A stretch of 53,570 nt of DNA from Nanobdellota archaeon (GTDB lineage: Archaea > Nanobdellota > Nanobdellia > Parvarchaeales > Parvarchaeaceae): contig JAJZWM010000004.1 of NCBI GenBank assembly GCA_021846665.1, positions 1 to 53,570 on the forward strand, in the 5' to 3' direction. The position numbers were made by a program, and so were the translations under genes. Below, in pieces: positions 1 through 53,570 of the stretch. The notes below the pieces were generated by a model that saw only the letters and a list, made by a program, of their open reading frames with translations, was not told the origin of the DNA and searched no databases. The stretch's first letter is position 1; each line of letters opens with the position of its first letter.

Positions 1-917
1 TTGTTTCCATAAGGTGATGATAATGTTCCGTCCTTGTGGATTATCCCCCAGGAACTTGCATGGAACCTTTTTTTGGATTTTAAAATAAATTCTATTATCC
101 AAGGTATCATTATAAATATCGCAAATAGTTGCATATCTCCTATTATCGCAACCACTGCAACTGCCCCACCTATTAGGTATGTAAGGCTATCTCCTGGTAT
201 TATCTTAGCAGGGTATTTCCCATAATAAAGGTAACCAAGTAAAACTGAAAACATAATAGCAGAAAGTGCAAAACCATCATAATTTTGCAGATGGAAAGAG
301 AATATAGAAAAAGCTGCAAATAATACTAAGCCCATCTGTATTGCAATACCATTAAGGCCTTCTAACATATTATAAGCATTTGATGCAAATACAACTCCAA
401 GAGGAATTAAAATTACTATATATATTATAGGATTAATGATAATATCTCCTATTCCTGGAAAATACACTTTGCTACCAAAAAACAAAACCATCAATGGTAC
501 TGCTCCTATTAAGGTAAGAATAGGTTTCTGCCACTGTTTAATGCCTCCATTGAAAACTGAATAATTCTTTGCCATCCTTTTTATGTCAGTCATTGAAGTT
601 CTTATCTTTCCACCAGATAGGTCATCTACAAATCCTATCAATGAGATTATTATTATTGATGATAAGCCAAGAAGAAGAGCTTCAGGGTTCAAATCTGCTT
701 TTATTACATAATTATAAGCAGCTATTAGTGACATTATTCCTGCGAATAATCCTATAATTAAAAGGAAACCACCACTTGAAGGAAGAATTGGTCTTTTTTG
801 CTTGTTTATATCCTGTGCTACTAATCCTGCTCTTATAAGTAAAGGAATTATAAACTTACCACTTATAAATGTGGCAATTGCTGCAACTATCGCAGAAAGC
901 AATATCTCTAATAGCAT
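1..917 (-). CDS. UDP-GlcNAc-1-phosphate:polyprenyl-phosphate transferase-like protein (GPT/MraY family), 3' truncated
   Basis: The frame is open from an ATG at 917 to the window edge, giving 305 residues without the C-terminus. It is a polytopic membrane protein with family motifs in order: FVDDL (residues 96-100, the Asp pair of the metal site), NAYNMLEGLNG (180-190), PGDSLTYLIGG and HASSWG. Members transfer a sugar-1-phosphate from a UDP-sugar to a polyprenyl phosphate at the cytoplasmic membrane face. In archaea this is typically the first step of dolichol-linked N-glycan assembly (AglH/DPAGT1-like). The absence of other peptidoglycan-type genes makes a glycoprotein role likelier than MraY. 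The sugar substrate cannot be read from the sequence. Confidence 0.85.
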   Translation of the reverse strand, partial: MLLEILLSAIVAAIATFISGKFIIPLLIRAGLVAQDINKQKRPILPSSGGFLLIIGLFAGIMSLIAAYNYVIKADLNPEALLLGLSSIIIISLIGFVDDLSGGKIRTSMTDIKRMAKNYSVFNGGIKQWQKPILTLIGAVPLMVLFFGSKVYFPGIGDIIINPIIYIVILIPLGVVFASNAYNMLEGLNGIAIQMGLVLFAAFSIFSFHLQNYDGFALSAIMFSVLLGYLYYGKYPAKIIPGDSLTYLIGGAVAVVAIIGDMQLFAIFIMIPWIIEFILKSKKRFHASSWGIIHKDGTLSSPYGN

Positions 918-946
918 TTAAATCTCTGTTTTTTAGTATATTTAAG

Positions 947-957
947 TTTTATATTTG
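947..957 (+). promoter_or_regulatory. putative TATA box for tRNA-Gln
   Basis: An AT-rich TATA-like element (ttttatattt) is centred about 30 nt upstream of the tRNA 5' end, the spacing expected for archaeal TBP/TFB promoters. A second AT-rich stretch at 964-972 is an alternative but is too close to the mature 5' end. Confidence 0.4.
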
Positions 958-981
958 AAGGCTTTTATAATCTTATGTTAT

Positions 982-1054
982 AGCCCTGTAGTGTAGCGGC
1001 CAAGCACGAGGGCCTTTGGAGCCCTAGACACCGGTTCAAATCCGGTCAGGGCTA
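982..1054 (+). tRNA. tRNA-Gln (anticodon TTG)
   Basis: The sequence folds as a complete cloverleaf. The 7-bp acceptor stem pairs AGCCCTG with CAGGGCT and begins with A1-U72, usual for Gln. The anticodon stem AGGGC/GCCCT closes a CTTTGGA loop with TTG at positions 34-36. The T stem is ACCGG/CCGGT with a TTCAAAT loop. The discriminator is A. No intron is seen and CCA is not encoded. Confidence 0.95.
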
Positions 1055-1185
1055 GGTTTGTAGAGTACTAAGCTATCATTTAATATTTTCAGTATTCCAT
1101 TAGAAAGATAGTATAATACTATATACAAGTCTAAAAGTATTCATATCAAATATTATTATAGAGGTAGTATAAAATTCTAAAATAA

Positions 1186-3117
1186 TTAATCTTTCTTTAT
1201 GTCTTTAACATAAACATTCGCAGTATGCTGTCTATCTATTTTGAATGGCTTGAAAATGTTTCCGTTTCCTTCAAAGAACTTAGAAAAGAATTCTACATAG
1301 ATAAGCCTTGCTCCCTGTATTCCGCCTTCGAACAATGCGATTACTATATTGAATAGCTGGCCAAATACTAAAATTATAATTCCTCCTATAATAAAAGGTA
1401 TGGAATCTTTTAAACTGGAAACGAATATCAAATTTATAACCTGTGCAAGAATAACGGAAGCAAGAAGTATACCTACAAGCCTAGTGTATGACAGTATATG
1501 GCTTATTACTGATGGAATTTCCATCAAAGACTGCGTTCCTTCCGACCTAAGCACTAAAATAATCCCTACTATTATTGCAGCATAACTGCCAACAGCTTCT
1601 AAGTTAGAGAAGCCTATGTTCTCCCTGTGAAGGACTGCTAAACCTACTATTACAATCCCCCATGCAACTAAAAGCCAACCTACTCTACCAATAGCTTTCT
1701 TTATTTTTTTATTGTATAAAGCGTTAAGAGCTCCTAATATAAATCCAAATGATACCATTGCCACTCCTATCCATCCAGAAATCAAGAGCAAGGTAGAAAC
1801 ACTTTTAGTAACATTAAATAGCGGGGTGTAAGGTAAAGAAAATCCGAAGTATTCATTAAATATAACTCCTAAAGCAACAGCTATTATAGACCCGGGTATT
1901 ATTGCTTTCATTATCATCATCAGGCTATTTTTACTTATTATTGTCTTTACAAATTTTGCAAGTTTTCTAGGTATGTGGCTTTTTTTTGGAGGATGTTTTA
2001 TTCTATGGATGAGCCAGAAGCTAAGTAACAGAAAAGTTGCACCATAACCTGCGTCTCCAACCATTAGTCCAAAGAATATTGGAAAAGCTATACCAAAGAA
2101 TATTGTAGGATCAATCTCATTGCTTTTTGGTATGGAATAAAATCGTATAAAAAATTCATATAGCTTAAAAGAAACAGGGTTTTCCATCTTTGTTGGGGGT
2201 TCATCTTTGGTATTTATTCTTTCTAGAATGAACTGTTCTCCCGTTAATTTATTTAGATTCTCATCTAATACAGGTATTTTCTTGCTTTCTATCCATCCTT
2301 CAATTACTGTCATATAATCTGTTGAACCTATTTTTGGAATTATAGAAGTCTTTTTTGTCTCTATATCAAGATATTCCTTAAGATTGGCTACAGTACTATA
2401 ATATTTCTTTGACAGCCTTTCTAGTTTTTTGTTTAATTCTGAAAATCTTTCTTTATTCTTTTTTATATTGATTTGCTCCAATTCTGTTATTTCCTCGATT
2501 TTACCCTTCATTTCAGGTATCTTTATCAAATTTATCTCTTCTTTATTTGCTAAGTTAACAAGCTTTTCCTTGTTGTGTTTTTCTATTGTAAATATGTAAG
2601 CATTTTCAAGTTCTATACATTCGCATTCTATTTCTTTTCTTATTAATGCTACAAAGTCATTGTTATCCTTACTTTTTTGCATAAGAAAAGAATCTATTCT
2701 TGTGCCACTTAATATCTTAAAATCATATTTAAAACCTTTCATCAGATTTACAATGTCAATTATAGAATCGCTTTCTTTAATGCTTGCATCTATTTTTTCT
2801 TCCTCTTTTTTTATTTCGTTTACTTCTTCGTATATCTTTATTTTATCTGCTTCGTGAAAAACCTGTTGAAGATTTTTTATATCTACGTTCGTAATTTTCT
2901 GTTTTATTAAATTATTTTCTAGACTTCTTATTTTTTGGCCATATCTGTTTATTTTGTCGAATTCAATTTCTTTAAAGTCTTTTAGGATTTTCTTGCTTTC
3001 GCTTTCTAGTACTTCTATTTGTAGGAATCCAAGTTCTCCGAGTAATGTAATGGCCTTGTCATAATAGATTTTAGGCAGTATCAATCTTATTTTTTCTATT
3101 TTACTTGGCAGAAACAT
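1186..3117 (-). CDS. atpI: A-type ATP synthase subunit I (a-subunit homologue)
   Basis: At 643 residues this is the membrane stator subunit forming the two ion half-channels beside the K ring. The N-terminal half (about 1-340) is hydrophilic and rich in Lys/Glu coiled coil, the part that contacts the peripheral stalks. The C-terminal half has about seven or eight hydrophobic segments, starting near 'PTIFFGIAFPIFFGLMVGDA', a family hallmark followed by 'GYGATFLLLS'. The start codon overlaps the stop of the upstream subunit H gene by one base. It is the last gene of the ATP synthase operon. Length and motifs are normal for the family. Confidence 0.95.
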   Translation of the reverse strand: MFLPSKIEKIRLILPKIYYDKAITLLGELGFLQIEVLESESKKILKDFKEIEFDKINRYGQKIRSLENNLIKQKITNVDIKNLQQVFHEADKIKIYEEVNEIKKEEEKIDASIKESDSIIDIVNLMKGFKYDFKILSGTRIDSFLMQKSKDNNDFVALIRKEIECECIELENAYIFTIEKHNKEKLVNLANKEEINLIKIPEMKGKIEEITELEQINIKKNKERFSELNKKLERLSKKYYSTVANLKEYLDIETKKTSIIPKIGSTDYMTVIEGWIESKKIPVLDENLNKLTGEQFILERINTKDEPPTKMENPVSFKLYEFFIRFYSIPKSNEIDPTIFFGIAFPIFFGLMVGDAGYGATFLLLSFWLIHRIKHPPKKSHIPRKLAKFVKTIISKNSLMMIMKAIIPGSIIAVALGVIFNEYFGFSLPYTPLFNVTKSVSTLLLISGWIGVAMVSFGFILGALNALYNKKIKKAIGRVGWLLVAWGIVIVGLAVLHRENIGFSNLEAVGSYAAIIVGIILVLRSEGTQSLMEIPSVISHILSYTRLVGILLASVILAQVINLIFVSSLKDSIPFIIGGIIILVFGQLFNIVIALFEGGIQGARLIYVEFFSKFFEGNGNIFKPFKIDRQHTANVYVKDIKKD

Positions 3118-3434
3118 TATAGTTTAAATTCCTCCTTCAAAACATCTTCAAATATACTAAGCATTTCTTTCTCATCAAGTGGTTTTATACTAGCTGCTTT
3201 TTGGTTTGCTTCCTTTAATGATTCTTCTCTAAGTTTTTCTGTTTCTTTTTCTACTTTTTCTATTGAGCTGTTAATCGTTTCATTTGCTTCTTTCTGAGCT
3301 TTTTTTATCTTTTCCCCATTTTCCTTTTCTGTTTCTTCTATTAATTTTCTTGCTTTTTCTTCTGCCTGTTCTATTTTCTTTGCAGACAGATCTTCTATCT
3401 CTCTTATTTTTTGTAGAGTTTCTAGCGATTCCAT
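3117..3434 (-). CDS. atpH: A-type ATP synthase subunit H (peripheral stalk)
   Basis: This 105-residue protein is almost entirely charged coiled coil, rich in Lys, Glu and Ala (for example 'KIEQAEEKARKLIEETEKEN'). Length, composition and position directly before subunit I match the archaeal H subunit, which pairs with subunit E to form the stator stalks. Its ends overlap both neighbours by one base, implying translational coupling. In many archaeal operons H and I precede K; here they lie at the 3' end. Coiled coils are hard to assign by sequence alone, so the call relies partly on context. Confidence 0.8.
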   Translation of the reverse strand: MESLETLQKIREIEDLSAKKIEQAEEKARKLIEETEKENGEKIKKAQKEANETINSSIEKVEKETEKLREESLKEANQKAASIKPLDEKEMLSIFEDVLKEEFKL

Positions 3435-4045
3435 TAGCTGTGTAACCTTTTTATGAATTTAATTGATACTAGTCTGTCCCTTTCCATATCATCTAAACTT
3501 TGTTTTATATATTTTATTTTTGCGTTCCATCTCGGCATTATTACGTTCTCTATTGAATTTGTTCTTCTGTTTAATTTGTATATCTCATTTAGTAGATTTC
3601 TCATTGCAGTTTCTTTCTCAGCAATTTCTATAAGCATTGAAAGAAATGAGGAATACATGTTTTTTGCATCGTAAACAGGCGTAGGTATAGTTAAGCTATC
3701 ACTTTTGCTAAGTACATCGATGGTTTCATTCATATTTATATTTGGTATTAGCAAACCCATGACATTTCTTGCTTTTAGACTTGCAAGCTTTTCACTCTGT
3801 TCTTGTGCTACTCTTTCTATGGTTATTCTGCCGCTTAAGGCTTCTGCTATTTCTATGCTTTCTCTGCTTTTGTCCATAAATTTCTTAAGGTCTGTTTTCA
3901 TGCTTTGTACTTGCTTTGCCAGCTCAAAAAATTCTAGTATTAAAGAGGACCTTTTCATTTTTAGAAGCTGTAAACCTCTTTCTGCGGTTTTTATCTTTCT
4001 CTTTGTTTCGATTAATTCTCTTCTTGTTACTCTTATTGTTTCCAT
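3434..4045 (-). CDS. atpD: A-type ATP synthase subunit D (central shaft)
   Basis: At 203 residues this matches subunit D, which forms the long coiled-coil central shaft (with F) that rotates inside the A3B3 head. The N-terminal region '[20 protein letters not shown]' followed by '[12 protein letters not shown]' is the characteristic D signature, and the C-terminal helix ends in basic '[13 protein letters not shown]'. Its start lies 13 nt inside the end of subunit B, so the genes are translationally coupled. Confidence 0.92.
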
Positions 4046-5412
4046 TTGCCGTATTTTTCTATAAATTCTGGTTTTATTCTTTTCATTTCATTTTTATCTA
4101 TACTACTTAAAAGCTCCCAGCCAAGGTCTAAAGTCTCATTTATGCTCCTATCTTCATTGAATCCTTGTTTTATGAACTTATTCTCAAATTCTTCGGCAAA
4201 ATGCAGATATTGCTTGTCTATCTTGCTCAATGCATCTTCACCTACTATTTCTGTTAGACTTCTAAGTTCTTTTCCTTTTGCGTATGCTGCATACAACTGA
4301 TCAGAAACGTTTCTGTGATCTTCTCTCGTTGAATCTTTTCCAATTCCTTGGTTCATAAGCCTTGACAATGAAAGAAGAACATCAACACCAGGATAAATTC
4401 CACTTTTGTCTAATGCTCTGCTTAGTACTATCTGTCCTTCTGTAATGTAGCCTGTTAAATCAGGTATTGGATGTGTTATATCATCGCTTGGCATTGTAAG
4501 TATTGGTAATTGTGTTATTGATCCTTCCTTTCCCTTAACTTTTCCAGCTCTTTCAAAAAGGCTTGCAAGGTCTGTATACATATATCCCGGATAACCTCTT
4601 CTTCCAGGTACCTCATCTCTTGCTGCAGAGATTTCACGCAGGGCTTCTGCATAATTTGTTATATCTGTAAGTATAACAATTACATGTGCATTCTTTTCAT
4701 ATGCTAGATATTCCGCGGCTGTTAATGCAAGTCTTGGAAGAATAACTCTTTCCATTGAAGGTTCTGCAGCAAGATTAAGAAATATCACTGATCTTTCAAG
4801 TGCGCCACTATTCTGGAATTCATTTATGAAAAAGTTTGCATCCTCACTGTTTATTCCTATACCCCCAAAAACTACGTAGAAATTCTGTTTTTCTGTAAGT
4901 ATCTTTGCCTGCTTTACTATTTGTGCAGCAAGCTTATTATGCGCAAGACCAGAACCCGAAAATATTGGAAGTTTTTGACCTCTTACTAGTGTGTTCATAC
5001 AGTCTATTGAAGATATACCTGTTTGTACAAACTCTGAAGGTTCTTCTCTTGCATATGGATTTATTGGACTTCCATTTATGTCCATCTTTTCATCGCTAAA
5101 TATAGGTATGCCGCCATCTCTTGGTCTTCCTAATCCATCGAATACTCTACCAACCATATCCATACTGACTGGCATTTTGAAAGTTGTTCCTTTGAATCTG
5201 ACTTTTGTAGTTTGTGTGTTCATTCCTGTTGTTTCACCGAATACCTGTATTATAGTTACATCTTCATTTGTTGCAAGAACTTGGCCACTTACTTTTTTCC
5301 CGTTTTCAAGCTCTATTTCAACCTGCTCGTTGTAACCTGCATTCTTTACGCTTTTAACAAAGAGTAAAACGTTAGTTACTTTTTCAATTGTTTTGTATTC
5401 TATCTCTTCCAT
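4033..5412 (-). CDS. atpB: A-type ATP synthase subunit B (non-catalytic)
   Basis: This 459-residue protein has the three-domain fold of the A3B3 head. 'FSGSGLAHN' replaces a true Walker A motif, as expected for the non-catalytic nucleotide-binding subunit. Also present are '[15 protein letters not shown]' and '[19 protein letters not shown]', conserved at the A/B interface, and '[13 protein letters not shown]'. The start at 5412 lies two bases after the stop of subunit A. Length is normal and no intein is present. Confidence 0.97.
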
Positions 5413-5413
5413 A

Positions 5414-8400
5414 TTATCTCTCCATGCTCATCTTTTTTATTTCTTCTATGTCTTTCTCTATTTCCTTTAATTTATCATCAATTTCTTCTTCTTTAGTATA
5501 TCTTAATCTTGCTATTTTTGGTTTTATTTGTATTGATTGCAGTTTTTCAATTGGTACATTTCTATTAAGAGCAGCTTTCTCAGCATCAAATACTTCATTT
5601 ATAACTTTTAGCATCTTATACTGTTTACTTACTGATGCATAAGTATCGGTTTCATCGAAAGCATTTTGTTGAAGGTAATCCTCTCTCAGCATTTTTGCAA
5701 TGTCTAATGTAAGTTTGTCTGATTCTGGTAGTGCATCGTAACCGACAAGCTGTACAATCTCATTTATTTCAGCTTCCTTTTGTAATGTAGCCATTGATTT
5801 ATCTCTGAGTTCTGGCCAATCCTGTGCAATGTTTTTTCTGTACCATTGATCTAGCTCATCTGTATAAAGTGAGTAACTGTTAAGCCAGTTAATTGATGGA
5901 AAATGTCTTGCATTAGCAAGTGATGCATCTAAAGCCCAAAAGACTCTCGTAACCCTAAGAGTATTCTGTGAAACAGGTTCTGATATATCTCCGCCAGGCG
6001 GAGAAACTGCCCCTATTAGTGTTGCTGCACCTATTTTTCCGCTTAATATCCTTGCTCTACCTGCTCTTTCATAGAATTCACCTATCCTTCTTCCAAGATA
6101 TGCAGGATAACCTTCCTCTCCAGGCATTTCTTCCAGTCTTCCGGAAAGTTCCCTTAGTGCTTCGGCCCATCTGGAAGTACTGTCGGCCATTACAGCTACA
6201 CTGTAGCCCATATCTCTGTAATATTCTGCAAGTGTTATGCCTGTGTAAATGCTTGCTTCTCTTGCTGCTACAGGCATGTTTGAAGTATTTGCTATAAGTA
6301 TGGTCCTATCCATTAAAGGCTTTCCGCTTTTAGGATCTTTTAGCTCTGGAAAGGTCGTAAGTATCTCTGTCATTTCGTTTCCTCTTTCACCACAGCCAAC
6401 ATAAACTATTACATCAGCATCGGACCATTTCGCAAGCTGGTGCTGAATTACAGTATTATGCAGAAGTATCGCACCGTTACCTCCAATGAAGTTGCTGCCA
6501 AATTCAGGAGTTACAACATCATATACATCAAATGGCCCTTTTGTTTCCTCTATCTCTGTTATTTTGTCGAAGTATACATAATCTAACATTTTTTGAATTT
6601 CTACGAGATTCTGTAGTTCCAAAGTACCCTCACTATTTGGATTTGAAATAGCGCTTAAGAATTTGTTAAAGCTATCCACAGTAAAATTCTCATTTCCACT
6701 CATGTAGTTTGTTATTTCTATGCCTTTTTCCTTCAATTCGGAGTAATTTGGATATTTTTTATATAGGTTTTCTACGTAATTGCTGTTTAGAGGCATTAAG
6801 TCTATAGAAGTGTAGGAGCTGTCTTTAGATTTTATGTAATTAATTATTCTATTAATTTTTTCATATTTTTGATGGCTATCATTTATGTTTTGGTAGAATT
6901 TTTTCAATTCCTTCAAATTCCTTATATAGACCCTATTCTTATCGTTGTATCCTTTAACTTTTTCAGAATGCATAGAGTTAATTATCCCTAATCTAGTTAA
7001 CGTATAAGAAAGTTGAATCTGCAATTTTTTGCTTGCGGTTGAAAACCCTATGCTCCCGCCGTAAAAACTTCCATCTCCAAGGAAATAACCTCTAATAAAC
7101 GCAGCTAATATCTTATTATTAGCTTTCATTATAACATTTGGTATATATTTCTCAGATGCATTTTTGGCGTTTATTAACCTTCTAATAAGTTTTACTAAAA
7201 TTGCACTATTAACTAAAGCATTGGGTACCTTATCTTTTTGTATTTCTAAAGTAGATTTTAATCCAAAAAGATCTTTAACTAAGAAATTGAATCGCTTTAT
7301 GAGTTTGTTGTCAGAATTAGTAAATACTATCGTATTTCTTCCTCTTATATATCCTTTAGCTACAAATAGTCCAATAAACTCTGCGAAGTTCTCATCTACA
7401 TATCTTGGTATCTTCATTAGTTTTCCAGCTCCGTCTTGTATTTTAACGTTTTTAAGTAAATCCTTCATTTTTAGTAAAATATTTTTGTCTATTGTTCTTG
7501 CATCAAATAAGTATTCGTATAGGTCTATTTTCTGTATTTCTTTATTTACCTCAAATTTTCTTATCGCGATTATGTAATCACCTTTACGAAGGTTTTCTGC
7601 AGATTCTTCCTTTATACCTGCTCCATCTAATTTGAATAGCTTGTGTACAGGTGTTATTTTTGCTTCCCTTCCAGTCTTTGTCTTTATTCTTATAACTGAA
7701 TCACTTTTGCCTTTATACAGGAATTTTGATTTGCTTTCTTTAACTTTTCCACCATACATCGAAAATAGTTTTAGTGGGTTTTTAAGCCTTAACAATGTTT
7801 CATTTTCATCTTGGTATTCTATATCACTATCCTTTTCATTTTCTTTGTAGATTTCTTCAATGCTTTTTATCTCGCCATTTGCTAACAAAACTGGAGTTTC
7901 TCCTAGTACGCATTTTCCGGATCCAAATGGCCCTGGTACCGCTGCAGTACCTCCCATTGCAACAGGAAACATTGTATCTACAACTCTTTGTCCAGTTAAG
8001 AGAGGAACCGTAGGAGAAAGTTTTTCTTTTACAGGTCTTGCCGTTCTTACTGGCCATTTTGTCATTAGCTTTATTTCCTCTGTTTTTTTATCGTTTTCCA
8101 ATACTGCAATAGTTTCATCTATAGTGTAATCTCCTTCCTCTGCAATCTTTTTTATTATTCCTTTCTGATTTACCGGAACAAGGACTCTGTGTTTTATTAA
8201 GGAAGTTTCTTTTACTTCTCCTATTTCTTCACCTGGCTCTACAGCTTTTCCTTCCTCTACTTTTGGCTTGAAGTGCCATTTTTTTTCTCTATCTAATGAA
8301 TTAACTTTTATTCCACTACCTATGAATGTACCCTCTTTGTTTAGAATTTTATCCAATGGCCTTTGTATACCGTCAAATATAGAGCCTATTAATCCTGGGC

Positions 8401-8623
8401 CAAGTTCAACCGACAAGGGTTCTCTGCTATCAATTGCCTTTTCTCCTATCCTGAGTCCGCTTGTATCTTCATATACCTGTACTATCGCATTTTTTCCTTC
8501 TATTTTTACTATCTCACCAACCAGTTCATTTTCTCCTATAAAAACAATATTATTCATTTTCGGATCTTCAAGATCAGAAACGGTTACTACTGAACCGGAA
8601 ATTCCTATTACTTTTCCTTCCAT
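5414..8623 (-). CDS. atpA: A-type ATP synthase catalytic subunit A, interrupted by an intein
   Basis: The precursor is 1069 residues; removing residues 238-723 leaves a mature protein of about 583, normal for subunit A. The N-extein holds the beta barrel and the A-specific insertion (near '[19 protein letters not shown]'). The Walker A motif GPFGSGK-T is split exactly between Lys237 and Thr724. The C-extein has '[20 protein letters not shown]', the Walker B/arm region '[17 protein letters not shown]' and '[11 protein letters not shown]'. Splicing must occur to restore the catalytic P-loop, so ATP synthase assembly depends on intein activity. Start ATG at 8623 lies one base after the subunit F stop. 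Confidence 0.97.
6455..7912 (-). mobile_element. intein with LAGLIDADG-type endonuclease domain in atpA (VMA-b insertion site)
   Basis: The in-frame insertion is 486 residues, from Cys238 to Asn723, followed by Thr724. Splicing blocks are present: block A '[20 protein letters not shown]', block B 'TPVHKLF' (TxxH), block F '[18 protein letters not shown]' and block G ending 'ILLHN'. A central dodecapeptide endonuclease domain has two motifs, 'FIGLFVAKG' and 'IRGYFLGDG'. The second keeps the metal-binding Asp; the first has Lys where Asp/Glu is expected. Cys1, the penultimate His and terminal Asn are intact, so splicing should work while DNA cleavage may not. The same P-loop site is known to hold inteins in Thermoplasmatales and Pyrococcus. 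Confidence 0.93.
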
Positions 8624-8624
8624 T

Positions 8625-8948
8625 TTATTTTAATTTAGTTATGTCCACCCCCAGTACTCTTTTTGCTAGACTTTCTAGCGATTCTTTGCTTTCTTCTACT
8701 TCCTGTGAAGGTATAAGTAATACTAACGGATCAACGCTTAAATTTATTATGCTAAGTTCATTCTGGTCCGCATATTCCTTTATACTTTCTTCGGCTATTA
8801 TAAGGTTATATTCTTTGCTTTTTATTAATTTAATGACTTCATTTAGTGCTTCTTTTCCAGTTAAATCGATTGAATTATCTATCCCTGCAAGTTTTAATCC
8901 TAGTCCATCTCTCCTGTCACCTACAAAAACTATTTTTTTAAATTCCAT
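8625..8948 (-). CDS. atpF: A-type ATP synthase subunit F
   Basis: This 107-residue protein fits subunit F, which sits with D in the central shaft. It has the Rossmann-like start '[19 protein letters not shown]', an 'LIIAEESI' strand and the conserved 'PLVLLIPS' segment. Its 3' neighbour is subunit A one base away, and its start overlaps the end of subunit C by 11 nt. Position between C and A is the standard order. Confidence 0.9.
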
Positions 8949-9978
8949 ATCCTATATCAACTATCTTTTTTTCTATGTTATAATATTTTTTAAACCAGTT
9001 AAGTCTTATGGTGTCTCTCTCTATTTCCGCGCTTATTATAAATGAAAGGGTGGAAGCTACCGATAAAGAGTTTGCTCTGAATATGGGCAGGTATTTATCA
9101 TGCACAATTCTCTTTAACTCTACTTCAAAATTTGCTATAAGTCCATCTTCCTTGTAAAGTTCAAGGGCTTCATCTAAATTATATGGTAATTCCTTTATAA
9201 AATCTACAATATTCATCTTTGTCATATCATTTAGTTTGTCTATGCTGATAGAACCTCCTTTTATCAAAAGCTCTTTTGCGGGTTTTTTTAGTTCTATCTC
9301 TTTGATTACTGTTATTATGTTCCTTAAATCTATTAATCCCTGTATGAATCTCAATACAGGACCCTCATTTCCATTATAGAACTTGAAATTTCTTAAAAGA
9401 TCATTATAATATTCAATATCCAGTGCCAAAGACATACCAGAAACATCTCTGCTTAATTCAGCAGAAACTGAAAAAGGAAGCAATACTCTCCCATATGGAT
9501 ATCTCGTAAGATAATTTATTACTTCAACAATATCTTTTTGCTCTATTATGTTTCTATAATCTTCTTTGCTTATCAAGGGACTTGATAACCCTAAAGGAAA
9601 GCTTCTTCCTATAGTTAAAAGGTTTTCAGTTATTTCTACGTTCTTTCCTATTAGTTTTGCGGCCAGGATAAGTTTTATGTTTTGTATATCTATCTTCGAA
9701 AGATAGCTTCTTATTAAAGGCTTTCCAATACTTGGGAGTACTCCCATGGCAGAATTACAGTTATTTAAAAAATGAGTGTTTACTACAACATCTATTATAT
9801 CCGGCTCCTTGAAACGATTATAGAACTGATCAATTTCATTTTTGTAAGAGGTAGAAGAAAGTACATTCATGAATTCTTCTTTTTTAGTTTCCTTTATTCT
9901 CTCTATTTCATCCTTTCTTAAAAGATTAAGGTAAAGTGCCTTAACGTGTCCGTACGCACCTGCATATGTAGAATCCAT
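8938..9978 (-). CDS. atpC: A-type ATP synthase subunit C
   Basis: This 346-residue subunit is the funnel-shaped connector between the rotor ring and the D/F shaft, related to V-ATPase subunit d. The conserved opening 'YAGAYGHVKALYLNLL' and the mostly helical body fit. I place the start at the ATG at 9978, preceded by a GGAG ribosome-binding site and lying just after the subunit E stop. A TTG seven codons upstream would overlap subunit E and is less plausible. The 3' end overlaps subunit F by 11 nt. Confidence 0.9.
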   Translation of the reverse strand: MDSTYAGAYGHVKALYLNLLRKDEIERIKETKKEEFMNVLSSTSYKNEIDQFYNRFKEPDIIDVVVNTHFLNNCNSAMGVLPSIGKPLIRSYLSKIDIQNIKLILAAKLIGKNVEITENLLTIGRSFPLGLSSPLISKEDYRNIIEQKDIVEVINYLTRYPYGRVLLPFSVSAELSRDVSGMSLALDIEYYNDLLRNFKFYNGNEGPVLRFIQGLIDLRNIITVIKEIELKKPAKELLIKGGSISIDKLNDMTKMNIVDFIKELPYNLDEALELYKEDGLIANFEVELKRIVHDKYLPIFRANSLSVASTLSFIISAEIERDTIRLNWFKKYYNIEKKIVDIGYGI

Positions 9979-9979
9979 C

Positions 9980-10540
9980 TTATTTCTCCAATTTTTCAAT
10001 TACACTTTTTGCGATCTTTTCTTCTAGAGACTGTATAACTTTATCTATAGATAAATCAATTGAAAATTTACCATCCTGACTTTCTGCGTAAACTCCAAAC
10101 ATCTTTTTTTTCATTAGTTTAGCATTCTTTTCATTTTTGCCGAAAGTTTCTAAGTCCTTTTTATTCATAAAAATGATCGCATCTTCTCCAATTCTCTTTT
10201 TAGCCTCCTTTATAAGCGTGTTCATCAATTTTTCATATTCTGCAGTTTCACTGAATTTAGATTCTGAAGAATAAAGGTTATTCATGCTTTCCTTAAAAGC
10301 GCTGCTTATTGCTTTTTTCATTATCTGGTTCTTTTCAACGTTTATTTTGGCTTTTTCAATTTCTTCTTTTTCTGATATGAATGCTTTTGTTTTATCTTTT
10401 GCTTCTTTTAATATTTCTTCAGCTTTTTTGTCTGCTTCATTAGCAGATTGATTTGCCTTTATCTGTGCTTCTATAATCATTTTTTTGACTTTAGTATCCG
10501 TCTCTTTCTCTATGTGTTCTGCTATTTTCTCCAAGCTCAT
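9980..10540 (-). CDS. atpE: A-type ATP synthase subunit E (peripheral stalk)
   Basis: At 186 residues this matches subunit E. The N-terminal half is a long Ala/Lys/Glu coiled coil that pairs with subunit H. The C-terminal globular part ('GEDAIIFMNKKDLETFGKN', 'GKFSIDLSIDKVIQSLEEKI') contacts the head. Its position between K and C is the standard archaeal order. The sequence is diverged, so the assignment relies on length, layout and context. Confidence 0.87.
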   Translation of the reverse strand: MSLEKIAEHIEKETDTKVKKMIIEAQIKANQSANEADKKAEEILKEAKDKTKAFISEKEEIEKAKINVEKNQIMKKAISSAFKESMNNLYSSESKFSETAEYEKLMNTLIKEAKKRIGEDAIIFMNKKDLETFGKNEKNAKLMKKKMFGVYAESQDGKFSIDLSIDKVIQSLEEKIAKSVIEKLEK

Positions 10541-10556
10541 ATAATAACGCTATGCC

Positions 10557-10790
10557 TCACAGTATTTGTAAAAGCAGTATTAGTCCTAGTACAAAACCTA
10601 TTATCCACAGTGTTTCAGGGATTACAAAGAAGAAAAGTACCTGTCCAAATTTCTCAGGTTTTTCAGCGATTATTCCCATACCGGCTGCACCTATTCCTTG
10701 CTGTGCCATCCCAGTACCTATTAAACCACCTGCTATTGCTATTGCTGCGGCTATCGCATATAGAGCACCCGCGTCTGTTGCAATTACCAT
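10557..10790 (-). CDS. atpK: A-type ATP synthase rotor ring subunit K (proteolipid c)
   Basis: This 77-residue double-span hairpin is the c-ring proteolipid. Helix 1 is Ala/Gly rich ('GGLIGTGMAQQGIGAAGMG'), the polar loop is 'EKPEKFGQ', and helix 2 carries the ion-binding Glu59 in 'VIPETLW'. Helix 1 Gln30/Gln31 and Thr60 next to the Glu resemble ligands seen in sodium-binding rings, but proton use is equally possible from sequence alone. It is the first gene of the operon, 16 nt before subunit E, and faces a divergent promoter region at 10791-10935. Confidence 0.93.
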   Translation of the reverse strand: MVIATDAGALYAIAAAIAIAGGLIGTGMAQQGIGAAGMGIIAEKPEKFGQVLFFFVIPETLWIIGFVLGLILLLQIL

Positions 10791-10905
10791 AGCATTTTAC
10801 GTTTTTTTCTATTTTTAAGCTTTACTGTTTTTAATTAAAAATAATTTTATAATTTTTATATTTCATTAAAATATGAAAATAGAAAGCTTTTTAAAGCATA
10901 GTAAA

Positions 10906-10922
10906 AGCGAAAACTATTTATA
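10906..10922 (+). promoter_or_regulatory. putative BRE/TATA promoter of the 10954 gene and cdc48
   Basis: A purine-rich BRE-like stretch (gcgaaaac) is followed directly by a TATA-like tatttata at 10915-10922. Transcription would start near 10945. The rest of 10791-10935 is AT-rich and probably also holds the promoter of the ATP synthase operon on the other strand. Confidence 0.5.
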
Positions 10923-10953
10923 CTAGTTCATTCATATGGTTTATCGTAAACAT

Positions 10954-11439
10954 ATGGAAATAGACTCCGTTCCTGATGATGTAATCGAATGCCTGTTTGA
11001 TGCAATAAAAAAGGATAACAAACTTTATATTATCTTAAAAGATGATAGCAAGGACAATGAGGAAAGAATAGAAAAAGTATTTGGAAAGGATATAGAATTT
11101 TTAGATATGGTGGATATGATGCAAAAAAAGATGTTTTCACAGTTTATGGATGCAGTAAGTATTTTTGACAACGAGCCATTTTTTAATAAACTAGGGTTCA
11201 ATGAGATGACAGAAATATTTTATGATCTTACAAAACTTGATCAGAGCAAAAAGATGCTATTTAATTATGCACTTCTTGGAAGAAGAGGCAAAGAAGGGCT
11301 GTTACAGACATTAGGAGGGGGAAGACTAACTAAAAGTGCTATTTTCGTGCCTTCTGTACATGAGAAGGATGCAGAGGATTTTATAAATAAATGGAAAGTT
11401 GAATACTTCAAAAAGAAAGTATTCATTTTAGGAGGTTGA
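10954..11439 (+). CDS. hypothetical protein upstream of Cdc48
   Basis: I do not recognise this soluble protein of 161 residues (167 if started at the ATG at 10936). I prefer 10954 because the predicted TATA box at 10915-10922 puts the transcript start near 10945, downstream of the earlier ATG. The protein is acidic at its start and rich in Met, Phe and Asp, with 'LLGRRGKEGLLQTLGGGRL' and a C-terminal 'FINKWKVEYFKKKVFILGG'. No membrane segment or enzyme motif is visible. Only four bases separate it from cdc48, and its last codons supply the GGAGG ribosome-binding site of that gene, so the pair is likely co-transcribed. Confidence 0.7.
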   Translation: MEIDSVPDDVIECLFDAIKKDNKLYIILKDDSKDNEERIEKVFGKDIEFLDMVDMMQKKMFSQFMDAVSIFDNEPFFNKLGFNEMTEIFYDLTKLDQSKKMLFNYALLGRRGKEGLLQTLGGGRLTKSAIFVPSVHEKDAEDFINKWKVEYFKKKVFILGG

Positions 11440-11443
11440 TAAA

Positions 11444-13735
11444 ATGGAAGATAATAGCAAAATGGAGATAAGTCTAAAGGTTGCAGAAGCACAACAGGAT
11501 GATATAGGACAGAACTCTGTAAGGATAGGAACTCCTTGGATGAAACAGATAGGTGTAAGGCCCGGAGATTTCGTTGAAATAGAAGGTAACAGAAAAACTG
11601 TTGCAAAGGTCGACAGAGCACATCCTGGTGATTTGGGTTTAAATATAATAAGAATGGATGGCACTACAAGAAAGAATGCAAAAGCAGCAATAGGGGAAAA
11701 TGTAATAGTTAGAAAAGCAGAGGTTTATGAAGCTGATGTAGTTAATCTTTCTCCTCTGTCTTCAATATCTATACGCGGGGCAGAAAACGTGATAGGTAGG
11801 TTACTTTTAGATAGGGCGATATCAAAAGGAGATATAATAACGCTTGGTAGCGGAGGTAGAAGCTCATTCGCTTCGTTTTTTGGAGATGATAATGACATAA
11901 TGCGTATATTTGAAAACACCGCTTTTCCATCTTTTCAGTTTGGTTTCTCAGAACTTCGTTTTCTAGTTACTTCAACTTCTCCTAAAGGATTTGTGGTAAT
12001 AACAGAAAACACGGATGTAAATATATCCCCCGAACCTGTCAAGCTTTCTGAAGAATCTAGGGTAAAGCATGTAAGCTATGAAGATGTAGGTGGGTTATCA
12101 GATGAAGTTTCAAAGATAAGAGAAATGGTAGAGATGCCATTAAAGCATCCCGAAATATTTATGAGGTTAGGTATAACTCCTCCAAGAGGCGTTTTGCTTT
12201 ACGGTCCACCAGGCACAGGAAAAACACTGCTTGCAAGGGCTGTAGCAGATGAAAGTGATGCTCATTTCATAACAATAAATGGACCAGAGGTTATGAGTAA
12301 ATGGGTAGGAGATGCTGAAAAGAAATTAAGAGAGATATTTGATGAAGCTGAAAAGAATGCACCCTCGATAATATTCATAGACGAAATAGATGCAATAGCT
12401 ACAAAAAGAGAAGAAAGCATAGGAGAAGTGGAACATAGAGTTGTTTCCCAGCTCCTTACCTTAATGGACGGTTTGAAAAGCAGAGGCAAAGTTATAGTCA
12501 TAGCTGCTACTAACCGGCCAAATGCAATAGATCCGGCATTACGTAGACCTGGAAGATTTGATAGAGAAATAATGTTTGGTGTGCCAAATGAAAAAGGAAG
12601 GCTGGAAATTTTGAATATACACACAAGAAATATGCCTCTGGATAAATCTGTTGATCTTGGCTATATCTCAAAAATAACTCACGGTTTTGTTGGTGCAGAT
12701 ATAGAATCACTGATAAAGGAAGCTGCTATGAATGTTATAAGAAGGAATATAAACGAATTGAATGTTAAAGAAGGAGAAAACATTCCGAAAACCGCTCTAG
12801 AAAAACTGATAGTTACAATGGATGATTTTAGGGAGGCATTAAGATTTGTAAGGCCTAGTGCAATGCGCGAAGTTTTAGTTGAAAGGCCTAGCGTTGGTTG
12901 GGATGATGTTGGAGGTTTGGACCAGGTAAAAGCTCAACTTAAAGAAGCAATAGAGTGGCCTTTAAAACACCCAGATTCATTTAGAAAGATAGGTATAACT
13001 CCTCCAAAAGGAATACTGCTTTACGGTCCACCAGGCACAGGAAAAACACTGCTTGCAAGGGCAGTAGCGCACGAAACCGAATCAAATTTCATTGCGATTA
13101 AAGGACCAGAGATATACAATAAGTATGTAGGGGAAAGTGAGAAAAGAATAAGAGAGATATTTGACAAAGCAAGGCAAGTTTCACCATCTATAATTTTTAT
13201 AGATGAACTTGATAGTATAGCTTCTTCAAGGTCAAACTATGAAGGAAACAATGCAACAGAACAAGTTGTTAATCAATTGCTTACGGAATTAGATGGTATA
13301 GAGCCACTTAAGAACGTAATTGTTATTGGTGCTACAAATAGAGTTGATAAGGTTGATTCAGCAATACTAAGAACAGGAAGATTTGACAATATAGTGTTTG
13401 TTCCGCCTCCCGATGAGGATGGTAGAAGAGAGATACTTAAAGTGTATATGAACAAAATGCCGATAGAAGGCGATAAGGAAGAACTAATTAATTTTCTTGT
13501 TAAAAAAACAGAAGGTTATGTCGGTTCTGATATAGAAAGACTTGCAAAGGAAGCAGGAATGAATGCGCTTAGGAGTAATATCTCTGCAAGCAATGTAACA
13601 AAAGAAGACTTTGAGAAGGCCCTTGATTTGGTAAGACCTAGCTTGACTCCGGAAGATGCAAAGAAGTACGAAGAGATGGCGAAGAAACTTTACAGTAAAA
13701 AAGAAAAGGCGAAGGAGCTCAATTACTTCGGTTGA
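11444..13735 (+). CDS. cdc48: Cdc48/VAT-family AAA+ ATPase
   Basis: At 763 residues this is the archaeal p97/VAT unfoldase, a hexameric ATPase that extracts and unfolds proteins, often for the proteasome. The N domain (about 1-190) is the double-psi barrel plus four-stranded barrel ('[20 protein letters not shown]'). D1 has Walker A at 254-261 and Walker B '[11 protein letters not shown]'. D2 has Walker A at 528-535 and '[11 protein letters not shown]'. Both domains keep the arginine fingers ('RRPGRFD' and 'RTGRFD'; D2 has Thr for Pro). A GGAGG site lies 8 nt before the start. A 46-bp stretch is identical in D1 and D2. Confidence 0.97.
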
Positions 13736-13736
13736 A

Positions 13737-14399
13737 ATGGATCATGAAGAAATATACAAGCTTATATTGAATGATGAGCTTGGTTGGGAGCACCTTATAA
13801 CTACAATAATAAGGGATGAAGGCATGGACCCCATGGACATAGACCTTATTAAAATAGCTGATAGATTTGCTGCGTTAATTTCTAAAATAAATCAGATAGA
13901 TTTTAGGTTCGGAGGTAAATTTGTTTATACCGCCGCTATACTTCTTAAGATGAAATCTGACACAGTTGTAGATGAAATGCTTGAGCTTAACATAAAAAAG
14001 GAGAGAGAAAGCCAACAGAGGTATATAAAGGCAATCCCTTTTGATATAACAGTTACTTCAAAACTTCCAATTTTCAGGAGTAGAAAGATAACTCTTACTG
14101 AACTTATAAACACGATAAGAGAAGCTATGCGATATAATACAAAGCAGAAAATAAACTTTGAATTAAAGTTAAAGGAAGTTAAAATAGAAGATAGGATAAG
14201 ATCGCTGCTTGAAAAATTAGGTAAACTCTTTGGCATAAAAGAAACGGTTCTTTTCTCCGAATTGGTGCAAAAAAAGGATGACAGGAAAGAAATAATTTAT
14301 ACATTGCTGCCACTTTTGTTCATATCAAATATGAATAAAGTAGAGATTTCGCAGAGTGAACCTTTCGAGGAAATATACATAAAAAGTAGAGTAAAGTGA
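13737..14399 (+). CDS. scpA: segregation and condensation protein ScpA (kleisin)
   Basis: This 220-residue protein has the ScpA signature 'GMDPMDIDLIKIADRF' followed by 'FVYTAAILLKMKSD', the N-terminal region that binds the SMC neck. A C-terminal winged helix would bind the SMC head. The start at 13737 lies one base after the cdc48 stop; an in-frame upstream extension into cdc48 is rejected. Together with ScpB and SMC in the next 6 kb it forms the bacterial/archaeal condensin complex. Confidence 0.88.
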   Translation: MDHEEIYKLILNDELGWEHLITTIIRDEGMDPMDIDLIKIADRFAALISKINQIDFRFGGKFVYTAAILLKMKSDTVVDEMLELNIKKERESQQRYIKAIPFDITVTSKLPIFRSRKITLTELINTIREAMRYNTKQKINFELKLKEVKIEDRIRSLLEKLGKLFGIKETVLFSELVQKKDDRKEIIYTLLPLLFISNMNKVEISQSEPFEEIYIKSRVK

Positions 14400-14451
14400 A
14401 ATGAACTTTTAAAATCAATAAATGCGATTATATGCTTTATATCTTAGTGAT

Positions 14452-14985
14452 ATGGTAAAGATAAACGAATATGTTGAAGCGTTAATATTCTCTTTTGGGG
14501 ATGGTATAAGTCTGGAAGAGATAGTAAAAAGAACCAAATTAGATCCAATAGTGGTAAAAAAAGCAGTCAATGATCTTAATAAAATATATTCTGAAAGAAA
14601 GAGTGCCTTTTACATATTGACAGAGGGCAATTTATACAGAATGAGACTAAGAAGCGATCTTCTTTATCTAGCGCAAGATAACCTTAGGACAGATATGAGT
14701 AGAGGGGTTTTAATGACATTGAGCTTGATAGTCTTAAATGGAAAAATAAAACAGACAGATCTAGTTAAAAAGCGTGGCAGTATCTCATACCAGCATGTTA
14801 AGGAACTGCAGTCCAGAGGATTGGTATCAACCGCAGTGGAAGACGGGAAAAAAGTAATAAAAATCACTCCATCCTTCTATGATTACTTTGACGTTGATAA
14901 AAAAGAATTCAAGGAAATAAAGGAAACAATAAAAGAAGAAATAAATAAGGAAGATAATAAAACCGTAGAATACAAGGGAAATTAA
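14452..14985 (+). CDS. scpB: segregation and condensation protein ScpB
   Basis: This 177-residue protein has tandem winged-helix domains typical of ScpB. The start is 'KINEYVEALIFSFGDGISLE', and the second domain includes 'LMTLSLIVLNGKIKQTDLVKKRG' in part and 'HVKELQSRGLVS'. ScpB dimers bind ScpA in the condensin ring. I start at the ATG at 14452; an in-frame ATG at 14422 adds ten residues without family similarity. The Lys/Glu-rich tail ends in a convergent 4-nt overlap with the HIT gene on the other strand. Confidence 0.85.
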   Translation: MVKINEYVEALIFSFGDGISLEEIVKRTKLDPIVVKKAVNDLNKIYSERKSAFYILTEGNLYRMRLRSDLLYLAQDNLRTDMSRGVLMTLSLIVLNGKIKQTDLVKKRGSISYQHVKELQSRGLVSTAVEDGKKVIKITPSFYDYFDVDKKEFKEIKETIKEEINKEDNKTVEYKGN

Positions 14986-15527
14986 AATACAACCACTTTT
15001 CTGGGTATATTTATCTGTGGTTTGTTCTCTTTTACTTCATTTTCAGGTTTTTTCTGTTCTTCATTTACTGGCTTAGCAGCAGGTTTTTGAATATCTGTGG
15101 ACTTAACTTTTTCTATTGCGGATTTTATAGCGTTTTCTACAGCAGTAAAGTCGCTTTCATCCATTTTCTGTGGCTGCCAGACGTGATTTATAGTATCATC
15201 ATTATATCTTGGTATCAGGTGTATAAGCGCATGTGGTGTTACGCTGCCTTTCGTTAGTTCCTTCGTATAAAGCATTTCTACGTTGTTGGGAGCAAGTGAT
15301 AATAATATTGCATAACCAACAGCTCTTGCTACACTCATATACTGCAAAAACTCCTCTTGTGGTATTTCGTATATATTATTATAGTGTTTTTTTGGAATCA
15401 TTATTACATGGCCCTTTGAAGCAGGATTAATATCTAAAACTCCGATTAGCATTTCATCCTCATAAACCTCTTTAGCAGGTATCTTTTTGCTTGCAATCAT
15501 ACAGAATATGCATTTTTCTTCTTCCAC
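14982..15527 (-). CDS. HIT-family protein lacking the nucleophilic histidine
   Basis: This 181-residue protein has the HIT fold: 'CIFCMIASKKIPAKEVYED', then 'INPASKGHVIMIPKKHY' and the triad region 'HALIHLIPR' at residues 99-107. The family motif HxHxH reads H99-A-L101-I-H103, so the middle His, which is the covalent nucleophile in HIT hydrolases and transferases, is Leu. The codon (CTT) is unambiguous. A Zn-type CxxC is at Cys6/Cys9. A charged, Pro/Lys-rich tail of about 40 residues follows the domain. It may be a nucleotide-binding protein rather than an active hydrolase. Neighbours give no substrate. Confidence 0.85.
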   Translation of the reverse strand: MEEEKCIFCMIASKKIPAKEVYEDEMLIGVLDINPASKGHVIMIPKKHYNNIYEIPQEEFLQYMSVARAVGYAILLSLAPNNVEMLYTKELTKGSVTPHALIHLIPRYNDDTINHVWQPQKMDESDFTAVENAIKSAIEKVKSTDIQKPAAKPVNEEQKKPENEVKENKPQINIPRKVVVF

Positions 15528-15621
15528 TTCTTTACTAAGCTTTTTAAGTATTTATTATTAAGTGATATTTATTGTTTCTTTGATAAAAAAAGCTTTTAAA
15601 TGACAAAAACTTAAACGTTTT

Positions 15622-15882
15622 ATGAAAGCAAAAAGCAGTTTAAAGTTTGTCGACGAGGAGAAAAGAGCGGTGGATGCAGCTATAGGACTGATCTTATTTG
15701 GATTGGGATTGGTTCTTATAGTTTTTGGCTTAACATCTATCATCTCATCAGCGGTTCTTAGCGGATATTTCTATAAGACCGTTACAACTCCTCCATCAGC
15801 TTACATATACCCATTATTTGAGGTTATACTTGGAATAATAGTATTCTCATTTTCAATGTGGGTATTTAGGGCGAAAATATAA
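15622..15882 (+). CDS. small two-span membrane protein, unknown function
   Basis: This 86-residue protein has a charged N-terminus (first 17 residues), one long hydrophobic helix (about 20-45), a short extracellular loop with 'TTPPSAY' and a second hydrophobic helix near the C-terminus. No family is recognised. A T-rich tract follows the stop codon. The gene is short but is the only long frame in the interval and starts with ATG 94 nt from the divergent HIT gene. Confidence 0.65.
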   Translation: MKAKSSLKFVDEEKRAVDAAIGLILFGLGLVLIVFGLTSIISSAVLSGYFYKTVTTPPSAYIYPLFEVILGIIVFSFSMWVFRAKI

Positions 15883-15893
15883 AGATTACTTAA

Positions 15894-15920
15894 CTTTTTT
15901 TATTTTTTACTTTTATTTTT
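15894..15920 (+). terminator. putative U-tract terminator
   Basis: Three runs of four to seven T residues lie just after the stop at 15882. Archaeal termination commonly uses such U-rich tracts without a hairpin. Confidence 0.45.
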
Positions 15921-15929
15921 GGTGAAAAA

Positions 15930-15943
15930 GAAAGATTTATATA
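15930..15943 (+). promoter_or_regulatory. putative BRE/TATA promoter of the TrmB-type regulator
   Basis: A purine-rich element precedes tttatata at 15936-15943, about 40 nt before the ATG at 15980. A GGTG ribosome-binding site lies near 15968. Confidence 0.55.
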
Positions 15944-15979
15944 CTTTATTATTACTAAGTATTGTGTAGGTGATTAATT

Positions 15980-16777
15980 ATGGCATTGTCGTTCAGTGAA
16001 GATTATATAGCTAAGATAAGAAGGATGTTCGGGCTAAATTTATATGAGGCAAAGATATGGCTTGCTTTGCTTTCTCAAGGTAAATCAACATCGGGTAAAC
16101 TAAGTGAAATAGCTAACATACCGAAATCTAGAGCTTATGATATCCTAGTTTCACTGGAAAATGGCGGTTTTATAGTAAGAGATCTGAGTAAACCGATAAG
16201 TTATAGAGCGATTCCTCCACAGGAGTTGATAGAAAAATTAGAAGAAAAAGCGAAAGAAGCATTGGATCAGAAGTTAGAAAAACTAAGTAAATTAAAAGAC
16301 AGTACAATGCTGAACGACCTTCAAAATCTTTATAATAAAGGGATAAAGTACATAGATGAAGGAAAGGTTGCTAATTCCTATCAAGGATTGGACAACATAT
16401 ATTTTAGAATAAAGAAAAGTATAGGTTCGGCCAAGGGCGAAATAGTGCTGATTACTACTGAGCAGTCACTGGAAAAGAAGATAAGTGCACTTGGAAGAGC
16501 GCTTAAAAAAGCTAAAGCCAATAATGTAACTGTTCATATTTATGCACCAGTGAAAGACGTTAATGAAGCACTGATGAATGAAATAAAGCAGTTCGGAAAG
16601 CTTAATAAGACAGATATAGACATAGGTAGATTTGTTATAGTAGATGAAAATGAGATATTTATATTCACTGAGAATGAGAATGAGACTCATCCTAGCAACG
16701 AAGTAGTGCTTCATATAAAGGGAAAATATCTGCCTGAGAAGATCAAAAAACTAGTATCATCGCATGTTGTGGCCTGA
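15980..16777 (+). CDS. TrmB-family transcriptional regulator
   Basis: This 265-residue protein begins with the TrmB winged helix: 'MFGLNLYEAKIWLALLSQGK', then 'SGKLSEIANIPKSRAYDIL' (the recognition region) and 'LENGGFIV'. A coiled linker follows (about 90-115) and then an effector domain resembling the phospholipase D-like C-terminal region of the family (about 130-260). TrmB proteins usually sense sugars and control transport or glycolysis genes. Here the gene stands alone between a small membrane protein and smc, so its target is unclear. Confidence 0.85.
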   Translation: MALSFSEDYIAKIRRMFGLNLYEAKIWLALLSQGKSTSGKLSEIANIPKSRAYDILVSLENGGFIVRDLSKPISYRAIPPQELIEKLEEKAKEALDQKLEKLSKLKDSTMLNDLQNLYNKGIKYIDEGKVANSYQGLDNIYFRIKKSIGSAKGEIVLITTEQSLEKKISALGRALKKAKANNVTVHIYAPVKDVNEALMNEIKQFGKLNKTDIDIGRFVIVDENEIFIFTENENETHPSNEVVLHIKGKYLPEKIKKLVSSHVVA

Positions 16778-16838
16778 TTCTATAAGCGCAAAGAAATAGT
16801 TAGCATTTAATATTAAAAATTTTTTTAGATAATTAAAT

Positions 16839-19800
16839 ATGACTTATATAAAGCAGGTAGAACTTGATAATTTCAAATCCTTTGCAGGACATGTCAAGTT
16901 TGATTTTGTAAATGGTTTTAATGCTATAGCCGGTGCTAATGGTTCTGGAAAAAGCAACATAATTGATGCGCTTCTTTTTGTTTTTGGTGGTTCGTCAAAG
17001 AAAGAGATGCGTTCTGATTTGCTTACTGATCTAATATTTAATGGAGGTAAGAACGGAAGGCAGGCAGAGCATGCAAAAGTCAATGTCATCCTTGACAATT
17101 CAAAGAAAGAGTTTCATGGGATAGAAGAGAATGAAGTTTCAATCAGCAGAAAAGTAGATAAGAACGGAAAGAGCATTTACAGAATAAATGGAAAAGCATC
17201 TACTAGAGAAGAGGTTTTAAATGTTCTTGCGCTTGTAAAATTTAGACAAGATGGATTTAATATAATTCCTCAGGGAAGGATACTTGAAGTTGTAGGCGCA
17301 TCCAATGAAGATAGGCTTAGTCTAATAAACGACATCTCTGGGATAAGCGTATTTGAAGATAAAAAAAGTAAAGCAATGAATGAGATGAAAAAAGTAGAAG
17401 ATAATATATCAAAAATAGAGACTGTTCTTAGAGAAAAACAGAAATTGATGTCTCAACTTGAAAAAGAAAAGACAAGAGCAATGGAATTTCAGGAACTTAA
17501 GAATAGATACGCTTCTCTACTTTCAAAACAATCGACAATTAAAAGAGATGCAGCAGATTCGGAGCTAAAAGCAATATTAGAAAAACTTAAGGAAACAGAG
17601 AAGGGAAACGAGGAACTTTCTGCAGAGTTATCAAAATTGAATGAAAAATTAAAAGAGATAAATGAAGAAGTAGAATCTATAAACACAAAAGCAGAAGCCG
17701 AAGGCGAAAAGGAGATATCAGACGCAGAAAATAAAGCAAAAGAATTTGATTCTGAGCTTGCAAGGCTTAGTGCCGTGCTTAAGAATGACAATGAACAGCT
17801 TAACAATATTATATCATCAATAGAAGAACTTTCAAAGTCACAGGACGAAATAAAAAAGCAGATAAAGGAAGAAGAAGAGGAGAAAAAGAAACTTGAGGAA
17901 AGAATTACTGTTTTGAATTCTAAAAAACTTTCTTTGATTGAAAGCGAATCTAAGACACAGAATTACCTTAAAACAAAGGAATCACTCGAGAAAAAGATAT
18001 ATGACATAGACAAAAAAATATACGAGCAGAAGGTTACTCTTGCAAACTATCCTAAAGTTGCAGAGATCCAGGAAGAGCTTACAGAATTAGATTCAACTAA
18101 GAATGAACTTGAAAAAATGATAAAAGATATGACTCTATCTTTTTCCTCATTAAAGCCGGAAATTGATAAGTTGAAAATTCAGACTAAAAGAGAAGCCGAT
18201 TCAATATATTTATTAAGGGAGAACTTGCTTAATCAGAGGAATTCTTTATCCTCACAGAATAGGGAAATAGACGTAGTAAATAGGCTAAAAAAGGATATAA
18301 AAGGGATATATGGTTTAGTATCTGAACTTTTCTCCCTGAAAAATGAGGAGTATTCTATTCCTGTTCTAAGGTCAATAGGAAGAAGAGGGGGTTTTATAAT
18401 CGTTGAAAATGAAGAGACAGCAAGACAGTGCATAGACAAGCTTAAAAATGAAAAACTCGGCTTTTACACATTCATACCTCTAACGACTGTTAAAAGCAAC
18501 TATAGCTTTGACAAGTTGAATGATCCGCGTATAATCGATTATATAATAAATCTTGTTAATTTCACTGAAAATCTTGCACCAGCAATGAAATTTGTTTTTG
18601 GTGATACAGTTTTGGTAAATGACTTTGACTCTGCAAAGGGACTTATACATCAATATAGAATGGTACTGCCAGATGGTACTGTATTTGAAAAAACAGGAAC
18701 AGTTTCCGGTGGCCATTTTGATATACCAAATATACTTAATGTTAATAAGAAGATCGCTGAAATAAATGTTGAAATGACTGAACATTCTAAACTTAAGGAA
18801 AAGTATGATGAAGAAATAATAGAGAAGGAATCTACTTTGAACTCTCTTATGACTGATATAAAAGTTAGGCAGAAGACTCTCACTGAAACAAATGGCAAAA
18901 TATCAAAGCTTCTACAGGAAAAATCAAAATTCACTGGAACTGAATCGGATATATCAGAAAGTATAAGGTTGCTTGAAAATGAAAATTTGAATTTAAAATC
19001 AAAATTAGAGGATTTGGAGAAGAATAAACCTGATATAGTAGATCATAAAAAAGAGATAGAAGCTATCGAAAGGGAAGTTAGTGATCTGCAAGTTAAAGTT
19101 GCTACATCTGGAAATAAACTTTCGGCGGTTCTAATGTCAGAGATAAATAATCTAGAAAGGAGGTTTTCACAGCTCAATAAAGAAAGGGAAAGATTTGAAA
19201 AAGAAATAGAAGACGTGGAGAACGCTATAAAGGACACGCAGGAGAATTACGACAAAGCCAGAAAAGAGCTTTCAAATAAGTCAAATAATTTAAACATGCT
19301 GAGAAAAAGAAGAAACGAGCTTTTGAATGAGCTTAGTAAACTACAGAAACAGAGGGAAGATATCTACAGTAACTCTAAGAAAGTAGCAGAAGAAATAAAC
19401 GTATTAAAGGTTAAGGAAGCAGGACTTAGAGTAAAATTCGAAACAGCTGATGAAGAGTATAAAAAATACAGAATAGAAGGTGTAAATGTAGAAGAAGGAG
19501 AGACTCTGGATAAACTAACTAAGGAAATTAATTCTCTTAATTCTAAGATAAATTCATTTGGTCCTATAAACGAACTTGCACTTAAGACTTTTATGGAAAC
19601 ACAAAAACAATACGAGGAATTCAATGTTAAACTTGAAAAATTGAACGATGAAAAAAGTAGGATATTGTCTGTAATATCAGAGATAGAACAGAAGAAACTT
19701 GAATCTTTTATGAAAACGTTATCAGATATAAATTCTATTTTTACAAAGGTTTTCAACTCAATAACAAAAGGAAAGGCAGAGCTAGTCCCAGAGGATCCAA

Positions 19801-20162
19801 ATGACGTTTTTTCGTCAGGATTAGATATCGCTGTAGAGCTTCCAAATAAAAGAGTTAGAAATATAAGAGGATTAAGTGGGGGCGAGCTTTCAGTTCTAGC
19901 TATTTCATTGATAATGGCTCTATCGAAATATACTGATGCCGTTTTCTATGTTTTAGATGAAGTAGATGCAGCTTTGGATGCAATAAATGCAGGTAACTTT
20001 TCAGCGCTCGTTAAAGCTTATTCAGTATCCTCTCAATTCATAATAATATCCCACAATGAAACAACTCTTATAAATGCAGATGTAATATATGGAGTTACTA
20101 TGAGCGATGAAGGTATAAGTAGGGTTGTTAGTGTAAAGATGCCTGAACAGAAAGCTCAATGA
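16839..20162 (+). CDS. smc: chromosome segregation ATPase SMC
   Basis: At 1107 residues this is a full SMC protein. Walker A 'GANGSGKSN' is near residues 32-40 and the Q-loop is 'FRQDGFNIIPQG'. Coiled coils (about 165-480 and 630-955) flank a hinge (about 485-625, with conserved glycines in 'DGTVFEKTGTVSGG'). The C-terminal half-head has the signature 'LSGGELSVLA' and Walker B 'FYVLDEVDAALD'. Heads from the two ends dimerise with ATP, and ScpA bridges head and neck. scpA and scpB lie 2-3 kb upstream. The 3' end overlaps the convergent ksgA gene by 7 nt. Confidence 0.97.
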   Translation: MTYIKQVELDNFKSFAGHVKFDFVNGFNAIAGANGSGKSNIIDALLFVFGGSSKKEMRSDLLTDLIFNGGKNGRQAEHAKVNVILDNSKKEFHGIEENEVSISRKVDKNGKSIYRINGKASTREEVLNVLALVKFRQDGFNIIPQGRILEVVGASNEDRLSLINDISGISVFEDKKSKAMNEMKKVEDNISKIETVLREKQKLMSQLEKEKTRAMEFQELKNRYASLLSKQSTIKRDAADSELKAILEKLKETEKGNEELSAELSKLNEKLKEINEEVESINTKAEAEGEKEISDAENKAKEFDSELARLSAVLKNDNEQLNNIISSIEELSKSQDEIKKQIKEEEEEKKKLEERITVLNSKKLSLIESESKTQNYLKTKESLEKKIYDIDKKIYEQKVTLANYPKVAEIQEELTELDSTKNELEKMIKDMTLSFSSLKPEIDKLKIQTKREADSIYLLRENLLNQRNSLSSQNREIDVVNRLKKDIKGIYGLVSELFSLKNEEYSIPVLRSIGRRGGFIIVENEETARQCIDKLKNEKLGFYTFIPLTTVKSNYSFDKLNDPRIIDYIINLVNFTENLAPAMKFVFGDTVLVNDFDSAKGLIHQYRMVLPDGTVFEKTGTVSGGHFDIPNILNVNKKIAEINVEMTEHSKLKEKYDEEIIEKESTLNSLMTDIKVRQKTLTETNGKISKLLQEKSKFTGTESDISESIRLLENENLNLKSKLEDLEKNKPDIVDHKKEIEAIEREVSDLQVKVATSGNKLSAVLMSEINNLERRFSQLNKERERFEKEIEDVENAIKDTQENYDKARKELSNKSNNLNMLRKRRNELLNELSKLQKQREDIYSNSKKVAEEINVLKVKEAGLRVKFETADEEYKKYRIEGVNVEEGETLDKLTKEINSLNSKINSFGPINELALKTFMETQKQYEEFNVKLEKLNDEKSRILSVISEIEQKKLESFMKTLSDINSIFTKVFNSITKGKAELVPEDPNDVFSSGLDIAVELPNKRVRNIRGLSGGELSVLAISLIMALSKYTDAVFYVLDEVDAALDAINAGNFSALVKAYSVSSQFIIISHNETTLINADVIYGVTMSDEGISRVVSVKMPEQKAQ

Positions 20163-20947
20163 TTAAACTGTTTTATTACTTCATTTATTTCATCTAAAGT
20201 TAATTCGTTTACTTGCTTGTTACCAATCGATTTTATATTATTTGGTAATCCCTGAAATTCTTGCTTACTCTCTCTTTTTGTTTTATGTTCAAGTGCGATA
20301 CTCCCAGTTATAAAAGCGTTTTTCAATAGCATCTCTTTTCTTCTAAATATCTCCTGTAAAATATCATTTTGTTTTTTTATTATTTTTATCATTTTGCTAG
20401 TAATTCTTGGAACTGGATAGAACGCTTCTTTTTTTACCTCACCAATTTCTTCAAATTTAAAAAATATCTTCTGTATCTCAGAGAACCTAGTCTTGCTTTC
20501 TTTTGATAAAAGTTGTTGAGATATAGTATTTGGGAGTATCATTACACCTAATTCAAAATCATAGAATGAAAGTTTTTCAATTATTCGATCTGAAATGTTA
20601 TACGGAGGATTTGATAGTATCTTGTTAAACTTGGGATATATCATATCCAATGCATCTGAGTTTATTATCTGTACATTCTGGTCTATTTCATATTTATCAA
20701 TTAAATAAGAATAACATTTTATCTCCTTTTCTATTGCTATTATTTTGCATTTTTTGCTTACTAAGTTTTCTATACTTCCGAATCCAGCACCTATATCTAA
20801 AACTATATCGGAGGATTTTAATTCACATTTTTCTATTTCTTCTCTTAAAACTTCCTCATCTATAAGAAAATTCTGTCCATTCTCATTGCCGCTTTTTATT
20901 TTATAATCATCAACTAGTTTAATTATTGTGTCCTTTAATTGGGCCAT
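20156..20947 (-). CDS. rsmA: 16S rRNA (adenine-N6) dimethyltransferase KsgA/Dim1
   Basis: This 263-residue protein is an S-adenosylmethionine-dependent enzyme that dimethylates two adjacent adenines in the small-subunit rRNA 3' helix. Motifs in order: 'GQNFLIDEEV' near the N-terminus, SAM-binding 'VLDIGAGFGSIE', 'IIAIEKE', 'INSDALD', the catalytic 'LSNPPYNIS' and 'FYPVPRITSKMI'. Length is normal. It follows the zinc-ribbon gene by one base, so those two are likely co-transcribed. Confidence 0.95.
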   Translation of the reverse strand: MAQLKDTIIKLVDDYKIKSGNENGQNFLIDEEVLREEIEKCELKSSDIVLDIGAGFGSIENLVSKKCKIIAIEKEIKCYSYLIDKYEIDQNVQIINSDALDMIYPKFNKILSNPPYNISDRIIEKLSFYDFELGVMILPNTISQQLLSKESKTRFSEIQKIFFKFEEIGEVKKEAFYPVPRITSKMIKIIKKQNDILQEIFRRKEMLLKNAFITGSIALEHKTKRESKQEFQGLPNNIKSIGNKQVNELTLDEINEVIKQFNH

Positions 20948-20948
20948 A

Positions 20949-21227
20949 TTACTTTGATCTCGCGCGTGGCGGCTTTAATCTTTCTACCGAATAAACTTGC
21001 CCACATTTACTACAGTTAAAGACATATTTTTCCTTTGCCTTTCCATTCTCTTTTACTTTTTCAGTTTTTAATTCTGATTCAAAATCATTTTCTTTCCCAC
21101 ATTTTGGACATTTAAATACAAAATGAAAATTATTCTCACCAATTTCTCTGTATATCAAAAGTTTTTCAGTTTTGTCTTCAAAGTTTATAAAAGATTTTTT
21201 TATAAAATTTATTTTATTTATATCCAT
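20949..21227 (-). CDS. small zinc-ribbon protein
   Basis: This 92-residue protein has two CxxC knuckles, 'CPKCGKEN' and 'CSKCGQVY', about 30 residues apart, forming a zinc ribbon, followed by a basic tail. No family name is recognised. It lies directly upstream of ksgA with a one-base gap, which suggests an RNA- or ribosome-linked role, but that is inference. Confidence 0.75.
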   Translation of the reverse strand: MDINKINFIKKSFINFEDKTEKLLIYREIGENNFHFVFKCPKCGKENDFESELKTEKVKENGKAKEKYVFNCSKCGQVYSVERLKPPRARSK

Positions 21228-21261
21228 AAGAGAAAAAGTTTTTGCTATTTTATATACGTTT

Positions 21262-21915
21262 TTATTCTATTTTTATACGATTTAGTTCACCACTTTCTTT
21301 TATCCATATAGCCCAACATAGTTCTGTTTTGCTAATACCTAAGATCTTACTTATTTTATCTCCCCCTGTTATACATTCGTAAGGCGTTTTAACAGGTTTA
21401 AAGTTATTGCTTATCCATTTCATTATTATTTTATCTGGCATTACTGTGTCTATACCACTTTGTATCCTTAAATATTGAAAAGTGTTTATTCCTATGCCTT
21501 TTATCTTTCCTAATTCATCTTTTTTGAAGTTAAATGGATCTGCATTTTCTGCCCATTTCTTAATTGTTTTTATTTCATTTTCACCGTTGTTTTTTTCTGT
21601 TATAAATTCACATACGTTTTTCATTGCATTCCACACTCTTTTGTTCTTAAATATAGAAATTAATTCCTTTTCTTTTAGTTTTTTAAAATCACTGCATTTT
21701 GATATTATTCCAGTTTTTATGTATCTCTCCCTAAAATAATTAACTTTTGGAACAACTACAGTAAAGTAATTTAAGCCAGTACTGTCAAGGCAAGCGTCAA
21801 GAACAATAAGGATTGCTTTTCCTTCCCATCTTCTTCCAGTTCTACATAGTTGAGCAAATCCTGCAGATTCCTTGATTATTTCACTTCCGAAAAGCTTTAA
21901 TGCATTATTTTTCAT
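21262..21915 (-). CDS. HhH-GPD-like DNA glycosylase homologue
   Basis: This 217-residue protein has a helix-hairpin-helix segment 'LGKIKGIGINTFQYLR' (about residues 135-150) followed by 'GIDTVMPDKI', which puts Asp161 where HhH-GPD glycosylases have their catalytic Asp (compare the VDTHV context). No iron-sulfur cysteine cluster is seen at the C-terminus. The rest resembles uncharacterised relatives rather than Nth, MutY or Ogg. Its promoter is shared head to head with the uL2 gene. A repair role is likely but the lesion is unknown. Confidence 0.6.
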   Translation of the reverse strand: MKNNALKLFGSEIIKESAGFAQLCRTGRRWEGKAILIVLDACLDSTGLNYFTVVVPKVNYFRERYIKTGIISKCSDFKKLKEKELISIFKNKRVWNAMKNVCEFITEKNNGENEIKTIKKWAENADPFNFKKDELGKIKGIGINTFQYLRIQSGIDTVMPDKIIMKWISNNFKPVKTPYECITGGDKISKILGISKTELCWAIWIKESGELNRIKIE

Positions 21916-21934
21916 TATTAAAGAATAAAATACC

Positions 21935-21989
21935 TTTACCTTTATTATATTTTGTTTTTATTGAAGGTAAAAATATATATAAAGGTAAA
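21935..21989. promoter_or_regulatory. symmetrical divergent promoter between the HhH gene and rpl2
   Basis: An 11-bp perfect inverted repeat, TTTACCTTTAT (21935-21945) and ATAAAGGTAAA (21979-21989), encloses AT-rich TATA-like elements. On the minus strand the TATA-like sequence lies about 30 nt from the start at 21915, suggesting a near-leaderless mRNA. On the plus strand tatatataaa lies about 40 nt from the uL2 start. Confidence 0.5.
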
Positions 21990-22019
21990 AAACATAAGTA
22001 GTGTATAATTTCGATAATT

Positions 22020-22721
22020 ATGAAAGTACCAAGATCAAGAAGAAGGGGAAAGAGCAGGGTTTTCAGATTCAACGATTTCAACGCAATCGGAAAGGTAAAA
22101 CTTCCAAATTCATTAGAACCCATGAATGCAAGAATAATAAAACTTATCCATGATCCTTATAGAACTGCACCTTTAATGGAGGTAAAATTTGAAAATGGTT
22201 CAAAGTCCTTTTTACCTGCATTTGTAGGGGCATATGAAGGTCTTATAATACCTTATATGAAAACAGATGGCATAAAGGAGGGTTCAGTTTTAAGACTTGG
22301 TGATATGCCAACAGGAACAAACGTTTACAATGTTGAGTTAAAGGCAGGAGATGGTGGAAAACTTATAAGAGCTGGCGGAAACAGTGCAAGGATAATGGAA
22401 AACACAGGAAAAGAAGTTGCAATTTCACTTTCAAGCGGCAAGATCCTTAGATTAAAACAAGATTGTAGGGCAATTGTAGGTAAAATAGCCAATGCCGGAA
22501 GAAAAGAAAAACCATTTTATAAGGCAGGTAATAAATATCATCTTATAAAAGCCAGAAGCAGATACTGGCCTATGAATGCTGCCGTTGCAATGAATGCTTA
22601 CGAGCATAAATTTGGAGGAAAAAGAAGAAGTACACAGCACAAGTCTAAAAGCTCTGCTAGGAACTCTCCTCCAGGTGCAAAAGTAGGGTCAATAGCTCCT
22701 AAGAGGACAGGTGTTAGATAA
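22020..22721 (+). CDS. rpl2: ribosomal protein uL2
   Basis: At 233 residues this is the archaeal large-subunit protein L2 of the peptidyl-transferase region. Visible are the basic start 'VPRSRRRGKSRVFRF', the SH3-like/OB region and 'RAGGNSARIMENTGKEVAI'. The C-terminal loop 'AMNAYEHKFGGKRR' keeps the conserved His but differs from the usual archaeal AMNAVDHPFGGG. Its stop overlaps the uS19 start by one base. It is the first gene of a short ribosomal cluster, with no uL3/uL4/uL23 genes upstream. Confidence 0.96.
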   Translation: MKVPRSRRRGKSRVFRFNDFNAIGKVKLPNSLEPMNARIIKLIHDPYRTAPLMEVKFENGSKSFLPAFVGAYEGLIIPYMKTDGIKEGSVLRLGDMPTGTNVYNVELKAGDGGKLIRAGGNSARIMENTGKEVAISLSSGKILRLKQDCRAIVGKIANAGRKEKPFYKAGNKYHLIKARSRYWPMNAAVAMNAYEHKFGGKRRSTQHKSKSSARNSPPGAKVGSIAPKRTGVR

Positions 22722-23107
22722 TGGAAGAGTATAAATTTAGAGGGAAAAGCATAGATGAGCTTAAAAAGATGTCAAATGAGGATCTTGCAAAGATAGCTAA
22801 CGCTGATTTCAGAAGGGCCATAAAAAGAGGCTTTTCTCCGGAAGAAAAGGCGTTTCTTGTCAACATGAAGAAAAAAGCAGCAAAGTCAAAAAACATTAAA
22901 ACGCATATGAGAGAGATGTTTATAATGCCCGATTTCGTGGGTCTTACAATACATGTACACAATGGAAAGGAGTTTATACCTATAGAAATAAAACCTTCTA
23001 TGCTTTTTCATCGTCTTGGCGAATTTGCACTTACAACGAAACAGGTAAAGCATGGTTCTCCAGGTATGAAAGCTACACGTTCAAGTGGGTTTGTTCCTAT
23101 TAAGTAA
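22721..23107 (+). CDS. rps19: ribosomal protein uS19
   Basis: This 128-residue small-subunit head protein has an archaeal N-terminal extension ('FRGKSIDELKKMSNEDLAKI'), then 'IKTHMREMFIMPDFVGLTI', 'VHNGKEFIPI' and the basic C-terminus 'HGSPGMKATRSSGFVPIK' typical of S19/S15e. Two bases separate it from the uL22 gene. Confidence 0.96.
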   Translation: MEEYKFRGKSIDELKKMSNEDLAKIANADFRRAIKRGFSPEEKAFLVNMKKKAAKSKNIKTHMREMFIMPDFVGLTIHVHNGKEFIPIEIKPSMLFHRLGEFALTTKQVKHGSPGMKATRSSGFVPIK

Positions 23108-23109
23108 AT

Positions 23110-23685
23110 ATGGTAACTACAATACGGGTTAAGAGAGAAGGGATGCCGATATCGCTGAAGCATACTCATGAAATAATGGAAGCGGTTAAAGGCAAGCAGA
23201 TCTCAAAGGCAAATGCTCTCCTTAAGAGAGTTCTTACAAAACAGGTTTATATCCCCTTTAGAAAATACCCAAGTAAAGGCCATAAACATGGTGTACCTGC
23301 AGGTTATCCACAGAAAGCAACTAAGCAGGTAATTTCAATGCTTGAAGAGTTAAGGGCAAATGCAAAAAATATGGGTTTTGATGAATCTAAAATAGTTGTA
23401 AGTAGTTATGCCCTTGGTAGAGGAGGTTATCAAAGGTTTTCAAGCGGGACTGTTTATAGACATGGAAAGCGTACAAATTTGACGATTTATTCATTAGTTG
23501 ATCAGGAAAGAAAAATGCCTGAAAAGAAGTCAGATAATACGGATAAAGCGGCGGCTGAAAAACCTGCTGTTAAAGAGGATGTAAAAGAAGAGACAAAGGT
23601 AGAAGATAAAAAACCAGATGAAGAAAAAGTTGAACAAGAAAGTAATAAAAGCATGGAAAGTAATGAGTTAAAAGCGGAGAAATAG
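23110..23685 (+). CDS. rpl22: ribosomal protein uL22 with acidic C-terminal extension
   Basis: The core (about 1-140) is uL22, which lines the exit tunnel: 'HTHEIMEAVKGKQISKANAL', 'KAFIPFRKYPSKG'-type loop (here 'YIPFRKYPSKGHKHG') and 'SYALGRGGYQRFSSGTVYRHG', with the usual 'RTNLTIYSLVD' strand. About 50 extra residues at the C-terminus are low complexity Lys/Glu/Asp. Similar tails occur on the HIT protein and uS3 here and may be a genome-wide habit. Confidence 0.95.
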   Translation: MVTTIRVKREGMPISLKHTHEIMEAVKGKQISKANALLKRVLTKQVYIPFRKYPSKGHKHGVPAGYPQKATKQVISMLEELRANAKNMGFDESKIVVSSYALGRGGYQRFSSGTVYRHGKRTNLTIYSLVDQERKMPEKKSDNTDKAAAEKPAVKEDVKEETKVEDKKPDEEKVEQESNKSMESNELKAEK

Positions 23686-23686
23686 T

Positions 23687-24358
23687 ATGTTACCCAAAAA
23701 ATTAATTGCGAACAAAGTGAATGATGAAACAGCTAGAGAGTACTTATTCAAAAAATTTAGTAGGTTTGGAATAAGTGATATAAGAATAGAAAAGACTCCT
23801 TTAGGTATGAAAATTGTTATAAAGACTCCAAAACCGGGTGCAATAATTACAAGAGCTAATCAAATACTAAGAGAAAGTTCAAAGGAACTTGGGGAGTATT
23901 TTAATCAAGAATCTCCTAGGATAGAGGTTGAAGGTTCACAGAATCCTAATTTGGATCCAGCTATAGTTGCAGACTCAATAGCTTTTAAGATAGCTAAATA
24001 CGGACCAATGAAGTACAAAGTAGTTGCTCACAAGGCAATGGATAGTATAATGGCCGCGGGTGCAAAAGGCGTAGAAATAGAGATAGGTGGAGTTATAAAG
24101 GAAAGAGCTGCACACTTTAAATTTAGGCCAACCGGCAGTGTTATGCCAAAAACAGGTCAAGTAGAATTTTTTGGGGTAAGAAGTGCAAAAAAACAGTTAG
24201 TGCTCAAAAGAGGATCAATAGGCATAAAAGTAACTATAGTCGTGCCGACTGAAAACATAGGAGGAGTGAAAATAAACGATGGAAGAGAATCTGAAGGACT
24301 TGGAAATGGAACTTCTGAAAATGAACATAAAGAAGACGCAGGGGCTCCAGCCAGCTGA
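23687..24358 (+). CDS. rps3: ribosomal protein uS3
   Basis: This 223-residue protein has a KH domain at the N-terminus ('MKIVIKTPKPGAIITRANQI', ending near 95) and the S3 C-terminal domain ('MAAGAKGVEIEIGG', 'RAAHFKFRPTGSVMPKTGQV'). The last 27 residues are low complexity and are encoded by DNA that also encodes the start of uL29 in another frame. One base separates it from the uL22 stop. Confidence 0.96.
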   Translation: MLPKKLIANKVNDETAREYLFKKFSRFGISDIRIEKTPLGMKIVIKTPKPGAIITRANQILRESSKELGEYFNQESPRIEVEGSQNPNLDPAIVADSIAFKIAKYGPMKYKVVAHKAMDSIMAAGAKGVEIEIGGVIKERAAHFKFRPTGSVMPKTGQVEFFGVRSAKKQLVLKRGSIGIKVTIVVPTENIGGVKINDGRESEGLGNGTSENEHKEDAGAPAS

Positions 24359-24452
24359 TGCTGGTAAGTACAGGCATTTGAAGAAGAAAGTAGCTCAGTT
24401 GAAGAATGAGCTTAGACAGAAAGAGCTTTTAAGTTCTAAGTCAAATAAATAG
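24279..24452 (+). CDS. rpl29: ribosomal protein uL29 (overlaps uS3)
   Basis: This 57-codon gene is easy to miss. It starts at ATG 24279, after a GGAGGAG ribosome-binding site at 24261-24267, and ends at TAG 24450-24452. The protein is the expected helical hairpin, with 'LEMELLKMNIKKTQGL' and the signature 'HLKKKVAQLKNELRQKEL'. Position right after uS3 is conserved in archaea. The first 80 bp overlap uS3 in the +1 frame. Confidence 0.88.
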   Translation: MEENLKDLEMELLKMNIKKTQGLQPADAGKYRHLKKKVAQLKNELRQKELLSSKSNK

Positions 24453-24515
24453 TTTTTATACATTTCTGTAAAAGCGAGGTATTTACATTATAACATTGTG
24501 GTATCATCAGTGTTA

Positions 24516-24528
24516 AAAAGTTTATATC
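24516..24528 (+). promoter_or_regulatory. putative promoter upstream of a candidate RNA
   Basis: A TATA-like tttatatc with an A-rich element before it lies about 25 nt upstream of an ATG at 24550 and of the hairpin at 24575-24639. Confidence 0.4.
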
Positions 24529-24549
24529 GAATAGGTGATATATTTAATT

Positions 24550-24639
24550 ATGGAAGATGAAGACGGAAATAGTGAGCTAGATTAATCAGCATCAAGATAA
24601 TAGGATATCTTGGCAAAATAAAGAAGATTAGTTCTAGCT
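24550..24639 (+). ncRNA. candidate structured RNA or leaderless micro-ORF leader
   Basis: In a 335-bp interval without a normal gene, a long hairpin is visible. AGCTAGA (24575-24581) pairs with TCTAGCT (24633-24639), and TTAATC (24582-24587) with GATTAG (24626-24631), with one bulged T. Inside, CAAGATA (24593-24599) pairs with TATCTTG (24606-24612) around a 6-nt loop. A promoter-like element precedes it. An 11-codon ORF (MEDEDGNSELD, 24550-24585) ends within the 5' arm. No C/D boxes or clear kink-turn were found, so the class is unknown. The remaining bases, 24640-24787, show nothing recognisable. Confidence 0.35.
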
Positions 24640-24787
24640 ATTCTTATAATTTAGATATTTTTATGACATAAACTTTTACTTTTTGTTTTTAATAATAAAT
24701 AAAAGGTATTTACTTAATTTACAATTATTTCAGAAAGCCTGTAATAAAATTATGTAACAAACTCCTATTTTTTATACTAAAAAATAA

Positions 24788-25654
24788 CTACCCGTTTATC
24801 AAATCAAATAAAGTGTCTAATTGTGCTCTTTTTGCTTCAATCTGTGCTTTCATCTTATTATATTCTTCTTGACTTATTTTACCTGCAACAAAATTCCTTT
24901 CTAAATCAGCAGATTCTTTCTCTATTTCTCTTAATTTGTTGTTAAGCTTCATTGAGCCTTGAGGCCCCATTGAAAGACTGCTTGAAACACTATTAGCTAG
25001 CTGTCTCTTGTCTAATTTGTTTCCATATTTTCTTGAAAGCTCACTGTACATTTCAGTCATGTCTCCTTCAAGTTTGGAATATGACTCTTTGTCCTTGAAT
25101 TTACAATCCCCTGCCAAAACAACTCTTACATTTGCAGATTCCTCTGTAGGATCATAAACTCCTATTATCTTCGCCCATAGAAATATTGGTACTATTTTCT
25201 TTATTTCAAAGAATATCAAAGAAAGTACAAAAAAGGCTATTGTCCCATAAAGTATAAGTGCTGATGCAGAATAACTAAAATGGGTTATATTTGTGTATAT
25301 ATTTGCTCTATATGAGACAAGAAGGAATGCTAATAGAACTATTCCTAATATAAGACATGTCTTCCATGCTATAGGATACTTTGATCCTTTTTTATTGTCC
25401 TTAGCGCTTTTTATTAGAGCTCTTATTGGCTTTACATTTCCGCCCCTAAAAGTTTCCTCTAGTTCATTATCCTCAAATTTTGCAAGTTCATTAAGTAGAA
25501 TTTTGTAATCCATATCAGTCATATACTCTGATACTTGACTCCTTAATATCTGTGGATCATCGCTTTTTATATACAGATCATAAAATACATGCTTTTTTTC
25601 TAATTCTTGAGTATCAAACTCTTTCTCATAGTTCTTTATACTAAATCCTATCAT
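24788..25654 (-). CDS. membrane protein with C-terminal SHOCT-like helix, unknown function
   Basis: This 288-residue protein has a soluble N-terminal part (about 1-95), two adjacent hydrophobic helices (about 97-120 and 127-150) and a cytoplasmic C-terminal half. The tail 'NFVAGKISQEEYNKMKAQIE' resembles a SHOCT motif, a short helical oligomerisation or membrane-associated module. No enzyme motif is seen. The gene is monocistronic and faces away from both neighbours. Function is unknown. Confidence 0.75.
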   Translation of the reverse strand: MIGFSIKNYEKEFDTQELEKKHVFYDLYIKSDDPQILRSQVSEYMTDMDYKILLNELAKFEDNELEETFRGGNVKPIRALIKSAKDNKKGSKYPIAWKTCLILGIVLLAFLLVSYRANIYTNITHFSYSASALILYGTIAFFVLSLIFFEIKKIVPIFLWAKIIGVYDPTEESANVRVVLAGDCKFKDKESYSKLEGDMTEMYSELSRKYGNKLDKRQLANSVSSSLSMGPQGSMKLNNKLREIEKESADLERNFVAGKISQEEYNKMKAQIEAKRAQLDTLFDLING

Positions 25655-25733
25655 AAAATTATATGATTTCTTTTAAATAAATAGGTATTATTTATAATTT
25701 ATAATGAATTTTATTGTTAATAGTGGAAAGCCA

Positions 25734-25749
25734 TTTATTTATTTATAAC
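25734..25749 (+). promoter_or_regulatory. putative TATA box of the nuoJKLMN operon
   Basis: The TATA-like tttatttatttataac is centred about 24 nt upstream of the nuoJ ATG, so the mRNA is probably leaderless. Confidence 0.5.
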
Positions 25750-25764
25750 ACTCTTATCTAATAT

Positions 25765-26241
25765 ATGGATTTAGGGATCATTGGGTTTTTGATAATTTCA
25801 GCATTACTTATATCTACTGCTATTTTGATGATAATCACTAAAAATCTTATCCATTCTCTTCTTTATATGTTCATGTTTGTTATATCCGTAACCGCAATGA
25901 TACTCTACTTGAATGCCGTTTTTTTGGGAATTGTAGAGCTTATAATATACAATGGTGGGATAGTACTTTTGCTTGCAATAGGGATAAGTTCAATGCCAGA
26001 AGGTGCAGTTAAAAGAATAAACTCAAAGCTTTCTATTTCTCTGCCAATAATAATATTAGCAGTTACTTCATTTCTACTGCTTAAAATGCCTTCTACTAGA
26101 TATTCTACTGCTTTGAATTATGCCAATTTTGGAACGTACTTTTTCCAAAATTATGCAGGCCTTCTTCTTGTTTTGGCATTTACTGCAATAGCAAGTATAT
26201 TTTCAACAATATATATAGTAAGTAGGAGTGAAAATATATGA
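25765..26241 (+). CDS. nuoJ: complex I subunit NuoJ
   Basis: This 158-residue protein has five predicted membrane helices. The conserved third-helix region 'LNAVFLGIVELIIYNGGIVLL' (pi-bulge helix) is clear, split here as 'FLGIVELIIYNGGI'. NuoJ links the quinone module to the antiporter-like subunits. Its end overlaps the nuoK start by four bases. Confidence 0.92.
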   Translation: MDLGIIGFLIISALLISTAILMIITKNLIHSLLYMFMFVISVTAMILYLNAVFLGIVELIIYNGGIVLLLAIGISSMPEGAVKRINSKLSISLPIIILAVTSFLLLKMPSTRYSTALNYANFGTYFFQNYAGLLLVLAFTAIASIFSTIYIVSRSENI

Positions 26242-26540
26242 TACCAGAAGATTATTTTCTGCTGCTTACGACTATATTATTTATAATAGGCATATATGGG
26301 ATAATCTCAAGGAGAGAGGGAATATCAATAATTATATCTTCTGAAATAATAGTTAACGCAGCCATAATAAATTTTGTATCTGCTGCTAATTTTTATTCAG
26401 CTTTGAATGGCATAAGCTATGCACTTATAACACTTATAATGATAGTATTTGAAACTGTTGTTTTTATTGCTTTAATGGTGATTTTTTCAAGAAAGACAGG
26501 CTCACTTTCAATATCAAAGCTAGGGAGATATAAAGGTTAA
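26238..26540 (+). CDS. nuoK: complex I subunit NuoK
   Basis: This 100-residue, three-helix subunit is homologous to MrpC. The second helix has Glu in 'ISSEIIVNAAIINFVSAA' and the third has Glu in 'MIVFETVVFIALMVIF', matching the two conserved membrane glutamates of the proton path. One base separates it from nuoL. Confidence 0.92.
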   Translation: MIPEDYFLLLTTILFIIGIYGIISRREGISIIISSEIIVNAAIINFVSAANFYSALNGISYALITLIMIVFETVVFIALMVIFSRKTGSLSISKLGRYKG

Positions 26541-26541
26541 T

Positions 26542-28290
26542 ATGCTGTATCTAATCCTTCTTCCACTTTTAATCTCTGCAGTTTTAATCCCATTATTGGG
26601 AGAAAGGAAAAAATTAAGCTGGTTGATTTCATTATCAGCTGCAGTAATCTCGTTTCTTCTTTCTATTCTCTTTTTTATCTTATATTTCAATAAGAATATA
26701 CTAGAAAGTTATACTTGGTTTTCTTTTAGTAATTTCTCATTTTCTCTTTCCTTTATAGGAAATAACCTTACACTTTTCATGGCATTGCTTGTTTCATTTA
26801 TATCAATCATGGTTTTAATGTTCGCAGGTTTTTATATGAAAGAAGAAAAGCATGCAAGATTTTATGCTGAGATGTCTTTCTTCATCTTCTCTATGCTTGG
26901 TTTGGTGATGTCAAACAGTCTGCTTCTGTTTTTTATATTCTGGGAATTTGTAGGCATAACATCATATCTTTTGATAGGTTTTTGGTACGATAGAGATGGG
27001 CCAGCAGTTTCAAGCAAGAAGGCTCTTATAATAACAAGAATTGGGGATCTTGCTTTTCTTGCGGCTTTAGTAATAGTCTTCTCTACACTTAAGACATTTT
27101 CGATATCTTCTATCTTGAATTCTATATCCTCTATACCCATGACAGTATTGATAATTTTAGGGTCTCTTTTTACAATTGCAGGACTTTCAAAGGCGGCACA
27201 GTTCCCATTTTATACTTGGTTGATAGATGCAATGGAAGGCCCAACACCAGTAAGTTCTCTTCTTCACTCTGCTACAATGGTTGCGGCAGGTGCATACCTT
27301 TTAGTTAGGCTTCTTCCTCTTATTTCTGCAGCAGGCCTTCTTAATTTGATAGTTGTAATAGGATTCATTACTGCTTTTGCAGCAGCATTGCTTGCTTTAA
27401 AGGAGAGACATTTCAAAAAGATACTTGCATATTCAACAATAGAAAGCCTTGCTTTTATGTTCCTAGCCGTGGGAACTTTAAACGCTGGTGGAGCAATTTT
27501 TTACCTGTTTACACATGCTGTTTTTAAATCCATGCTTTTCTTCATAAGCGGTGGACTTGCGATTGCATTTGGTACTTATGATGTGTATGAATTAAGCAAA
27601 AAGAAGCTAAACGGCACATGGTTTACTATCCCTGCGTTAATAGGCTTTGCTTCAATTTCAGCGATACCTCCTTTTATGAGCTTTTTTGCTCATTCAGCAC
27701 TTACGCATAATTTCAATGTATCTGAAAATATAGCCTTTGTTTTTGTTGCCTTTTTAACTGCTCTTTTCTCTTTTAGAGCTTTCTTTATTATATTTAGGAG
27801 CAAGACAAAAAAACCTCTTAAAAAGGAATTTAACCTCTTCTTCCCAATAGTAATTCTTGCAATAATTTCTACAGTTGGAGGAGTTTTCCTTTATTTCTTC
27901 AAAGGCATAATAAGTATTGCATATTCGTTTGATATCTTCTCATTTATAGCACTGGTAGCTTCATTGCTGGGGGTATTTATTTCCTACGAATTTTTTTACC
28001 TTAGGAAAAAACAGCAATTAAGTGATAAAATTAAGAATATCGCTGAAAAAATAGCAGGCTATGGATATGAGAAATTTATAATAGCAATTGGTAATGCTAT
28101 TTCAACCTTTGGATTTTACGTTGGAAGTTTTGACTTCATGTTTTCAAATGCAATGTCTAGAATGGCAGAATCTACTTTTATACTTTCTTCAAAGACAAGG
28201 GAGATTGAAAACGGAGATGCATTTAGATACATAACTGCAGTTATAATAGGACTGGTTGCAGTAATCCTTATCGCGGTGATTTTCATATGA
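26542..28290 (+). CDS. nuoL: complex I subunit NuoL
   Basis: This 582-residue antiporter-like subunit has about 15 helices. Conserved segments include 'FFIFWEFVGITSYLLIGFWY' (key Glu), 'KAAQFPFYTWLIDAMEGPTP', 'SSLLHSATMVAAGAYLLVRL' and 'KKILAYSTIESLAFMFLAVG'. The C-terminal long-helix region follows 'DFMFSNAM'. NuoL is the distal proton pump. Length is slightly below the bacterial norm. It overlaps nuoM by four bases (ATGA). Confidence 0.95.
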   Translation: MLYLILLPLLISAVLIPLLGERKKLSWLISLSAAVISFLLSILFFILYFNKNILESYTWFSFSNFSFSLSFIGNNLTLFMALLVSFISIMVLMFAGFYMKEEKHARFYAEMSFFIFSMLGLVMSNSLLLFFIFWEFVGITSYLLIGFWYDRDGPAVSSKKALIITRIGDLAFLAALVIVFSTLKTFSISSILNSISSIPMTVLIILGSLFTIAGLSKAAQFPFYTWLIDAMEGPTPVSSLLHSATMVAAGAYLLVRLLPLISAAGLLNLIVVIGFITAFAAALLALKERHFKKILAYSTIESLAFMFLAVGTLNAGGAIFYLFTHAVFKSMLFFISGGLAIAFGTYDVYELSKKKLNGTWFTIPALIGFASISAIPPFMSFFAHSALTHNFNVSENIAFVFVAFLTALFSFRAFFIIFRSKTKKPLKKEFNLFFPIVILAIISTVGGVFLYFFKGIISIAYSFDIFSFIALVASLLGVFISYEFFYLRKKQQLSDKIKNIAEKIAGYGYEKFIIAIGNAISTFGFYVGSFDFMFSNAMSRMAESTFILSSKTREIENGDAFRYITAVIIGLVAVILIAVIFI

Positions 28291-29699
28291 TAAACTTAAT
28301 ACTTCTTCTTGTAGTACCTGCAATTGGCATACTTTTTTTAATTCTAAAAAAATTTTATGATAAGTTGCCTTCTTCAGAGATAATAGTACTTTCAGCAATG
28401 GTAGTAAATGCTATTTTATTTGTTCTCGGCCTCATTTTTGGCTTTTCAGGCTTTAATGTAAATATAAATCCCAGTATAAGCTTTTCTTTTTCATTGCAGG
28501 AAAATTTCATAACTATCCCATTTCTTCTTCTAGCAGTAACAGTTCCTATTGGAATATTTCTTTTTGCAACTAAAGAGATAAAACAAAGCAAAGTCATCTT
28601 TTATTTATTTTATCTTTTAGTATACGTTTCTGTTATATCGGTTTTTGTTTCATCAAATCTTATAGTATTCTTTATATTCTGGGAAGTTGCGGTTCTTTCT
28701 CTATTTTTCATCACAGGGCTGTGGGGCGATCATGAAAAAGGTAAAAGGGCAGCTATGAAATTTCTTGTATTCACTCAATTCGGAAGTCTTACCCTTCTTG
28801 CAGTTTTTATACTGCTTTTCCTTTATACCGGTAGCTTCAACTTTTCCGTTATCGCTTCTAAGATGTCGCTTTTGCCTTCATATATAGAATACATCTCCTT
28901 TTTCCTGCTTTTAATAACAGTCATGATAAAGATGCCAATATTTCCATTCCATGGCTGGCTTCTTGACTCATACTATTACTCACCTTCTTCAGGGACTATG
29001 CTTTTATCTAGCGCACTTTCAAAGCTTGGTGGATTTGCATTTATATTATTTGGTTTTGGACTTTTCAGAAATCTTCTTTTTGATTTCAGGTTGCCTTTGA
29101 TAGCTTTAGGAGTGTTTACTGCAATTTACATCGCGTTTACTGCTTCTGGTCAAAAGGATCTGAAAAAGCTTCTGTCTTATTCAAGCATGTTTTACATGTC
29201 ATTGGTGTTTATTGGTATCTCATCAGGCATTAGTTTAGCAGTAGCAGGATCTGTTCTTTTAATGATAAGTCATGGATTCATAATCACAATGTTGTTTGGA
29301 GTATCCTACATACTAATGCAAAAGACTGGTACAAATGAAACTGAAAAGATGGGGGGGCTCATGTCAAGAATGCCGCTTCTTTCTTTCTTCTTTATATTTG
29401 GAATATTTGCAAGTCTTGGAGTTCCAGGATTATCAAATTTTCCAGGGGAATTACTGATTTTCATAGGTTCCTATGGAGTTGCAGGCATATCCCTTATTGC
29501 AATCTTTGGTATAATGCTTTCTACGAATTATTATTTAAGGGTAATTAAACAGTCTTTATTCGGTCAGTTAAAAAAGACTTTTGCAGGTTTAACGGACATT
29601 TCAAAAAACGAGTTGCTTTTTATGGTTTTTCTGTCTTTCTTTATTCTTTTATTGGGGCTTTTCCCTTCATTAATTTTAAACACTCTCGGAGGACTATAA
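28287..29699 (+). CDS. nuoM: complex I subunit NuoM
   Basis: This 470-residue antiporter-like subunit has about 14 helices. Motifs: 'FFIFWEVAVLSLFFITGLWG', 'KMPIFPFHGWLLDSYYYSPS', 'LLSSALSKLGGFAFILFGFG' and 'KLLSYSSMFYMSLVFIGIS'. It sits between NuoL and NuoN in the membrane arm. One base separates it from nuoN. Confidence 0.95.
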   Translation: MINLILLLVVPAIGILFLILKKFYDKLPSSEIIVLSAMVVNAILFVLGLIFGFSGFNVNINPSISFSFSLQENFITIPFLLLAVTVPIGIFLFATKEIKQSKVIFYLFYLLVYVSVISVFVSSNLIVFFIFWEVAVLSLFFITGLWGDHEKGKRAAMKFLVFTQFGSLTLLAVFILLFLYTGSFNFSVIASKMSLLPSYIEYISFFLLLITVMIKMPIFPFHGWLLDSYYYSPSSGTMLLSSALSKLGGFAFILFGFGLFRNLLFDFRLPLIALGVFTAIYIAFTASGQKDLKKLLSYSSMFYMSLVFIGISSGISLAVAGSVLLMISHGFIITMLFGVSYILMQKTGTNETEKMGGLMSRMPLLSFFFIFGIFASLGVPGLSNFPGELLIFIGSYGVAGISLIAIFGIMLSTNYYLRVIKQSLFGQLKKTFAGLTDISKNELLFMVFLSFFILLLGLFPSLILNTLGGL

Positions 29700-29700
29700 A

Positions 29701-31053
29701 ATGGAATACCTAAATCCACAGTATATTTTGTTTGCTGGTATACTACTTCTCATACTTGTAGATTTCCTAAGGCACAGTTTGAAGAGTAATAAAAAGGCTA
29801 TTTTGCACTATTTAACAGCCGTTTTTCTTGGTTTAGCGCTTGTTTTTGATGTTATCTATGGAAATATGAATATAAACCTATTTTCTGAGGTACAGTATTC
29901 CCAGTTTGTAACAGGTTTCATGCTGTTTCTTTCCTTTTTCATATACCTTTTCATAATATCAGATAAAAATGAACACAGCGTTGCAATAGACATTTCATAT
30001 CTTTCTGCAGTTCTTGGTTCGACTCTTGTAGTTTTATCAAGTAATCTTATTTCCATGTTTATCTCCATAGAAATACTATCCATATCCACTTATGCTCTTG
30101 TTTACATGTATAAATCAGGAAATGCACTTGAAGGCGCCGTAAAATATCTTTCGACAGGAGTGATATCAATGGTAATTTTAATCTTTGGAATATCTCTTAT
30201 TTATGCAGGTGCAGGTACTCTCTCATTTTCTTCTTTGCATGTTATTTCCTACCTTCCATTCATTGCAGGTGTTGCAATAGTAATAGCTGGGCTAGGCTTT
30301 AAATCAACCCTCGTTCCGTTTCATATGTGGGCTCCAGATACATATGAAGCCTCGAAAAGCTCGGTAACAGCATTTATCTCTTCAGTATCCAAGGCAGCTG
30401 GCCTGATTGCAATGATAAGGATATTCTTCTTTGCACTGCCTGTCTCTTCGCTTTTCGTTACTGCGCTTTTTCTTTCAATAGCTCTTATAACTATATTTTT
30501 AAGTTCATTTCTTGCGTCTGTGCAGGACAGAATAAAGAGAATACTAGCTTACTCAAGTATCTCACAAGCTGGTTTTGCATTCATAAGTATAGCAGTTCTT
30601 ACTACTAGAGGTATAAACGCAGCTGTGTTCTATATATTTGCATTTGCAGTAGCAGATGCAATAGTGTTTCTTGCATATGATATGTTTGAAAATAAAAAGA
30701 TAATCTATAAGAAGGAAAGCGATTCGATGACACAGGTTTCAAGGATAGGGGCTGCGGCATTCTTTATAGGTATACTATCTCTTGCAGGCTTTCCGCCTAC
30801 AATAGGTTTCTTTGGAAAACTACTTATCTTTTACGCTTTATTCAGCAGCGGATACTTTGCACTGGTTATACTTACGTTTTTTGCACTTTTGGTTTCTACA
30901 TTCTATTACTTTAATATACTGTCTGAAATGCATATCATTGATAAAATAATTAAGAGTAAAAAACAAGTACCTATTAAAAAAGAGCAGAGGATAAAAGAAG
31001 TAATACTGATAATACTTACATTATTTTTATTTATTGGAGTAATCTTTGCATAG
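29701..31053 (+). CDS. nuoN: complex I subunit NuoN
   Basis: This 450-residue antiporter-like subunit is the last gene of the operon. It has 'FISIEILSISTYALVYMYKS', 'FKSTLVPFHMWAPDTYEASK' and 'RILAYSSISQAGFAFISIAV'. No genes for NuoA-D, H or I lie in this window, so the quinone and hydrogenase-like modules must be encoded elsewhere if a full complex I exists. Confidence 0.95.
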   Translation: MEYLNPQYILFAGILLLILVDFLRHSLKSNKKAILHYLTAVFLGLALVFDVIYGNMNINLFSEVQYSQFVTGFMLFLSFFIYLFIISDKNEHSVAIDISYLSAVLGSTLVVLSSNLISMFISIEILSISTYALVYMYKSGNALEGAVKYLSTGVISMVILIFGISLIYAGAGTLSFSSLHVISYLPFIAGVAIVIAGLGFKSTLVPFHMWAPDTYEASKSSVTAFISSVSKAAGLIAMIRIFFFALPVSSLFVTALFLSIALITIFLSSFLASVQDRIKRILAYSSISQAGFAFISIAVLTTRGINAAVFYIFAFAVADAIVFLAYDMFENKKIIYKKESDSMTQVSRIGAAAFFIGILSLAGFPPTIGFFGKLLIFYALFSSGYFALVILTFFALLVSTFYYFNILSEMHIIDKIIKSKKQVPIKKEQRIKEVILIILTLFLFIGVIFA

Positions 31054-31164
31054 ATATCATAACTTAAATGAATAGCGTTATAACCTTAGTTATATATTAA
31101 ATACATAAGATTTATTTTTATATTGAATGTCGGAATGATATTATATTGTTAATTTAAGGCTGTA

Positions 31165-31860
31165 ATGGATATAGAAGATTTTAATTTAAGATTTAAAAAA
31201 GGTTATAGAGCTGTTTTCGTTGGGGACTACGCTGTTGTTGGTGATATACATCTAGGCTTTGAAGAGGACATAAATAGTAATGGTTATAATATTTGGGAAA
31301 AAACTGATGAGATTACATCTCAAATAATAAACTTAGGAGCCAGAAAACTTATTTTGCTTGGTGATATAAGAAAGGAATATGAAGAGATAAAACCTAAGGA
31401 AGGAGGTGCACTTATAAAGTTTTTCTCAAGACTGGCAGACAATTTTGATGAGATAGTACTAACAAAAGGGAATCATGATGGGGGAATAGAGAAGATAACT
31501 AGCAGATTTAACAATATCTTAGTCAAAAATGAATTTATGTATAATAATATAGGATTTATGCATGGCCATAGTCTTCCTTCTTTAGAAATGGCAAGAGAAG
31601 CAGAAACTCTATGTATAAGTCATATTCATCCCTCATTTACTTTTAGGGATTCGAATGGAGTTTCATATAAAGAGGACTGTTTTTTCATGCTTAAAATAAA
31701 ACTTCCAAAGGAAAAATATCCTGGCTCAAAATTGAAAAGAGCTATAATAATACCGAAATTTAATCCTTACATAGGAAGCTCTACTGAAATAAGCAGTAGA
31801 GGGATAATGAGATATGCCGAAATAGATGGTAAGATGACTCTAGATTTGGTAGTTTTCTAA
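31165..31860 (+). CDS. calcineurin-like metallophosphoesterase
   Basis: This 231-residue protein has the metallophosphoesterase motif set: 'VGDIHLGFE', 'LLGDIRKEY', 'LTKGNHDGG', 'FMHGHS' and 'SHIHPSF', which coordinate two metal ions. It resembles the short archaeal ICC/YfcE-like single-domain phosphoesterases, often annotated as predicted phosphoesterases of unknown substrate. No nuclease accessory domain is present. Confidence 0.9.
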   Translation: MDIEDFNLRFKKGYRAVFVGDYAVVGDIHLGFEEDINSNGYNIWEKTDEITSQIINLGARKLILLGDIRKEYEEIKPKEGGALIKFFSRLADNFDEIVLTKGNHDGGIEKITSRFNNILVKNEFMYNNIGFMHGHSLPSLEMAREAETLCISHIHPSFTFRDSNGVSYKEDCFFMLKIKLPKEKYPGSKLKRAIIIPKFNPYIGSSTEISSRGIMRYAEIDGKMTLDLVVF

Positions 31861-31900
31861 AAAAGAAGGGTTATAAATTTAAAATATTCTTATAAATACT

Positions 31901-32833
31901 ATGAGTCCAGAAGAATTTTGGTTTTTTGTAATAGGTATATTTGCATTATTAGCTCTCTTTCTTCTAAGTATATTTATACCAAGTATGTTTTATGCTTTTG
32001 CTATAATAGCAATCGTAGTGGCTGCAGTTATATTCTTTATAACTTTTGTAAAGAAATACAGCCAGTTCGAAAGAGGGATTATATTTAGGCTTGGTAAGTT
32101 TAATCGTATAGCTGGCCCTGGTTGGGCTATAGTTGTGCCTTTCTTTGAGGAAGAATACAAGAAAGTTGATGTTAGAGTGAAAATGGTAGACATAACGTCC
32201 TCTGATATATTTACAGCAGATGATCTTAAAATATCGTTAGAAGGTACTATATATTATCAGATAATAGACCCGGAAAAGGCAACGTTACAGATAGATAATT
32301 ATGGCCAGGGTTTATCTAATTTAGTACAGTCTGCAATAAGGAACGCAATAGCATCTTTAACTATGAGACAAGTTTTTGGAAGTCTTGATAGATTAAATGA
32401 TATACTTGCAGATGCAATAAGACATATGACGTGGAAATGGGGCATAGATGTTCCTTCAGTTCAATTGAGATCAGTTTCACCGTCAAATGAAGTTATACAG
32501 GCTATGCAGCAGCCAGAAATAGCAGCAAATCTGCTTCAGGCGCAAAGGTTTAAAGCAGAGGCACAGAAGATAGTTATGGAGGCAATAGGAGAAGGTAGCA
32601 AATCGCTTGATGATCGTTCAATCATGTATCTGTATCTTCAGGCTCTTAAACAGATAGGAGAATCAAGCTCTTCAAAGATAGTTTTACCGATGCAGTTTAT
32701 GCAAAACGCTGGAAGCATGCTTGGTGGGATGGCAGGACTTTCTACAACCGCACTTGCTTCTCTTGGTGGGCAGGAAAATATCCAGAACGTTATAAATAAG
32801 ATAAAGGAGAAAATATCTCAGACTAACCCTTGA
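31901..32833 (+). CDS. SPFH/stomatin-like (band 7) membrane protein
   Basis: This 310-residue protein has two adjacent N-terminal hydrophobic segments (about 8-50), then an SPFH domain: 'FERGIIFRLGKFNRIAGPGW', 'VDVRVKMVDI' and 'IDVPSVQLRSVSPSNEVIQA'. A coiled region rich in Ala/Glu/Gln follows. Such proteins form large membrane rings and often partner a NfeD-like protein or a protease; none is adjacent here. The 3' end overlaps the HAD gene by 16 nt on the other strand. Confidence 0.92.
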   Translation: MSPEEFWFFVIGIFALLALFLLSIFIPSMFYAFAIIAIVVAAVIFFITFVKKYSQFERGIIFRLGKFNRIAGPGWAIVVPFFEEEYKKVDVRVKMVDITSSDIFTADDLKISLEGTIYYQIIDPEKATLQIDNYGQGLSNLVQSAIRNAIASLTMRQVFGSLDRLNDILADAIRHMTWKWGIDVPSVQLRSVSPSNEVIQAMQQPEIAANLLQAQRFKAEAQKIVMEAIGEGSKSLDDRSIMYLYLQALKQIGESSSSKIVLPMQFMQNAGSMLGGMAGLSTTALASLGGQENIQNVINKIKEKISQTNP

Positions 32834-33543
32834 TTTAAGCCGTCTAATATATTGTAAACATCATGTAAGTTTTCTATTATAAAATCAGGTTTATATTTAG
32901 AAGTTTTCTTCTTCTCTTCGTTGTATCTATCAAAAAGTACAGTTTTCATGCCCGCTGCTTTTGCATTGTCTATATCTACTTCAGGAGTATCTCCTATGAA
33001 CAGTACTTCATATGTTTTAAGTTTCAGCATTGCAGCCGTTTTTTTAAATGCATTTGGGTCATGTTTGTTTTCGGGTATGTTGTTCTTTGCAATTACCTTT
33101 GCATCAAACTTTTCATTGTAATCAAATTTATCCAAAGTTCTTTTTTTAAGGCCAGGATATAAGCCTTCTCCTGTTAATATCCCTAGCTTTAAGTTCATCT
33201 TTTTAAGCCTGTCTAATGTTTCTTCTACCTCCTCTGTAAATTCCATTCTGTTAATAAGGTGGCTCTCAAAAATTTCTGAATAAGTATCTATTTTTTTTGT
33301 ATCAATGTTTAGGCCACTTTCCTCCGCAAATAGCTCGTAGAAAAGTCTTTTGTATCTTTTAAGAGGGTCTAGGTTATCAAACCTTTTTTGAACTTTTTTT
33401 AGTATACTGTCAAATTTTTTCAAATCAATTGTTTTAAAATCCTCCTGAATCTTGTTTAAAACTAGTTTATTAGCATCGTCTATTGTTTTTGAAGAGTTAA
33501 TTAAAGTATTGTCAAAATCAAATATTATCCCCTTTATTTTCAT
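32818..33543 (-). CDS. HAD-superfamily hydrolase
   Basis: This 241-residue protein is a phosphoglycolate phosphatase-like HAD hydrolase. Motif I is 'IIFDFDNTLINS' with nucleophile Asp and acid Asp. Motif II is 'LGILTGEG' (Thr), motif III uses a Lys near 'KHDPNAF', and motif IV is 'LFIGDTPEVDIDNAKAAGM'. A helical cap lies between motifs I and II. The start is the ATG at 33543; a longer frame reads through the tRNA-Thr gene and is rejected. The substrate is unknown. Confidence 0.88.
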   Translation of the reverse strand: MKIKGIIFDFDNTLINSSKTIDDANKLVLNKIQEDFKTIDLKKFDSILKKVQKRFDNLDPLKRYKRLFYELFAEESGLNIDTKKIDTYSEIFESHLINRMEFTEEVEETLDRLKKMNLKLGILTGEGLYPGLKKRTLDKFDYNEKFDAKVIAKNNIPENKHDPNAFKKTAAMLKLKTYEVLFIGDTPEVDIDNAKAAGMKTVLFDRYNEEKKKTSKYKPDFIIENLHDVYNILDGLNQGLV

Positions 33544-33554
33544 ATTATACAACA

Positions 33555-33626
33555 AGCCTCCGACGGGTGCTGGCCCCGCGACCTTCTGCTTACAAGGCAG
33601 ACGCTCTACCGCTGAGCTACGGAGGC
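33555..33626 (-). tRNA. tRNA-Thr (anticodon TGT)
   Basis: The minus strand gives a full cloverleaf. The acceptor GCCTCCG pairs with CGGAGGC. The D arm is 'GCTCAGCGGTAGAGC'. Anticodon stem TCTGC/GCAGA closes loop CTTGTAA with TGT. The T arm is present. The discriminator is T, as usual for archaeal tRNA-Thr. No intron is seen and CCA is not encoded. Confidence 0.95.
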
Positions 33627-33693
33627 TCAATACGGTATTGATATTCTATTACATTAAAGTAAACTTATATATTTTATGTTTAACGTTTAAACT

Positions 33694-34323
33694 ATGTTAA
33701 TAATGGAAGAATATGAGATTATAGAGCACCTTAAATCAGGATCGGATATTACAGCAAATAAATTTTTAATAGTTGCAATAAATTACAAAGAACCTACATA
33801 CATAAAATTTGAAAGCGATGTTGACTTTAAAGTAGGAGATAAAGTAAACGTAGAAAATAATGATATTTTTTTTAATGAGAAAAATGTAGGTCACATAAAG
33901 GAAATAAGAAGAGCAAGCGAAATAAAGATAGACACAAGGTATGATATAAAGTACACTGGGGGGTATTCAGTAGATGGCAAAAAAGTATACCTAGATGAGC
34001 ATTTCCCAAAGAATATAACTGTTGATGGGAAAATTATTGATACTGTAGAAAGCATTGACAGGCATCATGAAGTTACTGAGAAATGGCTAATAGACGATGC
34101 GTATGAATATGCGTATGCGCATGAAATTGCAACTAAAATCGAGAGAGAGTACATAGAATCCTTAGGTGTAAATTGGGATGACTATTGCAAAGAAGTCAAT
34201 AAAAACCTACACGAAGTTTACATGTCAAAAGCGGAAAAAACTCCATCAGATTTGGATCTTGCACCTTATTTCTATTCAAAGGACGAAAAGGCATTGAAGG
34301 AAATACGGGAAACTAAACAGTAA
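33694..34323 (+). CDS. uncharacterised protein resembling a phage-associated HE-motif family
   Basis: This 209-residue protein has a small beta-rich N-terminus (about 35-70), then 'DIKYTGGYSVDGKKVYLDEH', a short strand pair and the helical motif 'RHHEVTEKWLID' (H124, H125, E126, E129). 'YAHEIATKIEREYIE' (His143) follows, and then 'SDLDLAPYF'. I recall the same order (kVYiDeh, HE..E, AH..A...E, DLDLtPY) in uncharacterised proteins of phages and Alphaproteobacteria. The His/Glu pattern suggests a metal site, but no activity is established. TATA-like sequence at 33664-33674 is shared with tRNA-Thr on the other strand. Confidence 0.6.
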   Translation: MLIMEEYEIIEHLKSGSDITANKFLIVAINYKEPTYIKFESDVDFKVGDKVNVENNDIFFNEKNVGHIKEIRRASEIKIDTRYDIKYTGGYSVDGKKVYLDEHFPKNITVDGKIIDTVESIDRHHEVTEKWLIDDAYEYAYAHEIATKIEREYIESLGVNWDDYCKEVNKNLHEVYMSKAEKTPSDLDLAPYFYSKDEKALKEIRETKQ

Positions 34324-34380
34324 CATTTGCTTTTATTCCAGTAGGCTAAAGAATTAATTCCATAGCTTCATAACTTTTGT

Positions 34381-35130
34381 ATGGAAGATAAATTCATAGA
34401 TGTGCATGCTCATATAAGTGACAGGTCATTGGAAAAGATAAGGAATAATTTCCTAGAAAGCATTTCTAATTCTTATTTGATATTGAATTCTGGAGAAAAT
34501 AAAGATGATAGCGAAAGAATCCTTAAAGACAGTAAAATGTATCCTTTTTTACTTCCATGTATAGGTCTGCATCCCAATGAAATAGCCTATAAATCATATA
34601 AAATTATACAAGAGGAGTTTGATTTCTTTTCAAGGAACATAGGTCAATTTTTTGCTGTCTCAGAAATAGGCTTAGATTATAAAAGCAAGGATATATATCA
34701 GATAGAGCAGGAAAAGGAATTCCTCTATAGAATATTAGAACAAGCAGAGAAAAACAATAAAGTTTGTATAATTCACAGTAGAAAAGCCATAGAGGATGTT
34801 TTTGATGTAGTTTCAAGCTTTAATATAAAGGTAATACTCCATAATTTTGAGGGTAATCTCAGAAACCTTAACAGGGCGCAGGAACTTGGAATAAACATAA
34901 GTATTTCAACAGGTTTTATGAAATTCAAGAAGGAAAATATAATAAAGAATGTTAATGTAGATAAACTGTTTACTGAAACAGATTCACCGGCATTAAGCCC
35001 TGATAGTAATATAAATACTCCTTTGAATATACCTAAACTATTAAATTACATATCTAGTATAAAAAAGATGGAGGCAGAGCAAATAAAATCCATAGTTTAC
35101 AAAAACTTTCGCAGGTTGTTTTATGATTGA
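34381..35130 (+). CDS. tatD: TatD-family metal-dependent hydrolase/DNase
   Basis: This 249-residue TIM-barrel amidohydrolase has metal ligands in 'IDVHAHI' (His9, His11), 'AVSEIGLDY' (Glu), 'CIIHSRKA' (His), 'VILHNFEG' (His) and 'FTETDSPAL' (Asp). Family members act as 3'-5' exonucleases on DNA or as D-aminoacyl-tRNA deacylases. Its end overlaps the RNase Z gene by 8 nt, so the two are coupled. Confidence 0.9.
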   Translation: MEDKFIDVHAHISDRSLEKIRNNFLESISNSYLILNSGENKDDSERILKDSKMYPFLLPCIGLHPNEIAYKSYKIIQEEFDFFSRNIGQFFAVSEIGLDYKSKDIYQIEQEKEFLYRILEQAEKNNKVCIIHSRKAIEDVFDVVSSFNIKVILHNFEGNLRNLNRAQELGINISISTGFMKFKKENIIKNVNVDKLFTETDSPALSPDSNINTPLNIPKLLNYISSIKKMEAEQIKSIVYKNFRRLFYD

Positions 35131-36037
35131 AGGTACATTTATTGGCACAAGTTCAGCGTTTCCTACAGTGAAAAGGAATCATCCTGCAGTTTATATAATG
35201 ATAAACGGGGAAAGAATGCTGTTTGACTGTGGAGAAGGAACGCAGAGACAGATACGAAAAGCAGGATTAAGTCCTTCTATAGACAGTATCTTTATAACAC
35301 ATTGGCATGGGGATCACTCCCTTGGCTTGGGAGGAATAATACAGAGCCTTAACATGATGAAAAGCAATAAAAGACTAAATATATTTGGACCAAGTGGCAC
35401 TGAGCAGGGCATAAAAAATATATTGATGACATATAGGTTCTATAATCAGTTGGATATAAAATCAAAGTCAATAAATGCACCAAAAGAAAAGAAAATATTT
35501 GAAAGAGATAAATACACCGTTTCAGCAATAAACATAGAACATTCGGTTAAATGTCTTGCTTATAAAATAAAAGAGAAAGATGTACGTAATATTTCAGTTG
35601 AAAAACTAGCTGAAAAGGGAATAAAATCAGGTAAATTTTTAAGTAAACTTAAGGAAGGAAAGGATGTCATTTATAATGGCATAAAACTAAAATATAAAGA
35701 TTTTACTTACTTAAAGAAAGGAAAGTCTCTTGCGTATGTTACAGATTTAAGATACAATCGTAACGTAATACCTTTTATAAAGAGTGTAGACACATTGATA
35801 ATAGAAAGTACCTTTGGGGAAGAATTCCAGAAATCATATGAATTTTTTCATCTCAATATAAAAGAGGCAATATCGCTTGCAAAGAGTTCAGGCGCAAAGG
35901 AAGTTTTCTTTGTTCATACAAGTCAGAGGTATGAAAATGATGACTCGCTGGTTAAAAGTGCTGCAGCTCTTTACTCTAAAATGAAGTGCACCTTCAAATA
36001 CTCTTTTCCAGATGACTTTGATAAATTTTCATTGTAA
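35123..36037 (+). CDS. rnz: ribonuclease Z (tRNA 3' processing)
   Basis: This 304-residue metallo-beta-lactamase-fold enzyme cuts tRNA precursors after the discriminator base. The zinc motif 'FITHWHGDHSLG' gives H60, H62, D64 and H65. 'NIEHSVKCLAYKI', 'AYVTDLRYN' and 'FFVHTSQRY' supply the other ligands and the RNase Z-specific His. A helical exosite insertion lies around 185-205. Both tRNA genes here lack an encoded CCA, consistent with a need for this enzyme. Confidence 0.93.
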   Translation: MIEGTFIGTSSAFPTVKRNHPAVYIMINGERMLFDCGEGTQRQIRKAGLSPSIDSIFITHWHGDHSLGLGGIIQSLNMMKSNKRLNIFGPSGTEQGIKNILMTYRFYNQLDIKSKSINAPKEKKIFERDKYTVSAINIEHSVKCLAYKIKEKDVRNISVEKLAEKGIKSGKFLSKLKEGKDVIYNGIKLKYKDFTYLKKGKSLAYVTDLRYNRNVIPFIKSVDTLIIESTFGEEFQKSYEFFHLNIKEAISLAKSSGAKEVFFVHTSQRYENDDSLVKSAAALYSKMKCTFKYSFPDDFDKFSL

Positions 36038-36099
36038 TCTCTGTTTCGCATAAATATAATAGAAACTTATTTAAATTTACTCCTCTTTATAAAAAGGAT

Positions 36100-37128
36100 A
36101 TGAATTCGTTAACAGTAAGCGTTATAGGACCATATAGATCTGGGAAGTCGACTCTTGTAAACAAGCTGCAGCAAAGAAAAGGTGCAGAAGAAGATGTTTC
36201 TTTCTTTTTCTTCAAATACGGTGGAAAAAATGTTACTTTGATAGATACACCTGGAGATATGGACAATCCAACAACTTTAGCTTCAGTTCTTACTCTTTCA
36301 GATGCCATAATATTTTGTGTTTCCCCAGAGAATGGTATTAATCCTCAAGTCGGTGAACAGATAATAATGGCCAGCTCAATTGGTATAAAACAGGGCTTAA
36401 TATGTATAACAAAGGCGGACATATCAACTACAGCAGATATAGAAAAGTTACAAAATCAATTGTCTGCGATAATAAAAGGTACTTCGATGGAAAATTTCGA
36501 GGTAATGGTTGTTGACATAAACAATGATCAGAGTATGGCGGATATACGTGCGAAAGTTTCAGGTTTTTCTTATGAATCAGAAAATATACAAAAACCGTTT
36601 AAAATATTAATAGACCATGCTTTTGAATCAAAAGGCATGTCAATTGCAGTAGGAACAATGCCTACTGGAAAGATAGGTATACATTCTGAGGGAGTAATTG
36701 CGCCTACTCCTTTTACAAAGGAAATTTCGATAAACTCAATTCAAATCAATCAGGAAGATGTACAGTCTGCAGAGGCTGGAGATAGGGTAGGCGTTGCAAT
36801 AAAAGGTGTTTGGCCTTGGGATTTACCAAAAGGAGTTGAGATAAGAAAAAGTGGTAGTTTTAAGGATATAAATGAAGGCGAATTAACTGTTGATGTAAGC
36901 CCATTATATAAGCAGGAAATTAAGGATGACATAAAACTAAACTTAATATTGAACTGGCAGAATTTAGTTGTTACTTTAAGTAATGTAAAAAGTGAAAATA
37001 ATAAAGTAACAGCACATTTTGTTGCAGATAAGAATTTCTGCTTTGACGAAAATGATAAAATGGTGCTAATAAATAAGGATCTGCCTATAAGATTTTTAAG
37101 AGTAGTCGGGAAAACTTCTATAATTTAA
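36100..37128 (+). CDS. SelB/EF-Tu-like translation GTPase
   Basis: This 342-residue protein has a GTPase domain, G1 'GPYRSGKST', G3 'DTPGDMD' and G4 'TKAD' (Thr104 instead of Asn), then two beta-barrel domains ('GDRVGVAIKGVWPWDLPKGV' is EF-Tu domain 2 like). It lacks the long switch regions of EF1A and the C-terminal SECIS-binding domain of SelB. It resembles archaeal SelB-like proteins found in organisms without selenocysteine. The partner RNA or protein is unknown. Confidence 0.8.
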   Translation: MNSLTVSVIGPYRSGKSTLVNKLQQRKGAEEDVSFFFFKYGGKNVTLIDTPGDMDNPTTLASVLTLSDAIIFCVSPENGINPQVGEQIIMASSIGIKQGLICITKADISTTADIEKLQNQLSAIIKGTSMENFEVMVVDINNDQSMADIRAKVSGFSYESENIQKPFKILIDHAFESKGMSIAVGTMPTGKIGIHSEGVIAPTPFTKEISINSIQINQEDVQSAEAGDRVGVAIKGVWPWDLPKGVEIRKSGSFKDINEGELTVDVSPLYKQEIKDDIKLNLILNWQNLVVTLSNVKSENNKVTAHFVADKNFCFDENDKMVLINKDLPIRFLRVVGKTSII

Positions 37129-37159
37129 ATTTTTATAATATAAAATAAATATCTATTCT

Positions 37160-38143
37160 ATGTCAGATACCTTTAAAGGGGAAGAGATAAGGATAGATTA
37201 TAGAACTGGAGTAAAAATTATCTTCTCTAATGTAAGAAATAACAAACCTACCGATTTTTCTGAGTTGTCTGACAAGTGGGAATCTGATGTTTCGAAGTGT
37301 CCATTTGAATATGGAAAGGAAAGTTTAAACAAGACAATAAAACTTGTTGGAGGAGATGAGCATTCTTGGAAATTGAAGGTGATAGAGAACAAGTTCCCAT
37401 TACTTGCTCCTCAATTTGATTTTTTACCTAAAGATAAATTTTTAAAGGAGGAACCTGCTTTTGGTTACTGTGAGGTTATATTTGAAACGCCATTGCATAA
37501 CGTAAGATTTTCTCAATTAGAAAAAGAGGATTATCTGCGCTGGCTTGATGCAATAATAGAAAGAGAAAATGCGTTGTATTCTAGAGAAAGAATAAAATAC
37601 GTTTATACATTTAAGAATGAAGGACCAAGAAGCGGAGCCAGCCTATCACACGCTCATACTCAGATGATGGCCTTTGATGAGATTTCAAGAACTATAAAAG
37701 AAGAACAAGCAAAGATAAAGGAATTCTTTGATAAAGAAAAAGAATGTCTGTATGAGTATGCCGTTAAACAAGAAAAAGAAAGAATTCTAGCTGAAAACGA
37801 GACATTTATAGCTTTTGCACCTTTTGGTTCAAGGATAAGTGCAGAATCTGTTATTATGCCGAAAAGGCATATCAGTTATGTAGGGCTTTTATCTAAAGAG
37901 GAAAAATCAGATTTTATTGGAATTCTTTCTAAAATTATAAAAATTAATGATTCAATCTTTGGCAAGCTTTCATATAATCTGCTGTTTCATGAACTTAAAT
38001 CAGATGACATGTTTCATTTTCATGTTGAGATATATCCAAGGGTAATAACATTTGCTTCTATAGAGTTCGCTGGTTTTAATACTAATCAGATATTTCCGGA
38101 GAGTTATGTAAAAACTTTTTTAGAGAAAAGTAGTTTAGAATAA
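37160..38143 (+). CDS. galT: galactose-1-phosphate uridylyltransferase (GalT-like)
   Basis: This 327-residue protein is in the GalT branch of the HIT superfamily. The active-site motif is 'SLSHAHTQ' (H164, H166, Q168), where the family usually has HPHxQ; H166 would carry the uridylyl intermediate. The second half has 'ISAESVIMPKRHISYV' and 'MFHFHVEIYPR'. The usual Cys ligands of the zinc site are not obvious. It is likely to exchange UMP (or AMP) between sugar-1-phosphates. It is convergent with a nucleotidyltransferase gene 7 nt away. Confidence 0.85.
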   Translation: MSDTFKGEEIRIDYRTGVKIIFSNVRNNKPTDFSELSDKWESDVSKCPFEYGKESLNKTIKLVGGDEHSWKLKVIENKFPLLAPQFDFLPKDKFLKEEPAFGYCEVIFETPLHNVRFSQLEKEDYLRWLDAIIERENALYSRERIKYVYTFKNEGPRSGASLSHAHTQMMAFDEISRTIKEEQAKIKEFFDKEKECLYEYAVKQEKERILAENETFIAFAPFGSRISAESVIMPKRHISYVGLLSKEEKSDFIGILSKIIKINDSIFGKLSYNLLFHELKSDDMFHFHVEIYPRVITFASIEFAGFNTNQIFPESYVKTFLEKSSLE

Positions 38144-38150
38144 ATAATAT

Positions 38151-39095
38151 CTATACCCGTTTGGACCCTTTAAATTTAAGTATTTCTTGATTTACTATAT
38201 CTCTTAAATTTGTATCATAGTTTTTGATTCCAAGTGTAAATGCACTTATGTTTTCAGGCCTTAGATTTATTTCAAGCCAATTGTTAATTCTTCCAAAGTC
38301 TAAGGATTCATATTTAGTCTTGTCTATCTCTATTCCGTGGGCAGTTTTACCTTCTTTTATTATCTGGTCATTTATTGCATCTGTAATGTGTTTTTCTTGA
38401 TTTGTGCCATCTAAAACGTTTTTCATATATCCCGTGCTTCTTGAGTTTAATATGTATAAACCCCCTCCCATAGCATCATATCTTTCTTTTTCTCCGAATT
38501 TATCAATAAGGCATTCTTTTGATGGTTTTTCTTTTGCTTCATATATCTCAAGGATATCTTCTAGTTTTCTTGTTTTTATAATACCACAACTTTGTGCTTT
38601 TTTCTCGTCCACTAACTCTGTTGAAACAACTACATTTCCATCAAATTTGCTTAATAGGTAGGGTATAAAGCTTTCTCCGCTCTTTTTGTCTACGACTAAG
38701 TTATCCCCCATTACTACAATGTAATTGCTGTTTGTAAGCATATCAGCTGCTGCAGCGACAGCGGCTGCTGGTCCTTTTGGTTTTTTGATTTTTTCATCAT
38801 TTTCTTGGTATATTAAATTTATTTTTATGTCCTTATCATAGTTATTAAGTTCCTTCTCAAGCGTTTTTATGTAATCATTTTGTATTTTAAATGCATAATT
38901 ATTGTCTTCATCTTTTCTAGTGACTACAATTATGTCTTTTATTCCTGCGTACAAGAGATTGTTTATATGATAGTACATTAACGGTTTGTCTTTATAAAGC
39001 ATCATCGTTTTAGGTATGAAGTTGGTAATCGGAAGAAGATGACTGCCGTTTCCAGCAGCTAGAATTACGGCTTTGCCGATTTTTTTATCCGCCAT
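38151..39095 (-). CDS. GalU-like sugar-1-phosphate nucleotidyltransferase with altered signature
   Basis: This 314-residue protein has the nucleotidyltransferase fold: 'AVILAAGNGSHLLPITNFIP' then 'KTMM', 'PLMYYHINNLLYAGIKDIIV', 'YIVVMGDNLVVD' and 'ESLDFGRINNWLE'. It is closest to GalU (UTP-glucose-1-phosphate uridylyltransferase). The GxGTRL signature reads GNGSHL, so the phosphate-contacting Arg is His. It may be active with altered kinetics. With GalT it would feed UDP-hexoses to glycosylation. Confidence 0.85.
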   Translation of the reverse strand: MADKKIGKAVILAAGNGSHLLPITNFIPKTMMLYKDKPLMYYHINNLLYAGIKDIIVVTRKDEDNNYAFKIQNDYIKTLEKELNNYDKDIKINLIYQENDEKIKKPKGPAAAVAAAADMLTNSNYIVVMGDNLVVDKKSGESFIPYLLSKFDGNVVVSTELVDEKKAQSCGIIKTRKLEDILEIYEAKEKPSKECLIDKFGEKERYDAMGGGLYILNSRSTGYMKNVLDGTNQEKHITDAINDQIIKEGKTAHGIEIDKTKYESLDFGRINNWLEINLRPENISAFTLGIKNYDTNLRDIVNQEILKFKGSKRV

Positions 39096-39156
39096 AATAT
39101 AATAGCTAGATGAAATAAACTCATATTAATACTTTCTTTTTATATTTTATGGCTAA

Positions 39157-39807
39157 TTAACCAAGAAGTATGTTTTCGATTATCAAAGCAGGCAATTTAT
39201 TTACAATTTCTCCTTCAAAATCAGTTTCTTTACTAAGAAGTTCATTTATTATCTTTTCAGCTTCTTCCTTTGAGATTTTTTCTTCACTTAAATCTTTACT
39301 AATTTCTCTGTATCTTACTGAGTCTATCATAGGGAAGTTTTCATACGTTTTTATATAAGCTGTCATTTCTTTTTTGTAATCCTTTTCTTTTTCAATGTTT
39401 ATAATCTCTTTCCATAGTTTAACCTCTTTTTCAGCGGTTTCATCGCTGTCCGAAGCGTGCACTAAATTGATTCCTTTTGTAGTGCCATACCTACCTCTTA
39501 TAGATAAAGGATCAGCCTTCTCGCACATCGTCTTTCCAAGCAGAGTTCTTACTTTTTCAACTACATTATCGCCACTTGCAATTACTACTGCAAGTTCAGT
39601 TGCAGACATGAAATTTACTAAATTATCATAAAAGAATTTTCCTTTATGTTCTACATAATGTCTGTCTGCAAGAAATTCCTTTTTTGGCTTTAATACCTGA
39701 AAAAAGTTTATATCTACTCCAAGTTCAAGTATACTTTTTAATGCTCTGGCACCTGAATATCTTCGTATCATTCCATCAGGTTTAAGCAATATCAACATCT
39801 CTTCCAT
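39157..39807 (-). CDS. ndk: nucleoside diphosphate kinase with C-terminal extension
   Basis: This 216-residue protein makes NTPs from NDPs through a phospho-histidine. The NDK core (about 1-140) begins 'LILLKPDGMIRR' and ends with the active-site segment 'NLVHASDSDETAEKEV' (His117). 'GRYGTTKGIN' differs from the common RGDFG version. About 75 extra residues, mostly helical, follow. The family norm is about 140-160 residues, so the tail is unusual. Confidence 0.92.
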   Translation of the reverse strand: MEEMLILLKPDGMIRRYSGARALKSILELGVDINFFQVLKPKKEFLADRHYVEHKGKFFYDNLVNFMSATELAVVIASGDNVVEKVRTLLGKTMCEKADPLSIRGRYGTTKGINLVHASDSDETAEKEVKLWKEIINIEKEKDYKKEMTAYIKTYENFPMIDSVRYREISKDLSEEKISKEEAEKIINELLSKETDFEGEIVNKLPALIIENILLG

Positions 39808-39939
39808 TTTTTTATTAGCTTTCTATAATATAAATATTTTATATATTTTGGTATTGTGAGAGTTTCTTGTATTTTAAAAATTAGTTAACTTTATTAGTGA
39901 TAATAATCTATTTAATACAATTGTCTAGAGGTTTGAAAT

Positions 39940-41655
39940 ATGAGATCACCAATATGCGCTTTTTTAGGACATGTAGATGCAGGCAAAACTAGTATAATGG
40001 ATGCCATAAGAGATACAATGAATGCATATAAAGAAACTGGCGGTCTTACCCAGAATATAGGTTCAACAGAAGTCCCGACGGATAGAATAAAAGAGATAGC
40101 TAGTGATTTGCTTTCTAAGTTTAATATAAACATAAAAGTCCCTAGTATAATCTTTATTGATTCTCCAGGACACGAAGCATTTGTTACATTGAGAAAAAGA
40201 GGAGCATCAATAGCAGATATAGCAATATTAACAGTAGATATAACAGAGGGTATACAAAATCAAACGATAGAATCTATCGAAATCCTGAAATCTTACAAAA
40301 CGCCTTTTTTGATAGCTCTTACTAAGATAGATACAATAAGGGGTTTTTATAAAATAGAAAATAGCTCATTTTTGGATTTTATAGGAAAGCAAAATCAGGA
40401 TTATACTCAGAGGCTGGATGAAAAGACATATAATATTATCTCTGATTTTTTAAATTATGGTTTCGAAGCAGAGAGATATGATAGAATAAAAGATTTTACA
40501 AAGCAGATAGCGGTAATCCCTTTATCATCTGTGAATGGGATTGGAATAAAAGATTTGATCGTTATGATAATTGGATTAAGTCAAAGATATCTTGAACTTG
40601 AAAAACAGGAATTAAACAGCGCAGCAATATTAGAGGAAAAGAATGTAAAAGGACTAGGAAAAGTATATGATGCAATAGTTTATTCTGGAAAGATATCAGT
40701 GGGGGATTCAGTAATAGTGCAAACTCAAGACGGAATTTCTGAAAATAAGATAAAGAGCATAATGCGTCTTATACCTTTAGAAGAAAGCAGGGAGAATTTT
40801 GGCAAGTACGAAAGCCTATCATCAATCGAAGCAACTGCTCCTATAAGGCTAACACTAAGAGAACCAAATGCAATGATAGGTACTTCTATAATCGTTTTTT
40901 CTTCTGAGGAAGAGAAGAAGAAAATAATAGAAGAACTAAACGCAGAAAATGTTGGGCAGAACAATGATGAAAGCAGGGGTTTAGTCGTTTGTGCTGATTC
41001 AATAGGCAGTATTGACGCTATAAAAAACATAGCAAGTTCTTTTGGGATAGAAATTGGTAAAACAAAAATAGGTGAGCCTTCAAAGGCAGATATAATGACA
41101 GCAGAAGTAAATGGCGGCGCGCTAATCTGTTTTAATGTTCCAATTTCAAAGCAGACTGAAAGCATAGCAGAAGAATATAGTGTAAAAATAATCAGTGCCA
41201 ATTCAATATATACATTATTTGATAGTTACAATGAATTTGAAAGAGAGCTAAAGAATATGAACTTAGAGAAGAAACTGGAAAGACTTAAACTTCCTTCAAA
41301 GTTTGTGTTCATAAAGGGAAATATCTTTCGTCGTTCAAGTCCTTGTGTATTCGGGGTTGAAGTGCTGGCAGGAGAGATACGACCTAGTTACCCAATTATA
41401 AATTTAAAAGGAGAAAGGATTGGCAGGATTATTGAGATAGAATCTGATAAAATAAAGCGCAGTAAAGCAGTAAAAGGGGAAAAAGTTGCAATCAGTATAG
41501 ATGATGCAGTTTATGGGAGAAATATAATGGAAGGAGATATTCTTTATACTGACATAAGTATGGCTGATGTGATGAAGTTTGATGATATATCCGCAGAACT
41601 TACAGATGATTACAGGGAAGTATTATCAGAGATAAGAAAGATAAAAGGGATCTAA
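39940..41655 (+). CDS. infB: translation initiation factor aIF5B (IF-2 homologue)
   Basis: At 571 residues this is the archaeal subunit-joining GTPase. G1 is 'GHVDAGKTS', switch I region 'GGLTQNIGSTEVP', G3 'DSPGHEAF', and G4 'TKID' with Thr128 where NKID is normal. Domain II, the alpha/beta/alpha domain III and the C-terminal barrel ('PCVFGVEVLAGEIRPSYPII') that contacts initiator tRNA are all present. Its 3' end overlaps a convergent nucleotidyltransferase gene by four bases. Confidence 0.95.
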   Translation: MRSPICAFLGHVDAGKTSIMDAIRDTMNAYKETGGLTQNIGSTEVPTDRIKEIASDLLSKFNINIKVPSIIFIDSPGHEAFVTLRKRGASIADIAILTVDITEGIQNQTIESIEILKSYKTPFLIALTKIDTIRGFYKIENSSFLDFIGKQNQDYTQRLDEKTYNIISDFLNYGFEAERYDRIKDFTKQIAVIPLSSVNGIGIKDLIVMIIGLSQRYLELEKQELNSAAILEEKNVKGLGKVYDAIVYSGKISVGDSVIVQTQDGISENKIKSIMRLIPLEESRENFGKYESLSSIEATAPIRLTLREPNAMIGTSIIVFSSEEEKKKIIEELNAENVGQNNDESRGLVVCADSIGSIDAIKNIASSFGIEIGKTKIGEPSKADIMTAEVNGGALICFNVPISKQTESIAEEYSVKIISANSIYTLFDSYNEFERELKNMNLEKKLERLKLPSKFVFIKGNIFRRSSPCVFGVEVLAGEIRPSYPIINLKGERIGRIIEIESDKIKRSKAVKGEKVAISIDDAVYGRNIMEGDILYTDISMADVMKFDDISAELTDDYREVLSEIRKIKGI

Positions 41656-42473
41656 GGCCAATTTTTAATTGCTTTTTCATATAAGTCCATATTATCGCAT
41701 GGTAGCCATTTCCCTGCATAAATAAAACCGTCAATTACTCTTTTGTCTGCAACTTTTTCGAATGTATTTGATATGTTTGATTCTCCCTGAGGTATAAAGC
41801 TAAGAAATGCTGGATTGATTACATAGATCCCCGCATTAACAAGGTGTGATACTTGTTCAGTTTTTGGTTTTTCTATAAATTTTACTATCTTATTACCTTC
41901 CATTTCAACTACTCCGAATTGAGAAACATAATCCTGAGATACTAATGCAATTGTTGCCATCGCTTTATCTTTCTTATGGAATTCATACATTTTATTTAGA
42001 TCAAAATCAAACAAATTATCGCCGTTTAGAACGATGAAGTCATCATGGAAAATATTTTGGTTCTTTTTTATTGCTCCACCCGTACCCATAGGAGTAGTCT
42101 CTTCCGAATATCTTATTCTTACTCCAAATTTGCTACCATCTCCAAAATATTCTTTAATTTTGCTTCCAAGGTATCCTATTGATATTATTATGTCTATGAA
42201 TTCGGATTTTTTAAGTTGTTCAATTATATGTTCGAGTATCGGCCTTCCATTAACTGGCATCATTGGCTTTGGTATCTCATATGTAAGTGGTCTTAATCTA
42301 GTACCTGAACCACCTGCCAGTATCAAGGCCATCTTATTTCTATTTGGCTCGAAATGCTCTTTTATTAATCGTTCTATTGCTATTGACCTATTTGGTACGT
42401 TTACTCCGTCTATAGTTTTGTCTATTTTCTCAAGTGTTTTTTCGTTTATAGTTATTGTTATTCTTTTCTTCAT
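41652..42473 (-). CDS. ribbon-helix-helix domain fused to sugar nucleotidyltransferase
   Basis: The 273-residue protein has two parts. Residues 1-45 form a CopG-like ribbon-helix-helix ('KKRITITINEKTLEKIDKTI', then 'NRSIAIERLIKEHF'). Residues 47-273 are a mannose/glucose-1-phosphate nucleotidyltransferase: 'ALILAGGSGTRLRPLTYEIP' then 'KPMMP', 'FIVLNGDNLFDFDL', 'VVEMEGNKIVKFIEKPK' and 'LVNAGIYV'. The catalytic motifs are intact. The start ATG at 42473 opens the RHH part, and an ATG near residue 47 could make the enzyme alone. It is 18 nt after the glycosyltransferase gene and likely in the same operon. Confidence 0.88.
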   Translation of the reverse strand: MKKRITITINEKTLEKIDKTIDGVNVPNRSIAIERLIKEHFEPNRNKMALILAGGSGTRLRPLTYEIPKPMMPVNGRPILEHIIEQLKKSEFIDIIISIGYLGSKIKEYFGDGSKFGVRIRYSEETTPMGTGGAIKKNQNIFHDDFIVLNGDNLFDFDLNKMYEFHKKDKAMATIALVSQDYVSQFGVVEMEGNKIVKFIEKPKTEQVSHLVNAGIYVINPAFLSFIPQGESNISNTFEKVADKRVIDGFIYAGKWLPCDNMDLYEKAIKNWP

Positions 42474-42491
42474 ATAAAGTATTACTTTATA

Positions 42492-43640
42492 TTATTTATA
42501 AGTCTTCTCTAAAATCAAGGACATAGTGTTTTTCAAGTTTCTCATAAATCTTTTTTCATCATATCTTGTTGATTTTTCTGCGCCTTTCTTCAATTTTATA
42601 TAAAGCTTTTTTTCAAGTATTCTGTTTAGGGCATTTGCTATGCTATTCTCATCGGCGTTTACAAGTAGGCCATTCTCTTTATCTTTTATAAACTCTTTTG
42701 GCCCTCCCTCATTTACTGATATAACCGGCTTTTCGTAAGCAAGTGATTCTAATGGGGTAAAACCTGTATCCTCATTTATTGCAAGGAATAATGTAGCGTA
42801 GCATTTCTTATAAAGGTCAGTAAGCTCTTTCTCAGAAAGGTTTTCCTTTACTATTACATTTTTTGTTTCGAGTTTTTTTAGGCTTTCAAAGTATTCTCTG
42901 TCTTCTACAAAGCCACCTAAAATCAATTTAAAACCATTTTTAGGTAAGTTGGAAAGATTGAATGCTTTTATTGCAAGTTCCTGTCTTTTATATCTTATGA
43001 ACCTACTTGGATAAAAGATTATTTTTTCTGTTTTATCAGTTTTCTTTGTTTTTGGATAATTTACATAAGGGCCAAGATTGAATATCTTATCGCTGCCAAT
43101 TAGCCCATAATTTATAAGCCTATTCTTGACTTCATTGCTGAAAACTATTGCGTAATCTACTCTTTTCCATGCAGATTTTTCCAGTAACTTATAGAATGAA
43201 ACTATTAAAGGTAGGAATATCCTGTTTTTTAAGCTCTGTTTTTTGTAATATTCATACATAGTATGGGCAACTCTCAAAGGAGTATGGCACATGGCAACAG
43301 TGTTTTTATGTCTATTCCTGAATGTTATTAATTCCGCTATTCCTGCAGTTGAAATCATGAATATGTCATAATACTCTAAGTTAGGTATTTTCGTAAGCAG
43401 AAGTGATTTAAACAGACTGGCTCCTCTTCCTATAAATCCCTTAGGCTCAGCATTTCCAAGTAATTTTACATTGTACTTTTCAAAGTCATTAAAAGTATTT
43501 TTTTTGTCATAGAAAAACGTGAAAATATCACTTTCATAGTCTTTGTCTTCCAGAACCTTAAGGATTGCTCTTTCTACTCCCCCCTTACTTTTTATCCATG
43601 GCACAAATATTGCCATTTTAATTTTGTCGTTATGTACCAT
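42492..43640 (-). CDS. GT-B glycosyltransferase (GT4 family)
   Basis: This 382-residue protein has an N-terminal acceptor domain ('MAIFVPWIKSKGGVERAILK') and a C-terminal nucleotide-sugar domain with 'IIFYPSRFIRYKRQELAIKA' and the EX7E motif in 'NEDTGFTPLESLAYEKPVIS'. It has no membrane span and probably acts at the cytoplasmic face. With the downstream nucleotidyltransferase it likely builds surface glycan or N-glycan. The start is ATG at 43640; Met9 is an alternative. Confidence 0.92.
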   Translation of the reverse strand: MVHNDKIKMAIFVPWIKSKGGVERAILKVLEDKDYESDIFTFFYDKKNTFNDFEKYNVKLLGNAEPKGFIGRGASLFKSLLLTKIPNLEYYDIFMISTAGIAELITFRNRHKNTVAMCHTPLRVAHTMYEYYKKQSLKNRIFLPLIVSFYKLLEKSAWKRVDYAIVFSNEVKNRLINYGLIGSDKIFNLGPYVNYPKTKKTDKTEKIIFYPSRFIRYKRQELAIKAFNLSNLPKNGFKLILGGFVEDREYFESLKKLETKNVIVKENLSEKELTDLYKKCYATLFLAINEDTGFTPLESLAYEKPVISVNEGGPKEFIKDKENGLLVNADENSIANALNRILEKKLYIKLKKGAEKSTRYDEKRFMRNLKNTMSLILEKTYK

Positions 43641-43677
43641 TCAATATTTAATACTTAAAAGACCAATATTAATATTT

Positions 43678-44358
43678 ATGTCATATAGAAAAAAAGGACA
43701 GTATTCAGTAGAATATGCAATAATAATGGGAATAGGCATAAGTATTATCGCTGCATTTTTACTTTATGTCGCACTTTTTTATGGTTCATTTGCTGTTGGT
43801 TCAGCAGCAAGTCAGATAACTACAGTATCGGATAGTCTTTCTAATGAAATCAGCTACGTTACTTCGCAGGGCCCAGGATCTGTGCAAGCATTCCCCATAA
43901 CTATACCTCTAATTGAGCCAAAGTATTCTTTTTTCTGTGGAAATATAATAAAATTGCAGACTACAACTGAGTTAGGCGTGTCTAAGTCAATTGAAAATGT
44001 ATCTGGAATGCTCCCTTTATCAGGGGGTACATTTGACGCATTTGCCAGAGATGAAAACGGTAGTGCAGTAATAGGCCTTGATTTTTCAATAGCTTTAATC
44101 CAATTTACTTATTCTACTTCTTCAAATACTCTGTCTTATTCACTGTCTTTTTATAATTACTCTAATGACTTAACACCAGCTAAATTTAATTTAAGCCTCT
44201 TTTCCGCAGGTGGGGCATATTTACAGAGCATTACAGGTTCTACAACATCTGGTAAAGCTACAGGCACATTATCTTTGCCTTCTCCAAATCTGTATATTGT
44301 TGAAGTGTATCCATCTGGGGCTGGAGATTATTATTCTACTTGTATAAGTGTTCCATGA
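43678..44358 (+). CDS. pilin-like secreted protein with class III signal peptide
   Basis: This 226-residue protein starts 'MSYRKKGQYSVEYAIIMGIG': basic residues, a G-Q junction and the QxSxEY pattern recognised by archaeal prepilin peptidase, followed by a hydrophobic helix. The rest is beta-rich, Ser/Thr/Gly-rich, with two cysteines and several N-x-S/T sites, fitting a glycosylated surface filament subunit. The true start is at 43678; a longer in-frame reading into the divergent glycosyltransferase is rejected. Adjacent genes encode glycosylation enzymes. Confidence 0.8.
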   Translation: MSYRKKGQYSVEYAIIMGIGISIIAAFLLYVALFYGSFAVGSAASQITTVSDSLSNEISYVTSQGPGSVQAFPITIPLIEPKYSFFCGNIIKLQTTTELGVSKSIENVSGMLPLSGGTFDAFARDENGSAVIGLDFSIALIQFTYSTSSNTLSYSLSFYNYSNDLTPAKFNLSLFSAGGAYLQSITGSTTSGKATGTLSLPSPNLYIVEVYPSGAGDYYSTCISVP

Positions 44359-44467
44359 TTAATAACATTAAAGAATAGAAACTACTTTGTTAATAAGTAA
44401 TCAGGATTTACTTTCTATTTATATAAGTATTAATAGTCACAGCTTTTGTTAATTTATACTATTAGAT

Positions 44468-44698
44468 ATGGTACAAAAAAACAGTATTATCTGGCCAAAA
44501 TGGAGGATTAAACTTTTAAAACGACTGGATTTAACTCTTATTCTATTTGAATTTGTTTTAAGTATAATATTTATCTCATTTTCATATATAGTAGAAAACA
44601 TATACTTTAAAGGCATAGGTATTGGTTTGTTAATTGCATGGGTAACGAGTGCAATAGCATATATATTCAAAAAGAAGGCTCCGAAAAGTGCTTATTAA
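44468..44698 (+). CDS. small two-span membrane protein, unknown
   Basis: This 76-residue protein has a basic start ('WPKWRIKLLKRLDL'), two hydrophobic helices (about 22-43 and 47-66) and a Lys-rich tail. A TATA-like tatttatataag lies upstream near 44420. No family is recognised. Its position before TFB gives no functional clue. Confidence 0.6.
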   Translation: MVQKNSIIWPKWRIKLLKRLDLTLILFEFVLSIIFISFSYIVENIYFKGIGIGLLIAWVTSAIAYIFKKKAPKSAY

Positions 44699-44720
44699 TT
44701 AAATCCTGAAAAAGACTAAA

Positions 44721-44737
44721 ACGAAAGCTTTAAATAC
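44721..44737 (+). promoter_or_regulatory. tfb: putative BRE/TATA promoter of the TFB gene
   Basis: A good BRE (acgaaag) is followed by ctttaaata, about 30 nt before the ATG at 44765. An 8-bp inverted repeat GTTACTAC (44740-44747) and GTAGTAAC (44771-44778) surrounds the predicted transcript start and start codon. Confidence 0.6.
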
Positions 44738-44764
44738 TAGTTACTACCATACTATATAAATCTT

Positions 44765-45688
44765 ATGAAAGTAGTAACAAGTAAGTATAATGTTAAATGT
44801 CCTTCCTGTGGCAGCGATGCAGTTATCTATGATAAGACGACTGGGGAGTTAGTCTGTCAGAAATGCGGGTATGTAATAGAGAGTGATACAATAGATTATG
44901 GGAGGGAATGGCGTTCTTTTGAAGATGAGAGAGACGAAGGAAAAGGAAGAATGGGTTCTCCATTAAGTTACGCAAAATATGATAAAGGTACAAGTACTGT
45001 AATAGGAAAGGCTAGTGAATCAATAAAGCTATCAAATGCTAATAGAAGAACTTTTTATAAATTAAGGAAATGGCAGCCAAGGATATCCACTGCATATGAA
45101 AGAAATTTAAAGTTTGCACTCACAGAGCTAAGACATGCTAGTAACCGTTTACACGTTTCAAATATAATACAGGAAGAAGCAGCTAAAATGTATAGGGAAG
45201 CAATAACAAGAAGATTAGTTAGGGGCAGATCAATGGAAAGTGTTATTGCTGGAGCTCTTTACGCTGCCGCAAGAAAGCATAATAGACCTATAACTTTAGA
45301 TGAGATATCAGATACTTTTGAGGTAGAAAGAAAAGAAGTAGGAAAAGCGTACAGATTACTTTGCAGAGAGTTAGGAATAAAAATACTTCCAACATCACCA
45401 AGTGATTATATCTATAAATTTGCTTCAGAATTAGGTGTTTCAAATAAAACTGTTTCTGATGCGGTTAAACTGCTTAAAGAGGCAGAAGATAAAGGACTTA
45501 CCAGTGGTAAGGGCCCAATGGGTATAGCAGCTGCAGTACTTTACGTTGCGACTTTAATAAACAAAGAAAAGAAGACGCAAAGGGATGCCGCAAAGGCCGC
45601 AGGTATAACAGAGGTAACGATAAGAAACAGATACAAAGAGCTTTACAGAGTTTTAAATCTAAAAGAAAGATTTAAGATAGACGATTAA
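44765..45688 (+). CDS. tfb: transcription initiation factor TFB
   Basis: This 307-residue protein recruits RNA polymerase to TBP-bound promoters. An N-terminal zinc ribbon uses C12, C15, C31 and C34. The B-reader region 'DYGREWRSFEDERDEGKGR' follows, and then two cyclin folds (about 110-200 and 210-300) containing 'IAGALYAAARKHNRPITLDE' and 'PMGIAAAVLYVATLI'. The C-terminal helix-turn-helix 'AAKAAGITEVTIRNRYKEL' binds the BRE. Length is normal. Confidence 0.96.
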   Translation: MKVVTSKYNVKCPSCGSDAVIYDKTTGELVCQKCGYVIESDTIDYGREWRSFEDERDEGKGRMGSPLSYAKYDKGTSTVIGKASESIKLSNANRRTFYKLRKWQPRISTAYERNLKFALTELRHASNRLHVSNIIQEEAAKMYREAITRRLVRGRSMESVIAGALYAAARKHNRPITLDEISDTFEVERKEVGKAYRLLCRELGIKILPTSPSDYIYKFASELGVSNKTVSDAVKLLKEAEDKGLTSGKGPMGIAAAVLYVATLINKEKKTQRDAAKAAGITEVTIRNRYKELYRVLNLKERFKIDD

Positions 45689-45737
45689 GACAATAAAATA
45701 AAACATTATTAAGTATACATGTGCCTTTCTTATAAGT

Positions 45738-46805
45738 ATGGATTTATTTGAAGAAGGCAAAGTTAAGTTTTTTGCAGAGGATAAGCAGCTAAAAAAAGCA
45801 GAGGTATTTTTTAATCCAAAAAGAAAATTTGATAGAGACCTGAATGTTCTTCTTGTTAGCTCCTTAATGAATAAGAATTTATCAGGTTTAGAGTTATTTT
45901 CTGGTAGCGGGGTACGTGGTTTAAGGCTGTGTATTGAAACAGGAAAGTTTTCATCATTTGTCTTTAATGATATAAAATCCAGCGAAATTGTTGAGAAAAA
46001 TATAGAGATAAACAAGAGAAAACTTTCAAAAGTGGATAAAAAAGTAACCAACTTTGATGCAGTTTCATTTGAATCCGGCAAAAAATATGATTATATAGAT
46101 ATAGATCCATTTGGTTCTCCCGTTTTTTATCTTAATTCAGCATTTAAATTGTTAAAGAAAGGAGGTGTACTTGCTGTAAGCGCAACAGATACCGCTGCAC
46201 TTATGGGCAGTGCACAGAAAGCATGTATACGTAAATATGGGTCAGTTTCTCTTAAGACTGCATATAGTAATGAATTAGGAATAAGGATACTTATAAAGAA
46301 AGTGATAGAAGAAGCGGAAATTCATTCAATTAAGCTTCTTCCATTACTGTTTAACTTTGAAGGTAATTTTTTGAGAGTATATTTTAAGTCAATTGCTTAT
46401 AACACAAAAGAAAAGATTGGGTACGCATACCAATGTAGCAAGTGCCCCTCGAGACAGATAAAAAAGGAAATAAAATGCAGTTATTGCGGTTCTAGATTTT
46501 ACAGAATAGGGAAGTTATGGCTTGGGCCGATATATAGCAAAAAATATATAGTAAAAATGCTTTCTGTGTTAAATGGAAAGGATCTATCTTTTCCTGCTGA
46601 TTCCGTTCTAAAAGTATCGAATTATCTTACTAAACTTTCAAATGAATTAGATGTTTTTTCTTACTATACTACTAGTCAGATATCCTCCTTTTTAAAACAG
46701 CCAGAATTGAGCATATCAAGATTTAAGGATAAAACAATTCTATCTCCAAAAGGCTTTAGAATAGCAGTCAGTTTCTCTGATTTTTTGAATAATAATCTAA
46801 AATGA
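45738..46805 (+). CDS. trm1: tRNA (guanine26-N2)-dimethyltransferase Trm1
   Basis: This 355-residue protein dimethylates G26 (and sometimes G10) of tRNAs. The SAM domain has 'LSGLELFSGSGVRGLR', 'FNDIKSSEIVEKNIEIN' and catalytic 'DIDPFGSP'. A zinc site follows, 'QCSKCPSRQ' and 'CSYCGSRFYRIGKLWLGPIY', as in archaeal Trm1. The start at 45738 begins 'MDLFEEGKVKFFAE', the standard family opening. It is convergent with eL33, with no bases between them. Confidence 0.93.
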   Translation: MDLFEEGKVKFFAEDKQLKKAEVFFNPKRKFDRDLNVLLVSSLMNKNLSGLELFSGSGVRGLRLCIETGKFSSFVFNDIKSSEIVEKNIEINKRKLSKVDKKVTNFDAVSFESGKKYDYIDIDPFGSPVFYLNSAFKLLKKGGVLAVSATDTAALMGSAQKACIRKYGSVSLKTAYSNELGIRILIKKVIEEAEIHSIKLLPLLFNFEGNFLRVYFKSIAYNTKEKIGYAYQCSKCPSRQIKKEIKCSYCGSRFYRIGKLWLGPIYSKKYIVKMLSVLNGKDLSFPADSVLKVSNYLTKLSNELDVFSYYTTSQISSFLKQPELSISRFKDKTILSPKGFRIAVSFSDFLNNNLK

Positions 46806-47057
46806 TTAATAGAGCTTTATATCCTGATTCATTGCTTGGCCAGGTAAACCTCTTCTGAATCTTATTATTACCTTTCCGTTACCGCCATGCGCCTTTACTA
46901 TTACTCCTTTTATTGATGATTTAGAGAATGCAATCTCAACTTTTTTGCCGATAAACTTCTTAGCTTCTTCTCTGCTGTTTACCTTTTCTATACTAGCGAT
47001 TGCTTGATTTACTTTCTGTGTTTTTCTTCCTCTTCTATAAGATAACAATTTTGCCAT
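46806..47057 (-). CDS. rpl35ae: ribosomal protein eL33 (L35Ae)
   Basis: This 83-residue archaeal/eukaryotic large-subunit protein is a small barrel with 'LSYRRGRKTQKVNQAI', 'REEAKKFIGKKVEI', 'KGVIVKAHGGNGKVIIRFRR' and 'GLPGQAMNQDIKLY'. It lies one base after the nucleotidyltransferase gene and is probably co-transcribed with it. Bacteria lack this protein, which supports the archaeal assignment. Confidence 0.93.
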   Translation of the reverse strand: MAKLLSYRRGRKTQKVNQAIASIEKVNSREEAKKFIGKKVEIAFSKSSIKGVIVKAHGGNGKVIIRFRRGLPGQAMNQDIKLY

Positions 47058-47058
47058 A

Positions 47059-48144
47059 TTACTCCTCCTTCTGCATGTATTTATCCTTTATTTCTTTGTC
47101 CGTTTGCTTTAATAAATCTTTGTCTATTATCGGTTTTGTTTCTCCTTTCTTTTCTCTAAGCTTTTCTATTATAGAAGTTATTTTCTCTACAAGGTATTTG
47201 CTATCTTTAAGTTTTTTATCGAAATCTTCTCCAGTAATTTCTTTCACTTCTCCATGGTCTATTCTTTTGAACCATTTTACTATTTCATCTACTTTTTCTA
47301 TATCCTCATGTGAAAGCACTTTTTCCTTTGCAACTGCTATATCTTCAAGTTCCTTTGCAACCTGCTTTGGCACAGGAGGTAAGTAGCCGTATTCCATAAG
47401 TAGAGCCTGACCAGCTGCTACTACTGAATTATAAATGTCTAAACTTAGCTTTGTTGTTAATACGTTTTCAGCAAGCATTAACAATCCTTCTGCGTTTTCC
47501 ACATTTGCATTTATCGATTCTACTGTGGGTATTATATTTCCAGTTTTGTAAAGCATCTGTATCGGAACAAAGAAACCAGTATCATAAACTGCTACTCCAT
47601 CCCTTAAAAGAGTAAGGATAACAGGGTTTGGTTTAATTATCGAAGCCCAAAATTCTGATAATGGATACGCTTGTGCGTGTATTTTATCCGAAAAATCTCT
47701 TGCTATTTCAGCCATCTTTGCGAATAGTCTATCTTTTAATTGTTCAAGTGTAAATTTCTGTATATCAGTGTCATCTACTATGAATGCAACATCTATATCA
47801 GAGGTACTTGTAATACCTGTTTTTGTCTTCGAACTTCCAAATATGACGATCGATTTTATATATTTTCTAAAAAGGCTTAACACTCTTAAAAAGTATGCTC
47901 TTATGGAATTTGCATCTTTTGAGGGTAGAACTTTATCTAAAACATTAAAGGATAATCCCGCAAGCTGTCCAGGAGGCTCTACTGACTCGGCATTTTCGCC
48001 CTCTCCTACTTCTAAGCCTATAAAGGATCCCATATAATCTACTCTCTCATTGAGTTCATCTATTTTTGATGATAGTGCGTCTATTGTCGAAAAAAGCTTA
48101 TTCAAAGTCGCTTCTATCGGATTTATGTTTTCTGTTTGATGCAT
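47059..48144 (-). CDS. nucleotidyltransferase-domain protein with helical C-terminal domain
   Basis: This 361-residue protein has an N-terminal coiled helix (about 10-38), then a minimal nucleotidyltransferase domain with 'IVIFGSSKTKTGITSTSDID' (G103-S104, Asp116, Asp118). A helical region ('YNSVVAAGQALLMEYGYLPP') resembles HEPN folds. This layout recalls MNT-HEPN proteins, which are often toxin-antitoxin parts, and also larger archaeal nucleotidyltransferases with housekeeping roles. The HEPN RNase motif (Rx4-6H) is not evident. Co-transcription with eL33 argues against a toxin. Confidence 0.7.
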   Translation of the reverse strand: MHQTENINPIEATLNKLFSTIDALSSKIDELNERVDYMGSFIGLEVGEGENAESVEPPGQLAGLSFNVLDKVLPSKDANSIRAYFLRVLSLFRKYIKSIVIFGSSKTKTGITSTSDIDVAFIVDDTDIQKFTLEQLKDRLFAKMAEIARDFSDKIHAQAYPLSEFWASIIKPNPVILTLLRDGVAVYDTGFFVPIQMLYKTGNIIPTVESINANVENAEGLLMLAENVLTTKLSLDIYNSVVAAGQALLMEYGYLPPVPKQVAKELEDIAVAKEKVLSHEDIEKVDEIVKWFKRIDHGEVKEITGEDFDKKLKDSKYLVEKITSIIEKLREKKGETKPIIDKDLLKQTDKEIKDKYMQKEE

Positions 48145-48267
48145 AGTACCTCCATTTATGTCTTTATGAATCTACTTATTTATAAGTCTTTGCTAGATTT
48201 TATAATATCTGTCTTTTGAATCTATTCCACAATAAATATTTTTTCCTTTTAAATGTATAATTTGTAT

Positions 48268-48280
48268 AACAATATTTAAA
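48268..48280 (+). promoter_or_regulatory. putative TATA box of the microprotein cluster
   Basis: An AT-rich aatatttaaa lies about 26 nt upstream of the ATG at 48302, giving a probable leaderless transcript. The 157-bp gap before it (48145-48301) is AT-rich and also serves the divergent nucleotidyltransferase gene. Confidence 0.5.
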
Positions 48281-48301
48281 TTAGTAGATATAATAAAGCT
48301 T

Positions 48302-50029
48302 ATGAAGATACAAGAGGTAAGCGAAATCGCAAAGAAATTAAAAGGATCACAAACCGATCTTAATACTGTAAATAGCTGGATAAACGAGCTTGAAGCTAGG
48401 GCTTCAGGAACCGAATCTCATTACAGAGGAGAGATAGACTTTAGGTATGTATCTGGGGAGGAAATACCTAATCCTGGGTTTGTAGGCAATCCCTCCGGTT
48501 ATCAGTTTACAAGAGATATACTAAAAAGATATCATTTCCAGCCTGAATACTATTCAGTTACACAGATGTTTGCTGCTCTTGGGTATAAAAGCCTTAGAAC
48601 TTCAGAAACAATAGATCCTTCTGCTGTTTCAAGCTTGATGAATATGGTTTTCGAAAAAAGGAAAAACCTGCAGGATAGAGTAATGCAACTTCTTGGAAAT
48701 ATAAACACCGTTTTAAAGTCAATTATAGCAATAATCTATGAGCTTAAAGAGCTTGATAGGAATCTTTATTTATATGTAGAATTAAAGGATAATGACAAAG
48801 AGAAAGCTGAAGCAGCTGAGCTTGCACTTAAAAGGGTATTCTTAGACAATGTTGATTCAAGGAAAGGGGGGGCAAGCCTTTCAGCGCTTTCAAGATCTCC
48901 TACACAGAGTCAAGGTGGCCCTGGCTTCATAGATATAATGTCTGTTTTTTATCAGGTTAAAAGTCTAAAAGATGTCCAGAATATAGAAAGAAATGAACAA
49001 TATAAAAACATACTAAAAAACAGGTATATAGAATATGAGAAGTGGAAGGAAATAAACGGTAATGATCTTAAGAATAGAAAGAGTCTACTGCTTCAGTACC
49101 TTAAAAGCCAGATGGGCTCATTTAATCTTTACGTTGACTGGTGCTCTACTGATCTTTCGCTGCTTTCAAAAATTGGGCTAGATACAGCTAAAAAAGCAGA
49201 AGCATATCTTAAAGGTACGGGTAAACCAGACATATTTGAGAATGAGCTCTTCAAAGTAACAATCGTCGGCTATAAACCCGTATATTCGGGGGAGTACAAT
49301 GCAGAATACACACGATTATTCAAGAGTAATGGGCCTGAAGTAATTATAAAGGCGGAACCAAAAAGCATAGCCGGAAATATGATTTCAAGAGGCTATGAAG
49401 AACAGAACAGATCCTTTATTTATAATAAAGTTAAAAAATATGGGCCTCTTGTCATTGCTGCAATTAAAGTACAAATGGACTTTAAGGAAAAGCCGAGCAA
49501 AGAGCAGATTCAGCCGCCATATGAGGGTACTTTATATTTCCGCGGTTACCCTTATTGCTTTACGCCAGAAGAGTTTTATCTTTATAAAGAGGCACAGACA
49601 GCGAAGATACAGAAAACGGTCTTTGCATCCGTAGATCAGGTAATTTTTAGTTCTCTTAACATAATAAAAGAGGATCTTGACAAATATGTTAAAGAAGCGG
49701 ATGAGGAAGAAAAGAAGAAAAAAGAGAAAAAACCTCAAAAGGAATATGCTTTCATGGATATTTACAGAGCATTCAAGGATGACTTTACAGGGATTTCAAA
49801 GTCCTTCTCAACAATCTCCTCCATCGAAAAACATAAGACAAACTTCTCAGAAGAACAGGCAGAGATATATGAGATGCTTATTAATGCGAAAAGTTTTTCG
49901 GCAGCAAGCATTAAAAATGCAGTTGAGCTAGGCCTATTTGTATCGAATAATGAGACTAACTATATATATGATGAATTAAAAAGAAGAGGTGGCCTACTAA
50001 ACTGGAAATCTCGTTTTTCGGTGAATTAA
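48302..50029 (+). CDS. large soluble protein of unknown function, first gene of the microprotein cluster
   Basis: I do not recognise this 575-residue protein. It has no signal peptide, membrane span or Walker motif. The N-terminal region is helical. A Ser/Gly-rich linker lies near 190-210 ('GGASLSALSRSPTQSQGGPG'), followed by a helical part with 'YEKWKEINGNDLKNRK'. The C-terminal half has 'GYKPVYSGEYNAEYTRLF', 'GTLYFRGYPYCFTPEEFYLY' and a Lys/Glu tract near 460-480. Two bases separate it from the first of four membrane microproteins, and the order implies a shared transcript. A scaffold or assembly role is only a guess. Confidence 0.75.
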   Translation: MKIQEVSEIAKKLKGSQTDLNTVNSWINELEARASGTESHYRGEIDFRYVSGEEIPNPGFVGNPSGYQFTRDILKRYHFQPEYYSVTQMFAALGYKSLRTSETIDPSAVSSLMNMVFEKRKNLQDRVMQLLGNINTVLKSIIAIIYELKELDRNLYLYVELKDNDKEKAEAAELALKRVFLDNVDSRKGGASLSALSRSPTQSQGGPGFIDIMSVFYQVKSLKDVQNIERNEQYKNILKNRYIEYEKWKEINGNDLKNRKSLLLQYLKSQMGSFNLYVDWCSTDLSLLSKIGLDTAKKAEAYLKGTGKPDIFENELFKVTIVGYKPVYSGEYNAEYTRLFKSNGPEVIIKAEPKSIAGNMISRGYEEQNRSFIYNKVKKYGPLVIAAIKVQMDFKEKPSKEQIQPPYEGTLYFRGYPYCFTPEEFYLYKEAQTAKIQKTVFASVDQVIFSSLNIIKEDLDKYVKEADEEEKKKKEKKPQKEYAFMDIYRAFKDDFTGISKSFSTISSIEKHKTNFSEEQAEIYEMLINAKSFSAASIKNAVELGLFVSNNETNYIYDELKRRGGLLNWKSRFSVN

Positions 50030-50031
50030 TT

Positions 50032-50205
50032 ATGAACAGCAAGGGACAGATGCCAATAACAGAAATAATAGCTATAATACTAGCGATAATAGTTTTGTTT
50101 GCAGGTATAGTAATAGGTTTAATATTTACAGGAGCGGGATCAACAATAGCAAAAGACATGACAAGTGTTTTTTCATTTAGTTGGCTTTACGGTAAGGGTA
50201 TATGA
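50032..50205 (+). CDS. membrane microprotein 1 with class III-like signal
   Basis: This 57-residue protein starts 'MNSKGQMPITEIIAIILAII' and has one hydrophobic span (about 11-33), then a short polar tail ending 'FSFSWLYGKGI'. K-G-Q with a downstream Glu before the span resembles archaeal prepilin signals, so the protein may be cleaved by prepilin peptidase. Its TGA overlaps the next ATG (ATGA). The stop of the 575-residue gene lies two bases upstream. Confidence 0.7.
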   Translation: MNSKGQMPITEIIAIILAIIVLFAGIVIGLIFTGAGSTIAKDMTSVFSFSWLYGKGI

Positions 50206-50372
50206 ATAATAAAGGTGTTGTAAGTGGCATTTTTCTGTATATAATTATAATAATCATAGGTATACTTCTAATTGTTATCTTTTTGGAGCTTTTTACACCA
50301 TATAAGTTTACAGATCTTTTTAAGGCTTTTATATCAAAGTCAAACAGTTTAAACGTGAGCAGTTATGAATAA
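50202..50372 (+). CDS. membrane microprotein 2
   Basis: This 56-residue protein starts 'MNNKGVVSGIFLYIIIIIIG' and has one very hydrophobic span (about 9-31), then 'FTPYKFTDLFKAF' and a polar tail. The NNKGV start is shared with the next protein. The gene overlaps both neighbours, by four bases upstream and eight downstream. Confidence 0.65.
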   Translation: MNNKGVVSGIFLYIIIIIIGILLIVIFLELFTPYKFTDLFKAFISKSNSLNVSSYE

Positions 50373-50505
50373 TAAAGGAGTGGAAAGTTACATTCTTCTG
50401 ATAATAATAACACTGATAGTTCTTATATTGATAATAATATTCTACTTATTTTTGTTTTCACCAAGCACAATACACAAACTTATACCAACAGTTCCAAACG
50501 TATAA
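50365..50505 (+). CDS. membrane microprotein 3
   Basis: This 46-residue protein starts 'MNNKGVESYILLIIITLIVL' and is almost all one long hydrophobic helix (about 9-32), ending 'FSPSTIHKLIPTVPNV'. It repeats the NNKGV start and the F-x-P bend of microprotein 2, suggesting duplication. Its start lies within the previous gene's end. Confidence 0.6.
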   Translation: MNNKGVESYILLIIITLIVLILIIIFYLFLFSPSTIHKLIPTVPNV

Positions 50506-50506
50506 C

Positions 50507-50668
50507 ATGGAATCAGTCTGGTTTTATGTTATAGCTGTTATATTGGGGATAACGCTACTTTTAGTCTATTTGCTTTTAGTAGGGCCGGCAACGCTTTCTA
50601 AGGACATATCTGGCTTTTTTTCTGGGATAAGTTCGTCAATAATGGCAGGATTTAAGAATGCATATTAA
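50507..50668 (+). CDS. membrane microprotein 4
   Basis: This 53-residue protein starts 'MESVWFYVIAVILGITLLLV', has one span (about 4-26) that begins almost at the N-terminus, and ends with a Ser/Gly-rich amphipathic tail ('DISGFFSGISSSIMAGFKNA'). It lacks the KG junction of the other three. It begins one base after microprotein 3 ends, and GINS follows 32 nt later. Confidence 0.6.
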   Translation: MESVWFYVIAVILGITLLLVYLLLVGPATLSKDISGFFSGISSSIMAGFKNAY

Positions 50669-50700
50669 CATTTTTATACTTTCGGCAGCTATTAGGGATT

Positions 50701-51276
50701 ATGATTACTTATAGTGAATTTCTAAGGATAAGAAGGCAGGAGCAGGAAGACAATAGAACACTGACGAAATTCAATGATGACATGCTTGAAGAGATGAAGG
50801 AGTACATAGCAATAAACAAAAATTCCTTAGAAGAAGCAAAGAAAATGAACGATGAAAAAAAAGTAGAAGAGATATCTACACAGATAAAAAATGCAATATC
50901 AACATTGGAGCAGATAATAGATTTAAGGATGATTAAGATTGCAAGTATGGCAATACTAGATGTCGATAGTGAGCAGGCAAAGATAAACATGCTTTCCAAG
51001 GAGATAGTCTTTTTTGATAATCTACTAGCACTTTCAAAGCAGTATAAATCGGGAGTAATAACGGAGGTTAAAGCTATAGAGCCAAAGAAACTACAGAAAG
51101 TTGAAAGTAATGACAGTGAAAGCGAGAAGATTGTAATAAAGATACTTTCTGATATACCAAAGTTTGTTTGGAGAAATGACAAATCCTACGGCCCTTTCAA
51201 TTTTCCAAATGTAATAGAAATAGACAAGGATGTAGCACAGATACTTATAAAGAGCGGAAAAGCAGAGAGTGTGTAA
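50701..51276 (+). CDS. DNA replication factor GINS (Gins51-like)
   Basis: This 191-residue protein has the helical A domain first (about 1-125, 'ISTLEQIIDLRMIKIASMAI') and the small B domain last (about 145-191, 'VIKILSDIPKFVWRNDKSYG' then 'PFNFPNVIEIDKDVAQIL'). That A-then-B order is typical of archaeal Gins51. GINS joins MCM and RecJ/GAN-like proteins in the replicative helicase complex. No Gins23 gene is in this window. It ends directly before the helicase gene. Confidence 0.88.
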   Translation: MITYSEFLRIRRQEQEDNRTLTKFNDDMLEEMKEYIAINKNSLEEAKKMNDEKKVEEISTQIKNAISTLEQIIDLRMIKIASMAILDVDSEQAKINMLSKEIVFFDNLLALSKQYKSGVITEVKAIEPKKLQKVESNDSESEKIVIKILSDIPKFVWRNDKSYGPFNFPNVIEIDKDVAQILIKSGKAESV

Positions 51277-52803
51277 ATGACTTTCTTTAAGGAAAAGATA
51301 GAAGACAGAGAATATCAGAATAGGATATTCGAGACTGTAAAAACAGGTAATACTCTTGTTGTATTGCCAACAGGACTTGGAAAAACCATAATAAGTGCCA
51401 TGCTTGTAGATTATAGGGTTACTAAATATCCCTCTTCGAAGATTCTTTTTTTAGCGCCAACAAAGCCACTAGCCAATCAGCATTACAAAACGTTTTCTTC
51501 ATTGATGGCAGTAAATGCCGGTATAGTAAGTGGTTCAGTCTCAAGTAGCAAAAGAAGCAAAATCTACGAAGAGTCACAGTTGATATTTGCAACACCACAG
51601 ACTATAGAGAATGATATGGCAAAAAAGATAATAGATTTCTCTAACTTTAGCTTGCTTATAGTCGATGAGGCCCATCATACGATAGGAAATTATTCTTATG
51701 TCAAGATTGCAAAAGCATATTCTGAACAGTCTATTCACCCACTTATACTTGGACTTACAGCTTCTCCCGCATCTGACAGGGAAAAGATAAAATTGATATG
51801 CAGTAATCTGCAAATAAGCAATGTTGAGATAAGGTCTGATGATGATCCTGATGTTATACCCTACATACAGAAAAAATATATAGAGGAGGTAAAAGTTGAC
51901 CTTCCTCAGGAGATACTTGAGCTTGCTAACAGTCTAAAGTTATTGATAAGCGAATCAATAAGCGAATTACAAGAGATAGGCCTATTAAAAAATGTGCAGA
52001 AAAGCAGGATAAATAAAGTTACTATACTGCTACTTCAGAAAAACCTTCAAAGACAGATGTTCAGTGGAAAAAGAACGTATTATCTTATTAGGGGCATAAT
52101 ACTGACTTCGAAGCTTTTAAAGCTTTATCATGCTTACAATCTATTGTCAACACAAAGTCTTGAGGCATTTTTAAATTTTCTTGAAAAGATACAAAATGGC
52201 AAGGCAAAGACTGATAAGGACTTGTCTTCAAATAAAAGTTTTATTGAAATCAAAGAAAGAACTGTGGAGTTACTTAAAAACGGAGTAGAACATCCTAAAC
52301 TTAAACAGCTTAAAATTATATTTACAAATTATTTCAATGAATCAAAAAAGGCCATAGTGTTTGCGCAGTATAGAGATACAGTAGATGTAATAAATACTAG
52401 CATATCTAAGATACCGGGAGTAAGGCCTATAAAATTTATAGGTCAAGGAAAAGGAGGATTGTCGCAGAAAGAACAGGTCAATATAGTAAGAGATTTTGAA
52501 TCAGGAATTTACAATGTACTTGTCTCAACAAGTGTGAGTGAAGAGGGTATGTCTATAAAAGGAGTTGATCTCGCAGTTTTTTATGAAACAATACCAAGTG
52601 CAATAAGAAATATTCAGCGAAGAGGTAGAGTGGGAAGATTCTCTGCGGGTAGGATATTTATATTAATTACAAATGGAACAAACGATGAAGGGTATTATTG
52701 GCTTTCTAAAAGAAGAGAAAAGACCATGAAAAGAATTATAAAAAATATAAGGGAAAATCCAGATACGATAAAGCAGGATGGCACACTGCATCCATTTATC
52801 TAA
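51277..52803 (+). CDS. Hef-like superfamily 2 helicase (no nuclease domain)
   Basis: This 508-residue protein has SF2 motifs: I 'LPTGLGKT', Ia 'FLAPTKPLANQH', II 'IVDEAHH', III 'GLTASPA', a thumb-like helical insertion (about 200-290), IV 'AIVFAQYRDTVD', V 'VLVSTSVSEEGMSIKGVDLA' and VI 'IQRRGRVGR'. This is the FANCM/Hef helicase half, acting on forks and flaps. The XPF-type nuclease half found in euryarchaeal Hef is absent. It overlaps a convergent pilin-like gene by four bases. Confidence 0.88.
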   Translation: MTFFKEKIEDREYQNRIFETVKTGNTLVVLPTGLGKTIISAMLVDYRVTKYPSSKILFLAPTKPLANQHYKTFSSLMAVNAGIVSGSVSSSKRSKIYEESQLIFATPQTIENDMAKKIIDFSNFSLLIVDEAHHTIGNYSYVKIAKAYSEQSIHPLILGLTASPASDREKIKLICSNLQISNVEIRSDDDPDVIPYIQKKYIEEVKVDLPQEILELANSLKLLISESISELQEIGLLKNVQKSRINKVTILLLQKNLQRQMFSGKRTYYLIRGIILTSKLLKLYHAYNLLSTQSLEAFLNFLEKIQNGKAKTDKDLSSNKSFIEIKERTVELLKNGVEHPKLKQLKIIFTNYFNESKKAIVFAQYRDTVDVINTSISKIPGVRPIKFIGQGKGGLSQKEQVNIVRDFESGIYNVLVSTSVSEEGMSIKGVDLAVFYETIPSAIRNIQRRGRVGRFSAGRIFILITNGTNDEGYYWLSKRREKTMKRIIKNIRENPDTIKQDGTLHPFI

Positions 52804-53282
52804 CTACCAAATATCTCTGTTTTACATGTTCCACCTGCAGAGTATTTTACTCCGTCTATGGAAACATTACTTCCAGATGTGTTGCCTATAATAACAGTGT
52901 TTATTCCAGGGTCTACAATAGTTATATCTGTAGAAAATGAGTTTATACCAGCTGTATAGTTACCTATAAATGACAAAGCAGAGGGATTAATTTTATTATT
53001 TTTGTTAATATTGCTTGCAAATACCCTATAAATTAATCCTGGGCTGCCATCCGATACCGTTATCTTAAATAAGTTATGTTCTGATGAGGTGCTTATGTTT
53101 GTAACATTCGCAGAGCATGTTACGGGAGAACCACTATTGCTAGTTATTACTCCCGCCGGTAGGATAGCAAAATGGAAGACAGAACTAGCAATCACAACCC
53201 CTATAACCAAAAATGAAATAAGAAGGATAATAACTATAAAGTACTCTACAGCACTAGTACCATTTACTTTGTTACTGCGCAT
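52800..53282 (-). CDS. pilin-like protein with class III-type N-terminus
   Basis: This 160-residue protein starts 'MRSNKVNGTSAVEYFIVIIL': a basic stretch, a G-T junction, S-x-x-E-Y and a hydrophobic helix (about 14-36), consistent with archaeal prepilin processing. The mature part is beta-rich and has three N-x-S/T-type sites and cysteines at the 'PVTCSANVTNIS' and 'GGTCKTEIF' ends. Its start overlaps the upstream gene by 19 nt. A second pilin-like gene is at 43678. Confidence 0.75.
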   Translation of the reverse strand: MRSNKVNGTSAVEYFIVIILLISFLVIGVVIASSVFHFAILPAGVITSNSGSPVTCSANVTNISTSSEHNLFKITVSDGSPGLIYRVFASNINKNNKINPSALSFIGNYTAGINSFSTDITIVDPGINTVIIGNTSGSNVSIDGVKYSAGGTCKTEIFGS

Positions 53283-53570
53283 ATATAAATTAAATTCCTC
53301 CCCAAAAAGTTTGGTTTTGATATTCCTATCTGCTGAGGCAGAGAATCAAAGAAGTAGAATAAAGACTGGGCACATTGCTCTATCCCAGTAGCATATAAAG
53401 ATGCTTCTGCAAGTTTTGCAGTGTATGTAAGCGCGTTAGGCGCAACATCATCTTTACATATAGAATTATTAAAACATTCTGCACTTCCAAATCCTGCAAG
53501 TGCTACACCAGCTACTAATCCCGGATTTGATGGTGCAAGTAGTTTTGCGCCTATAGCTGATACAACTGCT
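53264..53570 (-). CDS. unidentified protein, 5' truncated
   Basis: The frame is open to the window edge, with 102 residues visible. It begins with Ala/Gly-rich hydrophobic sequence ('LVAGVALAGFGSAECFNNSI') and then a more polar part with cysteines ('CKDDVAP', 'EQCAQSLFYFFDSLPQQI'), ending 'LIYICAVTK' at a TAA at 53264. It overlaps the start of the pilin-like gene, so the two are likely coupled. No family is recognised from the visible part. Confidence 0.6.
   Translation of the reverse strand, partial: AVVSAIGAKLLAPSNPGLVAGVALAGFGSAECFNNSICKDDVAPNALTYTAKLAEASLYATGIEQCAQSLFYFFDSLPQQIGISKPNFLGRNLIYICAVTK

Follow-up and report, generated by a model that had tools for sequence, protein, structure and literature searches.

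Four membrane microproteins of a Parvarchaeaceae genome, probable short pilin-like subunits of a type IV pilus-like machine

Gene content and coding status of the locus

Near the right end of the window, which comprises the whole analysed stretch of 53,570 nt and belongs to contig C27 of genome G000 (725 kb, 39 contigs), a gene for a 575-aa protein, here named BIG, is followed by four very short reading frames, M1 to M4. Are these frames genes, what do their products form, and does BIG take part in it? All five frames described in the initial annotation were present at their stated positions. The features of the region are:

47059-48144, minus strand: Pol-beta-like nucleotidyltransferase, 361 aa (Polbeta 8.9e-5, below the curated cut-off)
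48302-50029, plus strand: BIG, 575 aa, without transmembrane segment; phylum core family
50032-50205, plus strand: M1, 57 aa, single-span pilin-like microprotein
50202-50372, plus strand: M2, 56 aa, single-span microprotein with an F-T-P bend
50365-50505, plus strand: M3, 46 aa, single-span microprotein with an F-S-P bend and a Pro-containing tail
50507-50668, plus strand: M4, 53 aa, single-span microprotein; K-G motif lost in the window genome
50701-51276, plus strand: Gins51-like replication protein, 191 aa (Pfam Gins51_C 5.3e-9)
51277-52803, plus strand: DEAD/Hef-type helicase, 508 aa
52800-53282, minus strand: F160, 160-aa pilin-like protein with the N-terminus NGTSAVEYFIVIILL
53264-53570, minus strand: C-terminal part of F491 (remainder to C27:54739), 491-aa Cys-rich single-pass protein

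Elsewhere in the window, positions 5414-8623 of the minus strand encode a V/A-type ATPase subunit A of 1069 aa with an apparent intein after GPFGSGK, ending in ...GAILLHN.

The junctions measured +2 nt for BIG-M1, -4 nt for M1-M2 (ATGA), -8 nt for M2-M3 and +1 nt for M3-M4. Their earlier description as 2-bp or overlapping holds for the first three; M3 and M4 are separated by a single nucleotide rather than 2. M1 to M4 followed BIG in the same order in all 23 genus genomes. The spacing between BIG and M1 was 1-9 nt in each of them, and co-transcription is therefore likely. M1 and M2 overlapped in 21 of the 23, and the downstream position of Gins51 was conserved in nearly all. The junction spacing is conserved in the genus. 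Coordinated translation had been proposed from the overlaps, and M1 to M4 are probably translationally coupled. Genome G007 (L026) carried a 185-nt gap between M3 and M4 without an obvious frame; all other genus members showed 1-6 nt.

M1 to M4 are genuine genes under purifying selection. Pooled Nei-Gojobori dN/dS (55 pairs) was 0.055 for M1, 0.068 for M2, 0.058 for M3 and 0.082 for M4; the ten closest pairs gave 0.012, 0.083, 0.055 and 0.033, respectively. Many stops interrupted the two other frames of the same DNA, for which pN/pS was about 1-3.6. Lack of conservation or a dN/dS near 1 had been named as arguments against coding, and both were checked: the gene order was kept throughout the genus and the ratios lay between 0.01 and 0.08. 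The frames are short and the DNA is AT-rich, as would suit frames arisen by chance. The low dN/dS, the absence of in-frame stops, the frame controls and the conserved order refute that explanation.

The wider pilin-like cluster and the position of BIG

The locus had been described as a closed unit of BIG and M1 to M4, but the cluster continues on the other strand past the right end of the window. There, beyond the helicase and largely outside the window, the minus strand encodes F160, F491, F296 (296 aa), F53 and F169 (169 aa). F53 is a fifth KG microprotein with the N-terminus MNKKGSVEWRIIW, and the gene sequence of F491 is partly masked as N. The order F160-F491-F296-F53-F169 recurred in the other genus members inspected (L118-L120, L125 and L126). 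Gins51 and the helicase thus split the pilin-like cluster in the window genus. A further pilin-like protein (KKGQYSVEYAIIMGIGISIIAAF) is encoded at 43678-44355 of the plus strand; it shows weak FlaF_Ig-like similarity (0.037).

In the sister genus, locus L082 held the genes on one strand in the order F52-F302-F494-F147-M1-M2-M3-M4-Gins51, with an A24 prepilin peptidase (Pfam, 3.1e-9) about 3 kb beyond the cluster. The protein encoded immediately before M1 in the sister genus has 145-147 aa and is homologous to F160. At L081, 502-aa and 145-aa homologues were located upstream of M1, and BIG was found past the helicase on the opposite strand. In the sister genus pilin-like genes, not BIG, precede M1. 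Placement of BIG ahead of M1 is therefore a trait of the window genus, and it is with the pilin-like genes that M1 to M4 are more widely associated.

Of 37 relatives, 36 had BIG, among them the 22 other genus members (44-90% identity). Its profile matched 224 of the 236 phylum genomes and 199 of the 207 good ones. At 53 sampled BIG loci, a gene for a xylose-isomerase-like TIM-barrel protein followed on the same strand in 35 and a nucleotidyltransferase was nearby in 28. In the window genome, these usual partners sit together on another contig, C33. On that contig (L051:3881-9801), an ABCE1-like protein (ABC_tran and Fer4) precedes the TIM-barrel and nucleotidyltransferase genes. The 361-aa Pol-beta-like gene diverges from BIG; it was also found in L118, L119, L120 and L126, and its position was kept in L081 although BIG had moved. 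A DUF63 partner was sought in the window's own genome and not found.

This distribution bears on the idea of BIG and M1 to M4 as a dedicated membrane complex, be it a filament, a pore or an anchor, with BIG as cytoplasmic organiser. The short BIG-M1 gap and the fixed order in all 23 genus genomes would agree with it. However, BIG is spread across the phylum, mostly beside other partners, and clear M1 to M4 genes were seen only in the family; the sister genus has M1 to M4 after pilin-like genes, and BIG lies on the other strand in L081. Phylum spread and sister-genus order rule out one conserved module of BIG and M1 to M4 beyond the genus, and make such a complex an unlikely explanation. The organiser role suggested for BIG in the initial annotation was not upheld. 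BIG is a separate, near-universal core protein of the phylum and most likely not a pilus organiser.

The 575-aa protein had been reported to lack recognised domains, and it indeed showed no match in Pfam, nor in NCBIfam or PDB sequence searches. An AlphaFold model of a 429-aa BIG homologue (60 sequences; pLDDT 84.6, pTM 0.71) predicted a small beta domain carrying a long helical hairpin. The best Foldseek match of this model was EmrA (3.4e-4, TM-score of about 0.1, probability 0.33). The EmrA/MacA matches, at TM-scores of 0.1-0.2, were not taken as kinship and probably reflect a common long hairpin. Assignment to a known family was likewise abandoned after the sequence searches and two AlphaFold models with Foldseek had remained unconvincing. 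Table 1 of PMC6393860 lists the DPANN-specific cls.004340/NEQ484 as an 'alpha helical protein' in a housekeeping context. As far as that entry describes it, this family resembles BIG in being DPANN-restricted, helical and of conserved housekeeping context, and BIG may belong to it, as a candidate by description alone. Near-universal, with a confidently predicted core and no recognisable relative, BIG is a good target for further work.

Sequence features of M1 to M4 and their link to filament machinery

M1 carries the N-terminus [KR][GA][QE]MPITEII and the C-terminus FSxWLxG; M7, A14, A18, S48, F49, W51, L52 and G54 are among its invariant columns. N-K-G or S-K-G starts had been noted in three of the micro-ORFs and were seen in M1 (NSKG), M2 (NNKG) and M3 (NNKG). 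The NNKGV and F-x-P elements said to be common to two frames were traced to M2 and M3, where F-[TS]-P follows the span. M4 shows G-P at this place. Paralogy of M2 and M3, and also of M4, is plausible. The [KR][GA] motif was found in 23 of 23 genus genomes for M1, 18 for M2, 22 for M3 and 7 for M4. M4 begins with KKG[VI]TE in divergent genus members and with M-E-S in the window clade, where the segment ahead of the cleavage site looks as if it had been lost. As K-G is missing from most M4 and several M2, the subunits do not all require processing. Compared with the classical Glu at +5, M1 has its Glu at +6, and the acidic residue of M2 to M4, where present, is at about +2/+3. Glu at +5 is present in F160 and in a 166-aa neighbour. 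Glu at +5 is not known to be required in all archaeal subunits.

The window genome encodes filament machinery on other contigs. A 755-aa T2SSE ATPase (PF00437, 1e-17) is encoded on contig C19 and is followed by a 705-aa platform-like membrane protein. In the family of the latter, T2SSF was the commonest match, below the cut-off (7 of 10 members, best 0.005). C36 encodes a second ATPase and two clear T2SSF proteins, and C8 a prepilin peptidase (PF01478, E=1.3e-14). In the window genus, an 806-aa subtilase-family protein (Peptidase_S8 2.2e-9) is encoded directly before the ATPase and platform genes (C19, L098:4200-10984). No M gene adjoins the ATPase in the window genome. Among the window and the loci retrieved from relatives, genes of an archaellum operon (FlaH/FlaJ/FlaF/FlaG with archaellins) were not noticed. 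The earlier statement that the arrangement does not match type IV pilus operons, having no ATPase or FlaJ-like protein, is correct at the locus. It is true only locally, because the genome encodes ATPase, platform and peptidase on other contigs; elsewhere, relatives of M1 occur at ATPase/platform loci.

These relatives were found by searching 141 genomes of the class with the M1 profile. Matches occurred in 72 genomes, strong only in the family and weak elsewhere. In G027, which belongs to a different family, the gene order was a 766-aa ATPase, the platform, proteins of 174, 62, 367 and 673 aa and a 51-aa M1 homologue (E=9.5e-9) with the FSxW C-terminus kept. The 673-aa protein (locus L080) is a homologue of F491 (E=6.3e-16). 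In G034, the gene immediately 3' of that for the platform encodes a homologue of F169 (E=5.8e-10). M1-like ORFs of 51-62 aa ending in F[SKG]W..G came after F491-type genes in G027, G050 and G058. At the sequence level, homologues of M1, F491 and F169 were thereby established at ATPase/platform loci.

In a test of position only, with the ~760-aa ATPase located by a profile search, 28 genomes picked for having M1 matches were compared. Half of them, 14, had an M1 match on the same strand and no more than 10 kb downstream of the ATPase; the expected number was 0.32 (P=1e-20). M2 and M3 profiles gave few weak matches across the 28 genomes, some of them near the ATPase, and these were not counted as proof. 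Outside the family, relatives of M4 were weak, with the search restricted to local loci. Clear M1 to M4 were seen only in the family and weak relatives elsewhere. In other families (L123, L127, L129, L136 and L137), three membrane proteins of about 180-195 aa and two small minus-strand proteins preceded the ~760-aa ATPase in fixed order, which suggests a larger conserved machine.

Could the quartet instead have no relation to pilus-linked proteins and consist of single-span microproteins of holin, toxin or leader type, similar to them through shared hydrophobicity? Short hydrophobic sequences score easily, and several M1 profile matches were weak, some of them within long ORFs. However, a column-shuffled M1 profile of the same composition gave no match in the 28 genomes at E<=0.01; the two that passed E<=0.05 were both away from the ATPase. 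Shared hydrophobicity was rejected as the cause of the M1 matches. The concentration of M1 matches at the ATPase locus and the recurrence of both the FSxW C-terminal motif and the place after F491 also speak against this reading, which is largely refuted and very improbable.

A second alternative keeps M1 to M4 within a type IV pilus-like system, as subunits that never polymerise and stay in the membrane as permanent helices stabilising the platform or ATPase. The proteins leave no room for a pilin head, the transmembrane bend is conserved, the tails are short and K-G is dispensable in M4 and some M2. M1, however, retains [KR][GA][QE] in every genus genome, and the larger neighbours resemble pilin-type single-pass proteins. 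We regard permanent helices as unlikely, though less so than a complex organised by BIG.

Proposed machine and comparison with known systems

With the split pilin-like cluster, the homologues at ATPase loci and the ATPase, platform and peptidase of the window's own genome, the most likely identity of M1 to M4 is that of pilin-like subunits. They are probably very short, near-headless members of a type IV pilus-like machine that is widespread in this DPANN phylum. This machine would be powered by the T2SSE ATPase of about 755-770 aa together with the platform protein of about 700 aa. In each subunit, a short N-terminal stretch (with K/R-G/A in the ancestral form) would lead into a membrane helix of about 20-30 residues and then a tail of 10-25 residues. 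M1 to M4 would insert with the N-terminus inside and the C-terminus outside. The A24 prepilin peptidase would process M1 at a minimum, and probably also M3 and the majority of M2, and the ATPase and platform would then extract or assemble the helices. The neighbouring single-pass proteins F160, F491, F296, F53 and F169 would serve as larger minor-pilin-like or tip components and form exposed parts. Production of M1 to M4 would be kept balanced by their overlapping frames. BIG, ancestrally tied to the TIM-barrel/nucleotidyltransferase set, probably became the upstream gene of the quartet by rearrangement in the genus, and may share its transcript without belonging to the machine. Topology, cleavage, assembly into a filament or pseudopilus, stoichiometry and a role in host attachment or exchange are what we infer from this arrangement.

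The initial annotation had considered a new membrane complex such as a minimal filament. A filament is still the best direction, and the part with a cytoplasmic organiser was dropped. A helix-only filament or channel for host contact or exchange, with BIG recruited in the genus as cytoplasmic partner, appears improbable, to about the same degree as the BIG-organised complex.

Genes as short as M1 to M4 are easily missed in annotation. If the pilin-like assignment is true, the phylum-wide machine of these host-dependent archaea gains candidate pilins that can be tested, and subunits without a head bear on the minimal requirements of a pilin. Epd and Tad/Flp systems have short pilins, a dedicated peptidase and a platform split into two proteins. 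By description, the window system would be like Epd and Tad/Flp (PMC6711533) in short pilins processed by a dedicated peptidase. It is unlike them in that the C19 platform is one 705-aa protein and M1 to M4 appear shorter still. For type IV pili, a role has been proposed in the attachment of Nanoarchaeota to their host (PMC6142677) and in the parasitism of Nanohaloarchaeota (PMC11291902).

Archaeal type IV pili have a FlaI/VirB11-type ATPase, a FlaJ/TadC platform and pilins with class III signals (PMC4858521). The window system shares with them the T2SSE ATPase, a putative divergent T2SSF-type platform, the A24 peptidase, K/R-G prepilin-like N-termini in part of its subunits, tandem small pilin-like genes and single-pass Cys-rich larger partners. 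In contrast, its subunits are 46-57 aa long and almost headless, its genes are dispersed over several contigs and the sequences are unlike the searched Pfam families. A nanoarchaeal type IV pilus ATPase clade without identified pilins was described by Makarova et al. 2016 (PMC4858521). According to Fig. 2A of Makarova et al. 2019 (PMC6393860), dark-matter genes next to FliI/TadC in DPANN islands represent diverse pilins. Like the window locus, the islands in that figure place uncharacterised small signal-bearing proteins beside FliI/TadC genes; the micro-ORFs M1 to M4 are not named in this account of them. Orthology, selection, motif and proximity were measured here, and the cluster proved to be split around Gins51 and the helicase. 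The window locus would be a new variant of the DPANN pilin islands, with extremely short subunits.
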